Origin: Vulcanimicrobiota bacterium
Lineage (GTDB): Bacteria > Vulcanimicrobiota > Vulcanimicrobiia > Vulcanimicrobiales > Vulcanimicrobiaceae
Direction of reading: 5' to 3'
Assembly: GCA_003161435.1 (NCBI GenBank)
Contig: PMOS01000004.1
Span: forward strand, 1-64,000
DNA length: 64,000 nucleotides
Positions 1 through 64,000 of the stretch are shown piece after piece (position 1 is the stretch's first letter; every line of letters starts with the position of its first letter). The position numbers and the translations under genes are program-made. Under the pieces are notes generated by a model. It was not told where the DNA came from. It made no database searches and saw only the letters and a list, made by a program, of their open reading frames with translations.

Positions 1-1481
<1,481 letters not shown>

Positions 1482-1576
1482 CACCCCTCACCTACCCGCG
1501 CCGAAGAGGCCCGGTTTCGGCCTACCCGCGCCAGGCCGAACGGCGGATCGGCCGCAGGCCGAACGCGAGTGCGGCT

Positions 1577-1592
1577 CGGCCCGGAAGGGCCG
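1577..1592 (-). terminator. hairpin downstream of the SIMPL gene
   Basis: Perfect 6-bp inverted repeat CGGCCC/GGGCCG around a 4-base loop, just beyond the stop of the minus-strand SIMPL gene. No U-run follows, so termination is only suggested. Confidence 0.35.
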
Positions 1593-1606
1593 AACGCACA
1601 CCACCG

Positions 1607-2332
1607 CTATGGGGCGATCTCGTAGCTCACGCTCACCGAGGCGGTCACGGTGAGGTCGCTCGGCTGTACGTCGGTCGGGACGGGCGGCGGCGCCGCCGCG
1701 GCCCGGACCGCAAACGTGTCCATCGGGCGTATCGGCCCCGGCGAACCTCCCGTACCGATCGTCAGGACGCGGACGATGCGAACGTGGGCCGCCGCGGCGA
1801 TCGTCCGGGCTTGGGCGTCGGCGTCCGCGACCGCGGCTGCTAGCGCCGTACGGTACGCTGCACGGCTGTCGTGGAGGCCGAAGGCGATGTTGTTGACGTT
1901 GGTCACGCCGGCAGCGATCCCGGCATCGACGATCGTGCCGACCTGGTCGGTCTTGGCGCTGGTTACGGCGACGACCCGGCTGACGACGAAGCCGTACCGC
2001 TGCTGGAACTGTGGGTTGGGCTGTGGCGGGCGCGCGTTGTAGTTCACGCTGTACGAGGTGGTCTTGATCGCCGCCGGGTCGAGTCCGAGCGCGCGCAGGC
2101 CCGCCACCAGCGCATTGTAGGTGGTGTTCGCGGCCGAGGTCGCCTTCGCCGCGTTGTCGTCGTTGGTGACGATCGAGAACGAGACGACGACCTGATCGGG
2201 CATGCGGTCGACGCTGCCTTGGCCGCTGACGTCAATGTGCGCCACGGGACGCGCCGCGCTGACCTGGGCGCCGGCGGGTGAGACGACGCCGAACAGCGCG
2301 ACGGCCGCGAGCGCCGGGATGATGCTCTTCAT
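1607..2332 (-). CDS. secreted SIMPL domain protein (DUF541)
   Basis: A 241-residue protein with a clear signal peptide (about 1-21, ending AGA before QVS), followed by one SIMPL/DUF541 domain. Typical family features are the start HIDVSGQGSVDRMPDQVVVSFSI (residues about 31-53), the Tyr-Asn-Ala segment after TTSYSVNYN and the VNNIAFGLHD block. The family includes periplasmic BP26/Omp28-type proteins of unclear function. The ATG at 2332 is chosen because it starts the signal peptide; upstream in-frame sequence has no signal. It stands alone on the minus strand, diverging from the GlsB gene. Confidence 0.9.
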   Translation of the reverse strand: MKSIIPALAAVALFGVVSPAGAQVSAARPVAHIDVSGQGSVDRMPDQVVVSFSIVTNDDNAAKATSAANTTYNALVAGLRALGLDPAAIKTTSYSVNYNARPPQPNPQFQQRYGFVVSRVVAVTSAKTDQVGTIVDAGIAAGVTNVNNIAFGLHDSRAAYRTALAAAVADADAQARTIAAAAHVRIVRVLTIGTGGSPGPIRPMDTFAVRAAAAPPPVPTDVQPSDLTVTASVSVSYEIAP

Positions 2333-2464
2333 GGGATCTCGTTCAACGTACGCTAGAGCTCGGACTGCGCCGTTTCGGTGAAAACCTTCGCGGGAAGGTA
2401 TCGGGAGCAAACGGCGGCGGCGCCCGCCTACTCCACGGGGCAGAGGGAAAGGGACAAGCCAGAC

Positions 2465-2728
2465 ATGGGACTTTTGAGCTTCTTGATCGTGGGCCTCATC
2501 GCGGGGTTCCTGGCGAAATATGTCGTGCCTGGTGAAGGGCCGGGCGGCATCCTGGGTGACCTCATCGTCGGCATCGTCGGTGCCTTCATCGGCGGTTGGG
2601 TGTTCAACGCGTTCGGGCATACCGGGACGACCGGCCTGAACCTATGGAGCATCGTCGTCGCGTTCGTCGGTGCCGTGATCCTCCTGTTCATCCTCCGCGC
2701 GGTCACGGGCCGTCGGGCAACGTACTGA
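2465..2728 (+). CDS. GlsB/YeaQ/YmgE family membrane protein
   Basis: An 87-residue, very hydrophobic protein with three predicted membrane helices (about 3-20, 27-48 and 58-80) and the glycine-rich loop GEGPGGILGDLIVGIVGAF typical of GlsB/YeaQ stress-associated proteins. The ATG at 2465 begins the first helix, and a GGGAAAGGG purine stretch lies upstream. Longer in-frame starts would add a polar leader not seen in the family. A strong terminator hairpin follows, so it is probably monocistronic. Function in the family is not established beyond links to general stress. Confidence 0.88.
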   Translation: MGLLSFLIVGLIAGFLAKYVVPGEGPGGILGDLIVGIVGAFIGGWVFNAFGHTGTTGLNLWSIVVAFVGAVILLFILRAVTGRRATY

Positions 2729-2748
2729 CGCTCCGTACCAACGGAACC

Positions 2749-2778
2749 GAAACGCCCGCTCTTACCGGCGGGCGTTTC
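2749..2778 (+). terminator. intrinsic terminator after glsB-like gene
   Basis: Perfect 11-bp stem GAAACGCCCGC/GCGGGCGTTTC with an 8-base loop, followed shortly by a CTTTTG stretch. It separates the GlsB gene from the ferredoxin gene. Confidence 0.75.
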
Positions 2779-2830
2779 CGGCTTTTGTCGGTAGGAGCGG
2801 CCCGACCGCCCGCGCAACCCTCCCTTCGCC

Positions 2831-3073
2831 ATGGCGTACATCATCACCGAACCATGCATCGGCACGAAAGACAAGTCGTGCGTTGACGTGTGTCCGGTCG
2901 ACTGCATCCACGGGAACGACGACGACACGATGCTGTTCATCGATCCCGAGGTCTGCATCGACTGCGGCGCTTGCGTCTCGGCGTGTCCGGTGGAGGCGAT
3001 CTACGCGGACTCCGACATCCCCGAAAAGTGGAAGAACTATATCGAGATCAACGCGGAGTGGTACAAGAAATAG
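2831..3073 (+). CDS. 7Fe/8Fe ferredoxin
   Basis: An 80-residue electron carrier with two ferredoxin-type cysteine clusters: Cys9, 17, 21 and 25 (spacing C-x7-C-x3-C-x3-C) and Cys42, 45, 48 and 52 (CIDCGACVSACP). The wide C-x7-C spacing of the first cluster is the pattern of bacterial ferredoxins carrying one [3Fe-4S] and one [4Fe-4S] centre. The C-terminal region, ending EKWKNYIEINAEWY, is also family-typical. The start ATG is directly after the previous terminator spacer. It lies 12 bp upstream of the methyltransferase operon and could supply electrons to the oxidoreductase there, but this is inference. Confidence 0.95.
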   Translation: MAYIITEPCIGTKDKSCVDVCPVDCIHGNDDDTMLFIDPEVCIDCGACVSACPVEAIYADSDIPEKWKNYIEINAEWYKK

Positions 3074-3085
3074 GCTAGGCCTCGC

Positions 3086-3769
3086 GTGCGGCGCTCGATC
3101 GCTCGCGAGTTGATGGACGGGCCCGTCGACGACGTCGACGAGCTCGAGGCGAACCTGCGCGACATCGCCTTCGCGAACGCGCGGCTCGGCGGCACGGCCC
3201 CGGTGGTGCGCGCACTGCAGCGCATCGACGCCCGCCGGCTCGAAGTGCTCGACGTCGGCAGCGGCGCGGCCGACATCCCACTCGCGCTGGTGCGCGATGC
3301 GTCGCGCCGCGGCGTCGAGCTGAGCGTGACGTGTCTGGATCGCAGCGAGCAGATGCTCGCGCTTGCGCGGCGCGCAACCGGGGACGATCCGGCGCTGTCC
3401 TTCGTGCAAGCCGACGGTGGCGCACTCCCGTACGCCGACGGTGCGTTCGACGTCGTCATTTGCACGCTTGCGCTCCACCATTTCGACCCCGGCGTCGCGC
3501 AGCCGCTGCTGCGCGAGCTGCGCCGCGTCTCACGCGTGACGCCCGTGGTGTGCGATCTGCGGCGTTCCGAGCTCGCCTTCGTCGCGACCTGGCTCTGGTC
3601 GCGGACCTCCCGCAACCGTCTCACCCGCCACGACGCTCCGCTCTCGGTGCGCCGCGCGTACACTCCGGACGAGGCTGTCGCGCTGGCGCGTGATGCGGGT
3701 TGGCGCATGCCGCGGGTGCAGCGCGAACCGTTCTTTCGCATGACGCTCACCGACGGGGCGAGCCGATGA
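3086..3769 (+). CDS. class I SAM-dependent methyltransferase
   Basis: A 227-residue Rossmann methyltransferase. Motif I is VLDVGSGAADIPLAL (about 53-67), the acidic motif II is in SVTCLDRSEQML, and FDVVICTLALHHF is motif IV, the usual class I layout. GTG at 3086 is taken as start; ATG at 3113 is a shorter option. It is the first gene of a run in which each stop overlaps the next start by 4 bases (MT, FAD oxidoreductase, SRPBCC, ketosynthase). It probably methylates the small polyketide or fatty-acid-derived product of that operon, or its quinone-like precursor. The substrate cannot be read from sequence. Confidence 0.88.
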   Translation: MRRSIARELMDGPVDDVDELEANLRDIAFANARLGGTAPVVRALQRIDARRLEVLDVGSGAADIPLALVRDASRRGVELSVTCLDRSEQMLALARRATGDDPALSFVQADGGALPYADGAFDVVICTLALHHFDPGVAQPLLRELRRVSRVTPVVCDLRRSELAFVATWLWSRTSRNRLTRHDAPLSVRRAYTPDEAVALARDAGWRMPRVQREPFFRMTLTDGASR

Positions 3770-4944
3770 GTGACGACGTCGTCATCGTCGGCGGCGGCCC
3801 GGCCGGCAGCGCCACCGCGTTGTGCTTGGCGCGCGCCGGCGTCGCCGTGCGCGTGATCGAACGCTCGCCGTTTCCGCGGCGCAAGGTGTGCGGCGAGTAT
3901 CTCAGCGGCGGCGCGGTGGACACGCTGGACCGGCTCGGTGTGCTCGACCAGGTTCGCGCTCGCGCGGTGCCGCTGCGCGGTGTGCGGCTCATCCCGGCGG
4001 GCGCGCCGCCGGTGGCCCTGAGCTTCGCGCGGCTCGCCTTGTCTTGCGCCCGCGAGGTGCTCGACGCGCTGCTGCTCGACGCGGCGGTCGGCGCCGGCGC
4101 GGTCGTCGAGCGGGGCCGAGTCGACGAGCTGCTCCTCGAGGACGGCCGGTGCACCGGCGTGCGCGTCCGAACGACCGAGGGGACGCTCGAGACGCGGCGT
4201 GCCCGCGTGGTGGCCGGCGCCGACGGGATCGGTTCGGTGGTCGCGCGCAAGCTGGGCCTGACCAAACCGGCGCACGGGCGCGGCCGTTACGCGGTCGGTG
4301 GGCACTATACGGGCTTCGGGACACTCGACGCGCAGGTCGAGATGTACGTCGGCGGGGGCGCTTACTTCGCGCTCAACCCGCTTTCAGAACTCCATGCCAA
4401 CGTGATGGTGGTGGTACCGAAGCAACGGCTTGCGCAGTGGTCGCGCGACGTCGACGCGGGCGTCGGGGACGCTGCGAGCGCGCTGGCGAGCGGCGTTCGC
4501 TCGTTCGAGGGGGCGTCGCGACTGGGCGCGCGCGTTTCGGTCGGTCCGCTCGCGCACGACGTTCGGCGCGCGACCGCGGCGGGCGCGATCCTGATCGGCG
4601 ACGCGGCGGGCTTCGTCGATCCGTTCACCGGCCAGGGCGTCTTTCTCGCGTTGACCGGCGCCGAGCGCGCGGCCGACGCAATCCTCGTCGCGCTGGGCCG
4701 GCCGGAGCGCACCGCGGAGGCATTCGCCACATATGCGCGTTGGCGAGCGGACGACGTGGCATGGCGGCGGCGTCTGTGCGCGACGGTCACGTTGCTGATC
4801 GACGTACCCCCGCTGGCTCGCCGTGCGGCGTTGCGTTTGGCGCGCTTCCCGGACGCCGCGACGAAGCTGATGGAGGCACTCGGCGGCGCAATCCCGCCGC
4901 AGCGCGCGTTCCGGCCCGGCGTCTTGGGTCGTCTGCTCGTATGA
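3766..4944 (+). CDS. NAD(P)/FAD-dependent oxidoreductase (geranylgeranyl-reductase-like)
   Basis: A 392-residue flavoprotein. It has the N-terminal dinucleotide-binding VVIVGGGPAGSATA (residues 5-18), the RRKVCGEYLSGGAV block after the first helix, and the second FAD motif ILIGDAAGFVDPFTGQGVFLAL. These place it with group A monooxygenases and geranylgeranyl-reductase-like enzymes. The ATG overlaps the methyltransferase stop and its own stop overlaps the SRPBCC start. In this operon it would oxidise or reduce a polyketide or lipid intermediate; hydroxylation versus reduction is not decidable here. Confidence 0.9.
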   Translation: MSDDVVIVGGGPAGSATALCLARAGVAVRVIERSPFPRRKVCGEYLSGGAVDTLDRLGVLDQVRARAVPLRGVRLIPAGAPPVALSFARLALSCAREVLDALLLDAAVGAGAVVERGRVDELLLEDGRCTGVRVRTTEGTLETRRARVVAGADGIGSVVARKLGLTKPAHGRGRYAVGGHYTGFGTLDAQVEMYVGGGAYFALNPLSELHANVMVVVPKQRLAQWSRDVDAGVGDAASALASGVRSFEGASRLGARVSVGPLAHDVRRATAAGAILIGDAAGFVDPFTGQGVFLALTGAERAADAILVALGRPERTAEAFATYARWRADDVAWRRRLCATVTLLIDVPPLARRAALRLARFPDAATKLMEALGGAIPPQRAFRPGVLGRLLV

Positions 4945-5387
4945 CGGTCACGCGCAACTCGGTCGACGTTGCCGCCCCGGCCGGCACCGTGTACGCGCTC
5001 GGTTCGGCGACCGAACGCTGGCCCGAGATCCTGCCGCACTATCGTTACGTCCGCGTGCTGCAGGAGCACGAGCGAACGCGGATCGTCGCGATGGGTGCCT
5101 GGCAAGACGTCTTTCCGATCCGCTGGATCGCCGAGCAGACGAACGATCCGGTGACACCGCACATCCGCTTTCGCCATCTGCGCGGCTGGACGCGCGGGAT
5201 GGACGTCGAGTGGACCTTCGAACCGATCGCCGGTGGAACGCGGGTGACGATCGAGCACCGCTTGCAGTTCGCGTTTCCGCTGGCGGCGGAGTGGTTGGGC
5301 CGGAATCTGGTTTCCGCCTATTTCGTCCACGGCGTCGCCGCCAAGACACTCGCGCGCATGAAGGCGATCGCCGAGGCCCGCGCGTGA
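4941..5387 (+). CDS. SRPBCC family (polyketide cyclase/aromatase-like) protein
   Basis: A 148-residue START-like helix-grip protein, beginning with the typical strand NSVDVAAPAGTVYALGSATERWPEILPHY and ending in a long helix (AAKTLARMKAIAEA). SRPBCC members bind hydrophobic ligands, and several are polyketide aromatases or cyclases. Its place between an FAD oxidoreductase and a ketosynthase, with 4-base overlaps on both sides, supports a cyclase-like role, but no catalytic residue is diagnostic. The ATG at 4941 overlaps the upstream stop. Confidence 0.87.
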   Translation: MTVTRNSVDVAAPAGTVYALGSATERWPEILPHYRYVRVLQEHERTRIVAMGAWQDVFPIRWIAEQTNDPVTPHIRFRHLRGWTRGMDVEWTFEPIAGGTRVTIEHRLQFAFPLAAEWLGRNLVSAYFVHGVAAKTLARMKAIAEARA

Positions 5388-6625
5388 ACGGCGTCGCGGC
5401 GCGCCACCGCGTCGCGGTGACCGGGATCGGCGTGGTGACGCCGTTGGCGACCGGGATCGCGCCGTTCTGGGACGCGGTGCTGTCGGAACGCGTCGCGGTG
5501 GGTCCGATCACGCGCTTCGACGCGGGGAGCTACCGTTCGCGAATCGCCGCTCAGATCGATGATTTCGAGCCGCGCGACTTCGTCGCCGGCAAACGGCTGC
5601 ACTGGACCGACCGTTTCTCGCAGCTCTCGATCGCCGCCGCGCGCCTCGCAATGGAGGACGCGAACTATCATCCCAACGGCGCCTCGCGCGACGTCGGCGT
5701 GTATTTGGGTTCGGCGTTGGGCGGCCTCGCGTTCGCCGACAGCCAGCACGACGTCTTCCGCGAGCAAGGGATCGACGCGGTGAAGCCGCTGCTGGCGCTG
5801 TCGGTGTTCGGCGGCGCGGCGACGTGCAACGTCGCGATCGAGTTCGACTTGCGCGGGCCGACGGTCGCGAACGCCAACTCGTGCGCGTCGGGCGCGGTCG
5901 CGATCGGCGAGGCGTATCGCGCGATCGCGCGCGGCGACGTGCGCGCCGTCCTCGCCGGCGGCGTCGAGGCGCCGCTCTCACCGCTGGTCTACGGCGCGTT
6001 CACGGTCATCAAGGCGATGTCGACGCGCAACGACGACCCCGAACGCGCGAGCCGCCCGTTCGACCGCGAACGCGACGGCTTCGTGATGGCCGAGGGAGCG
6101 GGGGTGCTGCTGCTCGAGCGGCTCGAGGACGCGCTGGCGCGCGGCGCACGGATCTACGGCGAGATCGCCGGCTACGGCCTGACCAACGACGCCTACCACA
6201 TGTCGGCGCCGCGGCCCGATGCGACGATGAACGCCGCGGCGATGGAACGGGCCCTCGGCGAGGCGCACGTGACATCGGGCGAGATCGACGCGGTGAACGC
6301 GCACGGCAGCGGCACGCCGTTGGGCGACCGCGCTGAGGCGCTCGCGATGCAACACGTCTTCGGCGACCGCGCGGCGTCGATCCCCGTCTCGGCGACGAAG
6401 GGACAGCACGGGCACGCGCTGGGCGCAACCGGTGCGTGGGAGGCGGCGCTTTCCCTGTTGAGCATCGAGCGCGGCATCGTCCCGCGCAGCGTCAACAGCG
6501 ACGACGCCGATTGCGCGCTCGCCGTCACGCGCGAGCGGTTGGAACGACCGATACGGACGGTGCTGTCGAACTCGGCCGGCTTCGGCGGAATCAACGCCGC
6601 GCTGGTCTTTCGCGCCGTTGACTGA
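5384..6625 (+). CDS. beta-ketoacyl-ACP synthase II-like ketosynthase
   Basis: A 413-residue condensing enzyme. The Cys-His-His triad is visible: the nucleophile in ANSCASGAVAIGEA (about residue 167), NAHGSGTPLGD and KGQHGHALGATGAWEA. The N-terminal VAVTGIGVVTPL is typical of FabF/KAS II. It starts at a GTG whose bases overlap the SRPBCC stop. No acyl carrier protein or ketoreductase lies nearby, so it must borrow those from primary fatty-acid synthesis or act on one condensation step. As the last enzyme before an exporter it probably builds the acyl chain of a secreted or membrane compound. Confidence 0.92.
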   Translation: MNGVAARHRVAVTGIGVVTPLATGIAPFWDAVLSERVAVGPITRFDAGSYRSRIAAQIDDFEPRDFVAGKRLHWTDRFSQLSIAAARLAMEDANYHPNGASRDVGVYLGSALGGLAFADSQHDVFREQGIDAVKPLLALSVFGGAATCNVAIEFDLRGPTVANANSCASGAVAIGEAYRAIARGDVRAVLAGGVEAPLSPLVYGAFTVIKAMSTRNDDPERASRPFDRERDGFVMAEGAGVLLLERLEDALARGARIYGEIAGYGLTNDAYHMSAPRPDATMNAAAMERALGEAHVTSGEIDAVNAHGSGTPLGDRAEALAMQHVFGDRAASIPVSATKGQHGHALGATGAWEAALSLLSIERGIVPRSVNSDDADCALAVTRERLERPIRTVLSNSAGFGGINAALVFRAVD

Positions 6626-7319
6626 AACCGCGTCCGTTTCGACGTCGCTCGCGATGCAGCCGGTCGTGCTCCGCGAGGTCGACAAAGTCTACGGCGAGGG
6701 TGATGACGCCGTGCGCGCGCTGACCGGCGTGTCGCTCGAGGTCGCGCGCGGCGAGATGGTTGCGCTGGTCGGGCCCAGCGGCTGCGGCAAGTCCACCCTG
6801 CTCAACCTGGTGGGCTGCGTCGATTTGCCGAGTAGCGGGACGGTATTCGTCGACGGTTGCGCGACCGCCGGCCTGCGCGACGACGCGCTGACGCGGTTGC
6901 GCCGCGAACGGGTCGGCACCGTCTTCCAGTTCTTCAACCTCTTGCCGGCGTTGCGCGTCGCGGACAACGTCGCGCTTCCGCTCGTGTTGCAGCGCGTCGA
7001 TCGCGCGGAGGTCGATGCGCGGGTCGCCGGCGTGTTGGCGGCGGTCGGCATCGCGGAGAAGGCGCGCGCCTACCCGGCCCAGCTCTCCGGCGGCCAGTTG
7101 CAGCGCGTCGCGATCGCGCGCGCGATCGTGCACCGGCCGGCGATCGTGCTGGCCGATGAACCGACCGGAAACCTCGACTCGCAGAGCGGTGCCGTTGTGT
7201 TGGGGCTGTTGCGCAAGCTCGCCGACGACGGGCAGGCGATCCTCATGGCGACCCACAGCGCCGACGCAGCCGCGCGCTGCGACCGCGTCGTGAAGATGCG
7301 CGACGGCCGCGTCGTGTGA
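6618..7319 (+). CDS. ABC transporter ATP-binding protein (LolD/AttE-like)
   Basis: An ATPase of up to 233 residues with Walker A GPSGCGKS, Q-loop VFQFFNLLP, signature LSGGQLQRVAIARA, Walker B IVLADEPTGNLD and a switch His in ATHS. The Q-loop and GNLD features match the LolD/MacB class that pairs with FtsX-type permeases. The TTG at 6618 overlaps the ketosynthase stop; ATG at 6654 is an alternative, and neither has a clear ribosome site. Its stop overlaps the GTG of the permease. It powers the two-domain permease downstream. Confidence 0.93.
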   Translation: MTETASVSTSLAMQPVVLREVDKVYGEGDDAVRALTGVSLEVARGEMVALVGPSGCGKSTLLNLVGCVDLPSSGTVFVDGCATAGLRDDALTRLRRERVGTVFQFFNLLPALRVADNVALPLVLQRVDRAEVDARVAGVLAAVGIAEKARAYPAQLSGGQLQRVAIARAIVHRPAIVLADEPTGNLDSQSGAVVLGLLRKLADDGQAILMATHSADAAARCDRVVKMRDGRVV

Positions 7320-9892
7320 GGCTGCCGCCGCTCTTCTCGGCCTTGGTCCTCGGGCCGTTGCGGTCGGGCGCGCTGCGCTCGCTGGTGACGCTGCTCGCCG
7401 TCGCGCTGGGCGTCGCGATCGGGCTCGCCATCGACCTGGCCAACGCGACCGCGGTCGCGTCCTTCGCGTCGAGCGTCAACATCGTCTCGAGCAAAGTGAA
7501 CCTCCAAGTGCTCGGCGTCGGCGGCGGATTCGACGAGCGCACCATCCTGCGCGTGCAGCGCCTTCCAGGAATCAGTTATGCGAGCCCCACCATCGAAGAC
7601 GAGGTTACCGTCGGTGCGAAGGCGGGCCGGCCGTTCTCCGGCGAGATCCTGCGCGTGCTGGGCGTCGACATGCTGCGCCCGCTCCCCGGCGCCGCCGCAG
7701 CGGCGGCGGTGTCGCCGGGTGCGACCGCGCCGGACAGCGGGGATACGTGGACGTTGGTGAACGGACACGGCGCGTTCGTCAGCGCCACCACGGCGCAGCG
7801 GCTCGGCTGGCGTCGCGGCGAGGTCGTGCACGCGGTCTCCGGCGACCGCGACGTGGCGCTGCGCGTCGCCGGCATCATTCCCGCGGGTACCGTCGGGGTC
7901 GACTCGAGCGTCGTGTTCGTCGACATCGCGACCGCGCAGGAGATCTTCGGCAAGATCGGCTCGCTGGACCGGATCGACCTCGTGGTCGATCCGGTCCAGC
8001 TGGCTGCGGTCGAACGCGCAGTGGCGGCGGTAATCCCGCCGGGCGCGCGCGCGATCCGGCCCAAGACGCGCACCGACGAGATCGCGCGGATGCTGCAGAG
8101 CTTTCGCCTCAACCTCGCGGCGCTCGCCTACGTCGCGTTACTGGTCGGGATGTACCTCATCTACAACACCGTCGCGATCTCCGTCGTCCAGCGGCGGCCA
8201 GAGATCGGCACCGTGCGCGCGCTCGGTGCCACGCGCGGTGCGGTGTTCCGCACGTTCGTCGCTGAGGGCGCGCTGATCGGCGTGCTCGGTTCGGCCGGTG
8301 GGCTCGTGCTGGGAGCGGTGCTGGCCACGCTGTCGGTTGCCGCCGTCTCGAGCACCGTCGACATCCTGTACGTTGCGTCGCACGCCGATCGCGTCGCCTA
8401 CGATCCGGTGCTGTTCGCCAAGGCGTTCGTGCTCGGCGTGCTGGCGTCGATCGTCGCAGCCGCGTTTCCGGCGCTCGACGCCGCGTCGACCCTGCCGGCG
8501 ATCACGCTGCGCGCCCGCGGCTTCGAGCGCCGCCGTCCACGGTTTGCCGTGCGGACGGCGGTCGCCGGCGGCGCGCTGCTGGCGCTCGCCGTACCGTGCA
8601 CGCGCATCCCCGCGATCGACGGGATACCGGTATTCGGCTACGTCGCAGGGTTGCTGATCATCTTCGGCGGTTCGTTGTGCGCGCCGCTCGCCGTCGGCGC
8701 GCTGGCGCGGCTGGGAACGACGCTGGCGGCGCGCCGGCCGGCGCTCGGCCTCGCGGCAGCGAATTTCGCCGGCGCGCCGCTGCGCACGTCGGTCGCGGTC
8801 GCCGCGGTGATGATCGCGATCGGCATGACGGTCGCGGTCGCCGTCTTGGTCGCGTCGTTCCGGATCACCATCATCGCTTGGGCCGACGAGACGCTGCGCG
8901 CGGACCTGTTCGTACGACCGGTCGGGCTGGCCGATGCGTCGGACGATGCGCGCTTCTCGCGAGGCGTCGCCGAGCGGGTCGCCGCGGTGCCGGGCGTCGC
9001 GCAGGTAGCAACGCTGCGCGAGATCGCAATGCCCTACCATGGCCGGCTCACGAACCTGGGCGCGACCGACCTCTCGTCGATCGCCGAACACCGGCCGTTG
9101 CGGCTGCTCGGCGGCGCGGATGCGACCGCGCTTGCGCGCTCGCTGCCCGGCACGACGGGGGTGCTGATCTCTGAGCCGTTCGCGACCAAATTCGACGCGG
9201 GCCCCGGCGATCGCATCGTGCTGCCGACGCCGTCGGGACCGACGACGTTCACGGTTGCCGCAGTCTACAACGACTACTCTTCAGATGCCGGCGTCGTGCT
9301 GCTCGACAGCCGTACGTATCGCCGGCTGTTTCACGACGACTCGGTCAACTCGGTCGCCGTGTACGCACGGCCCGGGACCGACTTGGATCGCTTGCGCAGC
9401 GCGATCCTGCGCGCGCTGGCACCGCTGCGGGTCGACGTGGCGACGAACCGCGAGCTGCGCGATCTCGTCGTACACGTCTTCGACCGGACGTTCGCGATCA
9501 CGTACGCGCTCGACGTCATCGCGATCGTGATCGCCGTCATGGGCGTCGTTTCGACGCTGTTCGCGCTCGTGCTCGAACGGCGCATGGAGTTCGGGCTGCT
9601 CCGCTACCTCGGGGTCACCATCGGCGGCGTGCGCAGCATCGTGCTGACCGAAGCGGCGGGAATCGGGCTGCTCGGCGGCCTGCTGGGCGTCGGCGTCGGC
9701 ATGCTGCTCGCGCTGGACCTGATCTTCGTGATCAACCGGCAAGCCTTCGGGTGGCTCATCGAGCTCCACGTGCCCTGGCCGTTCTTGTTCGAGACGATCG
9801 TCGTGGTGATCGTAGCGGCCGTCGTCGCTGGGATCTATCCTGCCGCCGTCGCGGCACGCATTCGAACTGCCGATGCGGTGCGCAGCGAATGA
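7316..9892 (+). CDS. FtsX/MacB-type ABC permease, two permease halves fused
   Basis: An 858-residue membrane protein. It has an N-terminal helix (about 18-40), a large extracytoplasmic domain, and helix groups around residues 260-390, 415-510 and 720-855. Both FtsX-like cores are visible (LRALGATRGAVFRTFVAEGALIGVLGS-like and LRYLGVTIGGVRSIVLTEAAGIGLLGG-like). This is the layout of AttF plus AttG, or DevC/LolCE duplications, in one chain. The GTG overlaps the ATPase stop, and the lipocalin gene overlaps its own stop. Such permeases extrude lipids or lipoproteins. Confidence 0.9.
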   Translation: MRLPPLFSALVLGPLRSGALRSLVTLLAVALGVAIGLAIDLANATAVASFASSVNIVSSKVNLQVLGVGGGFDERTILRVQRLPGISYASPTIEDEVTVGAKAGRPFSGEILRVLGVDMLRPLPGAAAAAAVSPGATAPDSGDTWTLVNGHGAFVSATTAQRLGWRRGEVVHAVSGDRDVALRVAGIIPAGTVGVDSSVVFVDIATAQEIFGKIGSLDRIDLVVDPVQLAAVERAVAAVIPPGARAIRPKTRTDEIARMLQSFRLNLAALAYVALLVGMYLIYNTVAISVVQRRPEIGTVRALGATRGAVFRTFVAEGALIGVLGSAGGLVLGAVLATLSVAAVSSTVDILYVASHADRVAYDPVLFAKAFVLGVLASIVAAAFPALDAASTLPAITLRARGFERRRPRFAVRTAVAGGALLALAVPCTRIPAIDGIPVFGYVAGLLIIFGGSLCAPLAVGALARLGTTLAARRPALGLAAANFAGAPLRTSVAVAAVMIAIGMTVAVAVLVASFRITIIAWADETLRADLFVRPVGLADASDDARFSRGVAERVAAVPGVAQVATLREIAMPYHGRLTNLGATDLSSIAEHRPLRLLGGADATALARSLPGTTGVLISEPFATKFDAGPGDRIVLPTPSGPTTFTVAAVYNDYSSDAGVVLLDSRTYRRLFHDDSVNSVAVYARPGTDLDRLRSAILRALAPLRVDVATNRELRDLVVHVFDRTFAITYALDVIAIVIAVMGVVSTLFALVLERRMEFGLLRYLGVTIGGVRSIVLTEAAGIGLLGGLLGVGVGMLLALDLIFVINRQAFGWLIELHVPWPFLFETIVVVIVAAVVAGIYPAAVAARIRTADAVRSE

Positions 9893-11052
9893 AGATCATT
9901 CGCTGGGCGAGTACCGGGTTTGCTCTCGCCATCCTGGCTACGCTCACCGTCGTCGTGCCGCCGAACGGAGTACGCGCCGCCACGCCCGGCGCCATTTCTG
10001 CACGGACGGCTTCGGGGTTTGCGAATGCGCGGTTACCGTGGCAATTCGTGTTTCCGCGCGATCACGCTGCGCATTTCGGGTTTGCGAGCGAGTGGTGGTA
10101 TTATACGGGGCATCTCGTCGCGGCGGACGGGCGGCGGTTCGGTTACGAGCTGACGTTCTTTCGGTACGGGTTGCGGCCGGGCGATCCGCGGCCCGGCCCG
10201 GGTGAATCGAAGTGGCGCGGAAACCAGGTGTATCCGGCGCACCTCGCGCTGACCGACGAGCGTGGCCGGCGGTTCGTGTACGACGAACGGTTCGCGCGCG
10301 AGGCCCTCGGTATGGGGCGCGCCTCCGATCGCGCGCTCGATGTCGCGGCGGACGACTGGACGCTGCACGAAACTGGGCAACGCGGGACGCCGACGTTTCG
10401 CATGCATGCCGCGAGCGATGCGGTGGGGCTCGATCTCATTCAGGTCGCTGAGAAGCCGCCGGCCGTGCACGGACACGACGGCATCTCGCTCAAGGGCGCA
10501 TGCGCGTCGTGCGCGTCACACTACTATTCGATGACACGGCTGCGCACGTCGGGCCGGCTGCGCTACGGCGGTCGGTGGTTTCGCGTCACGGGCACGTCGT
10601 GGATGGACCACGAGTTCGGATCGGACGAATTGCAGCCGGATCAGGCGGGGTGGGACTGGTTCTCGATCCAGCTCGACGACCGCCGCGAGATCATGGACTA
10701 TCGTCTGCGTGAAAAGACCGGGGCGCTGACACCGGAATCGAGCGGCTCGCTCGTGGACCAGCGCGGTGCGGTTCGCTACCTTGCGCGCGAAGACGTCCTG
10801 GTCGACGCGACGGGAGCATGGAAGAGCCCGCACACCGGCGGCACGTATCCCAGCGGCTGGCACGTTCGCATCCCGTCGGCGCACCTCGATCTCGTTCTCA
10901 CGCCCGTGCTGGTCGATCAAGAGCTCGCGAACACCACTGCCGGCACGTCGTATTGGGAGGGCGCCGTCGACGCCAACGACGCGGCAACCGGCAAACATCT
11001 CGGCGTCGGCTACGTCGAGCTCACCGGCTACGCCGGCGCGATCTCTCTCTAG
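9889..11052 (+). CDS. AttH/CrtC-type lipocalin-like secreted protein
   Basis: A 387-residue protein with a signal peptide (about 1-30, ending VRA-ATPG) and an AttH/carotenoid 1,2-hydratase fold. Markers are FPRDHAAHFGFASEWWYYTGHL, YELTFFRYG, WMDHEFGS and DWFSIQL. In the AttEFGH arrangement an ATPase, FtsX permeases and this secreted protein act together, as seen here in order with 4-base overlaps. The family also includes hydratases acting on carotenoids, so it may chaperone or modify a hydrophobic product made by the ketosynthase operon. The specific ligand is unknown. Confidence 0.88.
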   Translation: MKIIRWASTGFALAILATLTVVVPPNGVRAATPGAISARTASGFANARLPWQFVFPRDHAAHFGFASEWWYYTGHLVAADGRRFGYELTFFRYGLRPGDPRPGPGESKWRGNQVYPAHLALTDERGRRFVYDERFAREALGMGRASDRALDVAADDWTLHETGQRGTPTFRMHAASDAVGLDLIQVAEKPPAVHGHDGISLKGACASCASHYYSMTRLRTSGRLRYGGRWFRVTGTSWMDHEFGSDELQPDQAGWDWFSIQLDDRREIMDYRLREKTGALTPESSGSLVDQRGAVRYLAREDVLVDATGAWKSPHTGGTYPSGWHVRIPSAHLDLVLTPVLVDQELANTTAGTSYWEGAVDANDAATGKHLGVGYVELTGYAGAISL

Positions 11053-11236
11053 CGCCGCCTCGACGACGTCCGACCCCGTCCGGCTCGGCAAGGAATCCAA
11101 AATCGTCTGACGGTCTCTTGAGCTATAACCCTAGCAAGGCTGGTGGCAGGTAGGCCAGCTGCCCCTGTAAGTTTAGACGGCAGGGGTGAATCCCGCATAA
11201 TTCCCGGGATCGGTCGGGCGCGCCAGCAGGGCTTGA
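11053..11236. other. intergenic region with weak stem-loop
   Basis: Gap between the end of the AttH operon and the repeats before the wHTH gene. It contains a short inverted repeat, CCCCTG around 11163 and CAGGGG around 11182, and a GC palindrome near 11204. I see no coding frame or recognisable RNA in it. Confidence 0.3.
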
Positions 11237-11294
11237 AGTATACCGAACGGAATAGTACAGTATACCGAGAGGAGTAGTTAAGTATGCCGCTCGG
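11237..11294 (+). promoter_or_regulatory. three 22-bp-spaced direct repeats over the wHTH start
   Basis: AGTATACCGAACGG at 11237, AGTATACCGAGAGG at 11259 and AGTATGCCGCTCGG at 11281 are spaced by exactly 22 bp, two helical turns. The third contains the ATG start codon of the wHTH gene (11284). Each contains a GTATAC-type core. This looks like an iterated operator for autoregulation. Confidence 0.7.
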
Positions 11295-11655
11295 TGCACC
11301 ATCCTATAACGACGACGAACAATGGGAGCTCCCAGCTCCAGCGCTCTTCGGAACGAAGATGCGCACGGCGCTCCTCATGGTCGTTGCAGTGCTCGAGGAA
11401 ACCTACCCGGCCGAGCTCGCCAGGTATCTTGGATCAAGCATCTCGTCGGTGCAGCGAACGCTCGACAAGATCGAGGACGATGGGCTCATCGCTACGCGCC
11501 CGCTCGTTGTGCGAGCCGTGACGCTCAATCCGCTCTTTCCGGCAGTTAAAGAGCTTCGCGCGCTCCTTCTGCGCCTCGCGGAAGGATATCCGGAGTACCA
11601 GCGGCTCAAAGAGTCGCGCCGGCTGCGCCCGCGGCGGCGGAACAAGCGCTTATGA
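11284..11655 (+). CDS. winged-helix DNA-binding protein (paired with nucleotidyltransferase)
   Basis: A 123-residue protein whose centre is a winged helix: helix TALLMVVAVLEETYPAELARYL, then recognition helix SSISSVQRTLDKIEDDGLI, then wing RPLVVRAVTLNP. The C-terminus is strongly basic (RRLRPRRRNKRL). The start ATG lies inside the third upstream repeat, so binding there would block both transcription and initiation. Its stop overlaps the start of the nucleotidyltransferase-like gene (ATGA), so the two are co-made. This regulator-plus-NTase arrangement resembles toxin-antitoxin modules of the AbiE kind in layout only; sequence similarity to AbiEi is not evident. Confidence 0.75.
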   Translation: MPLGAPSYNDDEQWELPAPALFGTKMRTALLMVVAVLEETYPAELARYLGSSISSVQRTLDKIEDDGLIATRPLVVRAVTLNPLFPAVKELRALLLRLAEGYPEYQRLKESRRLRPRRRNKRL

Positions 11656-12212
11656 TCTCCGCAGAATCGACGCTCGCCGACGTTTGCTTTGCCGTCTCGG
11701 CCGCCCTCGAGGCGCACGGCATGTCGGGCGTCCTCACCGGCGGGAGCGCTGCCGCTCTCTATGCTCCGCAGGCCTACATGTCTGACGATGCAGATTTCAT
11801 CCTGGACGCCGACGACCCACTCGCCGAAGTCAAAGTTGCACTGGAGCCGATAGGGTTTCAGCGAGACGGTAGATCTCGCATCTTCGTACATCTAAACTCA
11901 AAGTTCACCGTCGACTTCCCCAAAGGCCCGCTATCCGTCGGCGGAGAGTACATTCACGAAACGCACATACTTGAGCGGGGAGATATGCGCCTTCGAATTC
12001 TCACGCGCACCGACTGTATCCGCGATCGTTTGGCCCACTTCTACTTCTGGAGCGACTACACGGCGCTCAACGCCGCCGTAGGGGTTGCCGCGCAGAACTT
12101 CGACGAAGTCGAAATTGATCTCTTGCGCGCATGGACGGAACGCGAGTCGCCGGCGCTGCTCGAGAAATTTGCCGAGTTCGAACAGAGGTTGCACCAAGCA
12201 TTACATCGCTAG
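11652..12212 (+). CDS. nucleotidyltransferase-fold protein
   Basis: A 186-residue protein with an NTase signature: LTGGSAAALYAP (GGS motif, about 27-38) followed by the DADFIL acidic pair (about 47-52), then a third acidic position candidate in KFTVDFPKG. This is the GG[ST]...DxD...D layout of polymerase-beta-like enzymes. The rest is helical, with a C-terminal Glu/Leu-rich helix. It overlaps the winged-helix gene by 4 bases. It could be an enzyme toxin, with the upstream protein as its repressor or antitoxin, or a simple nucleotide-modifying enzyme. No target is suggested by the sequence. Confidence 0.65.
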   Translation: MISAESTLADVCFAVSAALEAHGMSGVLTGGSAAALYAPQAYMSDDADFILDADDPLAEVKVALEPIGFQRDGRSRIFVHLNSKFTVDFPKGPLSVGGEYIHETHILERGDMRLRILTRTDCIRDRLAHFYFWSDYTALNAAVGVAAQNFDEVEIDLLRAWTERESPALLEKFAEFEQRLHQALHR

Positions 12213-12250
12213 AACCGTAACACCCAAATCGCTGTCTCTGACGAGCGACG

Positions 12251-12640
12251 CTAGACTTGTTCGACGGTGTGGATCTCGGGGACGTCCTCGCGGACGACGG
12301 CTTCGATGCCGCCTTTGAGCGTCGCGTTGGAGGCGGGGCAGCCGCCGCAGGCGCCGATCATCTGCACGTATGCGACGTCGCCCTCGACCTTGATGAGCCA
12401 GACGTCGCCGCCGTCGCGGCGAATCGCCGGTCGGACGCGGTCGAGCGCGGCGTCGATCCGGCTTTCGAGCGTCGCGTGCGGCGCGTCGCTCGCCGCCGTC
12501 GGGTCGGGGCGATCGACGGTGCTGCGGTCGAGCGTGCTGCGCTCGAGGGTGCTTCGGCGCGGGTCGAACGGAGAGATTATTGGCCGAACTCCTTCATGAG
12601 GTCGTGCATGCGGGCGGCCATGGCGGTGGCGTCGTCCCAT
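12251..12640 (-). CDS. NifU-like Fe-S scaffold protein
   Basis: The last 70 residues form a NifU C-terminal/Nfu domain: LESRIDAALDRVRPAIRRDGGDVWL..., then GACGGCPASNATLKGGIE with the CxxC that binds a transferable [4Fe-4S] cluster. The stop is at 12251. The N-terminus is uncertain. No ATG, GTG or TTG lies between the aldolase stop and the domain. The nearest in-frame ATG (12640) is inside the aldolase gene, giving 129 residues. A non-standard ATA at 12580 has an ideally spaced AAGGAG. The stretch before the domain is a short repetitive RSTLERSTLDRSTVDR run. Confidence 0.8.
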   Translation of the reverse strand: MGRRHRHGRPHARPHEGVRPIISPFDPRRSTLERSTLDRSTVDRPDPTAASDAPHATLESRIDAALDRVRPAIRRDGGDVWLIKVEGDVAYVQMIGACGGCPASNATLKGGIEAVVREDVPEIHTVEQV

Positions 12641-13482
12641 TTGCGCTGCCACATGTTGCGCCCGAAGATGAGCCCGACGCAGCCCGCCTCCATCGCGAGC
12701 CGTGCTTTGTGGATCATGTCGTCGTCGCTGAGCTTCGAGCCGCCGGAGACGAGGACGAGCGTGCGTCCCGCCGACTTCACGACCTTGCGCAGGCCGTCGA
12801 GCTCGGACATCGTCAGCGTGTTGTACGGTTTCGGTGCCGCAGCGGCGACTTCTTCGGAGTTCGGCACGTTGAGCTTCACCACGTCGGCGCCGATCTCGCA
12901 GGCGACGCGCGCCGCGTAGTCGACGGCGTAGAGCGAGTCCTGACCGCCCTTGGCCTTGATTGCGGCGCCGCGCGGATACGCCCACACGACCAGCGGCATT
13001 CCGTAGCGCTCGCAATCGCGGCGAACTTCGTTGGCCTGCGCGATGTCGACGTCTTGCGCCGGCGAGCCGACGTACAGCGTGTACCCGACCGCACTCGCGC
13101 CGAGCCGCACCGCGTCTTCGACGCTCGAAGTCAGCGATGAGAACGAGTCGTCGTCGGACGGCACGTTGGTCTTCCCGTTGACCTTGAGCAGCAGCGGAAC
13201 GCGACCGGCATATTGCTTGTGGTACTTCTCGGCGAGCCCGATGTGATAGGCGATCCCGGAAAAGTTGCCCTCGACCGCGAGCCGCAGCACCCAATCCGTG
13301 TCGAGCGCATCGGGGTTGTCGAAGAAATCGATCGGGCCGTGCTCGAGACCTTGGTCGATCGGCAACATCATCAGCGTCCCGTTGGCCGGGCCGTGCTGGT
13401 ACAAGATCGAGAAGAGCCGAGCGCGCTTCCCGGTCGAGAGGTTGAGGTCTTCGAACGTCGGGCGGCGGATCGAAGCAAGCAT
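12577..13482 (-). CDS. class I fructose-bisphosphate aldolase (DhnA type)
   Basis: A 301-residue TIM-barrel aldolase of the archaeal/DhnA class. Markers are MLPIDQGLEHGPIDFF, the Schiff-base lysine in GADVVKLNVPN, WAYPRGAAIKAKGG, LVLVSGGSKLSDDDMI and the phosphate-binding VGLIFGRNMWQR. It interconverts fructose-1,6-bisphosphate with dihydroxyacetone phosphate and glyceraldehyde-3-phosphate in the cytoplasm. The ATG at 13482 has a good AGGGGA ribosome site 9 bases upstream. The NifU-like gene follows on the same strand with overlap. Confidence 0.95.
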   Translation of the reverse strand: MLASIRRPTFEDLNLSTGKRARLFSILYQHGPANGTLMMLPIDQGLEHGPIDFFDNPDALDTDWVLRLAVEGNFSGIAYHIGLAEKYHKQYAGRVPLLLKVNGKTNVPSDDDSFSSLTSSVEDAVRLGASAVGYTLYVGSPAQDVDIAQANEVRRDCERYGMPLVVWAYPRGAAIKAKGGQDSLYAVDYAARVACEIGADVVKLNVPNSEEVAAAAPKPYNTLTMSELDGLRKVVKSAGRTLVLVSGGSKLSDDDMIHKARLAMEAGCVGLIFGRNMWQRKWDDATAMAARMHDLMKEFGQ

Positions 13483-13583
13483 CCTGTCGGTTCCCCTTTG
13501 CGAGTGGTGGGTTCGCGGTTCGTGCGACGCCCAGCAGGACCATTTTGCGCCGCCGGGGCGCCGTTCGCAACGACGCCGGTCGC

Positions 13584-14477
13584 TCAGCGCGAGGCGACGG
13601 CGAGGCCGTAGGCCGCGGCGAGCCCGCCGGTGATGGTGGCGTAGAGGGCGACGCCCCAGAACGCCATCGACGCCGGTCGCGGGTCGCGCAAGCTGAGCCA
13701 CAAGAGCGCGACCGTTGCGACGGCCGCCGGCAGTAGGGCCAGCGCACCTGCGCCCGCGTGCAACTTCAGCGCTCCGGTAACCGCGCTGGCCCCCGCCACC
13801 GCGGCCGCAATCGTGACCATCCGCCACGTGCGGGCCGGCCCCCAGCGCACGACCAAGGTGCGCTTTCCCGCCGCCACGTCGGCGCCTGCATCGGGCAGCT
13901 CGACGCAGAGCATCATCGCGAGCATCGCGGCAGCCGGCGCGACGAGGGCGTTTTCGAGCAGCGCATCGAGGCGCCCGGCGAAGGCGGCATAGCCCGCGGC
14001 CGGGACGAGGACCGCGACGACCAATACCGTGGTGAGCTCGCCGAACCCGCGGGCCGCCAAGCGCAGCGGCGGCGCCGAATACGACCACGCCAGCGCAAAC
14101 ATGCCCAGGCCGATCCAACCCACCGTCGCGTTAGCGCCGAACCAGAAGCGTGCCGTCGCCGCGAGCCCGAGCGCGGCGCACACCACCGCGGCGAGCAGCG
14201 CGACGCGCGGGTGCAGCGCTCCCGACGTCAGCACGCCGCTGCCGCCCGACCACGCCGTCCTTTGCGCGAACACGTCGCCCGCGCGGTCGAAGTAGTCGTT
14301 CGCATAGTGCACCATCAGCTGAAACGCGCTGACCAATGCCTGGATCCACAGGTAGGTGACGCCGTCGAGCCGGTGTCCCGACCATGCGGCGACCGCTGCG
14401 CCCAGCGCGACGCCGACGACGCCGCCCAACAAGAACAGGGGTCGCGTCAGCCGGACGAACGCGAGCAGCGTGGTCAC
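13584..14477 (-). CDS. UbiA-family prenyltransferase (MenA-like)
   Basis: A 297-residue membrane enzyme with about eight helices. Both Mg-prenyl-diphosphate motifs are visible: NDYFDRAGD (about 60-68) and DAGADVAAGKRTLVVRWG. The FxLMVHYANDYFD context and the second motif followed by K-R-T resemble 1,4-dihydroxy-2-naphthoate octaprenyltransferase (MenA), which makes demethylmenaquinone. Other UbiA members share these motifs, so the acceptor is not certain. It is 101 bp upstream of the aldolase on the same strand and divergent from the dehydrogenase gene. Confidence 0.85.
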   Translation of the reverse strand: MTTLLAFVRLTRPLFLLGGVVGVALGAAVAAWSGHRLDGVTYLWIQALVSAFQLMVHYANDYFDRAGDVFAQRTAWSGGSGVLTSGALHPRVALLAAVVCAALGLAATARFWFGANATVGWIGLGMFALAWSYSAPPLRLAARGFGELTTVLVVAVLVPAAGYAAFAGRLDALLENALVAPAAAMLAMMLCVELPDAGADVAAGKRTLVVRWGPARTWRMVTIAAAVAGASAVTGALKLHAGAGALALLPAAVATVALLWLSLRDPRPASMAFWGVALYATITGGLAAAYGLAVASR

Positions 14478-14534
14478 CCCGGCTGATTCACCCGCAGGCC
14501 GTCACGTCCCGCGCGCCGTACGCGAGCGCACCGT

Positions 14535-15437
14535 ATGGCAACCAAGGTCGGAATGATCGGCGTCGGCACGATGGGAGAGCCGATGGCGGCGTCGCTGCTG
14601 CGCGCCGGCTTCGCGGTGACCGTCTGCGCGCACGCGAATCGCGAACCGGTCGAGCGGCTCGTCGCGCAAGGTGCGCACGACGGCGGCGATCCGGCCGGCG
14701 TCGCGAGTGCGGTCGACGTCGTCGTCACGTGCGTGCCCGATGCGCCGCAGGTCGAAGAGGTGCTGTTCGGCGAGCACGGCGCGGCGGTTGGCGCGCGGCC
14801 GGGCACGCTCTTCATCGACATGTCGACGATCTCACCGGTCGCGACGCGCGCCTTCGACGCGCGGTTGCGCGCGGCGGGATTCCGGTTCCTCGATGCGCCG
14901 GTTTCGGGCGGTCCGGCACGGGCGAAAACCGGAACGCTCACCATCATGGTCGGCGCGTCGGACGACGATCTCGCCGAAGCGCGCCCGGTGCTCGAGGCGA
15001 TGGGGAGGCCGAATCACGTCGGCGCCGTCGGGATGGGCGAGGTCGTGAAGCTCGTCAACCAGATCATCATCTCGAACGTGATGCTGGCGAACGTCGAAGC
15101 GCTGACGTTTGCGGCGAAAGCCGGTGCCGACATCGATGCGGTGCTCGACGTGATCGCCAGCGCGACCGGCTCGAACTACCTGCTCGCGAACTGGGTGCAG
15201 CAGAGCTGGCTGGCCGGCTCGCACAAGCCGGGTTTCGCACTCGACCTGCTGCGCAAGGACCTCGCGGCGGCGCTCGACTCGGCGCGCGCGATGGGCGTCG
15301 CGATGCCGGCCAGCGCGCTCGCGTATCAGCTCTACACCGCGACCTCCGGCGAAGGACACGGGAAAGACGATTACACCTCGGTCGCGACGTTCTACGAGCG
15401 CGCCGCGGGCGTGACGGTTCGCAAGAAGCCGGGCTAG
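14535..15437 (+). CDS. NAD(P)-dependent beta-hydroxyacid dehydrogenase
   Basis: A 300-residue enzyme of the 3-hydroxyisobutyrate dehydrogenase family. It has the nucleotide motif VGMIGVGTMGEPMA (5-18), the substrate motif FLDAPVSGGPARAKTGTLTIMVG and the catalytic lysine in GEVVKLVNQIIISN. Members oxidise 3-hydroxyisobutyrate, tartronate semialdehyde or succinic semialdehyde; the sequence alone does not tell which. It is 6 bp upstream of the Ppx gene and probably co-transcribed with it. Confidence 0.92.
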   Translation: MATKVGMIGVGTMGEPMAASLLRAGFAVTVCAHANREPVERLVAQGAHDGGDPAGVASAVDVVVTCVPDAPQVEEVLFGEHGAAVGARPGTLFIDMSTISPVATRAFDARLRAAGFRFLDAPVSGGPARAKTGTLTIMVGASDDDLAEARPVLEAMGRPNHVGAVGMGEVVKLVNQIIISNVMLANVEALTFAAKAGADIDAVLDVIASATGSNYLLANWVQQSWLAGSHKPGFALDLLRKDLAAALDSARAMGVAMPASALAYQLYTATSGEGHGKDDYTSVATFYERAAGVTVRKKPG

Positions 15438-15443
15438 ACGAGC

Positions 15444-16991
15444 GTGCTGTTCGGCGCGATCGATGTCGGGACCAACTCGATCCATTTGATCGTCGTCGAA
15501 CTGGACTCGGCGTTCGACACGTCGCGCGTCGTGTACAAGGCCCGCGAGATGGTGCGGCTAGGCAGCGATGACGCGCTCGAGCGCGGGCGGCTCTCGCGCA
15601 AAGCGATGGACCGCGGCGTCGAAGCGATCGCGCGCTTCAACGACGCGGCGCGGGAGCGCGGCGCCCAGCGCATTCGCGCGGTCGCGACGTCGGCGGTTCG
15701 CGAAACCGAGAACGGCGGCGAGTTTCGCGGCCTCGTCGAAGCGCGCACCGGTCTGCGCCTCGAGATCCTCGACGGGTACGAAGAAGCGCGGCTGATCCAC
15801 CTCGGCGTCGCCAACGGGTATCCGCTCTACGATCGGGTGGCCTGTATCATCGACATCGGCGGCGGCTCGACCGAGTTCATCGTCGCCGACGGCGAGCGGC
15901 CGTACTTGGTCGATTCGGTGAAGCTCGGCAGCCTGCGGCTGTACGACGCCTATTTGCGCGACAAGCCCGATCAGCTGCGCGCCGCGCGCAAGCTCGATGC
16001 GCACGTCGCCGGCGTGCTCGGCCCGCTGATCGAGCGGATCCGCCACTATCGACTCGACCTCGCGATCGGTACGTCGGGGACGATCATGGGACTCGCCTGG
16101 CTCGACGCGGCGCAACGCGGGTTGGCCGTCAAGGGCGTTCACGGTTACACGCTCTCGCGCGTTCGGCTCGAGGCGCTGCAGCGTCACATGCTGGTGGCGG
16201 GTGAGACGGAGCGGCGCCGCATGCCCGGGATGAACCCGCGCCGGGCCGACATCATCGTAGCCGGCAACGCCGTCTTGATCGGCGCGCTCGCGCTGCTCGG
16301 ACGCGACGAGTTGGTCGTTTGCGAGCGCGCGCTGCGCGACGGCGTGGTCGTCGACCTCGCGCACCGCGACCGCGAGCTAGCCCAGCGGCTCGGTGACGAG
16401 CGGGCCCAACGCATCGAGGCGGTCGAAGCGGTTGCCCGCCGCTACGAGCACCTGGGCGGGCACCAGCGCCACGTCGCACGGCTCGCGCTGGTCTTGTTCG
16501 AACGCCTCGCACCGCTGCACGGGTTGGCGCCGGCCGACCGCGACCTGCTCTGGGCCGCCGCCGTCCTGCACGGAATCGGGCGCTTCGTCGGCCAGAGCGG
16601 CCACCACAAACACGCCGCCTACCTGATCCGCAACACGCGGCTGGAGGGCTGGCGGGACGACGAGCGCGAGCTGATCGCGCAGACCGCCCGCTACTATCGC
16701 AAGGCGATGCCCAAGGCGTCGCATCTCGAGTACGCGGCGCTCGCGCCCGGCGACCGGCACCGCGTCGACGTGCTGGCCGCCTTGCTGCGAATCGCCGACG
16801 GGCTCGATATCCTGCACTTGGGTACGGTGACCGACGTCTCGGCCGTCCCCGAAGACGGCCTGGTGGTGATCGCCGCGCAGGCCGACGGCGACGCTTCAGG
16901 CGAAGTCGATGCCGCGATGGAGAAAGCCGACCTGTTCGAGCGCACTTTCGGAATGCGGCTCGTGTTCGAGGTCATGGTGCCCGGCGCATGA
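15444..16991 (+). CDS. ppx: exopolyphosphatase, Ppx/GppA family with HD-like C-terminus
   Basis: A 515-residue phosphatase. The N-terminal actin-like fold has GAIDVGTNSIHLIVVEL, the phosphate loop IDIGGGSTEFIV, and TSGTIMGL as adenosine-type motif. The C-terminal half (about 310-470) is an HD-type helical domain with HQRHVARLALVLF, AAVLHGIGRFV and HHKHAAYLI. Ppx/GppA enzymes hydrolyse polyphosphate or pppGpp. It starts at GTG and its stop overlaps PhoB (ATGA), which ties polyphosphate turnover to the phosphate-starvation response encoded next. Confidence 0.93.
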   Translation: MLFGAIDVGTNSIHLIVVELDSAFDTSRVVYKAREMVRLGSDDALERGRLSRKAMDRGVEAIARFNDAARERGAQRIRAVATSAVRETENGGEFRGLVEARTGLRLEILDGYEEARLIHLGVANGYPLYDRVACIIDIGGGSTEFIVADGERPYLVDSVKLGSLRLYDAYLRDKPDQLRAARKLDAHVAGVLGPLIERIRHYRLDLAIGTSGTIMGLAWLDAAQRGLAVKGVHGYTLSRVRLEALQRHMLVAGETERRRMPGMNPRRADIIVAGNAVLIGALALLGRDELVVCERALRDGVVVDLAHRDRELAQRLGDERAQRIEAVEAVARRYEHLGGHQRHVARLALVLFERLAPLHGLAPADRDLLWAAAVLHGIGRFVGQSGHHKHAAYLIRNTRLEGWRDDERELIAQTARYYRKAMPKASHLEYAALAPGDRHRVDVLAALLRIADGLDILHLGTVTDVSAVPEDGLVVIAAQADGDASGEVDAAMEKADLFERTFGMRLVFEVMVPGA

Positions 16992-17689
16992 CCACCGCGG
17001 TCGCGACGAAGAAGAAGATCCTGCTCGTCGACGACGAGGCGGCGATCGTCCATTCGTTGCGCTACAACCTCGAGAAGAACGGTTATGCCGTGGCGACGGC
17101 GGGCGACGGGCGCACCGCGGTGATGCTCGCCCAGAGCGAGCGCCCCGACCTGGTCGTGCTGGACATCATGCTGCCGCTGCTGGACGGGATCGAAGCGTGC
17201 AAGGAGATCCGCAAGACGTCGAGCGTCCCGATCATCATGCTCACCGCGAAGGACCAGGAGTTCGATAAAGTCCTCGCCCTCGAGCTCGGCGCCGACGACT
17301 ACGTCACCAAGCCGTTTTCGCTGGGCGAGATCATGGCGCGCATCAAGGCGCGTTTGCGGCGTGCCGAGGTCGACGCCGACGAACGTGACGAGTCGATCAC
17401 CGCCGGCGAGATCACCATCGATCCGTCGCGCCAGCGACTGGTAGTGCGCGGTCGCGACGTCGCGCTCGCCCCCAAAGAGTTCCGGCTGCTGCACGTGCTC
17501 ATGGAGAACCGCGGGCGGATCGTCACCCGCCAGATGCTGCTCGAGAAAGTCTGGGGCTACGACTTCGAGGGCGAGCACCAGACGATCAGCGTCCACGTTC
17601 GCTGGCTGCGTGAAAAGATCGAGGTCGACCCCAACAACCCGCGCAACATCGTGACCGTGCGCAGCCGCGGTTACATGTTCCGCGAGTGA
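16988..17689 (+). CDS. phoB: response regulator, OmpR/PhoB family
   Basis: A 233-residue regulator. The receiver domain has the acidic pair VDDE (14-17), phospho-acceptor Asp59 in LVVLDIMLP, and the lysine in MLTAKD. The C-terminal winged helix includes LTPKEF-like LAPKEFRLLHVLMEN, the EKVWGYDFEG turn and VRWLREKIEVDP. It overlaps the Ppx stop by 4 bases and precedes a histidine kinase and the pst genes. PhoB is the natural assignment, activating pst under phosphate limitation. The linked TTAAG repeats before pstS are its likely target. Confidence 0.9.
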   Translation: MTTAVATKKKILLVDDEAAIVHSLRYNLEKNGYAVATAGDGRTAVMLAQSERPDLVVLDIMLPLLDGIEACKEIRKTSSVPIIMLTAKDQEFDKVLALELGADDYVTKPFSLGEIMARIKARLRRAEVDADERDESITAGEITIDPSRQRLVVRGRDVALAPKEFRLLHVLMENRGRIVTRQMLLEKVWGYDFEGEHQTISVHVRWLREKIEVDPNNPRNIVTVRSRGYMFRE

Positions 17690-17767
17690 AGACGGGAACA
17701 GCCGACGGCTGACTTCGTCGCCGCATCACTCGGCGCGCTGGCCGGAATCGCCGGCACCTATGCCGTT

Positions 17768-18859
17768 TTGCGCGCGGCGAGCGCCGAGCGCGCATCGACG
17801 CAGCGGGACCTGCCGGCGCCGGTCGCGGCCGAGCAAGACCGCGTCGAGCGGTTAGTCGAGGCGTTGCCGTTCGCGGCGTTTACCGTCGACGGCCGCGGAC
17901 GAGTTCGCGTTTTTAATGCGGCCGCCGGCGAGCTGTTCGGGATCGACCGCCGGCGCGCGCTCGGCCGCGCGCTGATCGAAGTCATCCCGTCGGTCGAGCT
18001 GGAACGCATGGTGCAGCTCGCGCTTGCGGGTGAGACTCGCTCGCGCGACGTCGAGCTCGGCAGCGGCGCGCGCGACCGTTATGTCGGCGTCACCGCGCAG
18101 CCCTATGAGAGCGGCGCGATCGCGATCGCCACCGATCGAACTGCGTACCGCGCCGCCGAACGGATGCGCCGCGACTTCATCGGCAACGTGTCACACGAGC
18201 TGCGCACGCCGCTTTCGGCGATGAAGCTGATGCTCGAGACGGTGCTCGTCTCCGACGACGACGCGGAGGCCCGAACGCTCTTCCTTCCGCAGATCGGCGA
18301 CGAAGTCGAGCGGATGATCCGCCTGGTGGAGGATCTGCTCGAGCTCGCGCGCTCGGAGTCCGGAACGGTCGCGCCGCGCCGCGAGCGTTTCGACCTGGGC
18401 GACATCGCCGCATCGGTGGTGAACACGTTCGCGCAGCGCGCCGACGCGGCCGGCGTCGAGCTTGAGCTCGAAGCGCCCGAAGAGGTCGAGGTCAACGCCG
18501 ATCGCGGCGGGCTCACCCAGGTCGTGGTCAACTTGCTCGACAACGCGCTGCGCCACACTCCCACCGGAGGCAGCGTCATGGTCGACGTGCGCCGCGATGG
18601 CGGCGACGCAGTGCTGGCCGTACGGGATAGCGGAGTCGGCATCCCGTTCGCGGATCTGCCGCGGATCTTCGAGCGCTTCTACGTCGTCGATCGCTCGCGC
18701 TCGCGCGAGCACACCGGAACGGGCCTCGGGCTGGCGATCGCCAAGCACCTCGTCGAAGGCCATGGTGGGACGCTGATCGCTGAATCGGTCTATGGCAAAG
18801 GCGCGACCTTCACGGTGCGCATCCCGGGACGGAATGAGCACGAGATTAAGACTCCTTAA
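17768..18859 (+). CDS. phoR: PhoR-like sensor histidine kinase
   Basis: A kinase of about 363 residues. A PAS domain (about 26-125, LPFAAFTVDGRGRVRVFNAAAGELFG) leads to the HisKA dimerisation helix with His143 in FIGNVSHELRTPLSAMK, then the HATPase domain with VVNLLDNALRH (N box), RDSGVGIP (G1), IFERFYVVD (F box) and GTGLGLAIAKH (G2). TTG at 17768 is the only ordinary start. The in-frame bases upstream (from about 17711) encode a plausible membrane helix but have no ATG, GTG or TTG, so an unusual start or loss of the membrane anchor is possible. Confidence 0.88.
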   Translation: MRAASAERASTQRDLPAPVAAEQDRVERLVEALPFAAFTVDGRGRVRVFNAAAGELFGIDRRRALGRALIEVIPSVELERMVQLALAGETRSRDVELGSGARDRYVGVTAQPYESGAIAIATDRTAYRAAERMRRDFIGNVSHELRTPLSAMKLMLETVLVSDDDAEARTLFLPQIGDEVERMIRLVEDLLELARSESGTVAPRRERFDLGDIAASVVNTFAQRADAAGVELELEAPEEVEVNADRGGLTQVVVNLLDNALRHTPTGGSVMVDVRRDGGDAVLAVRDSGVGIPFADLPRIFERFYVVDRSRSREHTGTGLGLAIAKHLVEGHGGTLIAESVYGKGATFTVRIPGRNEHEIKTP

Positions 18860-18882
18860 GGTAGATTTAAACTTGGCTTAGG
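18846..18882 (+). promoter_or_regulatory. candidate Pho box upstream of pstS
   Basis: TTAAG at 18846, TTAAG at 18856, TTAAA at 18867 and TTAGG at 18878 recur every 10-11 bp, one helical turn. This is the arrangement of direct repeats bound by PhoB/PhoP-type regulators. The AT-rich run stands out in GC-rich DNA, overlaps the 3' end of the kinase gene and lies about 170 bp before pstS. Confidence 0.7.
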
Positions 18883-19048
18883 GCTGATCTGGGACTATTG
18901 CAAGGGCCCGAGCGTGTCGCGAATGGCGCCGCAAATGCCATTCGACCAGCGGCTCGCGCAGGGCCGGCGCAACGCGCGACGCGGCGGCTAGGGAGCCGGG
19001 CGTGCTTTCTCGCGGCGCTTCCACCCACTGAGTCTTTCGAAAGGGAAC

Positions 19049-20098
19049 ATGAGCACACGTATGACCCGCCGCACGTCCGCGGCTCTGATCGCCGGATTTG
19101 TCGGCTCGCTCGGTCTTGCGACGCTGCCCGTCCTCGCGGCGACGCAGTTGACCGGCGCAGGCTCGACGTTCGTCTACCCTTTCTTCTCCAAAGCGTTCTA
19201 CACGTACAGCCAGCAACACCCTGACATTACGGTGAACTATCAGTCGATCGGAAGCGGTGGCGGCATCCAGCAGTTCATCGCGAAAACCGTCGACTTCGGC
19301 GCCTCCGACGTCCCCATGAACGACGACGAGCTCAAGCATGCGGGCGGAGCGGTCGTTCAGGTCCCGGTCGCACTCGGCGGGGAAGCGATCACGTACAACC
19401 TCCCCGTTTCGACGGCCGGCGGCTTGCGCTTGACGCGCGAAACGATCGCGGACATCTACCTCGGAAAGATCACGCGCTGGAACGACCCTGCGCTCGTGAA
19501 GCTCAATCCGCACGTCTCGCTTCCGGACCTGCCGATCGTCACCGTCCATCGATCCGACGGCTCCGGAACGACCTACATCTTCACCGACTTCTTGAGTAGC
19601 GTCTCGAAGGAGTGGAAGGACAAGGTCGGGACGGGCAAGAGCGTGCAATGGCCGGGCGCCAGCACGGTCGGCGGCAAAGGGAACGAGGGGGTCGCGGGCC
19701 AGGTACGGCAAACGCCGGGCACGATCGGTTACGTCGAGCTTGCCTACGCCATCGAGAACAAGATGAGCACCGCCGAGGTTCAGAACAAGGCGGGTAAGTG
19801 GCTCTCGTGCACCGAGTCGACCGTCCGTGCGGCTGCCGCGACGAAAGCCAATGTCTCCGCGACCGACTTCTCGATCGTCGACCGGCCCGGCAATGACGCT
19901 TATCCGATTGCCGGCTATACCTGGGCCTTCGTGTACCAGAATCCGTCCGACAAGGTGCGGGCGAAGCTCGTGAAGGACGTTCTGAGTTGGGTAACGGGCA
20001 ATGACGCACAGAAAATTGCAGGTAGCCTCAACTACGTACCGCTGCCGGAGACTGTCCAGGAAACCGCCAAGAAGGCCATCGCCGAAGTCAAGGTCTAA
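19049..20098 (+). CDS. pstS: phosphate ABC transporter substrate-binding protein PstS
   Basis: A 349-residue periplasmic binding protein. It has a signal peptide (about 1-30, ending VLA-ATQ), phosphate ligands in LTGAGSTFVYPFFSKAF, the SIGSGGGIQQFI loop, FGASDVPM and HRSDGSGTTYIFTDFLS. These match PstS exactly in order. The start ATG (19049) lies after a 190-bp leader containing the Pho box. Two strong hairpins separate it from pstC. It delivers inorganic phosphate, and could bind arsenate, to PstCAB. Confidence 0.96.
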   Translation: MSTRMTRRTSAALIAGFVGSLGLATLPVLAATQLTGAGSTFVYPFFSKAFYTYSQQHPDITVNYQSIGSGGGIQQFIAKTVDFGASDVPMNDDELKHAGGAVVQVPVALGGEAITYNLPVSTAGGLRLTRETIADIYLGKITRWNDPALVKLNPHVSLPDLPIVTVHRSDGSGTTYIFTDFLSSVSKEWKDKVGTGKSVQWPGASTVGGKGNEGVAGQVRQTPGTIGYVELAYAIENKMSTAEVQNKAGKWLSCTESTVRAAAATKANVSATDFSIVDRPGNDAYPIAGYTWAFVYQNPSDKVRAKLVKDVLSWVTGNDAQKIAGSLNYVPLPETVQETAKKAIAEVKV

Positions 20099-20104
20099 CC
20101 CACC

Positions 20105-20170
20105 CATCGGTTTGACGGGGGTCGCCCGTCTCCGACCGATGCCCCTCGCGCGCCGCACTGGCGCGCGAGG
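20105..20170 (+). terminator. two stacked hairpins between pstS and pstC
   Basis: First a nested stem: CATCGGT/ACCGATG (20105-20111 with 20135-20141) outside GACGGG/CCCGTC (20114-20119 with 20125-20130). Then a perfect 11-bp stem CCTCGCGCGCC/GGCGCGCGAGG with a 5-base loop (20144-20170). There is no U-run. They probably attenuate transcription into pstC or protect the pstS 3' end, so that binding protein exceeds permease. Confidence 0.65.
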
Positions 20171-20208
20171 ATGCTCGCGATAAAACGCCTTGGTGCATTC
20201 GTTCGTAC

Positions 20209-21201
20209 ATGAGTATTGAGCTCGACTCGCCTCGATCCGTCGCGACCGCGAGTGGGCGCCTTTCTCAACGTGCTCTTACGACGCGTCAAGCGATCGCGGA
20301 CCGCCTGTTCCGGATCTCTCTCGTCGCGGCGACGCTGGTGTTCGTCGCGATCATCGGAGGGTTGTTCGTCGAGCTGGTCCAGGGGTCGTGGGACTCGATC
20401 GTCGCGTTCGGCCCGGCATTCCTGTGGAGCTCGGAATGGAATCCCGTCACGAACCATTTCGGCGCTCTACCGTTCATCTTCGGGACGGTGGTCAGCTCGG
20501 CGATCGCAATCGCCGTCGCCGGTGTCGTAGGGATCTCCGCCGCCGTCTTTCTGGCCGAGTTTGCGCCGCGCGCTGTGGCGCGGCCGATCAGCTTCCTGAT
20601 CGAGCTTCTCGCGGCGGTCCCGAGCGTGGTCTTCGGCCTGTGGGGCCTGTTCGTTCTGGCCCCGATCCTCGGCCACGTCGCTGATCCGTTCCTTCAGCGC
20701 TATTTCGGCTTCTTGCCGATTTTTTCCGGGACGATCTACGGTATCGGGCTGCTGACCGCAGGATTGCTTCTCGCCTTGATGATCGTGCCGACGGTGGCCG
20801 CGATCGCACGCGACTTGATTTTGGCCGTCCCCAACGAACTCCGCGAGGCGTCGATCTCGCTCGGTGCGACGCGCTGGGAAACCGCAACACGCGTTGTGCT
20901 CCCGTCGGCTCGTGCCGGCATCCTGGGCGCGTGTGTCCTCGCTCTAGGCCGGGCGCTCGGCGAGACGATTGCCGTAACGATGGTCATCGGAAACCGTCCG
21001 GCGATCTCGGCGTCGCTGTTCGCGCCAGCATACACCCTCTCGAGCGTGATCGCGAACGAGTTCACGGAAGCGACGTCGTCACTTTATTTGAGCGCCCTAC
21101 TAGAGCTAGGCTTGATCCTGTTCATCATTAGCGTCGCCGTGAACGGCATCGCTCGGTTGATGATGTGGTCGATGCTTCGCGCGCAAGGACGCCGACCGTG
21201 A
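20209..21201 (+). CDS. pstC: phosphate ABC transporter permease PstC
   Basis: A 330-residue inner-membrane permease with six to seven helices and the EAA-type coupling loop REASISLGATRWETATRVVLPSARAGILGA (about residues 205-234). The loop NPVTNHFGALPFIFGTVVSS is typical of PstC. It follows the hairpins after pstS, and its stop overlaps the GTG start of pstA. Confidence 0.95.
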   Translation: MSIELDSPRSVATASGRLSQRALTTRQAIADRLFRISLVAATLVFVAIIGGLFVELVQGSWDSIVAFGPAFLWSSEWNPVTNHFGALPFIFGTVVSSAIAIAVAGVVGISAAVFLAEFAPRAVARPISFLIELLAAVPSVVFGLWGLFVLAPILGHVADPFLQRYFGFLPIFSGTIYGIGLLTAGLLLALMIVPTVAAIARDLILAVPNELREASISLGATRWETATRVVLPSARAGILGACVLALGRALGETIAVTMVIGNRPAISASLFAPAYTLSSVIANEFTEATSSLYLSALLELGLILFIISVAVNGIARLMMWSMLRAQGRRP

Positions 21202-22052
21202 TCGCAGGAGACCGCCTGGGGTCGTCGCGCCGTGTCGCGGGACTCGCCGGTGTCGTCCTGACCGGCTTTTGCTCGGCTCTTGCGGCCGGCTTGTTGATCT
21301 TGCTCCTGGGCTACGTCGTGGTCCAGGGCTGGAGCGCGATCAACCCATCGTTCATAACGCAATTGCCGCATCCCGTCGGGGTTTCGGGCGGCGGCGTCGC
21401 AAACGGGATCGTGGGCACCGTCATCGTCGTCGGGCTTGCCACCCTGATCTCCGTCCCGATCGGCGTACTCACGGGTCTGTATCTCGCAGTCTACGGCCGC
21501 GGGATCGCCGCCGAGTTGGTGCGCTTCTTGGCCGAGGTGCTATCGGGCGTTCCCAGCATCGCGATCGGCCTGTTCGCCTATACGATCCTGGTCAAGCCGT
21601 TTGCCCACTTCTCCGCCCTGTCGGCCGCCTTCGCCTTCGCGGTGTTGATGCTTCCGCTGATGATTCGCACGTCGGAGGAAGCTGTGCGCGGTGTGCCGAC
21701 ATCGATCCGGGAGGGTGCGCTCGCGCTGGGGCTTCCGGATTACGGCGGCGTGATGCACGTCGTCCTGCCTGCTGCCAGACCGCTCATCGTCACTGGTTTG
21801 CTGCTCTCGATTGCGCGCGTTACCGGCGAGACCGCACCGCTGCTGTTCACGGCGTTCGGGAGTCAGTTCTGGGAGGTGAACCCGACGAATCCGATGGCCG
21901 TCTTAGCGCTGCAAATCTTCACCTACGCCATCTCGCCGTATGACGATTGGCATCGTCAAGCGTGGGGCGGCGCCCTGCTGCTCATCCTTGCGGTCCTGGT
22001 GCTCAACATCGGCGCTCGCATTGCGCTCGCCGGTCGGACGAAGAAGTTCTGA
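21198..22052 (+). CDS. pstA: phosphate ABC transporter permease PstA
   Basis: A 284-residue permease with six helices. Markers are GGGVANGIVGTVIVVGLATLISVPIGVLTGLYLAVYG and the coupling loop REGALALGLPDYGGVMHVVLPAARPLIVTG, then ETAPLLFTAFG. The GTG at 21198 overlaps the pstC stop; a longer reading from 21165 would run inside pstC. It forms the membrane channel with PstC. Confidence 0.95.
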   Translation: MIAGDRLGSSRRVAGLAGVVLTGFCSALAAGLLILLLGYVVVQGWSAINPSFITQLPHPVGVSGGGVANGIVGTVIVVGLATLISVPIGVLTGLYLAVYGRGIAAELVRFLAEVLSGVPSIAIGLFAYTILVKPFAHFSALSAAFAFAVLMLPLMIRTSEEAVRGVPTSIREGALALGLPDYGGVMHVVLPAARPLIVTGLLLSIARVTGETAPLLFTAFGSQFWEVNPTNPMAVLALQIFTYAISPYDDWHRQAWGGALLLILAVLVLNIGARIALAGRTKKF

Positions 22053-22055
22053 ATC

Positions 22056-22874
22056 GTGCAGACCACGATCGTCACCGCAAAGACGGTATCCACCTCGACC
22101 GACATTGCCTTGAGCGCACGGTCGGTCAGCGCGTGGTACGGCGCGAAACAAGCCATCCGCGGCGTCAGCCTCGACTTCATCAAGAATTCGATTACCGCGA
22201 TCATGGGACCGTCGGGCTGCGGCAAGACGACGTTCCTGAGGTGCCTCAATCGCATTCACGAGTCGGCGCTGACGGCGCGAACGTCGGGCGAGGTCTTGCT
22301 CGACGGCGTGAACATTTATGACCCGGAGGTAAATCCGGTCGTCACCCGGCGCCGCATCGGGATGGTTTTCCAACGCCCCAACCCGTTCCCGACGATGTCG
22401 ATCCTCGAAAACGTGATCGCGGGACCGCGCTACACTGGGATGACGAAGGATCCGCGCGAGCTCAGAGAGATCGCGGAAGATGCGCTCCGCCGGGCAGCCG
22501 TGTATGATGAAGTCGCGGACAAGCTCAACAGTCCCGCCTTGGCCCTGTCGGGTGGCCAGCAGCAACGACTGTGCATTGCTCGCGCGCTCGCGCTGCAGCC
22601 CGACGTCCTGCTCATGGACGAGCCGACCTCTGCTTTGGACCCGCTGTCGACGCTGAAGATCGAAGAGTTGATGGAACGACTCGCTGCCGACGTCACCGTC
22701 ATCATCGTGACGCACAACCTACAGCAGGCGGCTCGCATCTCGCACTATACCGGATTCATGCTCGGGGACGAGAACCGGGTGGGCAGCGTGGTGGAGTTCG
22801 GTCCGACCGAACGGATATTCACGCACCCGAAGGACTCGCGAACCGAGGACTATATCACCGGGCGCTTCGGGTAA
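22056..22874 (+). CDS. pstB: phosphate ABC transporter ATPase PstB (copy 1)
   Basis: A 272-residue ATPase with Walker [13 protein letters not shown], the PstB-specific Q-loop [13 protein letters not shown], signature [17 protein letters not shown], Walker [14 protein letters not shown], switch His VTHN, and the C-terminus ending [13 protein letters not shown] start 3 bp after pstA. Its stop codon shares one base with the second pstB (TAATG). Energises PstCA. Confidence 0.95.
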
Positions 22875-23674
22875 TGGTTTCCTCGATGGACCGCACGCTC
22901 GGCGTATCCGCGACCCAACCCGAGGTCAAAGTTCGGGTTCGCAACCTGAACGTCTACTATGGCCAAAATCATGCGATAAGAGACGCGTCGCTGGACGTCG
23001 AGAAACATCGGGTCACGGCGCTGATCGGCCCGTCGGGCTGCGGCAAGACGACGTTCTTACGGGCGATCAACCGGATGCACGATCTCACGCCGTCGGCGAA
23101 AGTCACCGGCTGCATCGAGATCGACGGCGTCGACGTGTACTCACGGGACGTCGACCCCATCGTGATGCGGCGCCACGTCGGGATGGTCTTCCAGCGACCG
23201 AACCCGTTTCCGATGTCGATCTTCGAGAATGTGGCGTATGGGCTGCGCGTCAACGGCGAACGGAGCCGCGACCGAATCGCCGACGTCGCTGAGAACAGTC
23301 TCCGGCGCGCCGTCCTGTGGGACGAGGTGAAAGACCGTCTTTTCGAGTCGGGGGCAGCGCTCTCCGGAGGACAGCAGCAACGTTTGTGCGTCGCGCGCGT
23401 CCTCGCCCTGCGGCCTGATGTCATCTTGATGGACGAACCGGCCTCGGCCCTCGATCCGATCGCGACCGTAAAGATCGAAGAGCTCATCGCCCAGCTCCGT
23501 GAAGACTATACCGTCGTGATCGTGACGCACTCGATGGCACAAGCCGGCCGCGTTTCCGACCGGACGGCATTTTTTCTGGACGGCATGATCGTCGAGGTCG
23601 GTCCCACGAACCAGATCTTCACCCGGCCGAAGGACAAGCGGACCGAGGATTATATCACCGGCCGTTTCGGGTGA
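22874..23674 (+). CDS. pstB: phosphate ABC transporter ATPase PstB (copy 2)
   Basis: A 266-residue second PstB directly after the first, with the same motifs ([71 protein letters not shown]) but clearly diverged. It is shorter in the Q-loop region (PFPMSI instead of PFPTMSI). It is therefore an old paralogue, not a recent duplication. No phoU follows. The two ATPases may form a mixed dimer or serve alternative permeases. Confidence 0.95.
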
Positions 23675-23724
23675 CCGGCGGCTGAAGGATTCGGCTTTCG
23701 CTCCCGGGTAAGCCGCCGCAGAGG

Positions 23725-23760
23725 ATCGACGGCTGTCGATACTATCGAAGCCGGTCGATC
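23725..23760 (+). promoter_or_regulatory. candidate ArsR operator cluster before aioB
   Basis: ATCGAC-GGCT-GTCGAT at 23725-23740 is a perfect 6+4+6 palindrome with the same half-sites and spacing as the one over the second arsR start at 29811. A perfect TCGATA-C-TATCGA palindrome overlaps it (23736-23748), and a further GTCGATCC half lies at 23753-23760. The cluster sits 18-53 bp before aioB. Confidence 0.65.
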
Positions 23761-23777
23761 CAATAGCGAGGTGCGAT

Positions 23778-24275
23778 ATGGCTGTTTCTCGCCTGCGGTT
23801 CTTGTCGGCTTCCGGCGCGGCGACGGCGTCCTTGGTCGCCGGGGCCGCTCAGACCCCAACGATCGCCGAGGGGGCGACCGCGCTCCCCAGGGTCGCGGTC
23901 GGCAAGGCCAAGGCCTTCCAGGTCGGAAAGCCGGTCGCGTTCCACTACCCGGATGCGCAGGCGCCCGCTCTCGCCGTCAAGATCGGACACAAGGTCGACG
24001 GCGGCGTCGGGCCCGAGGGCGACATTGTCGCCTACAGCCAGCTTTGCGTGCACCGCGGTTGCCCGGTTTCGTACAACGCCGGTGCACGGACCTTCGTCTG
24101 TCCGTGTCACTACAGCGTCTACGACCCCGAACGCAGCGGGCAGCTCGTGATCGGCCACGCGACGACGAATCTGCCGCGAATCACGCTCGCCTATGACCCG
24201 GGCTCCGACGAGATCAGGGCAACGGGAGTCCAAGGACTCATCTTCGGACGCTTCGACAACGGAAAGCTGAGCTGA
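23778..24275 (+). CDS. aioB: arsenite oxidase small (Rieske) subunit AioB
   Basis: A 165-residue protein with a hydrophobic leader and a Rieske domain. Cluster ligands are in CVHRGC (C-x-H) and CPCHY (C-x2-H), with the AioB-like tail LPRITLAYDPGSDEIRATGVQGLIFGR. It passes electrons from the molybdenum subunit to cytochromes during oxidation of As(III) to As(V). The leader reads SRLRFLS, without the paired arginines usual for Tat export of AioB. It lies 3 bp before aioA and downstream of the operator cluster. Confidence 0.93.
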   Translation: MAVSRLRFLSASGAATASLVAGAAQTPTIAEGATALPRVAVGKAKAFQVGKPVAFHYPDAQAPALAVKIGHKVDGGVGPEGDIVAYSQLCVHRGCPVSYNAGARTFVCPCHYSVYDPERSGQLVIGHATTNLPRITLAYDPGSDEIRATGVQGLIFGRFDNGKLS

Positions 24276-24278
24276 TCC

Positions 24279-26885
24279 ATGGCTGATACGACGAAGGTTT
24301 CCGTTCCGATCCCGCCGGCCGACGCGCAGAAGTTCCACACCGGCTGCAAATACTGCATCGTCGGTTGCGGCTACAACGTCTACAAGTGGCCCCTCGGCAA
24401 GGACGGTGGGCGAGCTGCGAATCGCAATGCTCTCGGCGCCGACCTCACCAAGCCGAACACGCAGAGCTGGATCTCACCCTCGATGCACGGTGTCGTCAAA
24501 GACGCCGACGGCAGCTCGTACAATGTCGCGATCGTCCCGGACAACGACTGCGTCGTCAACAGCGGCCTTCACTCGGTGCGTGGCGGGACGATGGGTCTGA
24601 GCGTGTATCGTGAGGACGCGCCGACGCGCGACCGGCTCAAGCACCCGACGATCGTGCATCATGGCAGCCAGGAGGCGACCTGGGACGATGCCGTGGCGCT
24701 GGTCGGCGGTGTCACAAAGGCGCTGCTCGACAAGCACGGGCCGGACTCGATCGGCGTGAAGTTCGCCGATCACGGCGGGCAGGGCGGCGGCTACGAGTTC
24801 ACCTGGGCGACCGGAAAGTTCTTCTACGCCAGCGTCCGCACGACGATGGCGACGGTGCACAACCGCCCGACCGTGTTCGGCGAGCCGATGGCGTCCCGCG
24901 ACATGGGGATCCCCGAGCTCAACATCGCCTACGAGGATGCCGAGATCGCCGACACGATCGTGATCTTCGGTGCGAACCCGTATGCCGACCAAACGAATTA
25001 CTTCTTCAACCACATGATCCCCAACTTGCAGGGAAGCACCGCCGACAAGAAACGCGCGGCGTATCCGGGCAAGACGCCGCTCGCGCAGGGACGAATGATC
25101 GTCGTCGATCCCCGCCGGACGATCACCGTAGCGGCGGCACGCACTGCAGCGGGGAACGAGAACGTACTGTTCCTGCAGGTCACGCCCGGTACCGACGTGA
25201 CGTTGTGGAACGCGGTCGCCCGCGTCGTGCTCGAGCACCACTGGGACGATGCATCGTTCGTGCGCGACCACGTCGAGGAGTCCAGCGTCGGATCGTACCA
25301 CGACAGCGTCGGCCTGAACCGCGCTGCTGGCAGTGTCCTCGCGGATGCCGAGCGCGTGACGGGAGTGCCGCGCGCCGACATCGTCCGTGCCGCCGAATGG
25401 ATCGCGAAGCCGATGAGCGGCGGGCACAAACCCGCTACCCTGTTCCACTACGAGAAAGGCGCGATCTGGAGCATTCAAAACTACGACGTCATCGCGTCGT
25501 ACGTCAACCTCGCCGTGCTCACCGGTAACCTGGGCAAGCCGGGAACGGGCTGCGCACGGCTCGGCGGACACCAAGAGGGATATGTCCGGCCGGACTACCC
25601 CGGCAAGCGTCCCGGCGTCTACGTCGAGAAACTCCTGGCCGAGGGCAAAGGACCGATGTTGTGGTGGGTGCTTGCGTGCAACCCGATACAAACGGCACCG
25701 GCGGCGCGCACCGTCCTCGACGTCATCCAGCAGCGCGGCAAGAAAGTCAGCGACGCGCTCGACCAGGGCGGTTCGATCGACGATCGCGTCAAACGCGTCG
25801 TCGCATCGGTCGAGGACGGCGGCTTGTTCGTCGTCGCCGAAGACATCTATCCGACGCAGGTGGTCCAGCACGCCCACGTCGTGTTCCCGGCCGCAACCCA
25901 ATTCGAGTTGAACATGACCTCAATCAACGGCGAACGGCGGATGCGCCTTTATCAGAAGTTCATGGACCCGCCCGGTACCGCGAAACCGGATTGGCAGATC
26001 ATGGCCCTGGTCGCGAACTTCATCCGCGACGCCTACGTGCGCGAAGGAAACCATGAAATGGCCGAGCGGTTCGCCGGCTACGACTGGAAGAGCGACGCGG
26101 ACGTGTTCTTGGACGCATCGCGCGTGAGCGCGCAAGCGCGCAGCACCAACCCGGCCACCGAGCAGGCGAAGGCACCGAATGCCATCACCACCACCGGGCC
26201 TGCGGGCGGGACTTCGCCCGTTTCTTCGCTGCCGCCGACCTCGAAGCCGACGTTCGATCCTGAGGACATCTCGTTCCTCGACCACGAGTACCTGCGGGGG
26301 CTGGGCAACAACGGTATTCAAGTCCCGGTCAACGTCTCGAACGGAAAGCGCAGCGGAACGGTGCGCTTCTTCACCGACGGCAAGTTCAATCGGCCCAACG
26401 GCAAGGCGACGTTCATCCCAGCGCACCAGCCGGAGCTCCCGGCCGAGATCGCGGCGCAAAAGCGCAAGTACAAGTACTTGATCAACAATGGCCGCTTCAA
26501 CATGATGTGGCAAACGGGATACGAGAGTTGGCGCAAGCCCATCGTCGCGGACCGCTGGGGCGACCGTGAGGACACGTTCCTCGAGCTGAACCCAAGCGAC
26601 GCGAAGACGCTCGGCGTGCAGAGCGGCGACGTCCTGCGCGTTCACAACGACTATGCGAGCACGCAGGCGATCGCCTACGTCACGGACGCGGTGAAGCCCG
26701 GTCAACCGTTCATGCTGTTCGCACAGCCGAAGAAGGGAACGGCCGGGTTCCTCGTGACGCCGCACGTCGACCCGAAGACGAACATACCGAGCTACAAGCT
26801 GACCTATGCGAACATCGAGCGGGTCGCCGGAAAACCATCGAGCTTTGCGCATGTCACCTTCAAGGATCTCGAAAACCTCGGCTGA
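24279..26885 (+). CDS. aioA: arsenite oxidase large molybdopterin subunit AioA
   Basis: An 868-residue DMSO-reductase-family enzyme. The [3Fe-4S] cysteines are Cys23, 26 and 30 in CKYCIVGCGYN, the AioA pattern. Other AioA-like stretches are HSVRGGTMGLSVYRED, FEWTWATGKFFY-like YEFTWATGKFFYA, HNRPTVFGEP, the GANPYADQTNYFFNHM loop and RFNMMWQTGYESWRKP. It oxidises arsenite in the periplasm using a bis-MGD molybdenum centre. A low-complexity Thr/Pro/Ser linker (about residues 620-655) looks like an insertion. MobB-like and MoeA genes for its cofactor follow. Confidence 0.95.
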   Translation: MADTTKVSVPIPPADAQKFHTGCKYCIVGCGYNVYKWPLGKDGGRAANRNALGADLTKPNTQSWISPSMHGVVKDADGSSYNVAIVPDNDCVVNSGLHSVRGGTMGLSVYREDAPTRDRLKHPTIVHHGSQEATWDDAVALVGGVTKALLDKHGPDSIGVKFADHGGQGGGYEFTWATGKFFYASVRTTMATVHNRPTVFGEPMASRDMGIPELNIAYEDAEIADTIVIFGANPYADQTNYFFNHMIPNLQGSTADKKRAAYPGKTPLAQGRMIVVDPRRTITVAAARTAAGNENVLFLQVTPGTDVTLWNAVARVVLEHHWDDASFVRDHVEESSVGSYHDSVGLNRAAGSVLADAERVTGVPRADIVRAAEWIAKPMSGGHKPATLFHYEKGAIWSIQNYDVIASYVNLAVLTGNLGKPGTGCARLGGHQEGYVRPDYPGKRPGVYVEKLLAEGKGPMLWWVLACNPIQTAPAARTVLDVIQQRGKKVSDALDQGGSIDDRVKRVVASVEDGGLFVVAEDIYPTQVVQHAHVVFPAATQFELNMTSINGERRMRLYQKFMDPPGTAKPDWQIMALVANFIRDAYVREGNHEMAERFAGYDWKSDADVFLDASRVSAQARSTNPATEQAKAPNAITTTGPAGGTSPVSSLPPTSKPTFDPEDISFLDHEYLRGLGNNGIQVPVNVSNGKRSGTVRFFTDGKFNRPNGKATFIPAHQPELPAEIAAQKRKYKYLINNGRFNMMWQTGYESWRKPIVADRWGDREDTFLELNPSDAKTLGVQSGDVLRVHNDYASTQAIAYVTDAVKPGQPFMLFAQPKKGTAGFLVTPHVDPKTNIPSYKLTYANIERVAGKPSSFAHVTFKDLENLG

Positions 26886-26886
26886 C

Positions 26887-27342
26887 GTGCGCGTCATCGT
26901 GGTGGGCGGCAGCGCCTCGAAGGTTGGGAAGACCATTCTTGCGTGCACCCTCGTCCGCCGCGAGCCGGGGCGGTGCGTCGCGATGAAGGTGAGCGTGACC
27001 GAGCGTGATGTGCCGACACGCGTGTCTGTCGAACGGGGGGCCGAGAACGGACGGCACGGCGACACGGGACGGTTGCTCGACGCGGGCGCGAGCGCCGTCG
27101 TTTGGGTGACCGTTTCGCGGCGGCGTGTTCGCGACGGACTGGCCCTGGGTCTGGTGCACGCGCGAGCGCTTCGCCCGCAGGTCCTGATCGTCGAATCCAC
27201 ATCCGCCGGCATACACCTCCAGCGCTTCGAATCGTCCTGGTTCGTCGCGGGGCCGGGTGAGTGGAAGCCGTGGGCAGCCGAGCACCGCGACCGAGCGACG
27301 CGCGTCGTCGCGAGCACGTCGCTGATCACCGCAGCATCGTGA
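26887..27342 (+). CDS. MobB-like P-loop protein
   Basis: A 151-residue protein with an N-terminal beta strand and P-loop-like RVIVVGGSASKVGKTILACTLV. The loop reads SASKVGKT, with Ser at the usual Gly/Ala position. It resembles MobB-type proteins that assist molybdopterin guanine dinucleotide assembly, and it lies between aioA and moeA, with its stop overlapping the moeA GTG. Both GTG starts fit the tight spacing. The MobB assignment rests on loop plus context. Confidence 0.6.
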   Translation: MRVIVVGGSASKVGKTILACTLVRREPGRCVAMKVSVTERDVPTRVSVERGAENGRHGDTGRLLDAGASAVVWVTVSRRRVRDGLALGLVHARALRPQVLIVESTSAGIHLQRFESSWFVAGPGEWKPWAAEHRDRATRVVASTSLITAAS

Positions 27343-28553
27343 TCGCATCACGGCCGGCGTTGGTCTCTTTTCCCGACGCGTTGCACGCGGTACTGGAGGC
27401 CGTGCCGCAGGCCGCGGTCGTAGAGGTTGCGTTACGTGCGGCACGCGATCGGGTACTCGCGCAGCCCGCGTTCGCCTCGGACGATATTGTACCGTTCGCG
27501 CGTGCCGCGATGGACGGCTTTGCGGTATATTCGTCCGACGGCCACGGTCCGCTCACCGTCGCGGCTCCGGCGTTCGCCGGCTCCGGCGATGCTGCTCACG
27601 CGCGCGGCACGGCCACGCCGATCGCGACCGGCGCAGCGCTGCCCGACGGCGCCGACGCGGTCGTCTGCGACGAAGACTCCGTCGTGAACGGGAGCGTGGT
27701 TTCGTTTGTGGTCAGTCCCGGGGCGGGTGATCACATCTTCCCGACGGGCGAAGATGCGCGTAGTGGCGATCTTCTGCTCGCGCCATGCCGCGTTCTCTCG
27801 GCAGGCGACCTCGCGCTGCTGGCCGCCGCCGGGTTCGTGCGGGTATCGGTGTTTCGGCGCCCCCGTGTGGCCGTTCTGTGCACCGGCGACGAACTCGTCG
27901 ACATCGCGACAGCGCCCGGTCGCGGACAGGTCCGCGACAGCAACGGCGTGATGCTGAGCGCAGCCGCGGAGGAGTGCGGAGCAGAGGTCGTCTGCGAACA
28001 GGTCGTCGCAGACGATCTGGCGTCGATCGAGGACGCGCTGCGCGCCGCATTCTCAACGTGCGACGTGATCCTGACGACCGGAGGCGCGTCACGCGGGCCG
28101 CGGGATCTGGTGAAGGAAGCGTGCGAACGTATCGGCGTTCGATTCGCCTTCACAGGGGTTGCGATGAAGCCGGCCCGACCGACGGCGTTCGGGGTCCTCG
28201 GCAACAAGGGGGTCTTCGTCCTGCCCGGTAATCCGGCCGCGGCCTTCGTCGCGTGGCACGCGTTGGCACGTCCGTATGTCACCGCCGCCGCGATGCGGAA
28301 ACCCGTCCGCGGTCGCCGCGGCACGCTCGCTGCGGCAGTCCGCGGAAAGACGGGCCGGTGTGTTTTCGTGCTGTGCGAGCTGCGGACGGCGACGCCCGGG
28401 TCTCTCGTCGCGGTCCCGCTCCAGAACCAGTGCTCGTCACTGGTACGCAACGCGTCTCGGGCCCGCGCGCTGATCGCGGTACCGCTTGGCACCAAGGAGC
28501 TTCCGGCGGGAGCCCCGGTCGACATCGAGGTCCTTGACGGCTCGGATGCGTAA
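27339..28553 (+). CDS. moeA: molybdopterin molybdenumtransferase MoeA
   Basis: A 404-residue enzyme inserting molybdenum into molybdopterin. Markers are DIVPFARAAMDGFAV, IATGAALPDGADAVVCDED, the FPTGEDARSGDLLL-type loop, VAVLCTGDELVD, QVRDSNGVMLSAAAEECG, ILTTGGASRGPRDLVKEA and VFVLPGNPAAAFV. The GTG at 27339 overlaps the MobB-like stop. It is probably dedicated to AioA (and SorA nearby) rather than housekeeping, judging from its place in the arsenic operon. Confidence 0.93.
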   Translation: MIASRPALVSFPDALHAVLEAVPQAAVVEVALRAARDRVLAQPAFASDDIVPFARAAMDGFAVYSSDGHGPLTVAAPAFAGSGDAAHARGTATPIATGAALPDGADAVVCDEDSVVNGSVVSFVVSPGAGDHIFPTGEDARSGDLLLAPCRVLSAGDLALLAAAGFVRVSVFRRPRVAVLCTGDELVDIATAPGRGQVRDSNGVMLSAAAEECGAEVVCEQVVADDLASIEDALRAAFSTCDVILTTGGASRGPRDLVKEACERIGVRFAFTGVAMKPARPTAFGVLGNKGVFVLPGNPAAAFVAWHALARPYVTAAAMRKPVRGRRGTLAAAVRGKTGRCVFVLCELRTATPGSLVAVPLQNQCSSLVRNASRARALIAVPLGTKELPAGAPVDIEVLDGSDA

Positions 28554-28554
28554 C

Positions 28555-28908
28555 ATGGAGGCGATGCCCACCTCCCGCTGTGTCCCTGCCACCCGAGTTC
28601 GCGTTCGAAACTACTCTGCCGAGGCCGACCTCCTCAAAGCGCTCGGTGATCCGCACCGGCTGAACATCGTAGCCGTGCTCGCGTCGACGCCGCATGCGGT
28701 CTGCGTCTGCGATTTAGTCGACGGCTTGCCGATCGGGCAGTCGTCCGTATCGCATCATCTTGCCATTCTGCGGGATGCGGGTATCGTCAAGAGCGAGCGC
28801 CGCGGTAATTGGGCTTACTATACGCTCGTGCCCGGTCTGCGTCTCCGCTTGCGCACGGCGTTCAGCGAGATACTTCCGACTGCGAAGCGTTTGGCGCGAG
28901 CGTCCTAG
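28555..28908 (+). CDS. arsR: ArsR-family arsenic repressor (first copy)
   Basis: A winged-helix protein of about 117 residues with the arsenic-sensing motif AVCVCDLVDGLP in helix 3, the recognition helix GQSSVSHHLAILRDAGIV and the wing KSERRGNWAYYTL. The two cysteines of CVC match classic ArsR metalloid binding. Several nearby ATGs (28546, 28555, 28564) could be the start; the gene follows moeA within a few bases. It should repress the arsenic operons and release DNA on binding As(III). Confidence 0.9.
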   Translation: MEAMPTSRCVPATRVRVRNYSAEADLLKALGDPHRLNIVAVLASTPHAVCVCDLVDGLPIGQSSVSHHLAILRDAGIVKSERRGNWAYYTLVPGLRLRLRTAFSEILPTAKRLARAS

Positions 28909-28912
28909 AAGG

Positions 28913-29371
28913 TTGCCGGCGGCCTCCTGGTCCGTAGTCGCACTCGCTGCGCTCGGCATCTTTGCCGGCGCGAATCTCGCATTTCAGGCTCTCGTCAACA
29001 CGCAGCTCAGAGCGTTCGTGGCGACGCCGTTGCGTTCGAGCTTCGTGAGCTACGTCGGCGGAACGATCTGCTGTCTGATCCTGCTCGCCGCGACGCGCCA
29101 ATCGGCCAACGTTTTCGATCCGGCGATGCGCACGAATTGGTGGCTTTGGACCGGTGGCATTTACGGCCTCGTCTACCTCGCGATCGTTATTTGGCTGATC
29201 CCGAAGCTCGGTGCGGCCCCTGTGCTGGCCCTCGTGATCGCGGGACAGATGGTCGCATCGCTCTGCTTCGATCACGTGGGTCTCTTCGGAATCCTGCCAC
29301 GGTCGATCGACCTCGCGAAGATCGTCGGTGTCGGATGCCTGGTGGTCGGCGTCTTCCTGATCCGCCGGTAG
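28913..29371 (+). CDS. small DMT-superfamily transporter (DUF606/YdcZ-like)
   Basis: A membrane protein of about 152 residues from TTG 28913 with five hydrophobic helices. The family-like stretches are GIFAGANLAFQALVNTQLRAFVATPLRSSFVSYVGGT and GGIYGLVYLAIVIWLIPKLGAAPVLALVIAGQMVASL, ending DHVGLFG...GVFLIRR. This is the YdcZ/DUF606 half-size drug-metabolite transporter. Longer reading frames upstream run inside arsR and are rejected. Given its place between two arsR genes it may move an arsenic or phosphonate compound, but the substrate is unknown. Confidence 0.8.
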   Translation: MPAASWSVVALAALGIFAGANLAFQALVNTQLRAFVATPLRSSFVSYVGGTICCLILLAATRQSANVFDPAMRTNWWLWTGGIYGLVYLAIVIWLIPKLGAAPVLALVIAGQMVASLCFDHVGLFGILPRSIDLAKIVGVGCLVVGVFLIRR

Positions 29372-29545
29372 GACGCCAACCCTGATCCGGTTCCTTGTTC
29401 CTGAAACCGCTTCATCAGCTTGTAACGGTCGCGTAAAGAGGCTGACGAATCGCAACGTAGGGCGACAATCCACCTCAAGCTCCGCACGCTTTGGGCGATA
29501 ACAGGTACACGCCGCCCTGCGCGGTGCTTCGAGGGAGTGCCCGTT

Positions 29546-29734
29546 ATGAAAGTGTTTGCTGTGCCGCGGCCCGCGGCGATCGAGCGCACTTCGCGGCTCG
29601 GTGAATTCGTGCGGCAGACCATCGGCCGTATCGCCGAAGTCGGTGCTCGCATCGACGAGCAACGCGCAGCGCGCGATCGTGTGAACCAGGGAAACGAGAC
29701 GGTCGACAGCGCCTTTTGGATTTATCTGCGCTAG
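29546..29734 (+). CDS. small hypothetical protein
   Basis: A 62-residue frame with ATG at 29546 and a GAGGGAG ribosome site about 9 bases upstream. The product is amphipathic and rather basic (MKVFAVPRPAAIERTSRLGE...). No domain is recognised. It lies between the DMT transporter and the second arsR. Codon use resembles neighbours, but the evidence is limited. Confidence 0.4.
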   Translation: MKVFAVPRPAAIERTSRLGEFVRQTIGRIAEVGARIDEQRAARDRVNQGNETVDSAFWIYLR

Positions 29735-29780
29735 CATCTGTCTAACGGCCAGACCACGCTGATTCTCGGCAAGATACGCT

Positions 29781-29826
29781 ATATTGACAGATGTTGATAT
29801 AGCCGCTAATATCGACCTATGTCGAT
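29781..29826 (+). promoter_or_regulatory. two ArsR-type operators over the second arsR start
   Basis: The imperfect palindrome ATATTGACAGATGTTGATAT (29781-29800) is followed by the perfect ATCGAC-CTAT-GTCGAT (29811-29826), which covers the arsR ATG at 29819. AT-rich TTGA/TCAA-type half-sites are typical of ArsR operators. The second site matches the one before aioB. Confidence 0.7.
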
Positions 29827-30148
29827 GCAGCATTGCTGCCCGCCCGACGGCCGCGAAGTCGACCGCGCCGGCGAGGCCGTCCTCTTCAAAGCCCTTTCCG
29901 ATCCGCACCGTCTGGCGATCGTGGCGATGCTGAGCGCCGCCGCCGACGAGATCTGCGTCTGCAATTTCACCTCAGAGCTCCCGCTCAATCAACCCACCGT
30001 GTCTCACCACTTGCGGATATTGAGGGAGGCGGCCCTCGTAACGTGCGAGAGACGCGGGACCTGGGTGTACTACCGCCTGTCGAGCGACGCGGGCGCTCGT
30101 ATCGCGTCCGCCGTCAGCTCCATCCTTTCGGAGGCCATTGCCGCATGA
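29819..30148 (+). CDS. arsR: ArsR-family arsenic repressor (second copy)
   Basis: A 109-residue repressor with EICVCNFTSEL in helix 3, recognition helix NQPTVSHHLRILREAALV, wing CERRGTWVYYRL, and an extra Cys-Cys pair near the N-terminus (HCCPP, residues 5-9). The N-terminal CC pair together with CVC could give a three-cysteine As(III) site. Its start lies inside a palindromic operator, so it should be autoregulated. It heads the operon arsR-arsI-small gene-aquaporin-arsC, with overlapping or abutting genes. Confidence 0.92.
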   Translation: MSMQHCCPPDGREVDRAGEAVLFKALSDPHRLAIVAMLSAAADEICVCNFTSELPLNQPTVSHHLRILREAALVTCERRGTWVYYRLSSDAGARIASAVSSILSEAIAA

Positions 30149-30585
30149 AGATGCATCTCAACCTCGCCACCTGCGACCTCGAGCGCAGCGTCGCGTTCTA
30201 TTCCACGCTGCTTGGCGCAACACCGACAAAACGACTCGCCGACTATGCCCTCTTCGTAACAGACGAACCGGGCCTTGAACTTGCGCTCGATCTCGACGCG
30301 GATGCGCAAGCCGGTCGCGGCCAACACTTCGGAATCGTGGTCGACAGCGCTCAGGCAGTGGACGCACAAATCGCGCGGCTCGAGAACGCCGGTTATGAGG
30401 TAGACATCGAGCGCGAAGAGACGTGTTGCTATGCGAATCAGACCAAGGTCTGGGCGAGCGATCCCGAGGGCCGGCGGTGGGAAACCTACGTCGTGCACGA
30501 GGACACGGAGAACCGCGACGATGCTGATACGACGTGCTGCCGCACCGAAACGGCCGTCGCTGCCGGCGCAACCTGCTGCACGTAA
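30145..30585 (+). CDS. arsI: ArsI/CadI-type C-As lyase (glyoxalase fold)
   Basis: A 146-residue vicinal-oxygen-chelate protein. Metal ligands expected for ArsI are present: His4 (MHLNLAT), His61 (GQHFGIVV) and Glu113 (WETYVVHE). The substrate-binding vicinal pair Cys94-Cys95 is in EETCCYANQTKVW. ArsI cleaves the carbon-arsenic bond of trivalent organoarsenicals. The tail carries two more Cys-Cys pairs (TTCC and ATCC). The ATG overlaps the arsR stop by 4 bases. Cadmium-induced CadI proteins share the fold, but the arsenic context favours ArsI. Confidence 0.9.
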   Translation: MKMHLNLATCDLERSVAFYSTLLGATPTKRLADYALFVTDEPGLELALDLDADAQAGRGQHFGIVVDSAQAVDAQIARLENAGYEVDIEREETCCYANQTKVWASDPEGRRWETYVVHEDTENRDDADTTCCRTETAVAAGATCCT

Positions 30586-30586
30586 A

Positions 30587-30778
30587 ATGAATCGCCTCGT
30601 CCTCCGGTTGCGAATGCTTTTGGGCTACGTGCCAAACATGGAGTGGCTGCGTGCCCAACTGACTCGCGCGGTCGTGCTCGACCGGGCGCGCGCGCATGCC
30701 GCCATCGCGGAGATGGAACGCTGCTTGGCGCTTCGAGAGCGTGGCGGGAGCTGCGGGCGCCTTCATGTGCTCCGATGA
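30587..30778 (+). CDS. small basic protein in the ars operon
   Basis: A 63-residue frame whose ATG starts two bases after the arsI stop and whose own stop overlaps the aquaporin ATG (ATGA). It is basic and helical (RLRMLLGYVPNMEWLRAQLTRAVVL..., two cysteines near the end). No family is recognised. The tight coupling on both sides argues that it is translated. Confidence 0.5.
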   Translation: MNRLVLRLRMLLGYVPNMEWLRAQLTRAVVLDRARAHAAIAEMERCLALRERGGSCGRLHVLR

Positions 30779-31491
30779 GCCTGCGGCCTGCGGCGGCGGA
30801 GTTCATCGGAACCGCGTTCCTACTGCTGGCCGTGGTCGGTTCCGGTATCATGGCTCAGCGCTTGTTCGGCAACAACCTCGGTTTGGCGCTCCTGGCGAAT
30901 GCCATCGCCACGGGCGGCGCGTTAGTCGCGCTCATCCTGGCATTTGGGCCGATCTCCGGCGCGCATTTCAATCCGGCGGTCACCCTCGCGGACGCGTGGC
31001 AGGGCGGGGTTCCCTGGGCCTCCGTAGCGCCCTACATCGGGGCGCAAGTAGTCGGGGCGCTTTGCGGTACGGCGCTCGCCAATGGCATGTTCGGCTTGCC
31101 GCTCTTCTTTCCGTCGCATCACGCCCGCGGCGGCGCGCCGCTTCTCGTTAGCGAGTTCGTCGCGACATTCGGGCTGCTCGCCACGATTTGGGGCTGCGTT
31201 CGCACTCGGCTCGGTGTTACACCGTTCGCCGTAGCGGCGTATATTGTCGGCGCCTACTGGTTTACGCCGTCCACGTCGTTCGCAAATCCCGCCGTTACGA
31301 TCGCGCGATCACTGAGCGATACCTTCGCCGGAATTCGGCCGGTGGACGTTCCACTCTTTATCGTCGCGCAACTGCTCGGAGCGTTTGCCGCGACCGCAGT
31401 TTTCGCTTGGCTTTCCCCAATCGGTCCTACGACGGCGCGAGAGGTCGTCGTCGCGCATCCGGAGGTTCGTCATGAGCTCGTCAGTCCGTAA
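30775..31491 (+). CDS. aquaporin (MIP family), probable arsenite channel
   Basis: A 238-residue channel with six helices and two NPA loops: GAHFNPAVTLADAW and SFANPAVTIARSLSDTFAGI. In several bacteria an aquaporin replaces ArsB in ars operons: arsenate reduced by ArsC leaves the cell as As(OH)3 through this channel. The order arsR-aqp-arsC here fits that pattern. The ATG overlaps the small upstream gene, and arsC starts before its stop (20-base overlap). Confidence 0.9.
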   Translation: MSLRPAAAEFIGTAFLLLAVVGSGIMAQRLFGNNLGLALLANAIATGGALVALILAFGPISGAHFNPAVTLADAWQGGVPWASVAPYIGAQVVGALCGTALANGMFGLPLFFPSHHARGGAPLLVSEFVATFGLLATIWGCVRTRLGVTPFAVAAYIVGAYWFTPSTSFANPAVTIARSLSDTFAGIRPVDVPLFIVAQLLGAFAATAVFAWLSPIGPTTAREVVVAHPEVRHELVSP

Positions 31492-31882
31492 CGCGAAACC
31501 TTCGGTCCTCTTCGTTTGCCGCCATAACACCGGCCGCTCCCAGATGGCCGAAGCATATCTTCGCCGGCTCGCCGGCGATCGTGTGACCGTCGCCTCCGCC
31601 GGCACGATCGCGGCCGACGCACCCGACCCCGGTGTCGTCGCGGTCATGGCCGAGGACGGCATCGACATCAGTATGGCCCGGCCGAAGCTGCTCGATGCGG
31701 AGAACGTCCGCCAAGCCGATCGCATCATCACGATGGGATGCGACGTCGAGGGCGTGCCGCGCATCGACGACGACTGGGGTCTTCCGGACCCGAAGGGACA
31801 GGCACTCGAACGCGTTCGCGAGATCCGCGACATGGTCAAGGCGAAGGTTCAGACGCTCGTTACCGGCTTGGAGTTCGCCTGA
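31472..31882 (+). CDS. arsC: arsenate reductase ArsC (low-molecular-weight phosphatase type)
   Basis: A 136-residue enzyme with the P-loop VLFVCRHNTGRSQMAEA (C-x5-R-S) and the Asp-Pro of LPDPKGQ that serves as general acid. It reduces As(V) to As(III). The overlap with the aquaporin gene couples production of arsenite to its exit channel. The second redox cysteine pair typical of thioredoxin-coupled ArsC is not obvious: only Cys near CDVEGVP is seen. The exact reductant is therefore unclear. Confidence 0.9.
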   Translation: MSSSVRNAKPSVLFVCRHNTGRSQMAEAYLRRLAGDRVTVASAGTIAADAPDPGVVAVMAEDGIDISMARPKLLDAENVRQADRIITMGCDVEGVPRIDDDWGLPDPKGQALERVREIRDMVKAKVQTLVTGLEFA

Positions 31883-31894
31883 CGAGCGCTCTCT

Positions 31895-32401
31895 TCAGAG
31901 CAGCTTCTCCATCGCCATGACGTCGACGAAGCGTCCGTCGAGCCGCCCTTGGTTGCGAAAGACGCCGACCTCGCGAAAGCCGGTCTTGCGGTACAGTGCC
32001 TGCCCGTTCGCGTTGACCGGGAGCGTGAAAAGCACGATCTTGTAGAAGCCGTTTTGGCGAGCGAGCCGCTCGGCCGCGACGAGCAGCGCGAAGCCGACGC
32101 CGGTTCCGCGCGCTTCCCGCGCCACGTACACCGACAAGTCGACGACGCCGTCGTACGCGCAACGATGCGAGTATCGGTTGAGCGAGCACCAGCCGACCGT
32201 GACGCCGTCGCGCTCCGCCACGACCACCGCGTAGCGGCCGCCATGATCGGCCCACCACGCGGCGATGTCGCCGGCGCTTTTCGGATCCTCGTCGAGCGTC
32301 GCGACGCGATCGGCGATGCCTTCGTTGTAGATCGCTCGAATCGCGGCGACGTCTCCATTGGCGGCGTTGCGCACGGCGACGGCGCGTGATACCGGCGTCA
32401 T
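31895..32401 (-). CDS. GNAT acetyltransferase, ArsN1/phosphinothricin type
   Basis: A 168-residue acetyltransferase close to the phosphinothricin/arsinothricin group. It opens with VRNAANGDVAAIRAIYNEGIADRVATLDEDP, then has the acetyl-CoA loop VAREARGTGVGFALL (V-x-x-x-x-R-x-x-G-x-G) and the Tyr of NGQALYRKTGF. Enzymes of this kind acetylate the alpha-amino group of phosphinothricin or arsinothricin. Its place 12 bp beyond arsC, facing it, supports the arsenical role (ArsN1), but related PAT enzymes look the same. Confidence 0.8.
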   Translation of the reverse strand: MTPVSRAVAVRNAANGDVAAIRAIYNEGIADRVATLDEDPKSAGDIAAWWADHGGRYAVVVAERDGVTVGWCSLNRYSHRCAYDGVVDLSVYVAREARGTGVGFALLVAAERLARQNGFYKIVLFTLPVNANGQALYRKTGFREVGVFRNQGRLDGRFVDVMAMEKLL

Positions 32402-32504
32402 GGCGATATGCTAACCGGACGGCGAGGATTGTCAATCTCGCCGGCCCCGAGGAAAAGCGTCCGAGGTTCGGAAACCCCTGGCTCACATACGTGAGGAGGT
32501 CTTC

Positions 32505-33707
32505 GTGAGGAAGATCGGTCGTCGTCGTTTTCTGGCCGGCTCGGTCGCCGCGCTCGGCGCCTCAGCGCTCCCGGCGCGCGCGCTCGCCGATTCGGTTCAG
32601 CTCCCGTTCGCGAACGGCGAACGTCCGCTGCTGGCGTTTCCGCAGAAACGGCCGCTCCTCGTGCTGTCGCCGAGGCCGCCACAGCTCGAGACGCCGTTCG
32701 CCGTGTTCGATCAGGGCGTGTATACGCCCAACGACGCGTTCTTCGTCCGCTGGCATCTGAGCAACATCCCGCAGCACGTCGACGCGAGCGCGCACCGCAT
32801 CGCGGTCACCGGCGAGGTGAACACTCCGCTCTCGCTTTCGCTCGCCGACCTCGCGGCGTTGCCGCAAGTCGAGATCACGGCGGTGAACCAATGCTCGGGG
32901 AACGGTCGCGGGCTGTCGGCGCCACGCGTCGCGGGCGGACAGTGGGACAACGGCGCGATGGGCAACGCGCTCTGGACGGGGGTTCGCTTGCGCGACGTCC
33001 TCGACCGCGCCGGTCTCAAAGCGACCGCGAAGCAGGTCCAGTTCGACGGGCTCGAAGGCCCGGTGTTGCCGACGACGCCGGATTTTCGCAAGTCACTCGA
33101 CGTCGACAAGGCGCGCGGGGACGATATTCTGATTGCCTATGCGATGAACGGCGTTCCGCTGCCGTTGCTCAACGGTTTTCCGGTACGGCTCATCGTGCCC
33201 GGCTGGTATTCGACCTACTGGGTGAAGATGCTCTCGGCGATCACCGTCCTCGATCACGTCGACGACAACTTTTGGATGAAGACGGCCTATCGTATCCCCG
33301 ACACGCCGGACAATAGCGTGATGCCCGGGGCCACCGGTTTCCCCACCGTTCCGATCAACCGCATGCGCGTTCGGTCGTTCGCGACCAATGTCGTCGACGG
33401 TGCGAAGATCGACGTGAAACTGCAAGAGCTGCGCGGGATTGCGTTCGACGGGGGCAGCGGGATCAAGCGCGTCGAGGTCAGCCTCGACGGAGGCACGACC
33501 TGGCGCGATGCAGCACTCGGTCCGGACGTCGGCAAGTACAGCTTCCGGCGGTGGTCAGCCTCGTTGCAGACTCGCGCCGGCCAGACGTATACGATCGCCG
33601 TGCGTGCTACCGCGAACGACGGCGCGACGCAGCCGGCAACGCAAGGCTGGAATCCGTCGGGCTACCTGCGCAACGTGGTCGAGATGTACAAGGTGGCCGT
33701 CGGATGA
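32505..33707 (+). CDS. sorA: sulfite dehydrogenase molybdenum subunit (SorA-like)
   Basis: A 400-residue sulfite-oxidase-family enzyme. The leader MRKIGRRRFLAGS is a clear Tat signal. The molybdenum-ligating Cys is in ITAVNQCSGNGRG. Further markers are QWDNGAMGNALWTGVRLRDVLDRAG and VPGWYSTYWVKML. The C-terminal dimerisation domain runs from about 295 (VDVKLQ...). The GTG start has a GAGGAGG ribosome site. The next gene is its cytochrome c partner, overlapping by 4 bases. It oxidises sulfite to sulfate in the periplasm and would use the Mo cofactor made with the nearby MoeA. Confidence 0.93.
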   Translation: MRKIGRRRFLAGSVAALGASALPARALADSVQLPFANGERPLLAFPQKRPLLVLSPRPPQLETPFAVFDQGVYTPNDAFFVRWHLSNIPQHVDASAHRIAVTGEVNTPLSLSLADLAALPQVEITAVNQCSGNGRGLSAPRVAGGQWDNGAMGNALWTGVRLRDVLDRAGLKATAKQVQFDGLEGPVLPTTPDFRKSLDVDKARGDDILIAYAMNGVPLPLLNGFPVRLIVPGWYSTYWVKMLSAITVLDHVDDNFWMKTAYRIPDTPDNSVMPGATGFPTVPINRMRVRSFATNVVDGAKIDVKLQELRGIAFDGGSGIKRVEVSLDGGTTWRDAALGPDVGKYSFRRWSASLQTRAGQTYTIAVRATANDGATQPATQGWNPSGYLRNVVEMYKVAVG

Positions 33708-34036
33708 AACGCGTCGCGATCGCCGTCGCCGCTGTGCTGCTGTTGGGCGCGGGCGTCGCCGCAGCGGCCACGGTCGCTCCGCCGAAAGGTCCGGTTTCGA
33801 TCTCGCTCCCCGGCGACGCCGGGATGGCCTTCAAGCCCGGCCCCGGCGTCGGTGCGGCGCAGGCGAGCTGCTTGACGTGCCACTCGTCGGCGTACGTGTC
33901 CACCCAGCCGGTGCTCAGCCGCGCGCAGTGGACCGCCGAAGTCGTCAAGATGCGGACGGCCTACGGTGCGCCGATCACCGACGCGCAGGTGCCGCCGATC
34001 GTCGACTATCTCACCGCGCAGTACGGCAAGCCCTAA
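33704..34036 (+). CDS. sorB: sulfite dehydrogenase cytochrome c subunit (SorB-like)
   Basis: A 110-residue periplasmic protein with a signal peptide (about 1-22) and one c-type haem site CLTCH. A Met ligand candidate lies in VVKMRTAYGAP. It overlaps sorA (ATGA), so it should accept electrons from it. Similar short cytochromes form SorAB complexes. Confidence 0.88.
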   Translation: MKRVAIAVAAVLLLGAGVAAAATVAPPKGPVSISLPGDAGMAFKPGPGVGAAQASCLTCHSSAYVSTQPVLSRAQWTAEVVKMRTAYGAPITDAQVPPIVDYLTAQYGKP

Positions 34037-34054
34037 GCCGAGTCTCTTTGGCTT

Positions 34055-34071
34055 CCCTTTCCGGCAAAGGG
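34055..34071 (+). terminator. hairpin after sorB
   Basis: CCCTTT/AAAGGG stem of 6 bp with a 5-base loop, 19 bp beyond the sorB stop. It lacks a U-run and is therefore a weak terminator candidate. Confidence 0.4.
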
Positions 34072-34102
34072 CCGGCTCATCGGACGTGCGTTCGGAGAAG
34101 CG

Positions 34103-34258
34103 ATGCCGGGCGGCGCGCTGCCGACCGTGCAGCGCAGCGAAGAATGGTCCGCACCCGGACCAGGCGGCGTCGTCACGGTGCTGCGCTATCACATCGCCGC
34201 AGGCGTGCGCTACGTCGATGTGGCGGGATTCCCCGGACACACCGTCGGGCTTCAATAG
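34103..34258 (+). CDS. small hypothetical protein between sorB and tdh
   Basis: A 51-residue frame, ATG at 34103, preceded by GGAGAAGCG. The peptide (MPGGALPTVQRSEEWSAPGP...) includes GPGGVVTVLRYHIAAGVRYVDV and ends GHTVGLQ. No family is recognised. It may be translated, but it could be chance coding in GC-rich DNA. Confidence 0.35.
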   Translation: MPGGALPTVQRSEEWSAPGPGGVVTVLRYHIAAGVRYVDVAGFPGHTVGLQ

Positions 34259-34300
34259 CCCCGCGGGGCCGGCTCGCGCGGCTCACGAAGACCGCGACCG

Positions 34301-35389
34301 ATGACCTCGACCATGCCCCACCGGCCGGTCACCGCGCCGGCGATCCCCGACACCATGCGGGCGCTGCGCAAGATGAGCGCGGCGCCCGGTTTCACGCTCG
34401 AGCGCATCCCCGTTCCGTCGATCGGCCCGAGCGATGTGTTGATTCGGGTGAAGACCGTCGGCTTGTGCGGGACCGATCAGCACATCTACGGCTGGGATCA
34501 CTGGGCGCAGCGACGCGTGAAGCCGCCGCTCACGATCGGGCACGAGTTCATGGGGTACGTCGCGGCAGTCGGCAGCGCGGTCAAGGCGGTGCAGGTCGGC
34601 GACCGCGTGTCGGCCGAGGGCCACATCGCGTGCGGAGTGTGTGCGCTGTGCCGGACGGGGCAGGCACACATCTGCGAACACGTCGAGATCATCGGCGTCG
34701 ACACGAACGGCGCGTTCGCGGACTACATCCGAATGCCGGAGTCGAACGTCTGGAAGCTCGACCCGTCGATCCCCGATAGCTGGGCGGCGGTGTTCGATCC
34801 GCTCGGCAACGCGGTGCACACCGTCATGGCCGCCGACGTCTCGGTGAAGTCGGTCGTGATCACGGGCGTCGGCTCGATCGGCTTGATGGCGATCCCGGTC
34901 GCGCGCGCCGCCGGCGCCGCGAAAGTCTTCGCGATCGACGTCAACCCGCAGAAGCTCGAGCTTGCCAAACGCGTCGGCGCCGATGCGACGTTCTCGGCGC
35001 TTCAGCCTGACCTCGTCGATGAGATCATCACCCGCACCGGCGGTGACGGCGCCGACGTTCTGCTCGAGATGTCCGGCTCGGGTCAAGCGATCAACAATGG
35101 TTTGGCGATGGTGCGGAACGGTGGCGTCGCGGCGCTGCTCGGGATCCCGTCGGACGAAGTCGAGATCAACCTCGCCGAGCGCATCATCTTCAAAGGCCTC
35201 ACCGTGCTGGGGATCAACGGGCGCAAGATGTTCGAAACCTGGTACCAGACGCAAGCGCTCGTCACGAGCGGCCGCGTCGACCTCACCCCGATCATCACGC
35301 ACGAGATGCGGTTCGAAGACTTCGAGGCGGCCTTCGCTCTGATGAAGTCCGGCGAAGCCGCCAAAATCGTTCTGCACGTCGACGAATAG
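34301..35389 (+). CDS. tdh: L-threonine 3-dehydrogenase
   Basis: A 362-residue zinc alcohol-dehydrogenase-family enzyme. Catalytic zinc ligands are in TVGLCGTDQHIYGWD and GHEFMG. The structural zinc loop is CGVCALCRTGQAHIC. The NAD motif is VVITGVGSIGLMAIPVARAAGA. GWDHW and the GFAD-like region match Tdh. It oxidises threonine to 2-amino-3-ketobutyrate, the substrate of the next gene, kbl, 13 bp downstream. An in-frame ATG at 34313 is also possible. Confidence 0.95.
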   Translation: MTSTMPHRPVTAPAIPDTMRALRKMSAAPGFTLERIPVPSIGPSDVLIRVKTVGLCGTDQHIYGWDHWAQRRVKPPLTIGHEFMGYVAAVGSAVKAVQVGDRVSAEGHIACGVCALCRTGQAHICEHVEIIGVDTNGAFADYIRMPESNVWKLDPSIPDSWAAVFDPLGNAVHTVMAADVSVKSVVITGVGSIGLMAIPVARAAGAAKVFAIDVNPQKLELAKRVGADATFSALQPDLVDEIITRTGGDGADVLLEMSGSGQAINNGLAMVRNGGVAALLGIPSDEVEINLAERIIFKGLTVLGINGRKMFETWYQTQALVTSGRVDLTPIITHEMRFEDFEAAFALMKSGEAAKIVLHVDE

Positions 35390-35402
35390 CCTACGGAGAG
35401 CC

Positions 35403-36602
35403 ATGAATACCGCGTTCGAAGCCCGTCTCACCGCCGATCTCGATGCTCTCCGCGCCGCCGGAACGTACAAGAGCCTGCGGCACATCACCGGCCCGATGGC
35501 GCCCGAGGTGCACATGGAGGAGGCCGGCGACGTGATCGTGCTTTCGTCCAACAACTACCTCGGCTTAGCGGACCACCCCGACGTCGTCGAAGCCGGGATC
35601 GAAGGGCTCAGAAAATACGGCGCGGGCACGGCGTCGGTGCGCTTCATCTGCGGCACGTTCGACATCCACCGCGAGCTCGAGGAGAAGATCGCGTCGGTCT
35701 TCGGCTTCGATGCGTCCCTGTCGTACGTGTCGTGCTGGACCGCGAACGAAGGCGTGATCCCGACGATCGCGACGGCCGGCAACACGATCATCTCGGACGA
35801 GCTCAACCACGCGTCGATCATCGACGGCTGCCGGCTCGCTGCCGCAAAGCGCGCACGGTACAAACACGGCGACATGTCCGACCTCGAGGCCAAGCTGCGC
35901 GAGGCGGAGGGGACGCCGTTCGTCATCACCGACGGGGTCTTCTCGATGGAAGGTTCGCTCGCCAAGCTGCCGCAGATCGTCGAGCTCGCGGAGCGGTACA
36001 ACGCCGTGACGATCGTCGACGACTCGCACGGCACCGGCGTCATGGGCAAGACGGGACGCGGCACGATCGAGCATTTCGGTCTGGAAGGCAAGATCGACAT
36101 CCTGACCGGGACGCTCGGCAAAGCCCTGGGCGGCGCGGCCGGCGGATTCGTCGCGGGCTCACGGGCGCTCGTCGACACGTTGGTGCAACGTTCGCGAACG
36201 CAGTTGTTCTCCAACGCGCTGCCGGCAACCGTCGCAGCGAGCGCGCTCAAAGCGATCGAGCTGCTCGAAACGCAACCGCAACTGGTGGAGAAGCAGCGCG
36301 ACAACACGCGCTACTTCCGCGAACGCCTCACAGGCTTGGGGTTCGCGCCGCTCGACGGCCCCAGTGCGATCGTCCCGATCATCGTCGGCGACACCGCGTT
36401 CGCCATCGCGATGAGCAACCGGCTTCTCCAGGAAGGCGTGTTCGTGACGGGGTTCGGTTTCCCGGTCGTCCCGGAGGGCACCGCGCGCATCCGCGTGCAG
36501 ATTTCGAGTGCGTTGACGCGCGAAGAGCTCGACCGCGCGCTGGCAGCGTTCGAGAAGGTCGGTCGCGAACTGGGCCTGATCGGCGAGGCAGCGCACGCCT
36601 AG
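35403..36602 (+). CDS. kbl: glycine C-acetyltransferase (2-amino-3-ketobutyrate CoA ligase)
   Basis: A 399-residue PLP enzyme of the alpha-oxoamine synthase family. Markers are VIVLSSNNYLGLADHP, GAGTASVRFICGTFDIHRELEEKIA, DELNHASIIDGCRL, VDDSHGTGVMGKTGRGTIEHFG and the PLP lysine in LTGTLGKALGGAAGG. It splits 2-amino-3-ketobutyrate with CoA into glycine and acetyl-CoA. With tdh this completes threonine-to-glycine conversion. A GGAG site lies before the ATG. Confidence 0.96.
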   Translation: MNTAFEARLTADLDALRAAGTYKSLRHITGPMAPEVHMEEAGDVIVLSSNNYLGLADHPDVVEAGIEGLRKYGAGTASVRFICGTFDIHRELEEKIASVFGFDASLSYVSCWTANEGVIPTIATAGNTIISDELNHASIIDGCRLAAAKRARYKHGDMSDLEAKLREAEGTPFVITDGVFSMEGSLAKLPQIVELAERYNAVTIVDDSHGTGVMGKTGRGTIEHFGLEGKIDILTGTLGKALGGAAGGFVAGSRALVDTLVQRSRTQLFSNALPATVAASALKAIELLETQPQLVEKQRDNTRYFRERLTGLGFAPLDGPSAIVPIIVGDTAFAIAMSNRLLQEGVFVTGFGFPVVPEGTARIRVQISSALTREELDRALAAFEKVGRELGLIGEAAHA

Positions 36603-36704
36603 CGGCTTGGGGGACCCGATCCGACGACTGTCGTATGCGGCGCGAACCCGGCTCACCGTTCGTCGGCTGAGCTGACGGCCTTTGACGTCTACCCTAGGGG
36701 AACG

Positions 36705-37169
36705 ATGCCAACTGCACTCATTCGCACCGCCGGCGCCCTGGTCGCCCTCATCGCCTGCTTCCCGTTAGCCGCGACTGCTGCGGCGAGGCCGTTCACCGGC
36801 CCGGCCGGCTGGGACCACGCCGTCGCGGTCGCACCAACGGCACAATCGCCTCGCGCTCAAGAGACGTGGCGCAAGAGCGACGGAGAACTGCTGACGTTCA
36901 TGTCGGACGAAGGGCTCTCGTACGACGACAGCCTCGCCATGATCCGCAAGAACGTCGCGGACAACAGCTTGAAGCCGAGCGTCGACAAAGACCGTACCTG
37001 CGGCGGCCGCCGCGCGCACGAGATCGAGATGACGTTTGGCACGACGATCGTCCATCAGATCCTCGTCGACGACGCCCCCGGCCTCACGAAACTCACCTAC
37101 ACCCATCCCCAAGGCACGCCAACCGGCCCCGACGTCACCGCCGCCATAACAGTATACTGCGGCGCCTGA
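36705..37169 (+). CDS. secreted hypothetical protein
   Basis: A 154-residue protein with a signal peptide (about 1-28, ending TAAAR). The mature part has two cysteines (about 101 and the penultimate CGA), likely a disulphide. No domain is recognised. AGGGGA ribosome site before ATG. It stands alone between kbl and a convergent acetyltransferase gene. Confidence 0.7.
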   Translation: MPTALIRTAGALVALIACFPLAATAAARPFTGPAGWDHAVAVAPTAQSPRAQETWRKSDGELLTFMSDEGLSYDDSLAMIRKNVADNSLKPSVDKDRTCGGRRAHEIEMTFGTTIVHQILVDDAPGLTKLTYTHPQGTPTGPDVTAAITVYCGA

Positions 37170-37215
37170 CAGGCGCGCGCGCCGTCCGAACAGAGCGTCG
37201 CGACGCGATCGCGCC

Positions 37216-37270
37216 GTCATGCTGAGCCTGTCGAAGCGGAATGCGCGCTTCCTTTTGAATGCGCGCTTCC
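37216..37270. repeat. dispersed-type repeat and short direct repeat
   Basis: Bases 37216-37237 contain the string CATGCTGAGCCTGTCGAAGC, which is familiar as an interspersed intergenic repeat in many unrelated genomes. Right after it GAATGCGCGCTTCC occurs twice (37239-37252 and 37257-37270). The block lies between two convergent genes. Confidence 0.6.
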
Positions 37271-37284
37271 GCCCGGCGCGGAAT

Positions 37285-37809
37285 TCAGGGATTCCGCTCG
37301 AGGCGTAGTTCGTACAGCAACTCGTCGTCGTCGGTCCCGTCCGGCCACGTCGTCCGAGCCGTGCCGGTCATGACGAACCCGAATCGTTCATTGGCGCGCT
37401 TGGACGGCTCATTGGAACGCCGATGAGACACGACCACGCGTTCGAATCGCTCCTGCTCCACAATCCAACGAAGCCGCGCCTCATAGAAGAGCCGCGACAA
37501 CCCACGGCCGCGATATTCTGGAAGCAAATACGACATCGCTAGGACGGCTGTCTTCCCGGTGGGATCATCGCGCGACGGAACAACGGCCGTTATCCCGACC
37601 AGAGCGTCGGCGGCGAATACTCCGAAGACTTGACGATCCGGCCCACTCAAAAGATCTTGCCACGCGGCGTCCTCGAGAGCTGACTCTTGTGCGAAGGACC
37701 GTGCAAACAATCCCGGTTCCGTCCGTGCTCGAAAGGCGTCGGTGGCATATTCGCGAAATCTCTTGAATATGCCCCGTCTCTCAGCAGCCGACCGCAAGCG
37801 GAGCTTCAA
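37285..37809 (-). CDS. GNAT family N-acetyltransferase
   Basis: A GNAT protein of up to 174 residues with VFGVFAADALVGITAVVP, the acetyl-CoA loop MSYLLPEYRGRGLSRLFYEARL (R-G-R-G), and a final strand SNEPSKRANERFGFVMTGTART. The start at 37809 overlaps the divergent ArsR gene by 41 bp, so a later start is possible, but none with ATG keeps the N-terminal helix. Substrate unknown. Divergent from the ArsR-rhodanese operon, sharing its promoter region. Confidence 0.8.
   Translation of the reverse strand: MKLRLRSAAERRGIFKRFREYATDAFRARTEPGLFARSFAQESALEDAAWQDLLSGPDRQVFGVFAADALVGITAVVPSRDDPTGKTAVLAMSYLLPEYRGRGLSRLFYEARLRWIVEQERFERVVVSHRRSNEPSKRANERFGFVMTGTARTTWPDGTDDDELLYELRLERNP
37744..37773 (+). promoter_or_regulatory. 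palindromic operator over the ArsR-rhodanese start
   Basis: GGCATATTC at 37744-37752 and GAATATGCC at 37765-37773 form a perfect 9-bp inverted repeat with a 12-bp spacer. The right arm contains the ATG of the ArsR-rhodanese gene. ATTC...GAAT arms resemble sites of sulfide-responsive ArsR proteins (BigR/SqrR type). Confidence 0.65.
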
Positions 37810-38452
37810 GCAGGACGTCTACGGGGCGGTCGCCCGCATCCCGGCGGCGCTTGCAAACCGCCATCGGCTCGAACTGCTCGACCTCGTCTCGCAGCGGCCG
37901 CGCACGGTCCAGGATCTCGCCGCCGAGGCAGGCGTCACGGTGGCCAACGCTTCTCAGCACCTGCGTGTGCTCGCGACGTGCGGGCTGGTTTCGGTCGAAC
38001 GTCGAGGCACGTTCGCGTTCTACCGCGCGGCCGACCCGGCGGTGTACCGCCTGCTGGTCGAGTTGCGCGCCGTCGCCGAATCCGTCGACGGCAAGATCGC
38101 GTCCGCGGAACGCCGCTACTTCGGCGCGCGCGAGCCGGGGATACCGACCTACGATGCCGCTCGGGACGTGATCGCGGACCGGCGGACCGCGCTGCTCGAC
38201 GCCCGCCCACGTGAGGAGTTCGAGGCTGCCCACCTGCCGGGCGCGGTCAGCGCGCCGCTCGATGCGCTTCGCGCCGGCAAGGTCAAGTTGCCGCGCTCGA
38301 AACGGTACGTCGTCTACTGCCGCGGGCCGTACTGCGTTTTCGCCGACGAAGTCGTCGCGTTGCTGCGCGAACGCGGACTCGAGGCGACGCGTCTCGCGCT
38401 CGGACCCGCCGAGTGGGTCGCGGCGGGCGGCGACGTCACCAGTGTCGGCTGA
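37769..38452 (+). CDS. ArsR-type regulator fused to a rhodanese domain
   Basis: A 227-residue fusion. Residues about 10-100 are an ArsR winged helix (HRLELLDLVSQRPRTVQDLAAEAGVTVANASQHLRVL...). Residues about 120-225 are a rhodanese domain (LLDARPREEFEAAHLPGAVSAPLDAL) with active-site loop YCRGPYCVFADEV. The active cysteine can carry a persulfide, so the protein could sense reactive sulfur species directly. It overlaps the next MFS gene by 11 bases and heads the operon ending in the persulfide-dioxygenase-like gene. No CVC arsenic site is present. Confidence 0.92.
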   Translation: MPRLSAADRKRSFKQDVYGAVARIPAALANRHRLELLDLVSQRPRTVQDLAAEAGVTVANASQHLRVLATCGLVSVERRGTFAFYRAADPAVYRLLVELRAVAESVDGKIASAERRYFGAREPGIPTYDAARDVIADRRTALLDARPREEFEAAHLPGAVSAPLDALRAGKVKLPRSKRYVVYCRGPYCVFADEVVALLRERGLEATRLALGPAEWVAAGGDVTSVG

Positions 38453-39707
38453 GGCCGCGGGTCGCATCCGCCTCGGACTCGCGGCGAACGCGACACAGTT
38501 CTGGCTGCTCGTCGCGGTCAACGCCTTCGTCGGCTCCATGGTCGGCATCGAGCGCGACGTGTTGCCGCTCGTAGGCATGCGCGTTTTCGGGCTGGCTTCA
38601 GAGACCGCGGTCCTGTCGTTCATCGTCACGTTCGGGTTCAGCAAGGCGCTCGCGAACCTGTACGCGGGGCGCACGGCCGACCGCCTCGGGCGCAAACCGC
38701 TGCTCGTCGCCGGATGGCTGTTCGCGATTCCGGTCCCCCTTTTGTTGATGTACGCGCCGGCGTGGGGATGGATCGTCTTTGCCAACGTCCTGCTCGGCAT
38801 CAACCAAGGTTTGTGCTGGTCGATGACCGTCGTGATGAAGATCGACCTCGTCGGGCCGAAGCAGCGAGGTTTCGCGATGGGGCTCAACGAGTTCGCCGGC
38901 TATCTCGCCGTCGGCGTAGCGGCGTACCTTTCGGGCGCCATTGCCGTCGCATACGGTCTGCGGCCGTGGCCGTTTGCGCTCGGCATCGTGTCGGTCGGCG
39001 TCGCGCTCGCGTTATCCGTGTTCTTCGTGCGCGAGACGCATGGCCACGCGCGCTTCGAGTCGGCCGGCGGCGGGCTGCCCGCCGCCGCGGTTCCATTCGG
39101 CGCGCTCTTCGCGCGCGTCTCATGGAAGGACCGGACGCTCTCGTCGATCAGCCAAGCCGGGCTCGTCAACAACCTCAACGATGGGCTGGCGTGGGGACTG
39201 CTACCGCTGCACTTCGCCGCGGCGGGCTTGGCGATCGAACGCATCGCCGTTCTCGCGGCCATCTACCCCGCGACGTGGGGCATTTGCCAGCTATGGACCG
39301 GTGCGCTGTCCGATCGCGTCGGCCGTAAGTGGATGATTGCGGGCGGCATGACCACTCAAGCGGCCGCTATCGCGCTGTTTCTCGTTCCGGCGAACTTCGC
39401 CGTCTGGCTCGCGGGCGCGGCACTGCTCGGTTTCGGGACGGCGATGGTCTATCCGACTCTGCTCGCCGCGATCGGTGACGTCGTCGATCCGCTCGTGCGC
39501 GCCTCGTCGGTCGGCGTGTACCGCTTGTGGCGCGACTCCGGCTACGCGTTTGGCGCGCTCCTCTCGGGCGCCGTAGCGCACGCGCTCGGACAGGACACCG
39601 CAATCGCGGTCGTGGCGACGCTCACCCTTGCTTCCGGTGCCGTCGTCGCGGTCCGAATGCGCGAAACGCATCCCCGCGTATCGACCCAGAAAGGAGCAAC
39701 CTCATGA
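38442..39707 (+). CDS. MFS transporter
   Basis: A 421-residue transporter with 12 predicted helices. Signature A-type loops are seen: AGRTADRLGRKPLLVAG after helix 2 and GALSDRVGRKWMIAGG after helix 8. The long stretch GINQGLCWSMTVVMKIDLVGPKQRGFAMGLNE is characteristic of an MFS group often found with ArsR-rhodanese genes. The GTG start lies inside the end of the regulator gene, and its stop overlaps the metallo-hydrolase ATG. Substrate unknown; possibly a sulfur compound. Confidence 0.88.
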   Translation: MSAEAAGRIRLGLAANATQFWLLVAVNAFVGSMVGIERDVLPLVGMRVFGLASETAVLSFIVTFGFSKALANLYAGRTADRLGRKPLLVAGWLFAIPVPLLLMYAPAWGWIVFANVLLGINQGLCWSMTVVMKIDLVGPKQRGFAMGLNEFAGYLAVGVAAYLSGAIAVAYGLRPWPFALGIVSVGVALALSVFFVRETHGHARFESAGGGLPAAAVPFGALFARVSWKDRTLSSISQAGLVNNLNDGLAWGLLPLHFAAAGLAIERIAVLAAIYPATWGICQLWTGALSDRVGRKWMIAGGMTTQAAAIALFLVPANFAVWLAGAALLGFGTAMVYPTLLAAIGDVVDPLVRASSVGVYRLWRDSGYAFGALLSGAVAHALGQDTAIAVVATLTLASGAVVAVRMRETHPRVSTQKGATS

Positions 39708-40429
39708 TCTTCCGGCAGATTCTGCGCGCCGAAACCGGCTGCGCGTCGTACGTCTTCGGTTGAGGCGGCCAAGGCCGCGCCGCGGTCGTCGATCCTCAGT
39801 TCGAGGTCGCCCAATACGTCGAAATAGCCCGGGACCGCGGAATGCGGATCGAGGCTATTCTGAGCACGCACGTCCACGCCGATCATCACTCCGGCGACCG
39901 CGCGCTCGCCGAGGCGACCGGTGCGCCGATCTACTATCACCGCAGCGCTGAACTCGATTTCCCGTTCACGGCTCTCGACGATGGCGCCGAAGTGTCGCTC
40001 GGGAACGTCATCATCCGCGCAATGCACACGCCCGGACACACCCCGGAGAGCACATCGTACCTCGTCACCGACCGCACCCGCAGTGAAGACCCGTGGATGG
40101 TGTTCACCGGCGACACCTTGTTCGTGGGCGACATTGGGCGCCCCGACTTCGGTGGCCCGACAGCCGCAAAGGATCTCTTCCGGTCGCTGCATGACCGGCT
40201 TCTCGCTCTTCCGGATTACGTTGAAGTCTACCCGGCGCACATTTCCGGCAGCCCATGTGGCCGCGCCATGAGCGGCAAGCCCTCGTCGACGATCGGATTC
40301 GAGCGCCGGCACAATGCTGCGCTGCTTGAGGCCGATCGCGACGTCTTCGCTGAAGCGATCGCCGGATTTCTACCACCCATGCCGGCGGAATTCGTCGCGA
40401 CGATCACGACAAACCGTCGAGGTGGTTGA
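39704..40429 (+). CDS. persulfide-dioxygenase-like MBL hydrolase with in-frame TGA (candidate selenoprotein)
   Basis: Read through the TGA at 39761-39763 (codon 20), the frame runs 241 codons from an ATG that overlaps the MFS stop. The N-terminus is MIFRQILRAETGCASYVFG-[TGA]-GGQGRAAVVDPQ. In this family the residue after FG is normally Cys, so TGA replaces TGC/TGT. Downstream are the metal motif THVHADHHSG, MHTPGHTPES, FTGDTLFVGDIGRPDFGG and YPAHISGSPCG...KPSSTIGFERRHN, the ETHE1/Blh/CstB-like persulfide dioxygenase pattern. Reinitiation at ATG 39842 would give a 195-residue protein lacking the first strands. Alternatives are a nonsense mutation or sequencing error. Confidence 0.8.
39773..39787 (+). 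promoter_or_regulatory. SECIS-like hairpin after the in-frame TGA
   Basis: The stem GGCCGC/GCGGTC (6 bp, one G-U pair) closes a 3-base loop GCC that begins with G. The loop lies 16-18 bases after the TGA, within the usual spacing of bacterial selenocysteine insertion hairpins, which carry a G at the start of a small apical loop. Confidence 0.5.
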
Positions 40430-40439
40430 GGTGAAACCC

Positions 40440-40808
40440 ATGATGCGCCGCCCGGCGTTCATCACCGCCGTCATCGCGGTCCTCACGGGTTGCACGGGAC
40501 GACCTCGCTCTGCGTCTGGTTCTAGCGGTATGCGAATGATGAACGGTAGCTCAGGCCAGCACGTGCCGAGCATGTACCGGCACGTCGATGAAGGGAACGA
40601 AGTGCGCTGCATGAGCGATAGCTTGCCGACGATGTTCCGCAACGCGTCTCGATACAATCGGCACTCGGAGTTGACCAAGGCCGGCGTCGCCGTCACGGAA
40701 ACGTCTGAAGACCCGGTAGTCCTGGCCGCCATACGCCGGCATGCGCGCGAAGTGACCGGTTTCGTGCGCGATGGAATGCCGGCGATGATGCACGGCATGA
40801 TGGAGTGA
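40440..40808 (+). CDS. Met/His-rich lipoprotein before multicopper oxidase
   Basis: A lipoprotein of about 122 residues. The leader MMRRPAFITAVIAVLTGC ends in a lipobox. The mature part is rich in Met and His (GMRMMNGSSGQHV, MYRHVDEGNEVRCM, GMPAMMHGMME), a copper(I)-binding composition. The start could also be GTG 40431. It is 10 bp after the hydrolase and 22 bp before the multicopper oxidase, suggesting a copper-delivery or sensing partner for that enzyme. No named family recognised. Confidence 0.75.
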   Translation: MMRRPAFITAVIAVLTGCTGRPRSASGSSGMRMMNGSSGQHVPSMYRHVDEGNEVRCMSDSLPTMFRNASRYNRHSELTKAGVAVTETSEDPVVLAAIRRHAREVTGFVRDGMPAMMHGMME

Positions 40809-40830
40809 CCGCGCGGAGAAAGCCGGTCTG

Positions 40831-42318
40831 ATGGTTGACCGTCGCGTATTCCTCGAACTCGCCGGTGCGGCCGCTGCGACGGCGGCAGGCGGACCCGCGC
40901 TCGCCGGCCAGGTGAACTCCACGGTTGGGAAAGCCGACTACACGATTCGCATCGCCGAAACCGCGGTCGAACTCGCGCCCGGCCGCGTCGTCCGAACCAC
41001 CACCTACAACGGCGGTTTCCCGGGTCCGCTGCTGCGCCTGCGCGCGGGTCGGAAAACCACGGTCGAATTCGTCAACGAGACGGCGACGCCGGAGCAGTTC
41101 CATTGGCACGGGCAATTCGTGCCGTCGCACGTCGACGGCGCCGCGGAAGAACGGACGCCCTACATTCCGGCGAACGGCCGCAAACGCATCTCGTTCACGC
41201 CGGGTCCGGCAGGCTTCCGGTTCTACCACACGCACCTGCGAGCGGGATCCGATCTGAGCGCCGGACAGTACACCGGCGAAGTCGGCCCCGTGTTCGTCGA
41301 GCCGCAGCACGACCCCGGACGGTACGACCGCGAGGTGTTCCTCGTGCTCAAGGAGTTCGAGCCGTCGCTGAGCCGCGGCGGCGACATGGCGCAGGATTTT
41401 CTGGCCGGAGCCGAGGTCGACGACCTCAAGTCTCGCGGCGAGACGGCGATGCGCCGTTCCCTTGCCTCGGGGATGCCGAAGGGATACGAAGTCGGTTACC
41501 GGACGTTCTCGATCAACGGCCGGATGCTCGGCCACGGCGAGCCGATCCGGGTTCGGCGCGGCGAGCGCGTGCTGTTCCACGTTCTGAACGGCAGCGCTAC
41601 CGAGATTCGAAGCCTCGCATTGCCCGGACACAACTTCACCGTCGTCGCGCTGGACGGTAATGTCGTCCCGAAACCCACCACGGTCCCGGTACTGTGGATC
41701 GGCACGGCGGAACGCGTCGACGCGATGGTCGAGATGAACGAGCCGGGCGTCTGGATTCTCGGCGACAGAAGCGACGACGATCGCGGCAACGGCATGGGGC
41801 TCGTCATCGAGTACGCCGGACACGCCGGAGCGCCGCGCTGGGTGAAAGCGCCGGAAACGCATTGGAACTATGCGGACTTCGGGCACCACGGCGGGGTTGC
41901 GGCCGTCCCCGACGAGACGATCGAAATGACGTTCGCAAAACAGAACGCGGCGTTCCACGGCTTCAACGTGTGGACCATCAACGGCGTGCCGTACGCCGGC
42001 GGCGCATCGCTGGAGATGCCGGGGTCGATGGACGTCATGAAGCCGATGTTTCACCTGCACGAAGGCGGACGCTACCGCATACACATGCGCAACGCCAGCG
42101 ACGACATCCATCCGATCCACCTCCATCGCCACACGTTCGAGCTGATGCGCGTAGCCGGCCGACCGACATCCGGCGTGATGAAAGACGTCGTCATGCTCGC
42201 GGGCTATCAAGAGATGGAGATCGACTTCGTCGCGGACGACCCTGGCCTCACGTTGTTCCACTGCCACCAGCAGTTGCACATGGACTTCGGCTTCATGGCG
42301 CTGTTCGACTATATCTGA
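40831..42318 (+). CDS. multicopper oxidase
   Basis: A 495-residue three-cupredoxin oxidase. An N-terminal leader (DRRVFLELAGAAAATAAGG) resembles a Tat signal. All four copper motifs are present: FHWHG (about 90), FYHTHLR (about 131), HPIHLHRH (about 427) and HCHQQLHMDFG (about 475), the last with the type 1 Cys. Laccase or CopA-like: it could oxidise Cu(I) or organic substrates in the periplasm. It follows the Met-rich lipoprotein in the same operon. Confidence 0.94.
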   Translation: MVDRRVFLELAGAAAATAAGGPALAGQVNSTVGKADYTIRIAETAVELAPGRVVRTTTYNGGFPGPLLRLRAGRKTTVEFVNETATPEQFHWHGQFVPSHVDGAAEERTPYIPANGRKRISFTPGPAGFRFYHTHLRAGSDLSAGQYTGEVGPVFVEPQHDPGRYDREVFLVLKEFEPSLSRGGDMAQDFLAGAEVDDLKSRGETAMRRSLASGMPKGYEVGYRTFSINGRMLGHGEPIRVRRGERVLFHVLNGSATEIRSLALPGHNFTVVALDGNVVPKPTTVPVLWIGTAERVDAMVEMNEPGVWILGDRSDDDRGNGMGLVIEYAGHAGAPRWVKAPETHWNYADFGHHGGVAAVPDETIEMTFAKQNAAFHGFNVWTINGVPYAGGASLEMPGSMDVMKPMFHLHEGGRYRIHMRNASDDIHPIHLHRHTFELMRVAGRPTSGVMKDVVMLAGYQEMEIDFVADDPGLTLFHCHQQLHMDFGFMALFDYI

Positions 42319-42327
42319 AGCTCGACC

Positions 42328-43491
42328 GTGAAGCGCTCTAGCGTTTCGGCACTGCGCTTCGTGGTGCTGATGGGAGTCGTCAATCTCTTCGCCGACATGA
42401 CGTACGAGGGATCCCGGGGCGTGGTCGGCGCCTATCTCGGCCACCTCGGCGCAAGCGGTGCCACGATCGGCGCGGTCGCGGGCGGGGGCGAGCTCGCGGG
42501 TTATGCGATCCGCACCGTTTCCGGGACCATCGCGGACCGCACCGGATGGTACTGGATCGACGTGTGGATCGGCTACGCGCTCAACATGTTGTGCGTTCCG
42601 GCGCTCGCGCTGACCGGGAGTTGGCCTGCCGCGGCCGGCTTGGTCATCGGCGAGCGCCTCGGCCGCGGAATCCGTCGGCCGGTTGTCGCCGCGATGCTCT
42701 CGCAAGTCGGAGAGCAGATCGGTGCCGGACGCGTGTTCGGACTCAACGAGGCGCTCGACCAAATCGGGGCGACGATCGGCCCGCTCATCGTCGCCTTCGC
42801 GATCGCACGCGGGGGCGGCTTTACCGTCGGTTTCGGCGTCTTGATCGTACCGGCGCTGCTGACGCTCGCGTTTCTCGCGGCGGCGAACGCCGCGGGCCGG
42901 GCCATCATCCCGCGCGAGGCGGGCCCGCCGGGGCCTGCGATACGCGACCGGCCGGCATTCCGCCGGTACGTCATTGGAGGCGCGCTCGTGGCGGCCGGAT
43001 ACGTCGACTTCGCGTTGATCGCGTTCAGATTCCAGCGCGACCACATCATCGGAGCGGCCGCCATATCGGTCTGGTTCGCGGTCGCGATGGCGGTCGCGGC
43101 CGTCGCCGCCCCTATCCTCGGCCGGCTCTTCGACCGAATCGGCAGGCCGGTGGTCGCAATCGCACTGGTGCTGACCGCAGCCGCGACACCCATGGCGTTC
43201 TTGGGCCATGGCGCGGTCGCGCAGGCCGGTGTCGCGCTTTGGGGCGTTGGGACCGCCGTGCAGGACGCGTTGCTCCTGGCGCTCGTGTCCACGGTCATCG
43301 CGAGTCGGCGCAAAGCGACAAGCTTCGGACTCTACGATCTCGTGTTCGGGGTCGCGTGGTTCGCCGGCAGCATCGCCTGCGGCGCCCTCCTCGACCGTTC
43401 GATCGGCGGGCTCGTCGCGTTCTCGGTCGCCGCGCAGCTTCTGGCCGTGCCGTTCTTCGTTTTCGGGGGACGAGTGAGGCGTGCGACCTGA
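42328..43491 (+). CDS. MFS transporter
   Basis: A 387-residue carrier with about 12 helices. The N-terminal part reads RFVVLMGVVNLFADMTYEGSRGVVGAYLGHLGASGATIGAVAG, and a signature loop GERLGRGIRRPVVAAMLSQVGEQIGAGRVFGLNEALDQIGATIGPL follows helix 4. GTG start 9 bp after the oxidase, so it belongs to the same operon. This MFS subgroup is often beside copper oxidases; a metal or metallophore substrate is plausible but unproven. Confidence 0.87.
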   Translation: MKRSSVSALRFVVLMGVVNLFADMTYEGSRGVVGAYLGHLGASGATIGAVAGGGELAGYAIRTVSGTIADRTGWYWIDVWIGYALNMLCVPALALTGSWPAAAGLVIGERLGRGIRRPVVAAMLSQVGEQIGAGRVFGLNEALDQIGATIGPLIVAFAIARGGGFTVGFGVLIVPALLTLAFLAAANAAGRAIIPREAGPPGPAIRDRPAFRRYVIGGALVAAGYVDFALIAFRFQRDHIIGAAAISVWFAVAMAVAAVAAPILGRLFDRIGRPVVAIALVLTAAATPMAFLGHGAVAQAGVALWGVGTAVQDALLLALVSTVIASRRKATSFGLYDLVFGVAWFAGSIACGALLDRSIGGLVAFSVAAQLLAVPFFVFGGRVRRAT

Positions 43492-43550
43492 CGTTCACGA
43501 ATGAGCTCGGCGTGTCTCGCGAAAATCCCCTTTCTCGACGGAGGATCACG

Positions 43551-45443
43551 ATGTTCTTTGCCGCCCGCACCTTTTTGGCGACGAGCGCCGCCGTATCGCT
43601 GCTCCTTGCGACGCTCGCCGCTCCGACGGGCGCAGCGGCTCCCCTGTCGGATGCACAACGCTTGGCCCTCGTGCAGCGCTCGGTGAAATACGTCTTCGTG
43701 ATCTATCAGGAAAACCGCTCGTTCGATTCGTACTTCGGCACGTTTCCGAACGCCGACGGTCTCTATTCGCACATACCAGCGCGCCTTGCCGGTTTCGAGC
43801 AACCGCTTATCAACACGGACGGTACGACGACGACCATCAAACCGTTCCGGATCGGACCCGAACAGTTCGCCGCCGATCTCGACGACATCGACCATTCCCA
43901 TACGGGCACCGTGAAGAAGATTCACATCGCGAACGGCGTTCCGCAGATGGACGCGTTCGCGACCACCGAGGAGCGCAAGTACTCGCCGGCCGGGAATCCG
44001 TCATTGCAGGCCAAGCAGATGGGCGAGCTCGCGATAGCGCATGAAGATTGCGATACGATTCCGTTCCTGTGGAACTATGCCAATCGGTTCGTCCTGTTCG
44101 ACCACATCTTCGAGGAGATGACCGGACCGTCGACGCCGGGAAATCTTTCCATCATCGCGGCGCAGACCGGCATCACCCAGATGCTTCTCCACCCGGATGC
44201 CAAAGTCACCGGCAACGGCGACAGCGGCCCCGGCGTCCCGGTCCTGAACGACGCGGCGCCGTTCTGGGGATCCGGTTCGGACACGACGACGGCGGCGGAA
44301 AAGATTCCGGTGAACCCGATCACCCAAGCGCGCTATCAAATCCAGCGCAACTTGACGTTCGCGAGCCTGCCGCTCACGCTCGAAGGCCGCAACATCGGCA
44401 ACGTCGCGCGCACGGACCGCGACCCGCAGGGCGATCTCCCCGACGTGCTCGCGGACATCGCGGACATCACGAAGACCGGAGGCGTGACACCCGTTCCGTG
44501 GGGCTGGTACGAGGAAGGCTTCGATCGCGAACCGACCGACGATACGTCAGGCCCCACCGACGCGGCCGGCCGCCATGCGTCCTACGTTACGCACCATAAC
44601 AGCCCGGCGTACTTCGGCTACGTCGCGAACAACCCGCAGATGCGTACCCATCTGCACGGGCTCGACGACTTCGAGAAGGCGCTCGACATGCGGACGCTGC
44701 CGAAGGGCGGCGGACTGTACTACATCAAGGGTGGTTACAAGAATCTCCGCGGGCTCAAGCCTGCGAATCCGGATCCGAAGGTGCAGAAGGCCTTCGTAGG
44801 AGACGACGACCACCCCGGATATTCAGACGCGCAGATCAGCGAAGGTATGGTGGCCGACACGATCAATCGCATCGCGCGCAGCCCGTATTGGGCGCAGAGC
44901 GTCATCATCGTGACGTGGGACGATTCGGAAGGCGACTACGATCACGTTCCGCCGAACGTCCGGCAGGTGATTCCCGGCGAAGACGCCATCAGCGACGGGC
45001 CGCGTGTCCCGCTCATCCTGATCTCGCCGTTCGCCAAAGAACATGCGATCGTGAACGCGTCAGGCGACCAGGCGTCGGTCGTGCGGTTTGCGGACGAGGT
45101 GTTCGGGCTCAAACCCTTGGGGCTGTTGCCCGACGAGTTGCGCGCGAACGACATCGGACAGCGGCTATTCGGAAGCGCGCAGTTCTTCGGACCGCTGGAC
45201 GGACCGCAGAGCGGCGTCACGGACCTGATCGGCGCGTTCGACGACGAACGACTTCGTGGAACTCGTCCCCCCGTGACGATCGACAAAGTCATCGTGCCCG
45301 ATGCGATCCTCGACGCGTTGCCGCAGCAGAGCGGATACGGATGCAAGGCCATCGGCATCGTCCCGACCGACGTGCAACTGAAGATACCGAACGTCATCCC
45401 GGCGGACTTCAACCCCCGGCCCCGGACAAATCCTTCGCCGTAG
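43551..45443 (+). CDS. secreted phosphoesterase (phospholipase C/acid phosphatase family)
   Basis: A 630-residue protein with a signal peptide (about 1-29). The catalytic region opens with VFVIYQENRSFDSYFGTFPNADG (the NRSFD motif of bacterial phospholipase C/AcpA). Later markers are DEMTGPSTPGN-like EEMTGPSTPGNLS, VIIVTWDDSEGDYDHVPP (metal-binding Asp/His) and RVPLILISPFAKEH. It hydrolyses phosphate esters outside the cytoplasm. Strong GGAGG ribosome site. It fits phosphate scavenging together with the pst operon, but no Pho box is seen upstream. Confidence 0.9.
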   Translation: MFFAARTFLATSAAVSLLLATLAAPTGAAAPLSDAQRLALVQRSVKYVFVIYQENRSFDSYFGTFPNADGLYSHIPARLAGFEQPLINTDGTTTTIKPFRIGPEQFAADLDDIDHSHTGTVKKIHIANGVPQMDAFATTEERKYSPAGNPSLQAKQMGELAIAHEDCDTIPFLWNYANRFVLFDHIFEEMTGPSTPGNLSIIAAQTGITQMLLHPDAKVTGNGDSGPGVPVLNDAAPFWGSGSDTTTAAEKIPVNPITQARYQIQRNLTFASLPLTLEGRNIGNVARTDRDPQGDLPDVLADIADITKTGGVTPVPWGWYEEGFDREPTDDTSGPTDAAGRHASYVTHHNSPAYFGYVANNPQMRTHLHGLDDFEKALDMRTLPKGGGLYYIKGGYKNLRGLKPANPDPKVQKAFVGDDDHPGYSDAQISEGMVADTINRIARSPYWAQSVIIVTWDDSEGDYDHVPPNVRQVIPGEDAISDGPRVPLILISPFAKEHAIVNASGDQASVVRFADEVFGLKPLGLLPDELRANDIGQRLFGSAQFFGPLDGPQSGVTDLIGAFDDERLRGTRPPVTIDKVIVPDAILDALPQQSGYGCKAIGIVPTDVQLKIPNVIPADFNPRPRTNPSP

Positions 45444-45452
45444 AATCATCAA

Positions 45453-45468
45453 TCAATCATCTGATTGA
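45453..45468 (+). promoter_or_regulatory. 16-bp palindrome before the DUF1772-TetR pair
   Basis: TCAATCA-TC-TGATTGA is a perfect 7+2+7 inverted repeat in an AT-rich patch, 59 bp before the DUF1772-like gene. The size and symmetry are those of a TetR operator, and a TetR gene is second in this operon. Confidence 0.65.
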
Positions 45469-45526
45469 CATTGATCGGCGGTGCTGCTACCATGCGAGAA
45501 AGCCAGGGCCGCCGGGGGACCGCCAC

Positions 45527-46009
45527 TTGGAAACGACGCAGATCCTTGCGATCGCCGCCACTGCATTCATCGGGCCGGGCGCAGGCATGAGTCTCGACCA
45601 ATCGATCAAGCAATTGCCTGCCCGCCACCAAATCGGCGTTGCCGCGTATTCCGCCTACAGCCGCGCAGGCGATCAGAGAAACGGCATACTTTTGTACGCT
45701 CCGATGGGCATAGGGTCGGCCGTCCTCGTGATCGCGGCGGCCGCCAGCGGGCACGTCGCCGGAGTCCCCGTCTCCGCTCAAGTGCCTCTCGACATCTCGG
45801 GTACTTTAGGGATTCTGCATTCGCTCGCGACGGCAATTGCAGCGCCGATCAACCTCAGCCAACGTCGTTACGCGTTGACTGACGGAGCGAACGTCACCCG
45901 TGTCCTCGATCGCTTCGAGCGCTGGAACAGCGTTCGCACCACGCTCCAGGTCCTAAATTTTGCGGCAGCATTGTGGGCCGTCGTGACGCTGCTCGAAACT
46001 TGTCCGTGA
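45527..46009 (+). CDS. DUF1772-like membrane protein
   Basis: A 160-residue protein from TTG 45527 with four hydrophobic segments (about 4-18, 48-70, 83-100 and 135-155). The sequence GAGMSLDQSIKQLPARHQIGVAAYSAYSRAGD before helix 2 resembles DUF1772 proteins. The frame extends far upstream, but that part overlaps the phosphoesterase gene antiparallel codon use and lacks features. GTG of the TetR gene overlaps its stop. Function unknown. Confidence 0.7.
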   Translation: METTQILAIAATAFIGPGAGMSLDQSIKQLPARHQIGVAAYSAYSRAGDQRNGILLYAPMGIGSAVLVIAAAASGHVAGVPVSAQVPLDISGTLGILHSLATAIAAPINLSQRRYALTDGANVTRVLDRFERWNSVRTTLQVLNFAAALWAVVTLLETCP

Positions 46010-46656
46010 CGGTACCCCAAAGCGCGAGAGGACCGGCGGGTCGACGTGCGCGCGGCGAAAACGCGCCGGCGACGCGAATGCGGATCCTTGACGCGGCAAC
46101 GTCGCTTTTCGAACGTCAAGGCGCGCATGGAACGACGATTCGCCAGATCGCCGACGCTGCACGAGTCAACAGCCAGCTCATCTATTATTACTTCGGGGAC
46201 AAGGCCGGTCTTTTTCGCGCGATGCTTCAACGGGCGGCAGAGCGAGTTGGAGCGCTGCTTGCTAACATGCAGCGTGCAGAGGGAACACCTCGAGAGCGGC
46301 TGTTTTCGTTCGTGTCCGACTGGGTTCGGGTAACGCTGGCCGAAGCGTCGACGATTCGAATACTACATCGTGCGTTGCTGGAAGGCGACGAGAATTTCGG
46401 TGCCGAGGTCAAAGCATACTCCGTTACCCACGCGGCGGCGATCAGCGCGCTGATCGAGGAGGGGATCGAAAGTGGCGACTTTCGCGCTGACCTCGATCCA
46501 CGCCGAGCGGTGGCAAGCCTCGTTGGGATGGTGCAGTACCTCGCGCTCGCAGAGCCGATCCTCATCGCGCCGAAAAGCGTTCGTCCCAGCGAGACTGAGG
46601 AGATGGCCAAGCACACGGCAGAGTTGTTTGTGCGGGGGTTGATCGCCGCGCGTTGA
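46006..46656 (+). CDS. TetR-family regulator
   Basis: A 216-residue regulator. The N-terminal helix-turn-helix is TRMRILDAATSLFERQGAHGTTIRQIADAARVNSQLIYYYFGDKAGLFRAML (about residues 24-75). The C-terminal ligand domain resembles the TetR_C group with SGDFRADLDPRRAVASLVGMVQYLALAEPIL. GTG start overlaps the DUF1772 stop. It probably represses its own operon through the 45453 palindrome. Confidence 0.9.
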   Translation: MTVPQSARGPAGRRARGENAPATRMRILDAATSLFERQGAHGTTIRQIADAARVNSQLIYYYFGDKAGLFRAMLQRAAERVGALLANMQRAEGTPRERLFSFVSDWVRVTLAEASTIRILHRALLEGDENFGAEVKAYSVTHAAAISALIEEGIESGDFRADLDPRRAVASLVGMVQYLALAEPILIAPKSVRPSETEEMAKHTAELFVRGLIAAR

Positions 46657-46693
46657 CCTCGGCGAGCACGCTCGACGTCATGGCTGCCACCAA

Positions 46694-46706
46694 CCTTGAA
46701 TCAAGG
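46694..46706 (+). promoter_or_regulatory. short palindrome over the DUF4336 ribosome site
   Basis: CCTTGA-A-TCAAGG is a perfect 6+1+6 palindrome directly before and overlapping the AAGGGG ribosome site of the next gene. It may be an operator or an mRNA hairpin; it could be chance. Confidence 0.3.
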
Positions 46707-46717
46707 GGACGCGATAA

Positions 46718-47407
46718 ATGCTACAGTCGTTGGGCGAGTCGCTTTGGGCTCATCAGCAACGTATCCGATTCGGCGGGCTGCCGCTTTGGCATCGCATGAG
46801 TGTTATCACGCTCGCAGGGGGCGGCGTGGTCCTCCACTCACCGACGCGCTTGGATGCCGAGCTCAAAGAGCAGATATCGCATCTCGGTAAGGTCGTGGCC
46901 GTAATCGCGCCGAGCTGGTGGCACGACCTCTATCTACGGGAGACTGTTCAGGCGTTTCCGGACGCGGCGCTCTATGGTGCGCCGACGCTCGTCCGATGGA
47001 GCCGCCGGTTACCGTTCACGGATATTCTGAGCGATTCGCCGCCGGTCTTGTGGAAAGGCGACATGGACCAACATCATGTCGAAGGCATCGGCCTTTTTCT
47101 CGACGAGGTCGTGTTCTATCATCGGCCGAGCCGATCGGTCGTCCTGGCGGACCTGCTTTTCAACATCAGCCAAAGCGATGCTTGGCTCACGAGAACTCTT
47201 GCCCGAGTCGTCATCGGCCCGTATCCAGGCTGCCGATTTGCGCGTTTGTACCGCCCTTTTGTCGTCGATCGTCGACGGTTCCGAGCATCAATCGAACGGA
47301 TTCTCGAGTGGGACTTCGATCAGATCGTCGTCGGGCATGGCGCCGTCGTGCAGAATGGCGGCAAGGCCGTGTTTCGCAAGGCGTTTGACTGGCTCTTGAA
47401 GCGATGA
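46718..47407 (+). CDS. DUF4336 (metallo-hydrolase-like) protein
   Basis: A 229-residue protein of the DUF4336 type, a beta-lactamase-fold relative without the full zinc motif. Conserved-looking stretches are RMSVITLAGGGVVLHSPTRLD, VAVIAPSWWHDLYL (replacing HxHxDH), EVVFYHRPSRSVVLADLLFN and QIVVGHGAVVQNGGK. Function unknown. It stands alone after the TetR operon, with an AAGGGG ribosome site. Confidence 0.8.
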   Translation: MLQSLGESLWAHQQRIRFGGLPLWHRMSVITLAGGGVVLHSPTRLDAELKEQISHLGKVVAVIAPSWWHDLYLRETVQAFPDAALYGAPTLVRWSRRLPFTDILSDSPPVLWKGDMDQHHVEGIGLFLDEVVFYHRPSRSVVLADLLFNISQSDAWLTRTLARVVIGPYPGCRFARLYRPFVVDRRRFRASIERILEWDFDQIVVGHGAVVQNGGKAVFRKAFDWLLKR

Positions 47408-47409
47408 CG

Positions 47410-47735
47410 GTGTGACGTCGCCGGTGGCGTGGTGGACGGCAGCAATCGCGACGTCATAGCGAGCGGTGCTGCGGACGACGGTCTCGCGTGCGTGGCGTAA
47501 CAAATAACGCGTCGAGCACCTCGACTTCGATCGCTTTGCCCGCGGTTTCCCGGAGCGTGACCAGTCGCAGCTGTTCTTGAGCGTCAGCCTGAACGGCGGT
47601 CGCCGTCTTCAGGTTGCGCGTCGCGGCTTCGTATTCGCGCCACGCGCTCGCGACATCGCGCAGAACGTCGGCTCGGACCTGATCTCGTGCAGCGACGGCA
47701 CGATCGGCCTCGGCTTGCGCTTTGGCGACGGGCGC
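47410..47735 (-). pseudogene. tolC-like outer-membrane factor remnant
   Basis: Two minus-strand frames together resemble the C-terminal coiled-coil of a TolC-type protein. AKAQAEADRAVAARDQVRADVLRD...EYEAATRNLKTATA...EVEVLDALF lies in one frame down to about 47500. LRHARETVVRSTARYDVAIAAVHHATGD continues in another. The N-terminal two thirds are missing. It is a truncated, frameshifted fossil. Confidence 0.7.
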
Positions 47736-47914
47736 CTCGCGCGAGTAAGCTTGCGGAGGAGGCAAGCCTTGGGATAGAGGCCCGCTAAGTACCCTGTGCC
47801 TAGGGATTGTACCAGTCCGCGCTTTCCAAACGCTTACGGAGCGCCCGTCCAGGACCCAAATGTGATCGAGCCCCGCTCGCGCGTTGACGCCTTCCGAAGG
47901 GCCGACGGTCACGG

Positions 47915-48128
47915 TCACGGACTAGCGTCGAAGTCGCTCGAGTCGATGTCCATGTGGCCATGAAGAATTCGCTCGACGATGACGCGCTTGTCAACACCTG
48001 ACGAGCCATTTCGAAGGCTTCGAAAAACCGCGCAAAGCCGGCCGGATGGCGATCGGTGTACCAGTCTACGACCCGGTCGAGGTCCGCCTCCGCCGGCGCG
48101 CTAACCTCGACTCTGTAGCTGGCCTTGC
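47915..48128 (-). pseudogene. parE-like toxin remnant
   Basis: Directly after parD on the minus strand. The frame starts SYRVEVSAPAEADLDRVVDWYTDRHPAGF, the N-terminus of a ParE/RelE toxin, then loses the middle and shifts frame to end RVIVERILHGHMDIDSSDFDAS, the typical toxin C-terminus. About 30 central residues are deleted and no ordinary start codon is present. The toxin is probably dead. Confidence 0.7.
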
Positions 48129-48404
48129 TCAGGTTGGCCGTCGACGGTTCTTGGCGCGTTCTCGACCGCGTTCGGCGACGTCGCGAAGCAATGCGGTCGT
48201 TAGCGGCTTGGTACGCCCCGCGGCAGCGGCGGCTCGGCCTTCTTCGAGCAGGCGCATCAGGACGACACGCTTTTGCTTCTGCTCCCGGAGCAGCCGCAGT
48301 CCATCGCGCACGACATCACTTTGGTTTCCATAGCCGCCGTCGGCCGTCTCACCCTTCACGAATTCGACGAGGTCATCCGGCAGACTGACGTTCATTGTCG
48401 CCAT
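48129..48404 (-). CDS. parD: ParD-like antitoxin (orphaned)
   Basis: A 91-residue ribbon-helix-helix antitoxin: MATMNVSLPDDLVEFVKGETADGGYGNQSDVVRDGLRLL is the ParD DNA-binding half, followed by a basic C-terminal arm. The gene is intact while the adjacent toxin is deleted and frameshifted, so it is an orphan antitoxin that may still protect against related toxins. Confidence 0.88.
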   Translation of the reverse strand: MATMNVSLPDDLVEFVKGETADGGYGNQSDVVRDGLRLLREQKQKRVVLMRLLEEGRAAAAAGRTKPLTTALLRDVAERGRERAKNRRRPT

Positions 48405-48441
48405 GCCCGGGATTCTATCACCGTTGGCAACAATTGCCAGC

Positions 48442-49176
48442 CTACACGGTAGAACTTCCCACGCTGTACTGATTCAAGAAGTCGGTGATTACGGCGGGTT
48501 CTGTTGTAAAAACCAGGTGTTGCGGAAACGAGTGCGTGCGCACCAGCAACTTCCAGTCTTCGCCTTGAAGAACAACGCCGCAAATCACCGTTGTGAATTT
48601 CACGCCGGGCGGGCATGAGCCGACTTTCCCATCGAAAAGCATTCGCGGGTTTTCACCGTAGGACTCGATGCTGTGGTCAACGGGACCCAACCACTCATCC
48701 GATTGAATCAGGTCTGCCTTTACGACTGTGCCGACCAGGTCGGTTCGCTCATCGTGAGTAGTCGCGGCGTCGAAATGCTCGAGTGTGAGCGAATAGTGGT
48801 CTTGCGTCCAGCCGCCGGCCGTGTGCTCTCCGTCGATCTCCTCGGTGGCAAAACGGTAGACGCGCCCACTGTCTGTCACGACGTCAAGGTTCATCACACC
48901 GACGGAGGCATTGTATGTGGCGTGCGATATGGCGAGAGCTGTCTCGCCGACAAGCACCTCCAACTCGCGCGGGCTCAGCACACCAAACCCGGCTTGGTTT
49001 TCACGCGACACGAATACGCCGGGCTTGGGAATTGCTCCGCTGCTGCGGTCGTCTGGATCAGAAGGGCCGCTCCGGAAAAGCAGCAGGTCCGTCGACCTAC
49101 GATCGACGGACCTAGGAGGGCGCATCGGTGGCGAGGGCCGCGGCGGCGACGGTTGCGCAGAGCTTAGGCGCTGCAT
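48442..49176 (-). CDS. hypothetical protein
   Basis: An open frame of up to 244 codons. From about residue 63 onward it reads like a real protein (FGVLSPRELEVLVGETALAISHATYNAS..., YRFATEEIDGEHTAGGWTQDHYSLTLEHFD...), with no recognised domain. The first 50 residues are Pro/Ser/Arg-rich and may not be coding, so the true start could be later. It ends 37 bp before parD on the same strand. Confidence 0.5.
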   Translation of the reverse strand: MQRLSSAQPSPPRPSPPMRPPRSVDRRSTDLLLFRSGPSDPDDRSSGAIPKPGVFVSRENQAGFGVLSPRELEVLVGETALAISHATYNASVGVMNLDVVTDSGRVYRFATEEIDGEHTAGGWTQDHYSLTLEHFDAATTHDERTDLVGTVVKADLIQSDEWLGPVDHSIESYGENPRMLFDGKVGSCPPGVKFTTVICGVVLQGEDWKLLVRTHSFPQHLVFTTEPAVITDFLNQYSVGSSTV

Positions 49177-49327
49177 CTAAACTGCAGCGGCCGCCGCGAA
49201 GCGGTTGCGATCGCCACCGCCGCCGGCTGGGTGAGCGTCTAGGTTGGGGTAGGCGTTTAGGCCCCAGGTTGCTTCGGCACCCATAGCAAAGAACGAAGGC
49301 TCGCCCTCTTTCTCACGGGGAGACGCC

Positions 49328-50734
49328 ATGCGATATCGGTCCGCTGCAATTCTGCTGTGCTGGGCCGCTAGCGCGCCCGCGGTCATCGGATGTGCTGACG
49401 GCGGTTCGAGCGTCACGCATTCGGCGGGAGCCGTTCCCTCGTCCGTGCAGCAAAGTACGGTTGCCGCCGAGCAAGCATCCCTCGGCCGCCAAGCGCACTC
49501 GAGTATTCGGCGGACGCTGTCGGTGCCGACGTGCTCGGGATTGGGCACAGACGCGTTCGTCGGCGGCGCCGGCTCGAACGTGGCATCGGGCAATTATTCG
49601 TTCGTCGGCGCGGGCCAGAACAACCAGGCGTGCGACGGATGGTCGGCCATCGCCGGTGGTTACCAAAATGCGATTTCGAAATCCATGGCCCCTTCCGTCG
49701 GAGACGGTTTCATCGGCGGAGGTGAGTTCAACGTCCTGACCGGTGTCGAGTCGAATTCCGCCATCGTCGCCGGCAATACCAATGAGGTGTCGAACGACAA
49801 CTCGGCGGTCGTCGGCGGCACCGCCAATTCGGTCGCCGCGGCAAAGTCGCTGGTCGGCGGGGGGGACACGAATAAGATCGCCGCCGCCGGAACCGATGCA
49901 GCGATCGTAAGCGGCTACCAGAACAATCTTTCGGGAGAGTACGGCTTCATCGGTGCCGGAACGAACAATAACGTCTCGGGCGAAGGCGGATACATCGCGG
50001 CCGGTGGCTACAACACGGTCAGCGGCTTGGGCGCGGTGATCGACGGCGGCTTCAACAGCACCGCGGCCGGAACGTTCGCGACTATCCCCGGCGGCTACGT
50101 GAACTCGGCCGCCGGGACGTACAGCTTCGCCGCCGGCGCGCGGGCAAGTGCCGCGCAGAACGGAACGTTCGTGTGGAGCGACGGCTCCGATGGCGACACG
50201 ATCCTCACCTCGACGGCCGCGTATCAATTCCTCGCCCGGGCGTCGGGCGGATTCACGCTCTACACCAATGCCGCGAGTACCGTGGGTGCCCGGCTCGCCG
50301 CCGGTTCGGGAACGTGGGCTTCGCTGAGCGACCGCAACGTGAAGACGAACATTTCGCCGCTGGATGATGCGACGGTGTTGGCGAAGGTCGCGCAGCTCCC
50401 GATCAGCCGCTGGAGCTACAAGACGGAGCACGGCGTTCGTCACGTCGGTCCGATGGCGCAGGACTTCTACGCCGCGTTCAAAGTCGGTGAGGACGACCGC
50501 CACATCACCTCGATCGACGAGGACGGCGTGGCGCTCGCCGCGATCAAGGCGCTGCACGCGGAGAACGCGCTGCTGCGTCGCCAAGGCAGCGCCGCGATCA
50601 ACGCGCTGCATCTCGAGAACGCATCATTGCGCGGGCAGCTTGCCGCTCTGAAGGCGTCTCAGGCGCGGCACGATCTCCTTGTTGATCGCGAGCTCCAGCG
50701 CCTAAGCGCCGTGTCGGCGTTGCGCGAGCGCTGA
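49328..50734 (+). CDS. lipoprotein with YadA-head-like repeats and S74 chaperone domain
   Basis: A 468-residue protein. The leader ends AVIGC (lipobox). Residues about 70-290 are imperfect repeats of about 14-16 residues rich in G, N, S and A (e.g. GGGEFNVLTG, GAGTNNNVSG, AAGGYNTVSG), like YadA-type head repeats. The C-terminal part (about 325-400) is an intramolecular chaperone of the peptidase S74 type, WASLSDRNVKTNISPLDD...PISRWSYK..HVGPMAQDFYAAF, with the cleavage Ser-Asp. A coiled coil follows (ALHAENALLRRQ...). Such domains trimerise and trim phage tail fibres and surface adhesins. Confidence 0.85.
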   Translation: MRYRSAAILLCWAASAPAVIGCADGGSSVTHSAGAVPSSVQQSTVAAEQASLGRQAHSSIRRTLSVPTCSGLGTDAFVGGAGSNVASGNYSFVGAGQNNQACDGWSAIAGGYQNAISKSMAPSVGDGFIGGGEFNVLTGVESNSAIVAGNTNEVSNDNSAVVGGTANSVAAAKSLVGGGDTNKIAAAGTDAAIVSGYQNNLSGEYGFIGAGTNNNVSGEGGYIAAGGYNTVSGLGAVIDGGFNSTAAGTFATIPGGYVNSAAGTYSFAAGARASAAQNGTFVWSDGSDGDTILTSTAAYQFLARASGGFTLYTNAASTVGARLAAGSGTWASLSDRNVKTNISPLDDATVLAKVAQLPISRWSYKTEHGVRHVGPMAQDFYAAFKVGEDDRHITSIDEDGVALAAIKALHAENALLRRQGSAAINALHLENASLRGQLAALKASQARHDLLVDRELQRLSAVSALRER

Positions 50735-50850
50735 CCTAGGGCGCGGTACCCGAACGCGGGCTACGGCTACGCGCCCCCGGCGGGTCGCCGACCGACTGAA
50801 GAGCGTTCAGGGCGCAAGGGCGTGCCGCCTGACGGACGAATCGATGCGCG

Positions 50851-53559
50851 TTGGCGAAGGTTCTCATTTCATACCGGCGGTCAGACTCGGCCGGTATCGT
50901 CGGGCGCATTTACGATCGCCTAACCGCGCGCTACGGCCCCGAGGGCGTGTTTCTGGACGTCGACAAGATCCCGTTCGGCGTCGACTTCCGCGAGCACGTC
51001 CGCGAGCGGCTCGCCGGCGCGGACGTGGTCGTAGCGATCGTCGGTGCGCATTGGCTGGGCGCGAACAACGGCCACGCGCGCATCCACGACGACGACGATC
51101 CGGTGCGCATGGAGATCGAGGCGGCGCTGGCGGCGGGCACGCCGCTGTGCCCGGTGCTCCTCGACGGCGCGCGGATGCCCAGCGAGCGCGAGCTACCGCC
51201 GACGCTAGGCCCTTTTGCGTACGTCAACGCTGCCCCGCTCGACGCGGGCCGGGATTTCGAGCACGACGTGAGTCGCCTCATCGCGTCGCTCGACGCGCTA
51301 TTAGGCCCCAAGGCACCGCCGCTGCCAGCGCCAGCCGATGCGCGCGAAGCGCCGTCGAGCAACCTGCCGCGCCAGCTCACCTCGTTTGTCGGACGCGCCG
51401 ACGACGTAGCCGAAATCGCAGCGCTCATCGAGAGGTCCGCTTTGGTGACGCTGGTGGGCGCGGGCGGTGCGGGCAAGACGCGCTGCGCGGTTCAGGTCGG
51501 CGCGGCGTTGCTCGACGGTTTGGGGGACGGGGTCTGGTTCGTGGACCTTGCGCCGCTGTCCGATCCAACGCTGGTCACCGGAGCAACGGCGCTGGCGTTA
51601 GGTGTGCCCGAATCACCCAATCGCTCCCCGCTCGACACGGTGCTGGCGTATCTCAAGCGCAAGCGGCTGCTGCTGGTCCTGGACAACTGCGAGCACGTGA
51701 TCGCCGAGGTGCGTACGGTGGCCAGCGCGATCCTGCGCGGTTGCCCTGACGTCCGCATCCTGGCGACCAGCCGCGAGGCGCTGGGCATCGCCGGTGAAGA
51801 GGTGTATCGGCTGCCGTCACTGGCCGTCCCGCCGCCTAACGCGGTCACCGCGGCGGAGATCGCACGCTGCGGCGCCGTCGAGCTATTCGTGGATCGGGCG
51901 CGCTCGGCCGAGAAGCGGTTCACGTTGACTGACGAGAACGCGCCGTCCGTCGCGGAGATCTGTCGGCGACTCGACGGCATTCCGCTGGCGCTCGAGCTGG
52001 CCGCTGCGCGGATCAAGATGCTCTCCCCGCAACAGCTGGCGCAGCGGCTCGACGAGCGCTTCCGCGTACTCACCGGCGGAGATCGCTCGGCGCTGCCGCG
52101 CCAGCAGACCATGCGCGCGCTCATCGACTGGAGCTACGACCTGTTGACGGAGGCCGAGAAGGCGATCTTTCGGCGGCTGTCGATCTTCGCGGGCGGCTTC
52201 ACGCTCGAAACGGCGAGCGCGGTGTGCGCAGATGACGCCCTCGACGAATTGGCGGTGCTCGATCTGCTCACCTCATTGGCGGACAAGTCGCTGGTCCAAT
52301 CGGAGCTTCGCGACACCGGAACGCGGTATCGGCTGTTGGAATCGACCCGGCAATACGCGAGCGAGAAGCTGATGGCCGCCGGCGAGCACGAGGCCGTCGC
52401 GCGAGCTCACGCGAGCGCCTGTCTCGCGCTCGCTGAGAGACTCGATCGTAGTTGGGAGGTGACGCCGAACTACGAGTGGCTCGCGCAGGCCCAGCCGGAG
52501 CTGGAGAACTGGCGAGCTGCGCTCGAGTGGGCATTGGGGTCAGGCGGCGATGTGCATCTTGGCCAGCAGTTGGCGAGCGTCTTGCACTGGGGCAGACGCG
52601 GCTTGGCACCCGACGGGCGTCGTTGGGTCAGGCTGGCGCAAGCGTCTGTCGATGCCCAGACCGATCCTGCGATCGCCACTGCGCTGGACATGGCGCAAGG
52701 GGCGCTCGATCTCAGCCTCAATCTACACACCGACGCCTATGCGATCGCTCAACGGGCACTAGACCGTCATCGCGAGCTCGACGATCCGCTGGGCAACGCC
52801 CAGGCGAAGCGCCTCGCGGGCGCGGCGCTCGCCTCACTTGGACGCTGCTCCGAAGGTGAGCTCCTCTTGGAGGAGGCTCTCGCTGCGTTCCGTCGCCTGG
52901 GCGCCCGCAAGAGCGCTGCGGGAACGCTTGAGTCGCTCGGCATCGCGCGCAGTCTTGTCGATGACGTCGCTGGAGCGCGCACGCGCTATGCCGAAGCGCG
53001 GGCGGCGGCAGTGCAGATCGGAGCCGATGGTCTGATGGCCAGTGTCACGCTGAACCTTGCGGAGCTCGAGTTTCGTAATGGTGATGCGTTCGCGGCCATC
53101 AGGTTTGCCGGTGAAGCGGTCGCCGGGTTTCGTGCCGGCAACAATGCTCTCGCGGTCGCAGTAGTCCTATGTAACATGGCGATGTATCTGGTCGCGCTCG
53201 GACGTTATGACGAGGCCCGCTCGAGCGCACGTGAAGCACTTCCCACGTTGCGCGATGCACAGGACGGTGTCCAGGTCAGCCTTGTGCTGCAGCACCTCGC
53301 CGCGATCGCGGCCCTCCGCCCGATCGGCGATCCCGAAGCTCCACAACAGGCCCGTTTACGGGCGGCGCGTCTGGTTGGTTACGTCGACGCGCGTATGGCG
53401 TCTCTCGGGGCGCGACGCTACGATACCGATCAGCGAGAGCAAGATCGGGTTCTTTCTGCGCTGCGCGACGCGCTCGGGGAAGTTCGCCTACCAGAACTGA
53501 TGGCCGCGGGCCGAAACTGGACGGAGGATCAGGCCGTCGCCCAAGCCTTGCTCGTGTAA
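50851..53559 (+). CDS. TIR-STAND ATPase-TPR protein
   Basis: A 902-residue protein. An N-terminal TIR domain (about 1-150; KVLISYRRSDSAGIVGRIYDRL, FLDVDKIPFGVDF, and VRMEIEAAL with candidate catalytic Glu88/Glu90) joins a STAND NTPase (P-loop GAGGAGKT 203-210, LLLVLDNCEH, ILATSREAL, GIPLALELAAARI) and C-terminal TPR-like helices. The TTG start is the only one giving the full TIR strand. TIR-STAND proteins can be immune sensors that degrade NAD on activation; AfsR-like regulators share the ATPase. Its accessory-region location supports a defence role, but no phage target is known. Confidence 0.88.
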   Translation: MAKVLISYRRSDSAGIVGRIYDRLTARYGPEGVFLDVDKIPFGVDFREHVRERLAGADVVVAIVGAHWLGANNGHARIHDDDDPVRMEIEAALAAGTPLCPVLLDGARMPSERELPPTLGPFAYVNAAPLDAGRDFEHDVSRLIASLDALLGPKAPPLPAPADAREAPSSNLPRQLTSFVGRADDVAEIAALIERSALVTLVGAGGAGKTRCAVQVGAALLDGLGDGVWFVDLAPLSDPTLVTGATALALGVPESPNRSPLDTVLAYLKRKRLLLVLDNCEHVIAEVRTVASAILRGCPDVRILATSREALGIAGEEVYRLPSLAVPPPNAVTAAEIARCGAVELFVDRARSAEKRFTLTDENAPSVAEICRRLDGIPLALELAAARIKMLSPQQLAQRLDERFRVLTGGDRSALPRQQTMRALIDWSYDLLTEAEKAIFRRLSIFAGGFTLETASAVCADDALDELAVLDLLTSLADKSLVQSELRDTGTRYRLLESTRQYASEKLMAAGEHEAVARAHASACLALAERLDRSWEVTPNYEWLAQAQPELENWRAALEWALGSGGDVHLGQQLASVLHWGRRGLAPDGRRWVRLAQASVDAQTDPAIATALDMAQGALDLSLNLHTDAYAIAQRALDRHRELDDPLGNAQAKRLAGAALASLGRCSEGELLLEEALAAFRRLGARKSAAGTLESLGIARSLVDDVAGARTRYAEARAAAVQIGADGLMASVTLNLAELEFRNGDAFAAIRFAGEAVAGFRAGNNALAVAVVLCNMAMYLVALGRYDEARSSAREALPTLRDAQDGVQVSLVLQHLAAIAALRPIGDPEAPQQARLRAARLVGYVDARMASLGARRYDTDQREQDRVLSALRDALGEVRLPELMAAGRNWTEDQAVAQALLV

Positions 53560-53960
53560 TCGCACGCGCAAGGCGGCGGTTCTAGCGGTCGTTCCCATGA
53601 GTGCAAAGGCCGTGTTCGCCGTCTGCCGTTGCGGAACGAAGCTGCTTACGCCGACGCCGTGTCGGGGGCTCTGCTACGCTGGCCGCATGCCATACCGAGG
53701 TCCGTACACGCTCGAAGACATCGAGCGGGTCGCCCGGCGACTTCACGCAAGTCCTCATGCGTCCGGTGACGACCGTTCTGTGTAGCAACGACGAGATGCA
53801 GCTCACGACGATCGGCCTCCGCTGGCCGTGCGATTGCGAGACGCGCGGCACCGGAAGTCCGGCACACTTGCCGGCATGCGTCTGGGCCGCATGTAGTAAC
53901 CACAGGCGCGCGCTTGAAGAGCAACCGGAGCGCCCACCCGCCATCGGATTCGAAGATCCC
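53560..53960 (+). other. degenerate region before the integrase remnant
   Basis: About 400 bp without a convincing gene. Short frames exist on both strands (for instance from ATG 53690) but none resembles a known protein. Probably debris of the same element as the integrase remnant. Confidence 0.35.
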
Positions 53961-54180
53961 GAGCCGATTATCGTGCCACGCGAGCGGGCTACCGGGCTAC
54001 TCGATCATTCCACGCCGACGGTAACGCTGTCGATCTACAGTCACGTCGTCGAAGGCAACGAAAGCGCGGCGATGGACGTGCTCGGCGACCGTCTCGAGCA
54101 GATGCGCAACCGCATCGCGGATGCGCTCGAGAATGCTGATGGCTACCGAATGGCTACCGTGGCCGATTCGGCAAAGAAGA
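53961..54180 (+). pseudogene. tyrosine integrase C-terminal remnant
   Basis: In frame, LLDHSTPTVTLSIYSHVVEGNESAAMDVLGDRLEQMRNRI matches the end of tyrosine recombinases (L-x-H-x-x-x-x-T-x-x-x-Y, with the catalytic Tyr in IYSHV). Everything upstream of this motif is missing or unrecognisable. It ends about 25 bp from the tRNA gene's 3' end, the usual place of an integrase next to its attachment site. The frame then reads through the tRNA. Confidence 0.75.
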
Positions 54181-54200
54181 AAGCCCGCCGTAGCGGGCTT
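54181..54200 (-). terminator. terminator of the initiator tRNA
   Basis: Read on the minus strand, AAGCCCGC/GCGGGCTT with a 4-base loop is followed by TTCTT, 4 bp after the tRNA CCA end. Classic intrinsic terminator. Confidence 0.8.
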
Positions 54201-54204
54201 CCAA

Positions 54205-54281
<77 letters not shown>

Positions 54282-54442
54282 ACGGGCGACGGTTACTATA
54301 GCATCGGTGTCGAACGAACGTCAAGGATATGGACGGCCTCGGTAGTGGTCCCTTTTGGGATCGGCCGAGGTTCGGTCATGCTCGGCTCTAGTGTACTCCA
54401 CCTAGGGAGCCAAAGCGACCGGCCGACGCGAAAGGCTGGAGC

Positions 54443-55024
54443 GTGGCGCAGACTAAGCGCGCAGCGTGGGCTGGATTCTCGGCTGGGGTGGGCTGGGAGG
54501 CCCTTCGTTACGTTCTCGAAGCCGTGATTCATCCGGTGAAGCTCGCGGAGGCCGTTCTCGCCTCGCCCTGGACCGTCGTGGGGGTCATACTCGTCGCGGG
54601 GTTCGTTGCGGCGTATTGGACCGAGATTCTTGACGCCGCGTACTGGTGCTCCGGGCTCTTTCTGCCGCGAACGTACAAAGGGTATCTCTCGCGGCTAATC
54701 CGCCGCATTCGTGCCCTTGTTTTGCGGGCCAAGGCCCCGACTGACGTAAGAGAGGTCACGAACATATTGACGGCCCCGAAAGCCGTTCTGGTTGTCGCAG
54801 AAGCACACGAGGCGAAGATGCAACTGCTCAGCCTGTTTCAGAACGACCCGAAGACCGCGCGCGAGCTATCCGACCTTGCGCTTTGGCCTGACGATATGCT
54901 CGCACACATGGCGGACACGTTCGCGCGCCTTCTCTCGCGAATTGACGATGCCGTTCCCGCGCCCCCGCGACCGCCGCGCCGTGGGCCGCCTCCGCGAAAG
55001 CGACCGACAGCGCCAAGCGATTAA
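54443..55024 (+). CDS. hypothetical membrane protein
   Basis: A 193-residue protein from GTG 54443. One or two hydrophobic segments (about 42-62 and 65-78), a basic cytosolic stretch (SRLIRRIRALVLRAK), an acidic-helical middle and a Pro/Arg-rich tail. No family recognised. Its 3' end overlaps the convergent transposase stop by 4 bases, typical of insertion next to or into accessory DNA. Confidence 0.55.
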   Translation: MAQTKRAAWAGFSAGVGWEALRYVLEAVIHPVKLAEAVLASPWTVVGVILVAGFVAAYWTEILDAAYWCSGLFLPRTYKGYLSRLIRRIRALVLRAKAPTDVREVTNILTAPKAVLVVAEAHEAKMQLLSLFQNDPKTARELSDLALWPDDMLAHMADTFARLLSRIDDAVPAPPRPPRRGPPPRKRPTAPSD

Positions 55025-55878
55025 GCGGCGGAGCTATCCGTGAGCACGTCGGGGAGTTTCGCGAGGTCGTGCAGCGTCCAGAGCCGATCCGTCAGGCCCG
55101 CTTTGATCGCGGGCGTCGTCTTGAGCGTCTGGTGCCGCCGGCAAAAGTTGTAGTACATGAAATTGAGCGCGCAGGCGCGTTGTAGGTTCTCGGCCTTCTT
55201 GGAGAAGCCGTTCGTTAGCCGCGTATAGCGGCGCATCGACATACGCATCGTGAGATTGTTGCGCTCGACGTAGGCGGTCGAAATATGCTTCGGATCGGGG
55301 TCGCCCCAAATCGGCGTCCGCACGACCGTTTTGACGACCATCGGGCTATACTTGCGTTCCGGCGTGTCGTCGTCCAGGATGCCGTAGTCTTTCACCTCAG
55401 AGCCGTGATCGGCGCGGTACTCGAAGAACCGTTGGATCGGCTCAGCATAGCCTGGGAAGCCGTCGGTGGAGATTTGGACCCGCTGCGACACAACGCGCTC
55501 TGCAAGGTCGCGAACGAATAGCGAAGCATCTCCGCGCGTCCGCTTCCCGATCCGCCACGACACGATCAATTTCGTGTCAGCGTCGATAGCCGTCCACGTC
55601 CACAAATCGCCGACGCCCTCGGCTCCGCGCTTTTCGAGCGGGAGATTGCGCTCCTTGGCATGGCAGAAGGACCAAATCTCATCGAGCTGGAGCCGTTCGG
55701 ATTTGAGGCCGCGGATCGCCTGGTCCAAGTAGAGGTCGCAGGCGTCCCCCACGTCGGCCAACAGGCGCAGGACGCTCTTCTTGTCGACGCCCACGATCCG
55801 GGCGCTTCCCCGAACGCTGTTGCCTTCGACCAAGGCGGCGAGGATGCGGACCCGTTCTTCCAACGGCAGGCGGTTCAT
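55021..55878 (-). CDS. IS1-family transposase
   Basis: A 285-residue DDE transposase in one frame. The N-terminal helix-turn-helix is SVRGSARIVGVDKKSVLRLL. The catalytic core has LQLDEIWSFCHAKE (first Asp), ISTDGFPGYAEPI (second Asp) and STAYVERNNLTMRMSMRRYTRLTNGFSKKAENL (Glu). This is the single-frame IS1-like group, without the programmed frameshift of classic IS1. Intact and probably active, though I could not see clean terminal inverted repeats. Confidence 0.9.
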   Translation of the reverse strand: MNRLPLEERVRILAALVEGNSVRGSARIVGVDKKSVLRLLADVGDACDLYLDQAIRGLKSERLQLDEIWSFCHAKERNLPLEKRGAEGVGDLWTWTAIDADTKLIVSWRIGKRTRGDASLFVRDLAERVVSQRVQISTDGFPGYAEPIQRFFEYRADHGSEVKDYGILDDDTPERKYSPMVVKTVVRTPIWGDPDPKHISTAYVERNNLTMRMSMRRYTRLTNGFSKKAENLQRACALNFMYYNFCRRHQTLKTTPAIKAGLTDRLWTLHDLAKLPDVLTDSSAA

Positions 55879-55935
55879 AATCCCATTATGCTTACCGGCA
55901 AGCAGAAAGTCAAGCCCTGTGATCCTAATGGGCGG

Positions 55936-56187
55936 CTAGGCTTCGGCCTCACGGCGCCCGAGCAAATACTCCCACAGGATATGCTGAATCAGGTTGCTTC
56001 GCGTCCGGTGCTGTGCTGTGGCCAAGGCATCAAGCGCGTTCAGAAGTGGGACGCTCAACCTGAGCGATGTCGCAGCGGTCAACCTTGGGATTCTCTGAAG
56101 CACTTCGGCCTCGCCGATGCGCTCGACATGCGAGGCCGAAAGAAGCTCTGCAACCGCCTCGGGCGTGCTAGCTGACTTTACTGCCAT
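55936..56187 (-). CDS. BrnA-like ribbon-helix-helix antitoxin
   Basis: An 83-residue protein: an N-terminal arm and a ribbon-helix-helix region, AATSLRLSVPLLNALDALATAQHRTRSNLIQHILWEYLLG. Its ATG shares one base with the stop of the toxin-like gene upstream (TAATG). Toxin-first order with a ribbon-helix-helix antitoxin second is the BrnT-BrnA pattern. Confidence 0.75.
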   Translation of the reverse strand: MAVKSASTPEAVAELLSASHVERIGEAEVLQRIPRLTAATSLRLSVPLLNALDALATAQHRTRSNLIQHILWEYLLGRREAEA

Positions 56188-56477
56188 TACTTACCCTTCG
56201 TTCGGTACCTCCGCTTCTCGTCGTCCGCCATATCGCGGGCGGCAAACGGGCGTAGGATACCGTCTTCTAGTGGTTCTCCAACAACGAGGAGCAATCGGCC
56301 GCTGCCTGTTTGGCCGTAGAAAACGTAGTTGGCACCATCCCGGATGACGAGGGTGGGTGGCGTACCCTCGTCGTCGATCCCGAAGATAATCTCGTCAATA
56401 TCGTCCGGCGTGATGTCACGCTCGCTAAGGTGTTTAAGGCTCGCATCGGTCCAGTAGAGCTCTCGGATTCGGGACAC
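56187..56477 (-). CDS. BrnT-like toxin
   Basis: A 96-residue protein. The N-terminus LYWTDASLKHLSERDITPDDIDEIIFG, the central strand YVFYGQTGSGRLLLVVGE and the C-terminus ILRPFAARDMADDEKRRYR fit BrnT/RelE-like ribonuclease toxins (typical final A-R-x-M-x-x-x-E-x-R-x-Y). It is the first gene of a two-gene operon with the antitoxin. Activity is not shown. Confidence 0.7.
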   Translation of the reverse strand: MSRIRELYWTDASLKHLSERDITPDDIDEIIFGIDDEGTPPTLVIRDGANYVFYGQTGSGRLLLVVGEPLEDGILRPFAARDMADDEKRRYRTKGK

Positions 56478-56595
56478 CGACCACTCCTTGTATTACATTG
56501 CATCACGAAGGAAGATATTGGAAGGGTTATGACCCTGAAGCCTCCGCGGCTTCTGCCTGACACCATTCGGTGCGGCGTCGTGTCGGCCTTCCGGC

Positions 56596-57201
56596 GTGGG
56601 GGCTCTTGAGGCCCTTGACGCTAGCTCTTGCCCAATGATAGGGTGGGTGGGCATGATAGCGCAAATAGAGGGGAGGCGGTCTAGTATCGACGCGGCGCAG
56701 TTAGAGGCGATCCTCAGCGGCGTGCAGGCAGAGCTCCAGGAACTCTTTGCCGAGCGGTCACGCCTGGAAAATCAGCGGACCGAGCTAGAGTCGCGGATTG
56801 CTAAGAGAGAGCACTACGCCCACGCGACCGAGGAGCTGCTCAGCGAGGAGCGGCCGACGGTCGCTCATGGGCCGATAAAACCGCCTCTCACGATCCTTGC
56901 TACCACGGAGCAACTTCGGCCCGTAAAGCCGTTGCCACCGAACACAGAGGCCGCCTTGATCGGCTATCCTCGGAGCGGCTATGGTGCCGTTACTAAGGCT
57001 GTCGAGCGGCTTCTTGCGGTCCGCACCCAAGGCTGGACGGCCCGAACAATGGCGGAGATTCTCGCGCGCACCGGGTTTGTCGTAGCGGACTCCCATGAAG
57101 CCGCTGTGCGTAGTGCCCTTAAGAACATGCGTAAGCAGCGCAAGGTGACGCACAACATTGAGACGCGGCGCTACCACCTGAATAGCAAAGCCCAGGCCTG
57201 A
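56596..57201 (+). CDS. hypothetical coiled-coil/winged-helix protein
   Basis: A protein of up to 201 residues. A coiled coil (about 27-85, AAQLEAILSGVQAELQELFAERSRLENQRTELESRIAKRE) is followed by a winged-helix-like C-terminal region (YGAVTKAVERLLAVRTQGWTARTMAEILARTGF...AVRSALKNMRKQRKV). The start could be GTG 56596, ATG 56635 or ATG 56653. Possible DNA-binding protein of an accessory element. Its stop lies inside a long hairpin. Confidence 0.6.
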   Translation: MGALEALDASSCPMIGWVGMIAQIEGRRSSIDAAQLEAILSGVQAELQELFAERSRLENQRTELESRIAKREHYAHATEELLSEERPTVAHGPIKPPLTILATTEQLRPVKPLPPNTEAALIGYPRSGYGAVTKAVERLLAVRTQGWTARTMAEILARTGFVVADSHEAAVRSALKNMRKQRKVTHNIETRRYHLNSKAQA

Positions 57202-57216
57202 ACGCCTGGGCTTTGC
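57185..57216 (+). terminator. long perfect hairpin covering a stop codon
   Basis: A perfect 13-bp stem GCAAAGCCCAGGC/GCCTGGGCTTTGC with 6-base loop CTGAAC, which contains most of the TGA stop of the gene before it. No clear U-run follows. The tRNA starts 7 bp downstream, so it may separate the two transcripts. Confidence 0.6.
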
Positions 57217-57222
57217 CTACGT

Positions 57223-57315
57223 GGAGAGGTGGCCGAGTGGCTTAAGGCAGTCGACCTAGGTTCGACCGGGGTCAGGTAAGAGCGGCCCCCGGGGGTTCGA
57301 ATCCCTCTCTCTCCG
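57223..57315 (+). tRNA. serine-type tRNA with UAG anticodon
   Basis: Cloverleaf of 93 nt. Acceptor GGAGAGG pairs with TCTCTCC (one G-U); discriminator G; D arm GCCGAGTGGCTTAAGGC; anticodon stem GTCGA/TCGAC with loop CCTAGGT (anticodon TAG at 57257-57259); a 24-nt variable arm with a 6-bp stem; T arm GGGGG-TTCGAAT-CCCTC. The body and G73 are those of tRNA-Ser, but UAG reads leucine CUA codons and position 33 is C instead of the near-universal U. CCA is not encoded (CCT). It may be a recoding tRNA or a decayed gene. Confidence 0.75.
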
Positions 57316-57318
57316 CCT

Positions 57319-57549
57319 CTATTCTTCGGCCGCAGGGCGCTTCCATCGCGCCGCTGCGGCCTTTTCGCTTATCCGCTTGCGCTCGTCCTCGGATAGCGCC
57401 GCCTTCCGCGCTTCGCCGCCCTTGCGGCCTAACTCGACCGCTGCGCCGTTCTTTTCGACCGGCTGGACCTTCGGCTTCTCACCGGTGATTTGGTCCAGGA
57501 TCGACCGAGCGGCTTCGTTCGGATCGGAGGGCGGCTTCGACTTGGGCAC
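57319..57549 (-). CDS. small basic Lys/Ala-rich protein
   Basis: A 76-residue protein. The C-terminal half, AAVELGRKGGEARKAALSEDERKRISEKAAAARW, is the repeat-like motif of small histone-H1-like or DNA-binding proteins seen in many bacteria. The GTG start at 57549 abuts a GGGAG, which is too close to be an ideal ribosome site. Function unknown. Confidence 0.65.
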   Translation of the reverse strand: MPKSKPPSDPNEAARSILDQITGEKPKVQPVEKNGAAVELGRKGGEARKAALSEDERKRISEKAAAARWKRPAAEE

Positions 57550-57567
57550 CTCCCAAGCGTGGCCGTC

Positions 57568-58635
57568 ATGCGCTACTCTGTCAAGGTGCCCGCAGATTCA
57601 AAAGGGACCACTACCGACGGCCTCGATCTCGTCGCGCTCCCGAAAGTTCAGCTCCACTGTCACCTTGAAGGAACCGTGCGCGCCCAGACCTTTCGCGCGT
57701 TGGCTGCCAAGTACGGTGTCGAGCTAGGCGAGCGGGCTGATCCGGCCCGAACGTACGCGTTCGCGACGTTCGGCGAGTTCTTGCTTCTGTTCGCCAAGGT
57801 GAGCGAGACGCTGCGGCGGCCCGAAGACTTCGCCATGATCGCGCGCGACTACGCCGCCGACGCCGCCGCGCAAGGCGTCCTCTACGCGGAAATCTTCATC
57901 TCGCCGTCGGTCTGGACGTTCTTCCACGACGAGCTCGACATCCGAGCGACCGTCGAGGCGATCCGCGCCGCGCTCGACGAGGCGGGCGGACCGCTGGGGA
58001 TCGAGATCGCGTTGATCGCCGACCTGACCCGCAACTTCGGGCCCGAGCGCGCCGAGCTGATCGCGCGCGAGGCGGTTGGCCTGCGTGACCTCGGAGTAAT
58101 CGGCGTCGGCCTGGGCGGCGACGAGTCGCGCTTTCCACCGGAGCTCTACGAGCGCGCCTACGCCATCGCGCGCGACGGCGGGCTGCACGGCGTCGCCCAT
58201 GCCGGCGAGGCGGCCGGGGCGGCTAGCGTGCGGGCCGCGGTCGAGGTGCTCGGCGCCGAACGGATCGGGCACGGCGTCCGGGCTATCGAGGATCCGGCGG
58301 TCGTCGAGTTGCTCGCCGAGCGTCGCGTCCCGCTCGAGATCTGCCCAACCTCGAACCGGCTGACCGGTGCGGCGCCGGCCGGGGCCGTGCACCCGCTCGG
58401 AGCCCTGGATGCCGCCGGCTGCATCGTGACGATCGACGCCGACGACCCGGCACTGTTCGGTACCACGCTGGTGGACGAGTATCGCTACGTCGCCGAGACG
58501 TTCGGGGCGGACGCCGTCCTGCGTTTTGCCCGCAACGCGATCGACGCGTCGTTCGCCTCGCCCGCCCTCAAGGCACGCCTGCGCGAGCAGTTCGAGCAAT
58601 CCCGGAACTCCGAGCCGGCGGGTCGAAGTACCTAG
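57568..58635 (+). CDS. add: adenosine deaminase
   Basis: A 355-residue TIM-barrel zinc hydrolase. Zinc and catalytic motifs are PKVQLHCHLEGTVRAQT (HxH), GVAHAGEAAGAASVRAAVEVLGAERIGHGVRAIED (His and Glu), the CPTSN loop and VTIDADDPALFGTTL (Asp pair). The ATG at 57568 is preferred over longer reads into noncoding DNA. It converts adenosine to inosine. The DtxR gene follows 2 bp later. Confidence 0.95.
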   Translation: MRYSVKVPADSKGTTTDGLDLVALPKVQLHCHLEGTVRAQTFRALAAKYGVELGERADPARTYAFATFGEFLLLFAKVSETLRRPEDFAMIARDYAADAAAQGVLYAEIFISPSVWTFFHDELDIRATVEAIRAALDEAGGPLGIEIALIADLTRNFGPERAELIAREAVGLRDLGVIGVGLGGDESRFPPELYERAYAIARDGGLHGVAHAGEAAGAASVRAAVEVLGAERIGHGVRAIEDPAVVELLAERRVPLEICPTSNRLTGAAPAGAVHPLGALDAAGCIVTIDADDPALFGTTLVDEYRYVAETFGADAVLRFARNAIDASFASPALKARLREQFEQSRNSEPAGRST

Positions 58636-58637
58636 CG

Positions 58638-59327
58638 ATGCCCGGGCACACCCATTTCGACGAGTCGACCGAGGAGTATCTCGAAGCGGTCTACCGCCTC
58701 GAGCGCGAGGGTCCCGGCGTGAGCACGTCCGGGCTCGCGGCCGATCTCGGCGTCGCGCCGGGCTCCGTCTCGGGGATGCTCAAGAAGCTCGCCACCGACG
58801 GCTACCTCACGCACGAGGCACGCGGGCAAGCGAAGCTCACCGAAAAGGGGCTGAAGGTCGCCGTTCGCGTCATCCGCCGCAACCGGCTGGCCGAGGTCTT
58901 TCTCCAAGACATCCTGGGCATGCCGTGGGACGAAGTCCACGACGAAGCGTGCCGGCTCGAGCACGCGATCTCCGACCGGGTCGAAGCGCGGCTCGTCGCG
59001 GTGCTGGGCGATCCGAAGGTCTGCCCGCACGGGCTGCCGATTCCACCGGCCGATCTGAGCGCGCCGCCGCGCGTCGGCGGGCGTCTCTCGGACGCCGAAG
59101 CCGGCACGACGGTTCGCATCGTCGAGGTGGTCGAGGACGTTCCCGAGACGCTGCGTTATCTCGACCGGATCGGGTTGCGGCCCGGCGCGCGAGTCGACGT
59201 GGTCGAACGCGGACCGCTGGGCGGGCCGATCACGGTCGAAGGGGCGAGCGGCCGGACCGCCATCTCGATCGAGTTGGCGCGGTTGATCGCGATCTCCACG
59301 GAGGCGAGCCCGGCGCTGAGCGCGTGA
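58638..59327 (+). CDS. DtxR/MntR-family metal-dependent regulator
   Basis: A 229-residue regulator: N-terminal winged helix (STEEYLEAVYRLEREGPGVSTSGLAADLGVAPGSVSGMLKKLATDGYL), metal-binding dimerisation helices with RLAEVFLQDILGMPWDEVHDEACRLEHAISDRVEARL and VCPHGLPIP, and a C-terminal SH3/FeoA-like domain. It senses Fe(II) or Mn(II). Its stop overlaps the rhomboid GTG. Confidence 0.93.
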   Translation: MPGHTHFDESTEEYLEAVYRLEREGPGVSTSGLAADLGVAPGSVSGMLKKLATDGYLTHEARGQAKLTEKGLKVAVRVIRRNRLAEVFLQDILGMPWDEVHDEACRLEHAISDRVEARLVAVLGDPKVCPHGLPIPPADLSAPPRVGGRLSDAEAGTTVRIVEVVEDVPETLRYLDRIGLRPGARVDVVERGPLGGPITVEGASGRTAISIELARLIAISTEASPALSA

Positions 59328-60007
59328 CCGTCACAAACTTCCTGATCCTGATCAACGTCCTCGCCTACGTCTGGGAAATCTCGACGGGCGGTCCCGACTC
59401 CGACCACGGTCAGCTCGTCGGCGTCGCCGTGATGCAGTACGGTCAGTGGTGGCGGATCTTCACCGGCGCGTTCTTGCACGCCAACTTGTTGCACATCGGG
59501 CTCAACATGTTCGCGCTCTTTCAAGTCGGCAGCGTCGTCGAGGCGCTGTACGGCAAGGTGCGCTTCACGCTACTGTACGTCGTGGCGATCGTCGGCTCGG
59601 GACTTGCCGTCGTCGCGTTCAACTACGACATTCCGACGCTCGGCGCGAGCGGCGCGATCTTCGGCTTGTTCGGTGCGCTCGTCGCCGTCGGACTGCGCCT
59701 CGGCAAGCGCGGGCGTTCGCTGATCGGTCAAGTTCTGCCGATCATTCTGATCAATCTCGTGTTCACGGTGAGCGTGCCCGGGATCTCGATCGCGGCCCAC
59801 GTCGGCGGTTTGGTGACGGGTTTCCTGGCCGGCTTGGTGTTGTTCATGATGCCGGCTTCCCGTCCGACGCCGGCCTACGCCTACGCCGCCGCTCACGAGA
59901 CGTCCGTACCGTCGCGCGCGGTCGAGACGATCGAGCAGCCGCCTGAGGCGGCGCCGCACGAGGCCGAAGACGCTGCGCCGCTCGAGGAGCGGGACCCGCG
60001 GGAATGA
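59324..60007 (+). CDS. rhomboid intramembrane serine protease
   Basis: A 227-residue membrane protein with six helices. The catalytic serine is in LGASGAIFGLFGA and the histidine in ISIAAHVGGLVTGFLAG. The helix-2 motif FLHANLLHIGLNMFALFQVG is diagnostic of rhomboids. A long acidic, Pro/Ala-rich cytosolic tail follows (about 180-227). GTG overlaps the DtxR stop, and the DinG gene overlaps its own stop. Confidence 0.94.
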   Translation: MTVTNFLILINVLAYVWEISTGGPDSDHGQLVGVAVMQYGQWWRIFTGAFLHANLLHIGLNMFALFQVGSVVEALYGKVRFTLLYVVAIVGSGLAVVAFNYDIPTLGASGAIFGLFGALVAVGLRLGKRGRSLIGQVLPIILINLVFTVSVPGISIAAHVGGLVTGFLAGLVLFMMPASRPTPAYAYAAAHETSVPSRAVETIEQPPEAAPHEAEDAAPLEERDPRE

Positions 60008-61935
60008 AGCTCGTCGACGACGCGTTCGCGACCGACGGCCCGATCGCGCGCGCGCTGCCGGGCTTCGAGTTGCGCGAAGGCCAGCTGCGGATGGCGCGCC
60101 TGATCGAGCGCGGTTTCCTCGAGAACGTGCACACCGTCGTCGAAGCGGGGACCGGCGTCGGCAAGTCGCTGGCCTATCTCGTTCCGGCACTGCGCGCCGG
60201 TGCGCGCGTCGTGATCTCGACCGGGACGATCGCGCTGCAAGAGCAACTCGTGCGCAAGGACATCCCGCTCGTCACCAAGGCACTCGGAATCGATGCCCGG
60301 GTCGTGTTGCTCAAAGGGCGCAACCACTATCTCTGCAAGGCGAAGTTCGAGAAGGAGAGCGGCGCGCGGCTGATCGCACCGTCGGTCGCGCTCGAACGGT
60401 TGTGGGCCTGGGCCGAGCGCACCGAAACCGGCGATCGCGCCGAGTTGGAGTTCACCCCGCGGTCCGACGACTGGGAGACGCTCGACGCCGATGCCGACGA
60501 CTGCATCGGCGAGTACTGTCATCGCTTCGCCGACTGTCACTTTTTCGCCAAGCGCGACGCCGCGCGCTTCGCCGACGTCGTGGTGGTGAACCACGCGCTG
60601 TTCTTCCTCGACCTGGCCAGCGGCGGCGCGCTGCTGCCCGCCTACGACTTCGTCATCCTCGACGAAGCGCACCAGGCGGAGAAGTACGCGACGGCCGCCT
60701 TGACCGCGACGCTCTCGCCCAGCTCGGTGCATCGGATGATGCGCAAGCTGCATCGCACCTACGCCATCCCCGGCGCGCACGATGCGGAGCTGGACGAGTC
60801 GATGCGGCGCTTGCAGCAGACGCTCGCGCAGGTTCCCGGCGACAAGTACCCGGTGGCCGCGAACGAAGGCGTCGGCGAAGTCTTGCCGTTGCTGCGCGAG
60901 TCGTTCTACCGGCTCGAGAACTGGCTGCACGCGAACTGGAAGGACGGCCTGCGAAAGCCGACCGACAACGAATCCGAAGCCGAACGGCGGCGCGATCTCG
61001 CACTGCGCTCGGTCGCCGCGCACGTGGCAACCGTCGACCGCATCGAGAGCGCCGCACAGCAGGCTTCGAACGGTGCTGTGCCGGCCAACGAGATCGACGC
61101 CGTGGCATGGGTCGAACGCGGTGACGGCGGCGAGCGCTACGAGGTGAACGCGGCGCCGTTCAGCGTCGCGGAGTTTCTGCGCGCGACGCTCTTCGGCCGC
61201 ACACGCAGCGTCGTGCTGACCAGCGCTACGATCTCCGCCGGCGGCTCGTTTACGTTTCTCATGTCGTCGCTGGGCGTCGACGATGCGCAGCAGCTGGTCG
61301 CGCCGTCGCCTTTCGATTACGCGAAACAGGCGCGGCTCTACGTGGCCTCGCCCAACCTCAACCCCAAAGCCGCCGACTTTGCGCGGCGCGCCGCGCCGTT
61401 GATCGAGGAGATCCTCGATCGCACCGCCGGCCGTGCCTTCGTCCTGTTCACGTCGTACGCGCGGATGCGCGAAGTGCACGGTCTGCTGCGCGAGCGGTTG
61501 GCGTTCCCGACGAAGGTCCAGGGCGACTTGCCGCGCTCGGCGCTGTTGGACTGGTTCCGGTCCACGCGTCACGCCGTGCTGTTCGCGACAGCGACGTTCT
61601 GGGAAGGGATCGACGTCGTCGGCGACGCCCTCTCGTGTGTGGTGATCGATCGGCTGCCGTTTCCGTCGCCCTCCGACCCGCTGGTCGCCGCGCGGATCGC
61701 GGCCCTCGAGGCACAGGGGCGCTCGGGGTTCGAGCACTACATGATCCCCAGCGCGATCGTGCGCCTCAAACAGGGCTTCGGACGGCTGATCCGTTCGACG
61801 ACCGATCGCGGCGTGGTGGCGCTGCTCGACGGCCGTGCGACCTCGATGCGCTACGGCGCGACCATCGTTGACGCGCTGCCCCCGGCGACCCGCATCGACG
61901 ACCTCGCGCTGCTCGACGACCTCTTTCGCCGCTGA
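60004..61935 (+). CDS. dinG: DinG-family ATP-dependent helicase
   Basis: A 643-residue XPD-like helicase. It has ELREGQLRMARLIERGF, Walker A VVEAGTGVGKSLAYL, the iron-sulfur cysteines (HYLCKAKFE, DDCIGEYCHRFADCHFF, four in all), the DEAH box ILDEAHQAEKYAT, motif III TSATI, GRAFVLFTSYARM and motif VI QGFGRLIRS. It unwinds DNA with 5'-3' polarity, likely in DNA repair. ATG overlaps the rhomboid stop (ATGA). Confidence 0.94.
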   Translation: MKLVDDAFATDGPIARALPGFELREGQLRMARLIERGFLENVHTVVEAGTGVGKSLAYLVPALRAGARVVISTGTIALQEQLVRKDIPLVTKALGIDARVVLLKGRNHYLCKAKFEKESGARLIAPSVALERLWAWAERTETGDRAELEFTPRSDDWETLDADADDCIGEYCHRFADCHFFAKRDAARFADVVVVNHALFFLDLASGGALLPAYDFVILDEAHQAEKYATAALTATLSPSSVHRMMRKLHRTYAIPGAHDAELDESMRRLQQTLAQVPGDKYPVAANEGVGEVLPLLRESFYRLENWLHANWKDGLRKPTDNESEAERRRDLALRSVAAHVATVDRIESAAQQASNGAVPANEIDAVAWVERGDGGERYEVNAAPFSVAEFLRATLFGRTRSVVLTSATISAGGSFTFLMSSLGVDDAQQLVAPSPFDYAKQARLYVASPNLNPKAADFARRAAPLIEEILDRTAGRAFVLFTSYARMREVHGLLRERLAFPTKVQGDLPRSALLDWFRSTRHAVLFATATFWEGIDVVGDALSCVVIDRLPFPSPSDPLVAARIAALEAQGRSGFEHYMIPSAIVRLKQGFGRLIRSTTDRGVVALLDGRATSMRYGATIVDALPPATRIDDLALLDDLFRR

Positions 61936-62004
61936 ACGCCGGGCGGGCGCCAGGTGTGATCCACATTGCTCGCGGCCACGCGCCCAAATGCCGTTATCAC
62001 TTGT

Positions 62005-62226
62005 ATGGAGCGCGTCGAGCTTCGTTTGGATCCGCCGGCTGCTCGTGACGCGCGCTGTTGGCATTGCCGGCGGGCGGTGGCGGGACGCGTCGTCGCACGC
62101 TATCTGTATCCGGGCGAGCGGCCGCGAACCGCGGTCGTCGAGGACTGGTATGCCTGCGCATGCGGCGCATACCAGAACGTGCGGCGCCCGAGCGAGATTC
62201 GCATCTCGGCCGTTCACGCGGCCTGA
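62005..62226 (+). CDS. small zinc-ribbon-like protein
   Basis: A 73-residue protein. Two cysteine pairs, CWHC (about 18-21) and CACG (about 52-55), suggest a zinc ribbon. Starts at ATG 62005 after a short intergenic gap. No named family recognised. Confidence 0.55.
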   Translation: MERVELRLDPPAARDARCWHCRRAVAGRVVARYLYPGERPRTAVVEDWYACACGAYQNVRRPSEIRISAVHAA

Positions 62227-62275
62227 CCCGAGCTGGCGGGCGGGACCGCGCGCCGCACGCGCGAAGCCGCGCGGC

Positions 62276-63298
62276 ATGTGCCCGCGTTCGATCCCCGCGC
62301 TGTTCTGTGCCGTGCTCTGCGTCATGCCCCTGCCTGCCGGCGCCTGGGGCGCGCAGGGCCATCGCATCGTCAACGGAGCCGCGATCCGCGAGCTACCCGA
62401 AAGCGTCCCGGCGTTCGTGCGCAGCAGCGCGGCGCACGATGAGATCGCGTTGCTCGGCCCCGAGGCCGATCGCATCAAGGGCGCCGGCGCGCCGCTCGAC
62501 GACGACGACGATCCCGGCCACTACTTGGATGCGATGGACGACGACACGGTCGCCGGTGTCGTGAAGCTGAACGCGCTGCCGAAGGATCGGGCGGCCTACG
62601 ACCGCGCGCTGCGCGCCGCCTCAACCGACGAGTTCGGCCAAGGATATCTGCCGTACTCGATCGCGGACGGTTGGGAGCGCGTCGTCCGCGACTTCGCCTA
62701 CTGGCGCGTCGACGTGGTCGGAGCGACGAAGGCAGCCACCTCCGACGAGCGCGCGTTCTTCGCGTTCGACCGCAGCGTTCGCGAGGCCGTCACATTGCGC
62801 GACATCGGGTACTGGGGCCATTTCGTCGCCGACGCGTCGCAGCCGCTGCACGTGAGCGTGCACTTCAACGGCTGGAACGGGCAGAAGTACGGTAACCCGA
62901 ACAACTTCTCGGAATCCCGCACGGTGCACACGCGCTTCGAGACGGCGCTGGTGCGGGCGGTCGCGAGCGAGGATCTCGTCGCGGCGCGCGTCCCCGCCCT
63001 CGTCGTGTCGCGCGATCCGATCCTCACCCAGGTCGGTGCATACTTGGCGGTGAGTCAGAGCAGAGTCCCCGACGTCTACCGGGTCGAAGCGGCCGGTGGG
63101 ATCGACGCCCATAGTCCGGCGGCAACCGCGCTCGTTCTCGAACGTCTGGCGGCCGGCGCCGCAGAGATGCGTGATCTGATCGTCGACGCGTGGCAGATGA
63201 GCGACGACGTGAAAATCGGTTACCCTGGGATCGCGGTCCGCGACGTCGAGTCCGGTGCCGTGATGCCGACGCGCGCGAACGTAGGTCTGGGCGACTAG
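62276..63298 (+). CDS. S1/P1-type nuclease-like secreted protein
   Basis: A 340-residue protein. The signal peptide ends PAGA-WGAQGHRIVNGAAI, which puts a Trp at the mature N-terminus, followed by GH, as in zinc-dependent S1/P1 nucleases and phospholipase C. Further zinc ligand candidates are DIGYWGHFVADASQPLHVSVHFNGWNG. It is likely a periplasmic nuclease or phosphoesterase. The upstream in-frame sequence overlaps noncoding DNA and is excluded. Confidence 0.85.
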   Translation: MCPRSIPALFCAVLCVMPLPAGAWGAQGHRIVNGAAIRELPESVPAFVRSSAAHDEIALLGPEADRIKGAGAPLDDDDDPGHYLDAMDDDTVAGVVKLNALPKDRAAYDRALRAASTDEFGQGYLPYSIADGWERVVRDFAYWRVDVVGATKAATSDERAFFAFDRSVREAVTLRDIGYWGHFVADASQPLHVSVHFNGWNGQKYGNPNNFSESRTVHTRFETALVRAVASEDLVAARVPALVVSRDPILTQVGAYLAVSQSRVPDVYRVEAAGGIDAHSPAATALVLERLAAGAAEMRDLIVDAWQMSDDVKIGYPGIAVRDVESGAVMPTRANVGLGD

Positions 63299-63389
63299 TG
63301 AGCCCAGGCTCGTCCGCCTAGCGAACGAGCGAGTTTTGACTCGGCGGCCCTCGGAGAAACCGGGCGGTGTACTCGACAGGAGCTTGGCC

Positions 63390-64000
63390 GTGAAGCAAAC
63401 CAACATCGTCCGCGCGCTCGCTAGCGTCGTCGCTATCGCGGGGCTCGCCGTCGCACCCTTCGCGGCAGGGGCGCAGACGCCGCGCCCGGGCGGCCCGCCG
63501 ATGGGCGGGATGGGCCGTCAGCCGATGCCGACGAACGACGCTGAGTTCGTGCGTGCGCTCGACGCCGCCAACTCGGCCGAGCTCGAGATGGCGAAGTACG
63601 TCGTCAACCGCACCCAGGACACGGCGGTGCACCAGTTCGCGCAGCACATGATCGACGATCACAGCACCGCCGCGGTCAAACTGGAAGCCGCGACGCGCGG
63701 CACCAACCTGGTTCCCGTGCCGCGCGAGGACACGAATCGGATGGGCATGCGGGGAATCACGATCCTGCAGGGCGAGGACGGAACACAACGCGACAACGAC
63801 TACATGCGCATGCAGGTGCCCGCACATCGCCAAGCGCTCGCGCTGCTCAATTGGGAATCCGAAAACGGGACGAACGCCGGCCTCAAGACGCTCGCGACGA
63901 ACCTCGCGCCGACCGTCCAGCAGCACCTCCAACTCGCGCAGACGTACCTCGCCGCGAACAACCTCACGCCCTACGCACCACCCACGACGAACGGTGGATC
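63390..64000 (+). CDS. DUF4142 secreted protein (3' end cut by window)
   Basis: GTG at 63390 with an AGGAG ribosome site. The signal peptide (about 1-29, ending AAGA-QTP) leads to a DUF4142-like helical-bundle domain: NDAEFVRALDAANSAELEMAKYVVNRTQDTAVHQFAQHMIDDHSTAAVKLEAA. A Gly/Met/Pro-rich linker precedes it. Family of ferritin-like-fold proteins of unknown function. The last codons run off the window. Confidence 0.85.
   Translation, partial: MKQTNIVRALASVVAIAGLAVAPFAAGAQTPRPGGPPMGGMGRQPMPTNDAEFVRALDAANSAELEMAKYVVNRTQDTAVHQFAQHMIDDHSTAAVKLEAATRGTNLVPVPREDTNRMGMRGITILQGEDGTQRDNDYMRMQVPAHRQALALLNWESENGTNAGLKTLATNLAPTVQQHLQLAQTYLAANNLTPYAPPTTNGG

Follow-up and report, generated by a model that had tools for sequence, protein, structure and literature searches.

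An MBL gene in the window (the whole stretch of DNA analyzed, 64,000 nucleotides) very probably encodes a selenocysteine (Sec)-containing protein of the persulfide-dioxygenase branch, with the in-frame UGA at codon 20 being decoded through a SECIS element, SelB and tRNA-Sec and with the gene forming a three-gene module with an ArsR-rhodanese gene and an MFS transporter gene. The window is derived from the genome of a soil bacterium, a Candidatus Eremiobacterota MAG of 3.83 Mb that is 83.4% complete. Sec at codon 20 had been proposed in a preliminary description of this DNA, and the proposal was supported by the presence of TGA in 14 of 14 close orthologs, by alternation between Cys and TGA, by the Sec machinery of relatives, by a TGA-type SelD and by synonymous constraint at the RNA level. 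The gene and its two sites of interest are as follows.

39704 to 40429, + strand: gene for a predicted Sec-containing, persulfide-dioxygenase-like MBL protein; 241 codons, with the UGA at codon 20 read as Sec
39761 to 39763, + strand: UGA codon 20, selenocysteine reading; TGA in 5 Bacillota loci and in 14 of 14 close phylum orthologs; 29 of 92 homologs have Cys
40256 to 40258, + strand: Cys185 (TGT) of the GSPCGR motif; TGA (Sec) at this codon in 8 of 92 homologs

The MBL frame starts at ATG 39704 and contains a single internal stop, the TGA at 39761 to 39763, before the terminal TGA at 40427 to 40429. Frame analysis bore out the preliminary description in placing this TGA at codon 20 of an otherwise open frame of 241 codons. 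The same was true of the ATGA overlap with the upstream MFS gene, whose stop codon occupies 39705 to 39707, and of the start that an automatic caller would choose; without read-through, the next in-frame start is ATG 39842, which opens a 195-amino-acid ORF.

Orthologs were sought in 149 genomes of the Eremiobacterota phylum, 37 of which contained a match at E values of up to 1e-35. The internal TGA was present, as the single stop within the match, in all 14 phylum orthologs with at least 51% identity, one of which (L107 of genome G003) is split into two frames near residue 145. Among the matches listed at 49% identity or less, the next ones contained no stop, and codon 20 in those that were fetched specified Cys, Ser, Asp, Leu or Met or fell in a gap. 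A peptide-pattern scan of 84,980 genomes yielded 65 loci; codon 20 was TGA in 6 Eremiobacterota and 5 Bacillota loci and was TGC/TGT, GAC/GAT, TCN or a gap in the other loci covering this position. The claim that relatives have Cys at the position of the TGA was confirmed by 29 of 92 homologs, many of them distant, and an alignment of homologs, set beforehand as a check for alternation of Cys and TGA at residue 20, detected this alternation in the more distant homologs. The gene thus combines a conserved in-frame TGA with Cys in homologs, as is typical of bacterial selenoproteins. Codons 1 to 19 exhibited synonymous variation across the phylum while the amino acids were held (for example, Thr11 as ACC/ACA/ACG and Ala14 as GCG/GCC/GCT/GCA), indicating that this segment is translated as protein.

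The set of 92 homologs consisted of sequences with distinct DNA obtained with tblastn at E values of up to 1e-35. No two of the kept rows were identical; L096, L031 to L035 and L038 were left out of the counts, and each duplicated a kept row throughout the match. The states at residues 20 and 185 were Cys/Cys in 26 homologs, Sec/Cys in 14, Sec/Sec in 5, Cys/Sec in 3 and other combinations in 44, the last having a gap, Ser, Asp, Met, Leu or no coverage at 20 and Cys at 185 in every case. The alignments contained 30 in-frame stops, 27 of which were located at codons 20 (n = 19) or 185 (n = 8) and were all TGA. The three remaining stops were a TAA at 54, a TAG at 217 and a TGA at 62, the last lying within a badly aligned piece. 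Cys185 of the GSxCG motif was invariant in a 38-row alignment when TGA was counted as Cys.

TGA was present at both positions in all five Bacillota homologs (L051, L057, L063, L066 and L069) and at 185 alone in three homologs from Nitrospinae/Chloroflexi (L039, L073 and L074), in which the internal stop corresponded to the Cys185 codon. One of the double-TGA sequences, L063, belongs to Sulfobacillus harzensis DSM 109850, which is a named strain rather than a MAG. Sec at 185 was accompanied by Cys or Sec at 20 in 8 of 8 cases drawn from only three lineages, which is no more than a hint of a link between the two sites. The codon-20 site of the preliminary description stood, while the codon-185 Sec site of the relatives and a second hairpin at 39791 to 39808 had been missed.

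The DNA immediately downstream of the UGA contains three features.

39773 to 39808, + strand: SECIS region, codons 24 to 35, with nearly frozen synonymous sites
39773 to 39787, + strand: hairpin A, GGCCGC-GCN-GCGGUC, with the loop after 15 nt from the UGA
39791 to 39808, + strand: hairpin B, GA(U)CCUC-AGUUC-GAGGUC, the proposed SelB-binding element, with the loop after 34 nt from the UGA

Synonymous identity, defined as the frequency of the same codon in pairs of homologs sharing an amino acid, was determined for codons 21 to 36, codons 186 to 200 and the rest of the gene. In the Eremiobacterota (TGA at 20 and Cys at 185; 12 sequences), the respective values were 0.852, 0.475 and 0.485; this test repeated one with 13 rows but without the duplicate created by L035 and L172, which have identical DNA. 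In the 13-row version, which included both, the SECIS stretch was the best of 228 sliding windows. The five Bacillota sequences with TGA at both positions had values of 0.756, 0.680 and 0.519. As L057, L066 and L069 resemble one another, the values for L051, L057 and L063 alone were also derived and were 0.625, 0.600 and 0.407. With 13-codon windows, the five Bacillota sequences had their best start at codon 24, and the first peak separate from it was at 190. The three sequences with Cys at 20 and TGA at 185, for which only 28 to 33 pairs were available in the test stretches, had values of 0.321, 0.545 and 0.377. No excess constraint after codon 20 was observed in three control groups lacking TGA, namely, Deltaproteobacteria with Cys at both positions (n = 7; 0.452, 0.586 and 0.549), Bacillota with Asp at 20 (n = 8; 0.323, 0.413 and 0.402) and sequences with a gap at 20 (n = 12; 0.492, 0.468 and 0.479). 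Comparison of these groups indicated that the synonymous excess tracks each TGA and not Cys or Asp at the same codon. The nearly frozen stretch of 36 bases after the UGA is the SECIS signal, which was thus detected through constraint at the RNA level.

The two hairpins of this stretch differ in how they fit published rules. Hairpin A of the window (GGCCGC-GCC-GCGGUC; −7.7 kcal/mol) was also present when a longer stretch of the window was folded, and codon 26, in its loop, was the sole varying codon among codons 24 to 32. This is the hairpin that the preliminary description had put forward as a SECIS element; it exists at 39773 to 39787, but its spacing of 15 nt is one base short of the 16 to 37 nt between UGA and loop quoted in section 5 of PMC13188914. 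Hairpin B, with a CCUC/GAGG stem, a bulged U and a loop read by eye as having G in second place and then U, satisfies the loop and spacing rule of that section. It folds at −4.3 kcal/mol, is weak alone and by itself misses the energy rule given there. Longer stretches folded otherwise than as hairpin B, with folds differing between sequences, and the stems were invariant in Eremiobacterota and hence showed no covariation there. Hairpin B is the likelier SelB site, although A and B could not be told apart with these data. The longest codon-20 stem obeying the plain loop and spacing rule had 4 bp, which is ordinary for this gene, and the hairpin rule was rejected as stand-alone evidence because most codons of the gene permit equally long stems. 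As rule-fitting hairpins are common in this DNA, a hairpin alone is weak evidence and the frozen synonymous sites are strong evidence. After the TGA at 185, all five Bacillota sequences contained GUGGAAA-GGUCG-UUUCCAC, with the loop 20 nt past the UGA, and the hairpin of L039, L073 and L074 had a loop containing G between arms of GUGGC/GCCAC or GUGGC/GUCAC. By eye, the fifth pair of these two types is A-U versus C-G, and the types differ in length by three bases.

The presence of sel genes in the genome had been set as a check of the Sec reading. Its outcome was mixed; selD was found twice in the window's 83%-complete MAG, while selA, selB and tRNA-Sec were not found. For selA there was no match and for selB none over the cut-off. 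No tRNA-Sec was detected among the 150 of 562 first-look candidates that were scored; the sole match to the tRNA-Sec model over the cut-off (47.7 bits) was rejected as it was a tRNA-Ser (tga). One selD copy, on C35 (L018), has Cys, and the other, on C28 (L017:1480-2526, the same as C28:308490-309416), has TGA at the catalytic position, within SHGAGUACK, and matches the UxxK motif that identifies Sec-type SelD in Table 1 of PMC13188914. The TGA-type copy adjoins a rhodanese-like gene and has two tandem hairpins after the TGA, the second with the loop GUC. In a relative, G055, a selD with an in-frame TGA (SCAG*ASK; L022) was observed directly beside selA.

Machinery was also scored in the 11 TGA-bearing relatives first known (the later-found G167 and G127 are outside these counts). 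selA was present in 11 of 11, selB in 10 and tRNA-Sec in 9, with all three in 8 of the 11. All nine tRNAs were called SeC(tca) by ARAGORN; no tRNA-Sec over the cut-off was found in G013 or G016, and no selB was found in G003. Other genomes of the same genus as the window's MAG had selA over the cut-off in 9 of 10 cases. Among 37 chosen genomes, selA exceeded the cut-off in 5 of 7 with TGA at 20, 3 of 3 with TGA at 185 only and 15 of 27 others; with 8 of 10 TGA genomes against 15 of 27 without TGA, presence of selA was rejected as proof of Sec. Two genomes with TGA at 20, G060 (L051) and G066 (L035), gave no selA match. L035 is identical in DNA to L172, found in G127, a genome of 91% completeness, so incompleteness explains the missing selA less well in this case. 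A 35-kb selA-selB block of the relative G001 (positions 780000 to 815000), whose MBL region is 79% identical to the window over 2.7 kb, had no match of more than 75% identity over more than 160 bases in the window's MAG in two runs, with 40 of the more than 800 first-look candidates being scored in each. The selA-selB block seems to be missing from the window's assembly, which fits incompleteness without proving it. We infer that Sec insertion occurs in the window's own strain.

The translated protein ends at residue 241 and matched only Lactamase_B models (Pfam, 56 bits); its NCBIfam matches were all far below their own cut-offs. The best sequence matches of known structure were 3tp9 (E 4.7e-50) and 3r2u (E 4.8e-43), followed by the persulfide-dioxygenase-type structures 8zbd, 4ysb and human ETHE1 (4chl). 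An AlphaFold2 model had a mean pLDDT of 94.9, and Foldseek ranked 3tp9 and 3r2u first (TM-score of 0.93 to 0.95 on the query) and then 4ysb, so that an MBL fold was found whose best matches are the known persulfide-dioxygenase-type structures. Strands 2 to 8, 13 to 20 and 25 to 29 and the invariant Asp30 form part of the modeled fold, and residue 20 is presumably at the sheet end away from the metal, to judge from strand order and family knowledge. A 2-His-1-Asp iron triad is present in ETHE1; the corresponding residues H56, H112 and D137 were present in the window protein, which retains H56, H58, D60, H61, H112, D137, H179 and C185. Ligand changes were observed in some members of the family. 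In an Eremiobacterota ortholog with TGA at codon 20 (L035:5001-5711), the His residues at window positions 58 and 112 are replaced by Gln and Tyr, respectively, which may mean that the iron site has been lost. His for D137 and Ala for H179 were found in the five Bacillota double-Sec forms and also in a homolog with Cys at both positions (L078). The changes in L035 and the double-Sec forms indicate that the usual iron triad is unusable by some members. Some homologs extend into rhodanese domains. The persulfide-dioxygenase label is drawn from sequence, fold and motifs, and the activity is a predicted one; we know of no enzymology of this protein.

The MBL gene is preceded by two co-conserved genes.

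37742 to 38452, + strand: ArsR-family HTH fused to a rhodanese domain, a putative sulfane-sulfur sensor; NF033788 over the cut-off, PF01022 and PF00581 over gathering scores
38442 to 39707, + strand: MFS transporter, a putative exporter; PF07690, with the GTG start at 38442 by our reading

Among the closer Eremiobacterota loci, those with sufficient sequence had the gene order ArsR-rhodanese, MFS, MBL; in four of the five Bacillota loci and in G041 (L106) the order was ArsR-rhodanese, MBL, MFS. L105 had MBL and MFS genes without an ArsR match, and L069 had nearly no upstream sequence. The three-gene module is thus kept in two phyla. The same trio, annotated as ArsR/SmtB factor, MBL fold metallo-hydrolase and MFS transporter, was found on plasmids of Methylocystis rosea (L182, with a divergent ArsR gene) and Cytobacillus oceanisediminis (L183), in both cases with a Cys-type homolog. 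In Candidatus Chlorohelix (L184, Ser at 20), the neighbors were rhodanese and TauE genes instead of the trio. A search of titles and abstracts revealed nothing on the cargo of the MFS protein. Downstream of the MBL gene, the window contains a small gene (40440 to 40808) that by eye has a lipoprotein or secreted-protein start and a 76%-identical 76-amino-acid stretch of which adjoins the ArsR-rhodanese gene of L106. Positions 40831 to 43491 encode a multicopper oxidase and a second MFS transporter, no close copies of which were seen in the compared loci.

Two other readings of the TGA were weighed, and both were considered very improbable. The TGA could be a true stop, with the protein starting at ATG 39842 and the upstream codons being a remnant or a leader peptide, as would be consistent with the 195-amino-acid ORF and with selA, selB and tRNA-Sec being missing from the assembled part of the window's MAG. 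This reading is opposed by the retention of amino acids with synonymous changes in codons 1 to 19 across the phylum, by the inclusion of the three N-terminal strands and Asp30 in the modeled fold and by the identity of the codon-20 stop, which was always TGA and never TAA or TAG in 19 sequences. The absence of the Sec genes from the assembly would equally suit a UGA read by a near-cognate tRNA or a reassigned code, to which we attach just as slight a chance, as the ArsR-rhodanese, MFS and MBL genes themselves terminate in TGA and as TGA stands in for Cys at two distinct sites across four lineages. Furthermore, selA exceeded the cut-off in 8 of 10 TGA genomes and 11 of 11 relatives, with tRNA-Sec (tca) in 9 of the 11.

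Much less remote, but still doubtful, is that the protein is a selenoprotein with a different function, being either an MBL hydrolase of another kind or a redox protein of the thiol/selenol type acting in, for example, a metal, arsenic or selenium response. The NCBIfam scores far below the cut-offs, the ArsR-type regulator and MFS neighbor, and the altered metal ligands of L035 and the Bacillota forms are consistent with such a function. An MBL-fold protein, possibly of the present family, was the most induced protein (6.3-fold) in the account that PMC7409299 gives of Sulfobacillus thermotolerans on an arsenic-rich sulfide concentrate. A persulfide-dioxygenase function is favored over this alternative by the best PDB matches, which by both sequence and fold were 3tp9 and 3r2u and then known persulfide dioxygenases, by the retention of all eight motif residues in the window protein and by the continuation of some homologs into rhodanese domains.

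With the Sec-containing persulfide dioxygenase as the preferred reading, SelB and tRNA-Sec would decode the UGA of codon 20 as selenocysteine by means of the SECIS just 3′ of it. Most likely, by analogy with what is known of these families, the regulator is a sensor of sulfane sulfur, and a thiol persulfide is oxidized by the MBL enzyme with Fe(II). Sensing by the ArsR-rhodanese protein would derepress the operon, the enzyme, with Fe(II) at H56/H112/D137, would convert low-molecular-weight persulfides to sulfite, and the MFS protein would export a product. Sec20, and Sec185 in other lineages, may participate in redox chemistry or in the transfer of sulfane sulfur, possibly acting as a 20-185 pair; the Sec/Cys pattern suggests that the two positions work together. 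A tentative extension, which we regard as possible rather than probable, is that a single functional chalcogen pair is made up of residues 20 and 185, that the family spans dithiol, selenenyl-sulfide and diselenide reaction centers and that the Bacillota pair may act with little or no help from iron. PMC6060420 describes two Cys residues of the Acidithiobacillus caldus enzyme as essential and as possible partners in a disulfide, presumably neighboring each other on the protein surface, indicating that Cys residues other than metal ligands matter in persulfide dioxygenases. By alignment to 4ysb and by numbering, these residues of the A. caldus enzyme are not residues 20 and 185.

By sequence and model, the protein is most similar to CstB-type enzymes in their MBL domain; these enzymes are represented by 3r2u of Staphylococcus aureus, which we take to be CstB, and by 3tp9 of Alicyclobacillus acidocaldarius. 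The MBL domains of both aligned with the window protein over nearly the full length, and both have Cys at the positions matching 20 and 185, whereas the window protein has Sec at 20. CstB, or Type III persulfide dioxygenase, is defined in PMC6060420 by a C-terminal rhodanese domain in the same chain. The window protein has no fused rhodanese domain; instead, rhodanese is fused to the ArsR regulator. ETHE1, or Type I, enzymes (4chl, 4ysb and 8zbd) share the fold and metal motif but have lower similarity, and 4ysb has Asp aligned to residue 20 and a gap at the GSxCG stretch. Sec-containing SelD likewise has an in-frame TGA for a catalytic Cys but is an unrelated protein of a known selenoprotein family. 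The selenoprotein subtype of Type III sulfide quinone reductase (NF049943), listed in Table 1 of PMC13188914, resembles the present protein in placing Sec in sulfide oxidation but belongs to another protein family and acts at another step.

The 2026 catalogue of prokaryotic selenoproteins in PMC13188914 counts families and subfamilies together, 119 in all. Neither an MBL-fold protein nor a persulfide dioxygenase was present among the catalogue rows covered, the nearest entry in the pathway being the Sec-type sulfide quinone reductase. No selenoprotein model of NCBIfam 20.0 matched the window protein (E up to 0.001) or L063, L039 and L073 (E up to 1e-10), and no report of Sec in this MBL family was found in titles and abstracts of the open-license literature. 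By this evidence, the selenoprotein family is new, and the enzyme is a novel variation on the persulfide-dioxygenase kind.

These results point to an apparently unlisted selenoprotein family, probably acting in sulfide/persulfide detoxification, in Eremiobacterota, Bacillota, Nitrospinae and Chloroflexi. Ordinary gene callers would truncate or split such genes, which are, therefore, probably mis-annotated. Independent gains of Sec at two Cys positions mark residues with testable roles in CstB-like persulfide dioxygenases, and residues 20 and 185 probably matter for the chemistry. The occurrence of the double-Sec form in a named strain, S. harzensis DSM 109850, makes the prediction testable. 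If residues 20 and 185 do act as a pair, the Bacillota double-Sec enzymes would represent a selenium-based way of handling persulfides.
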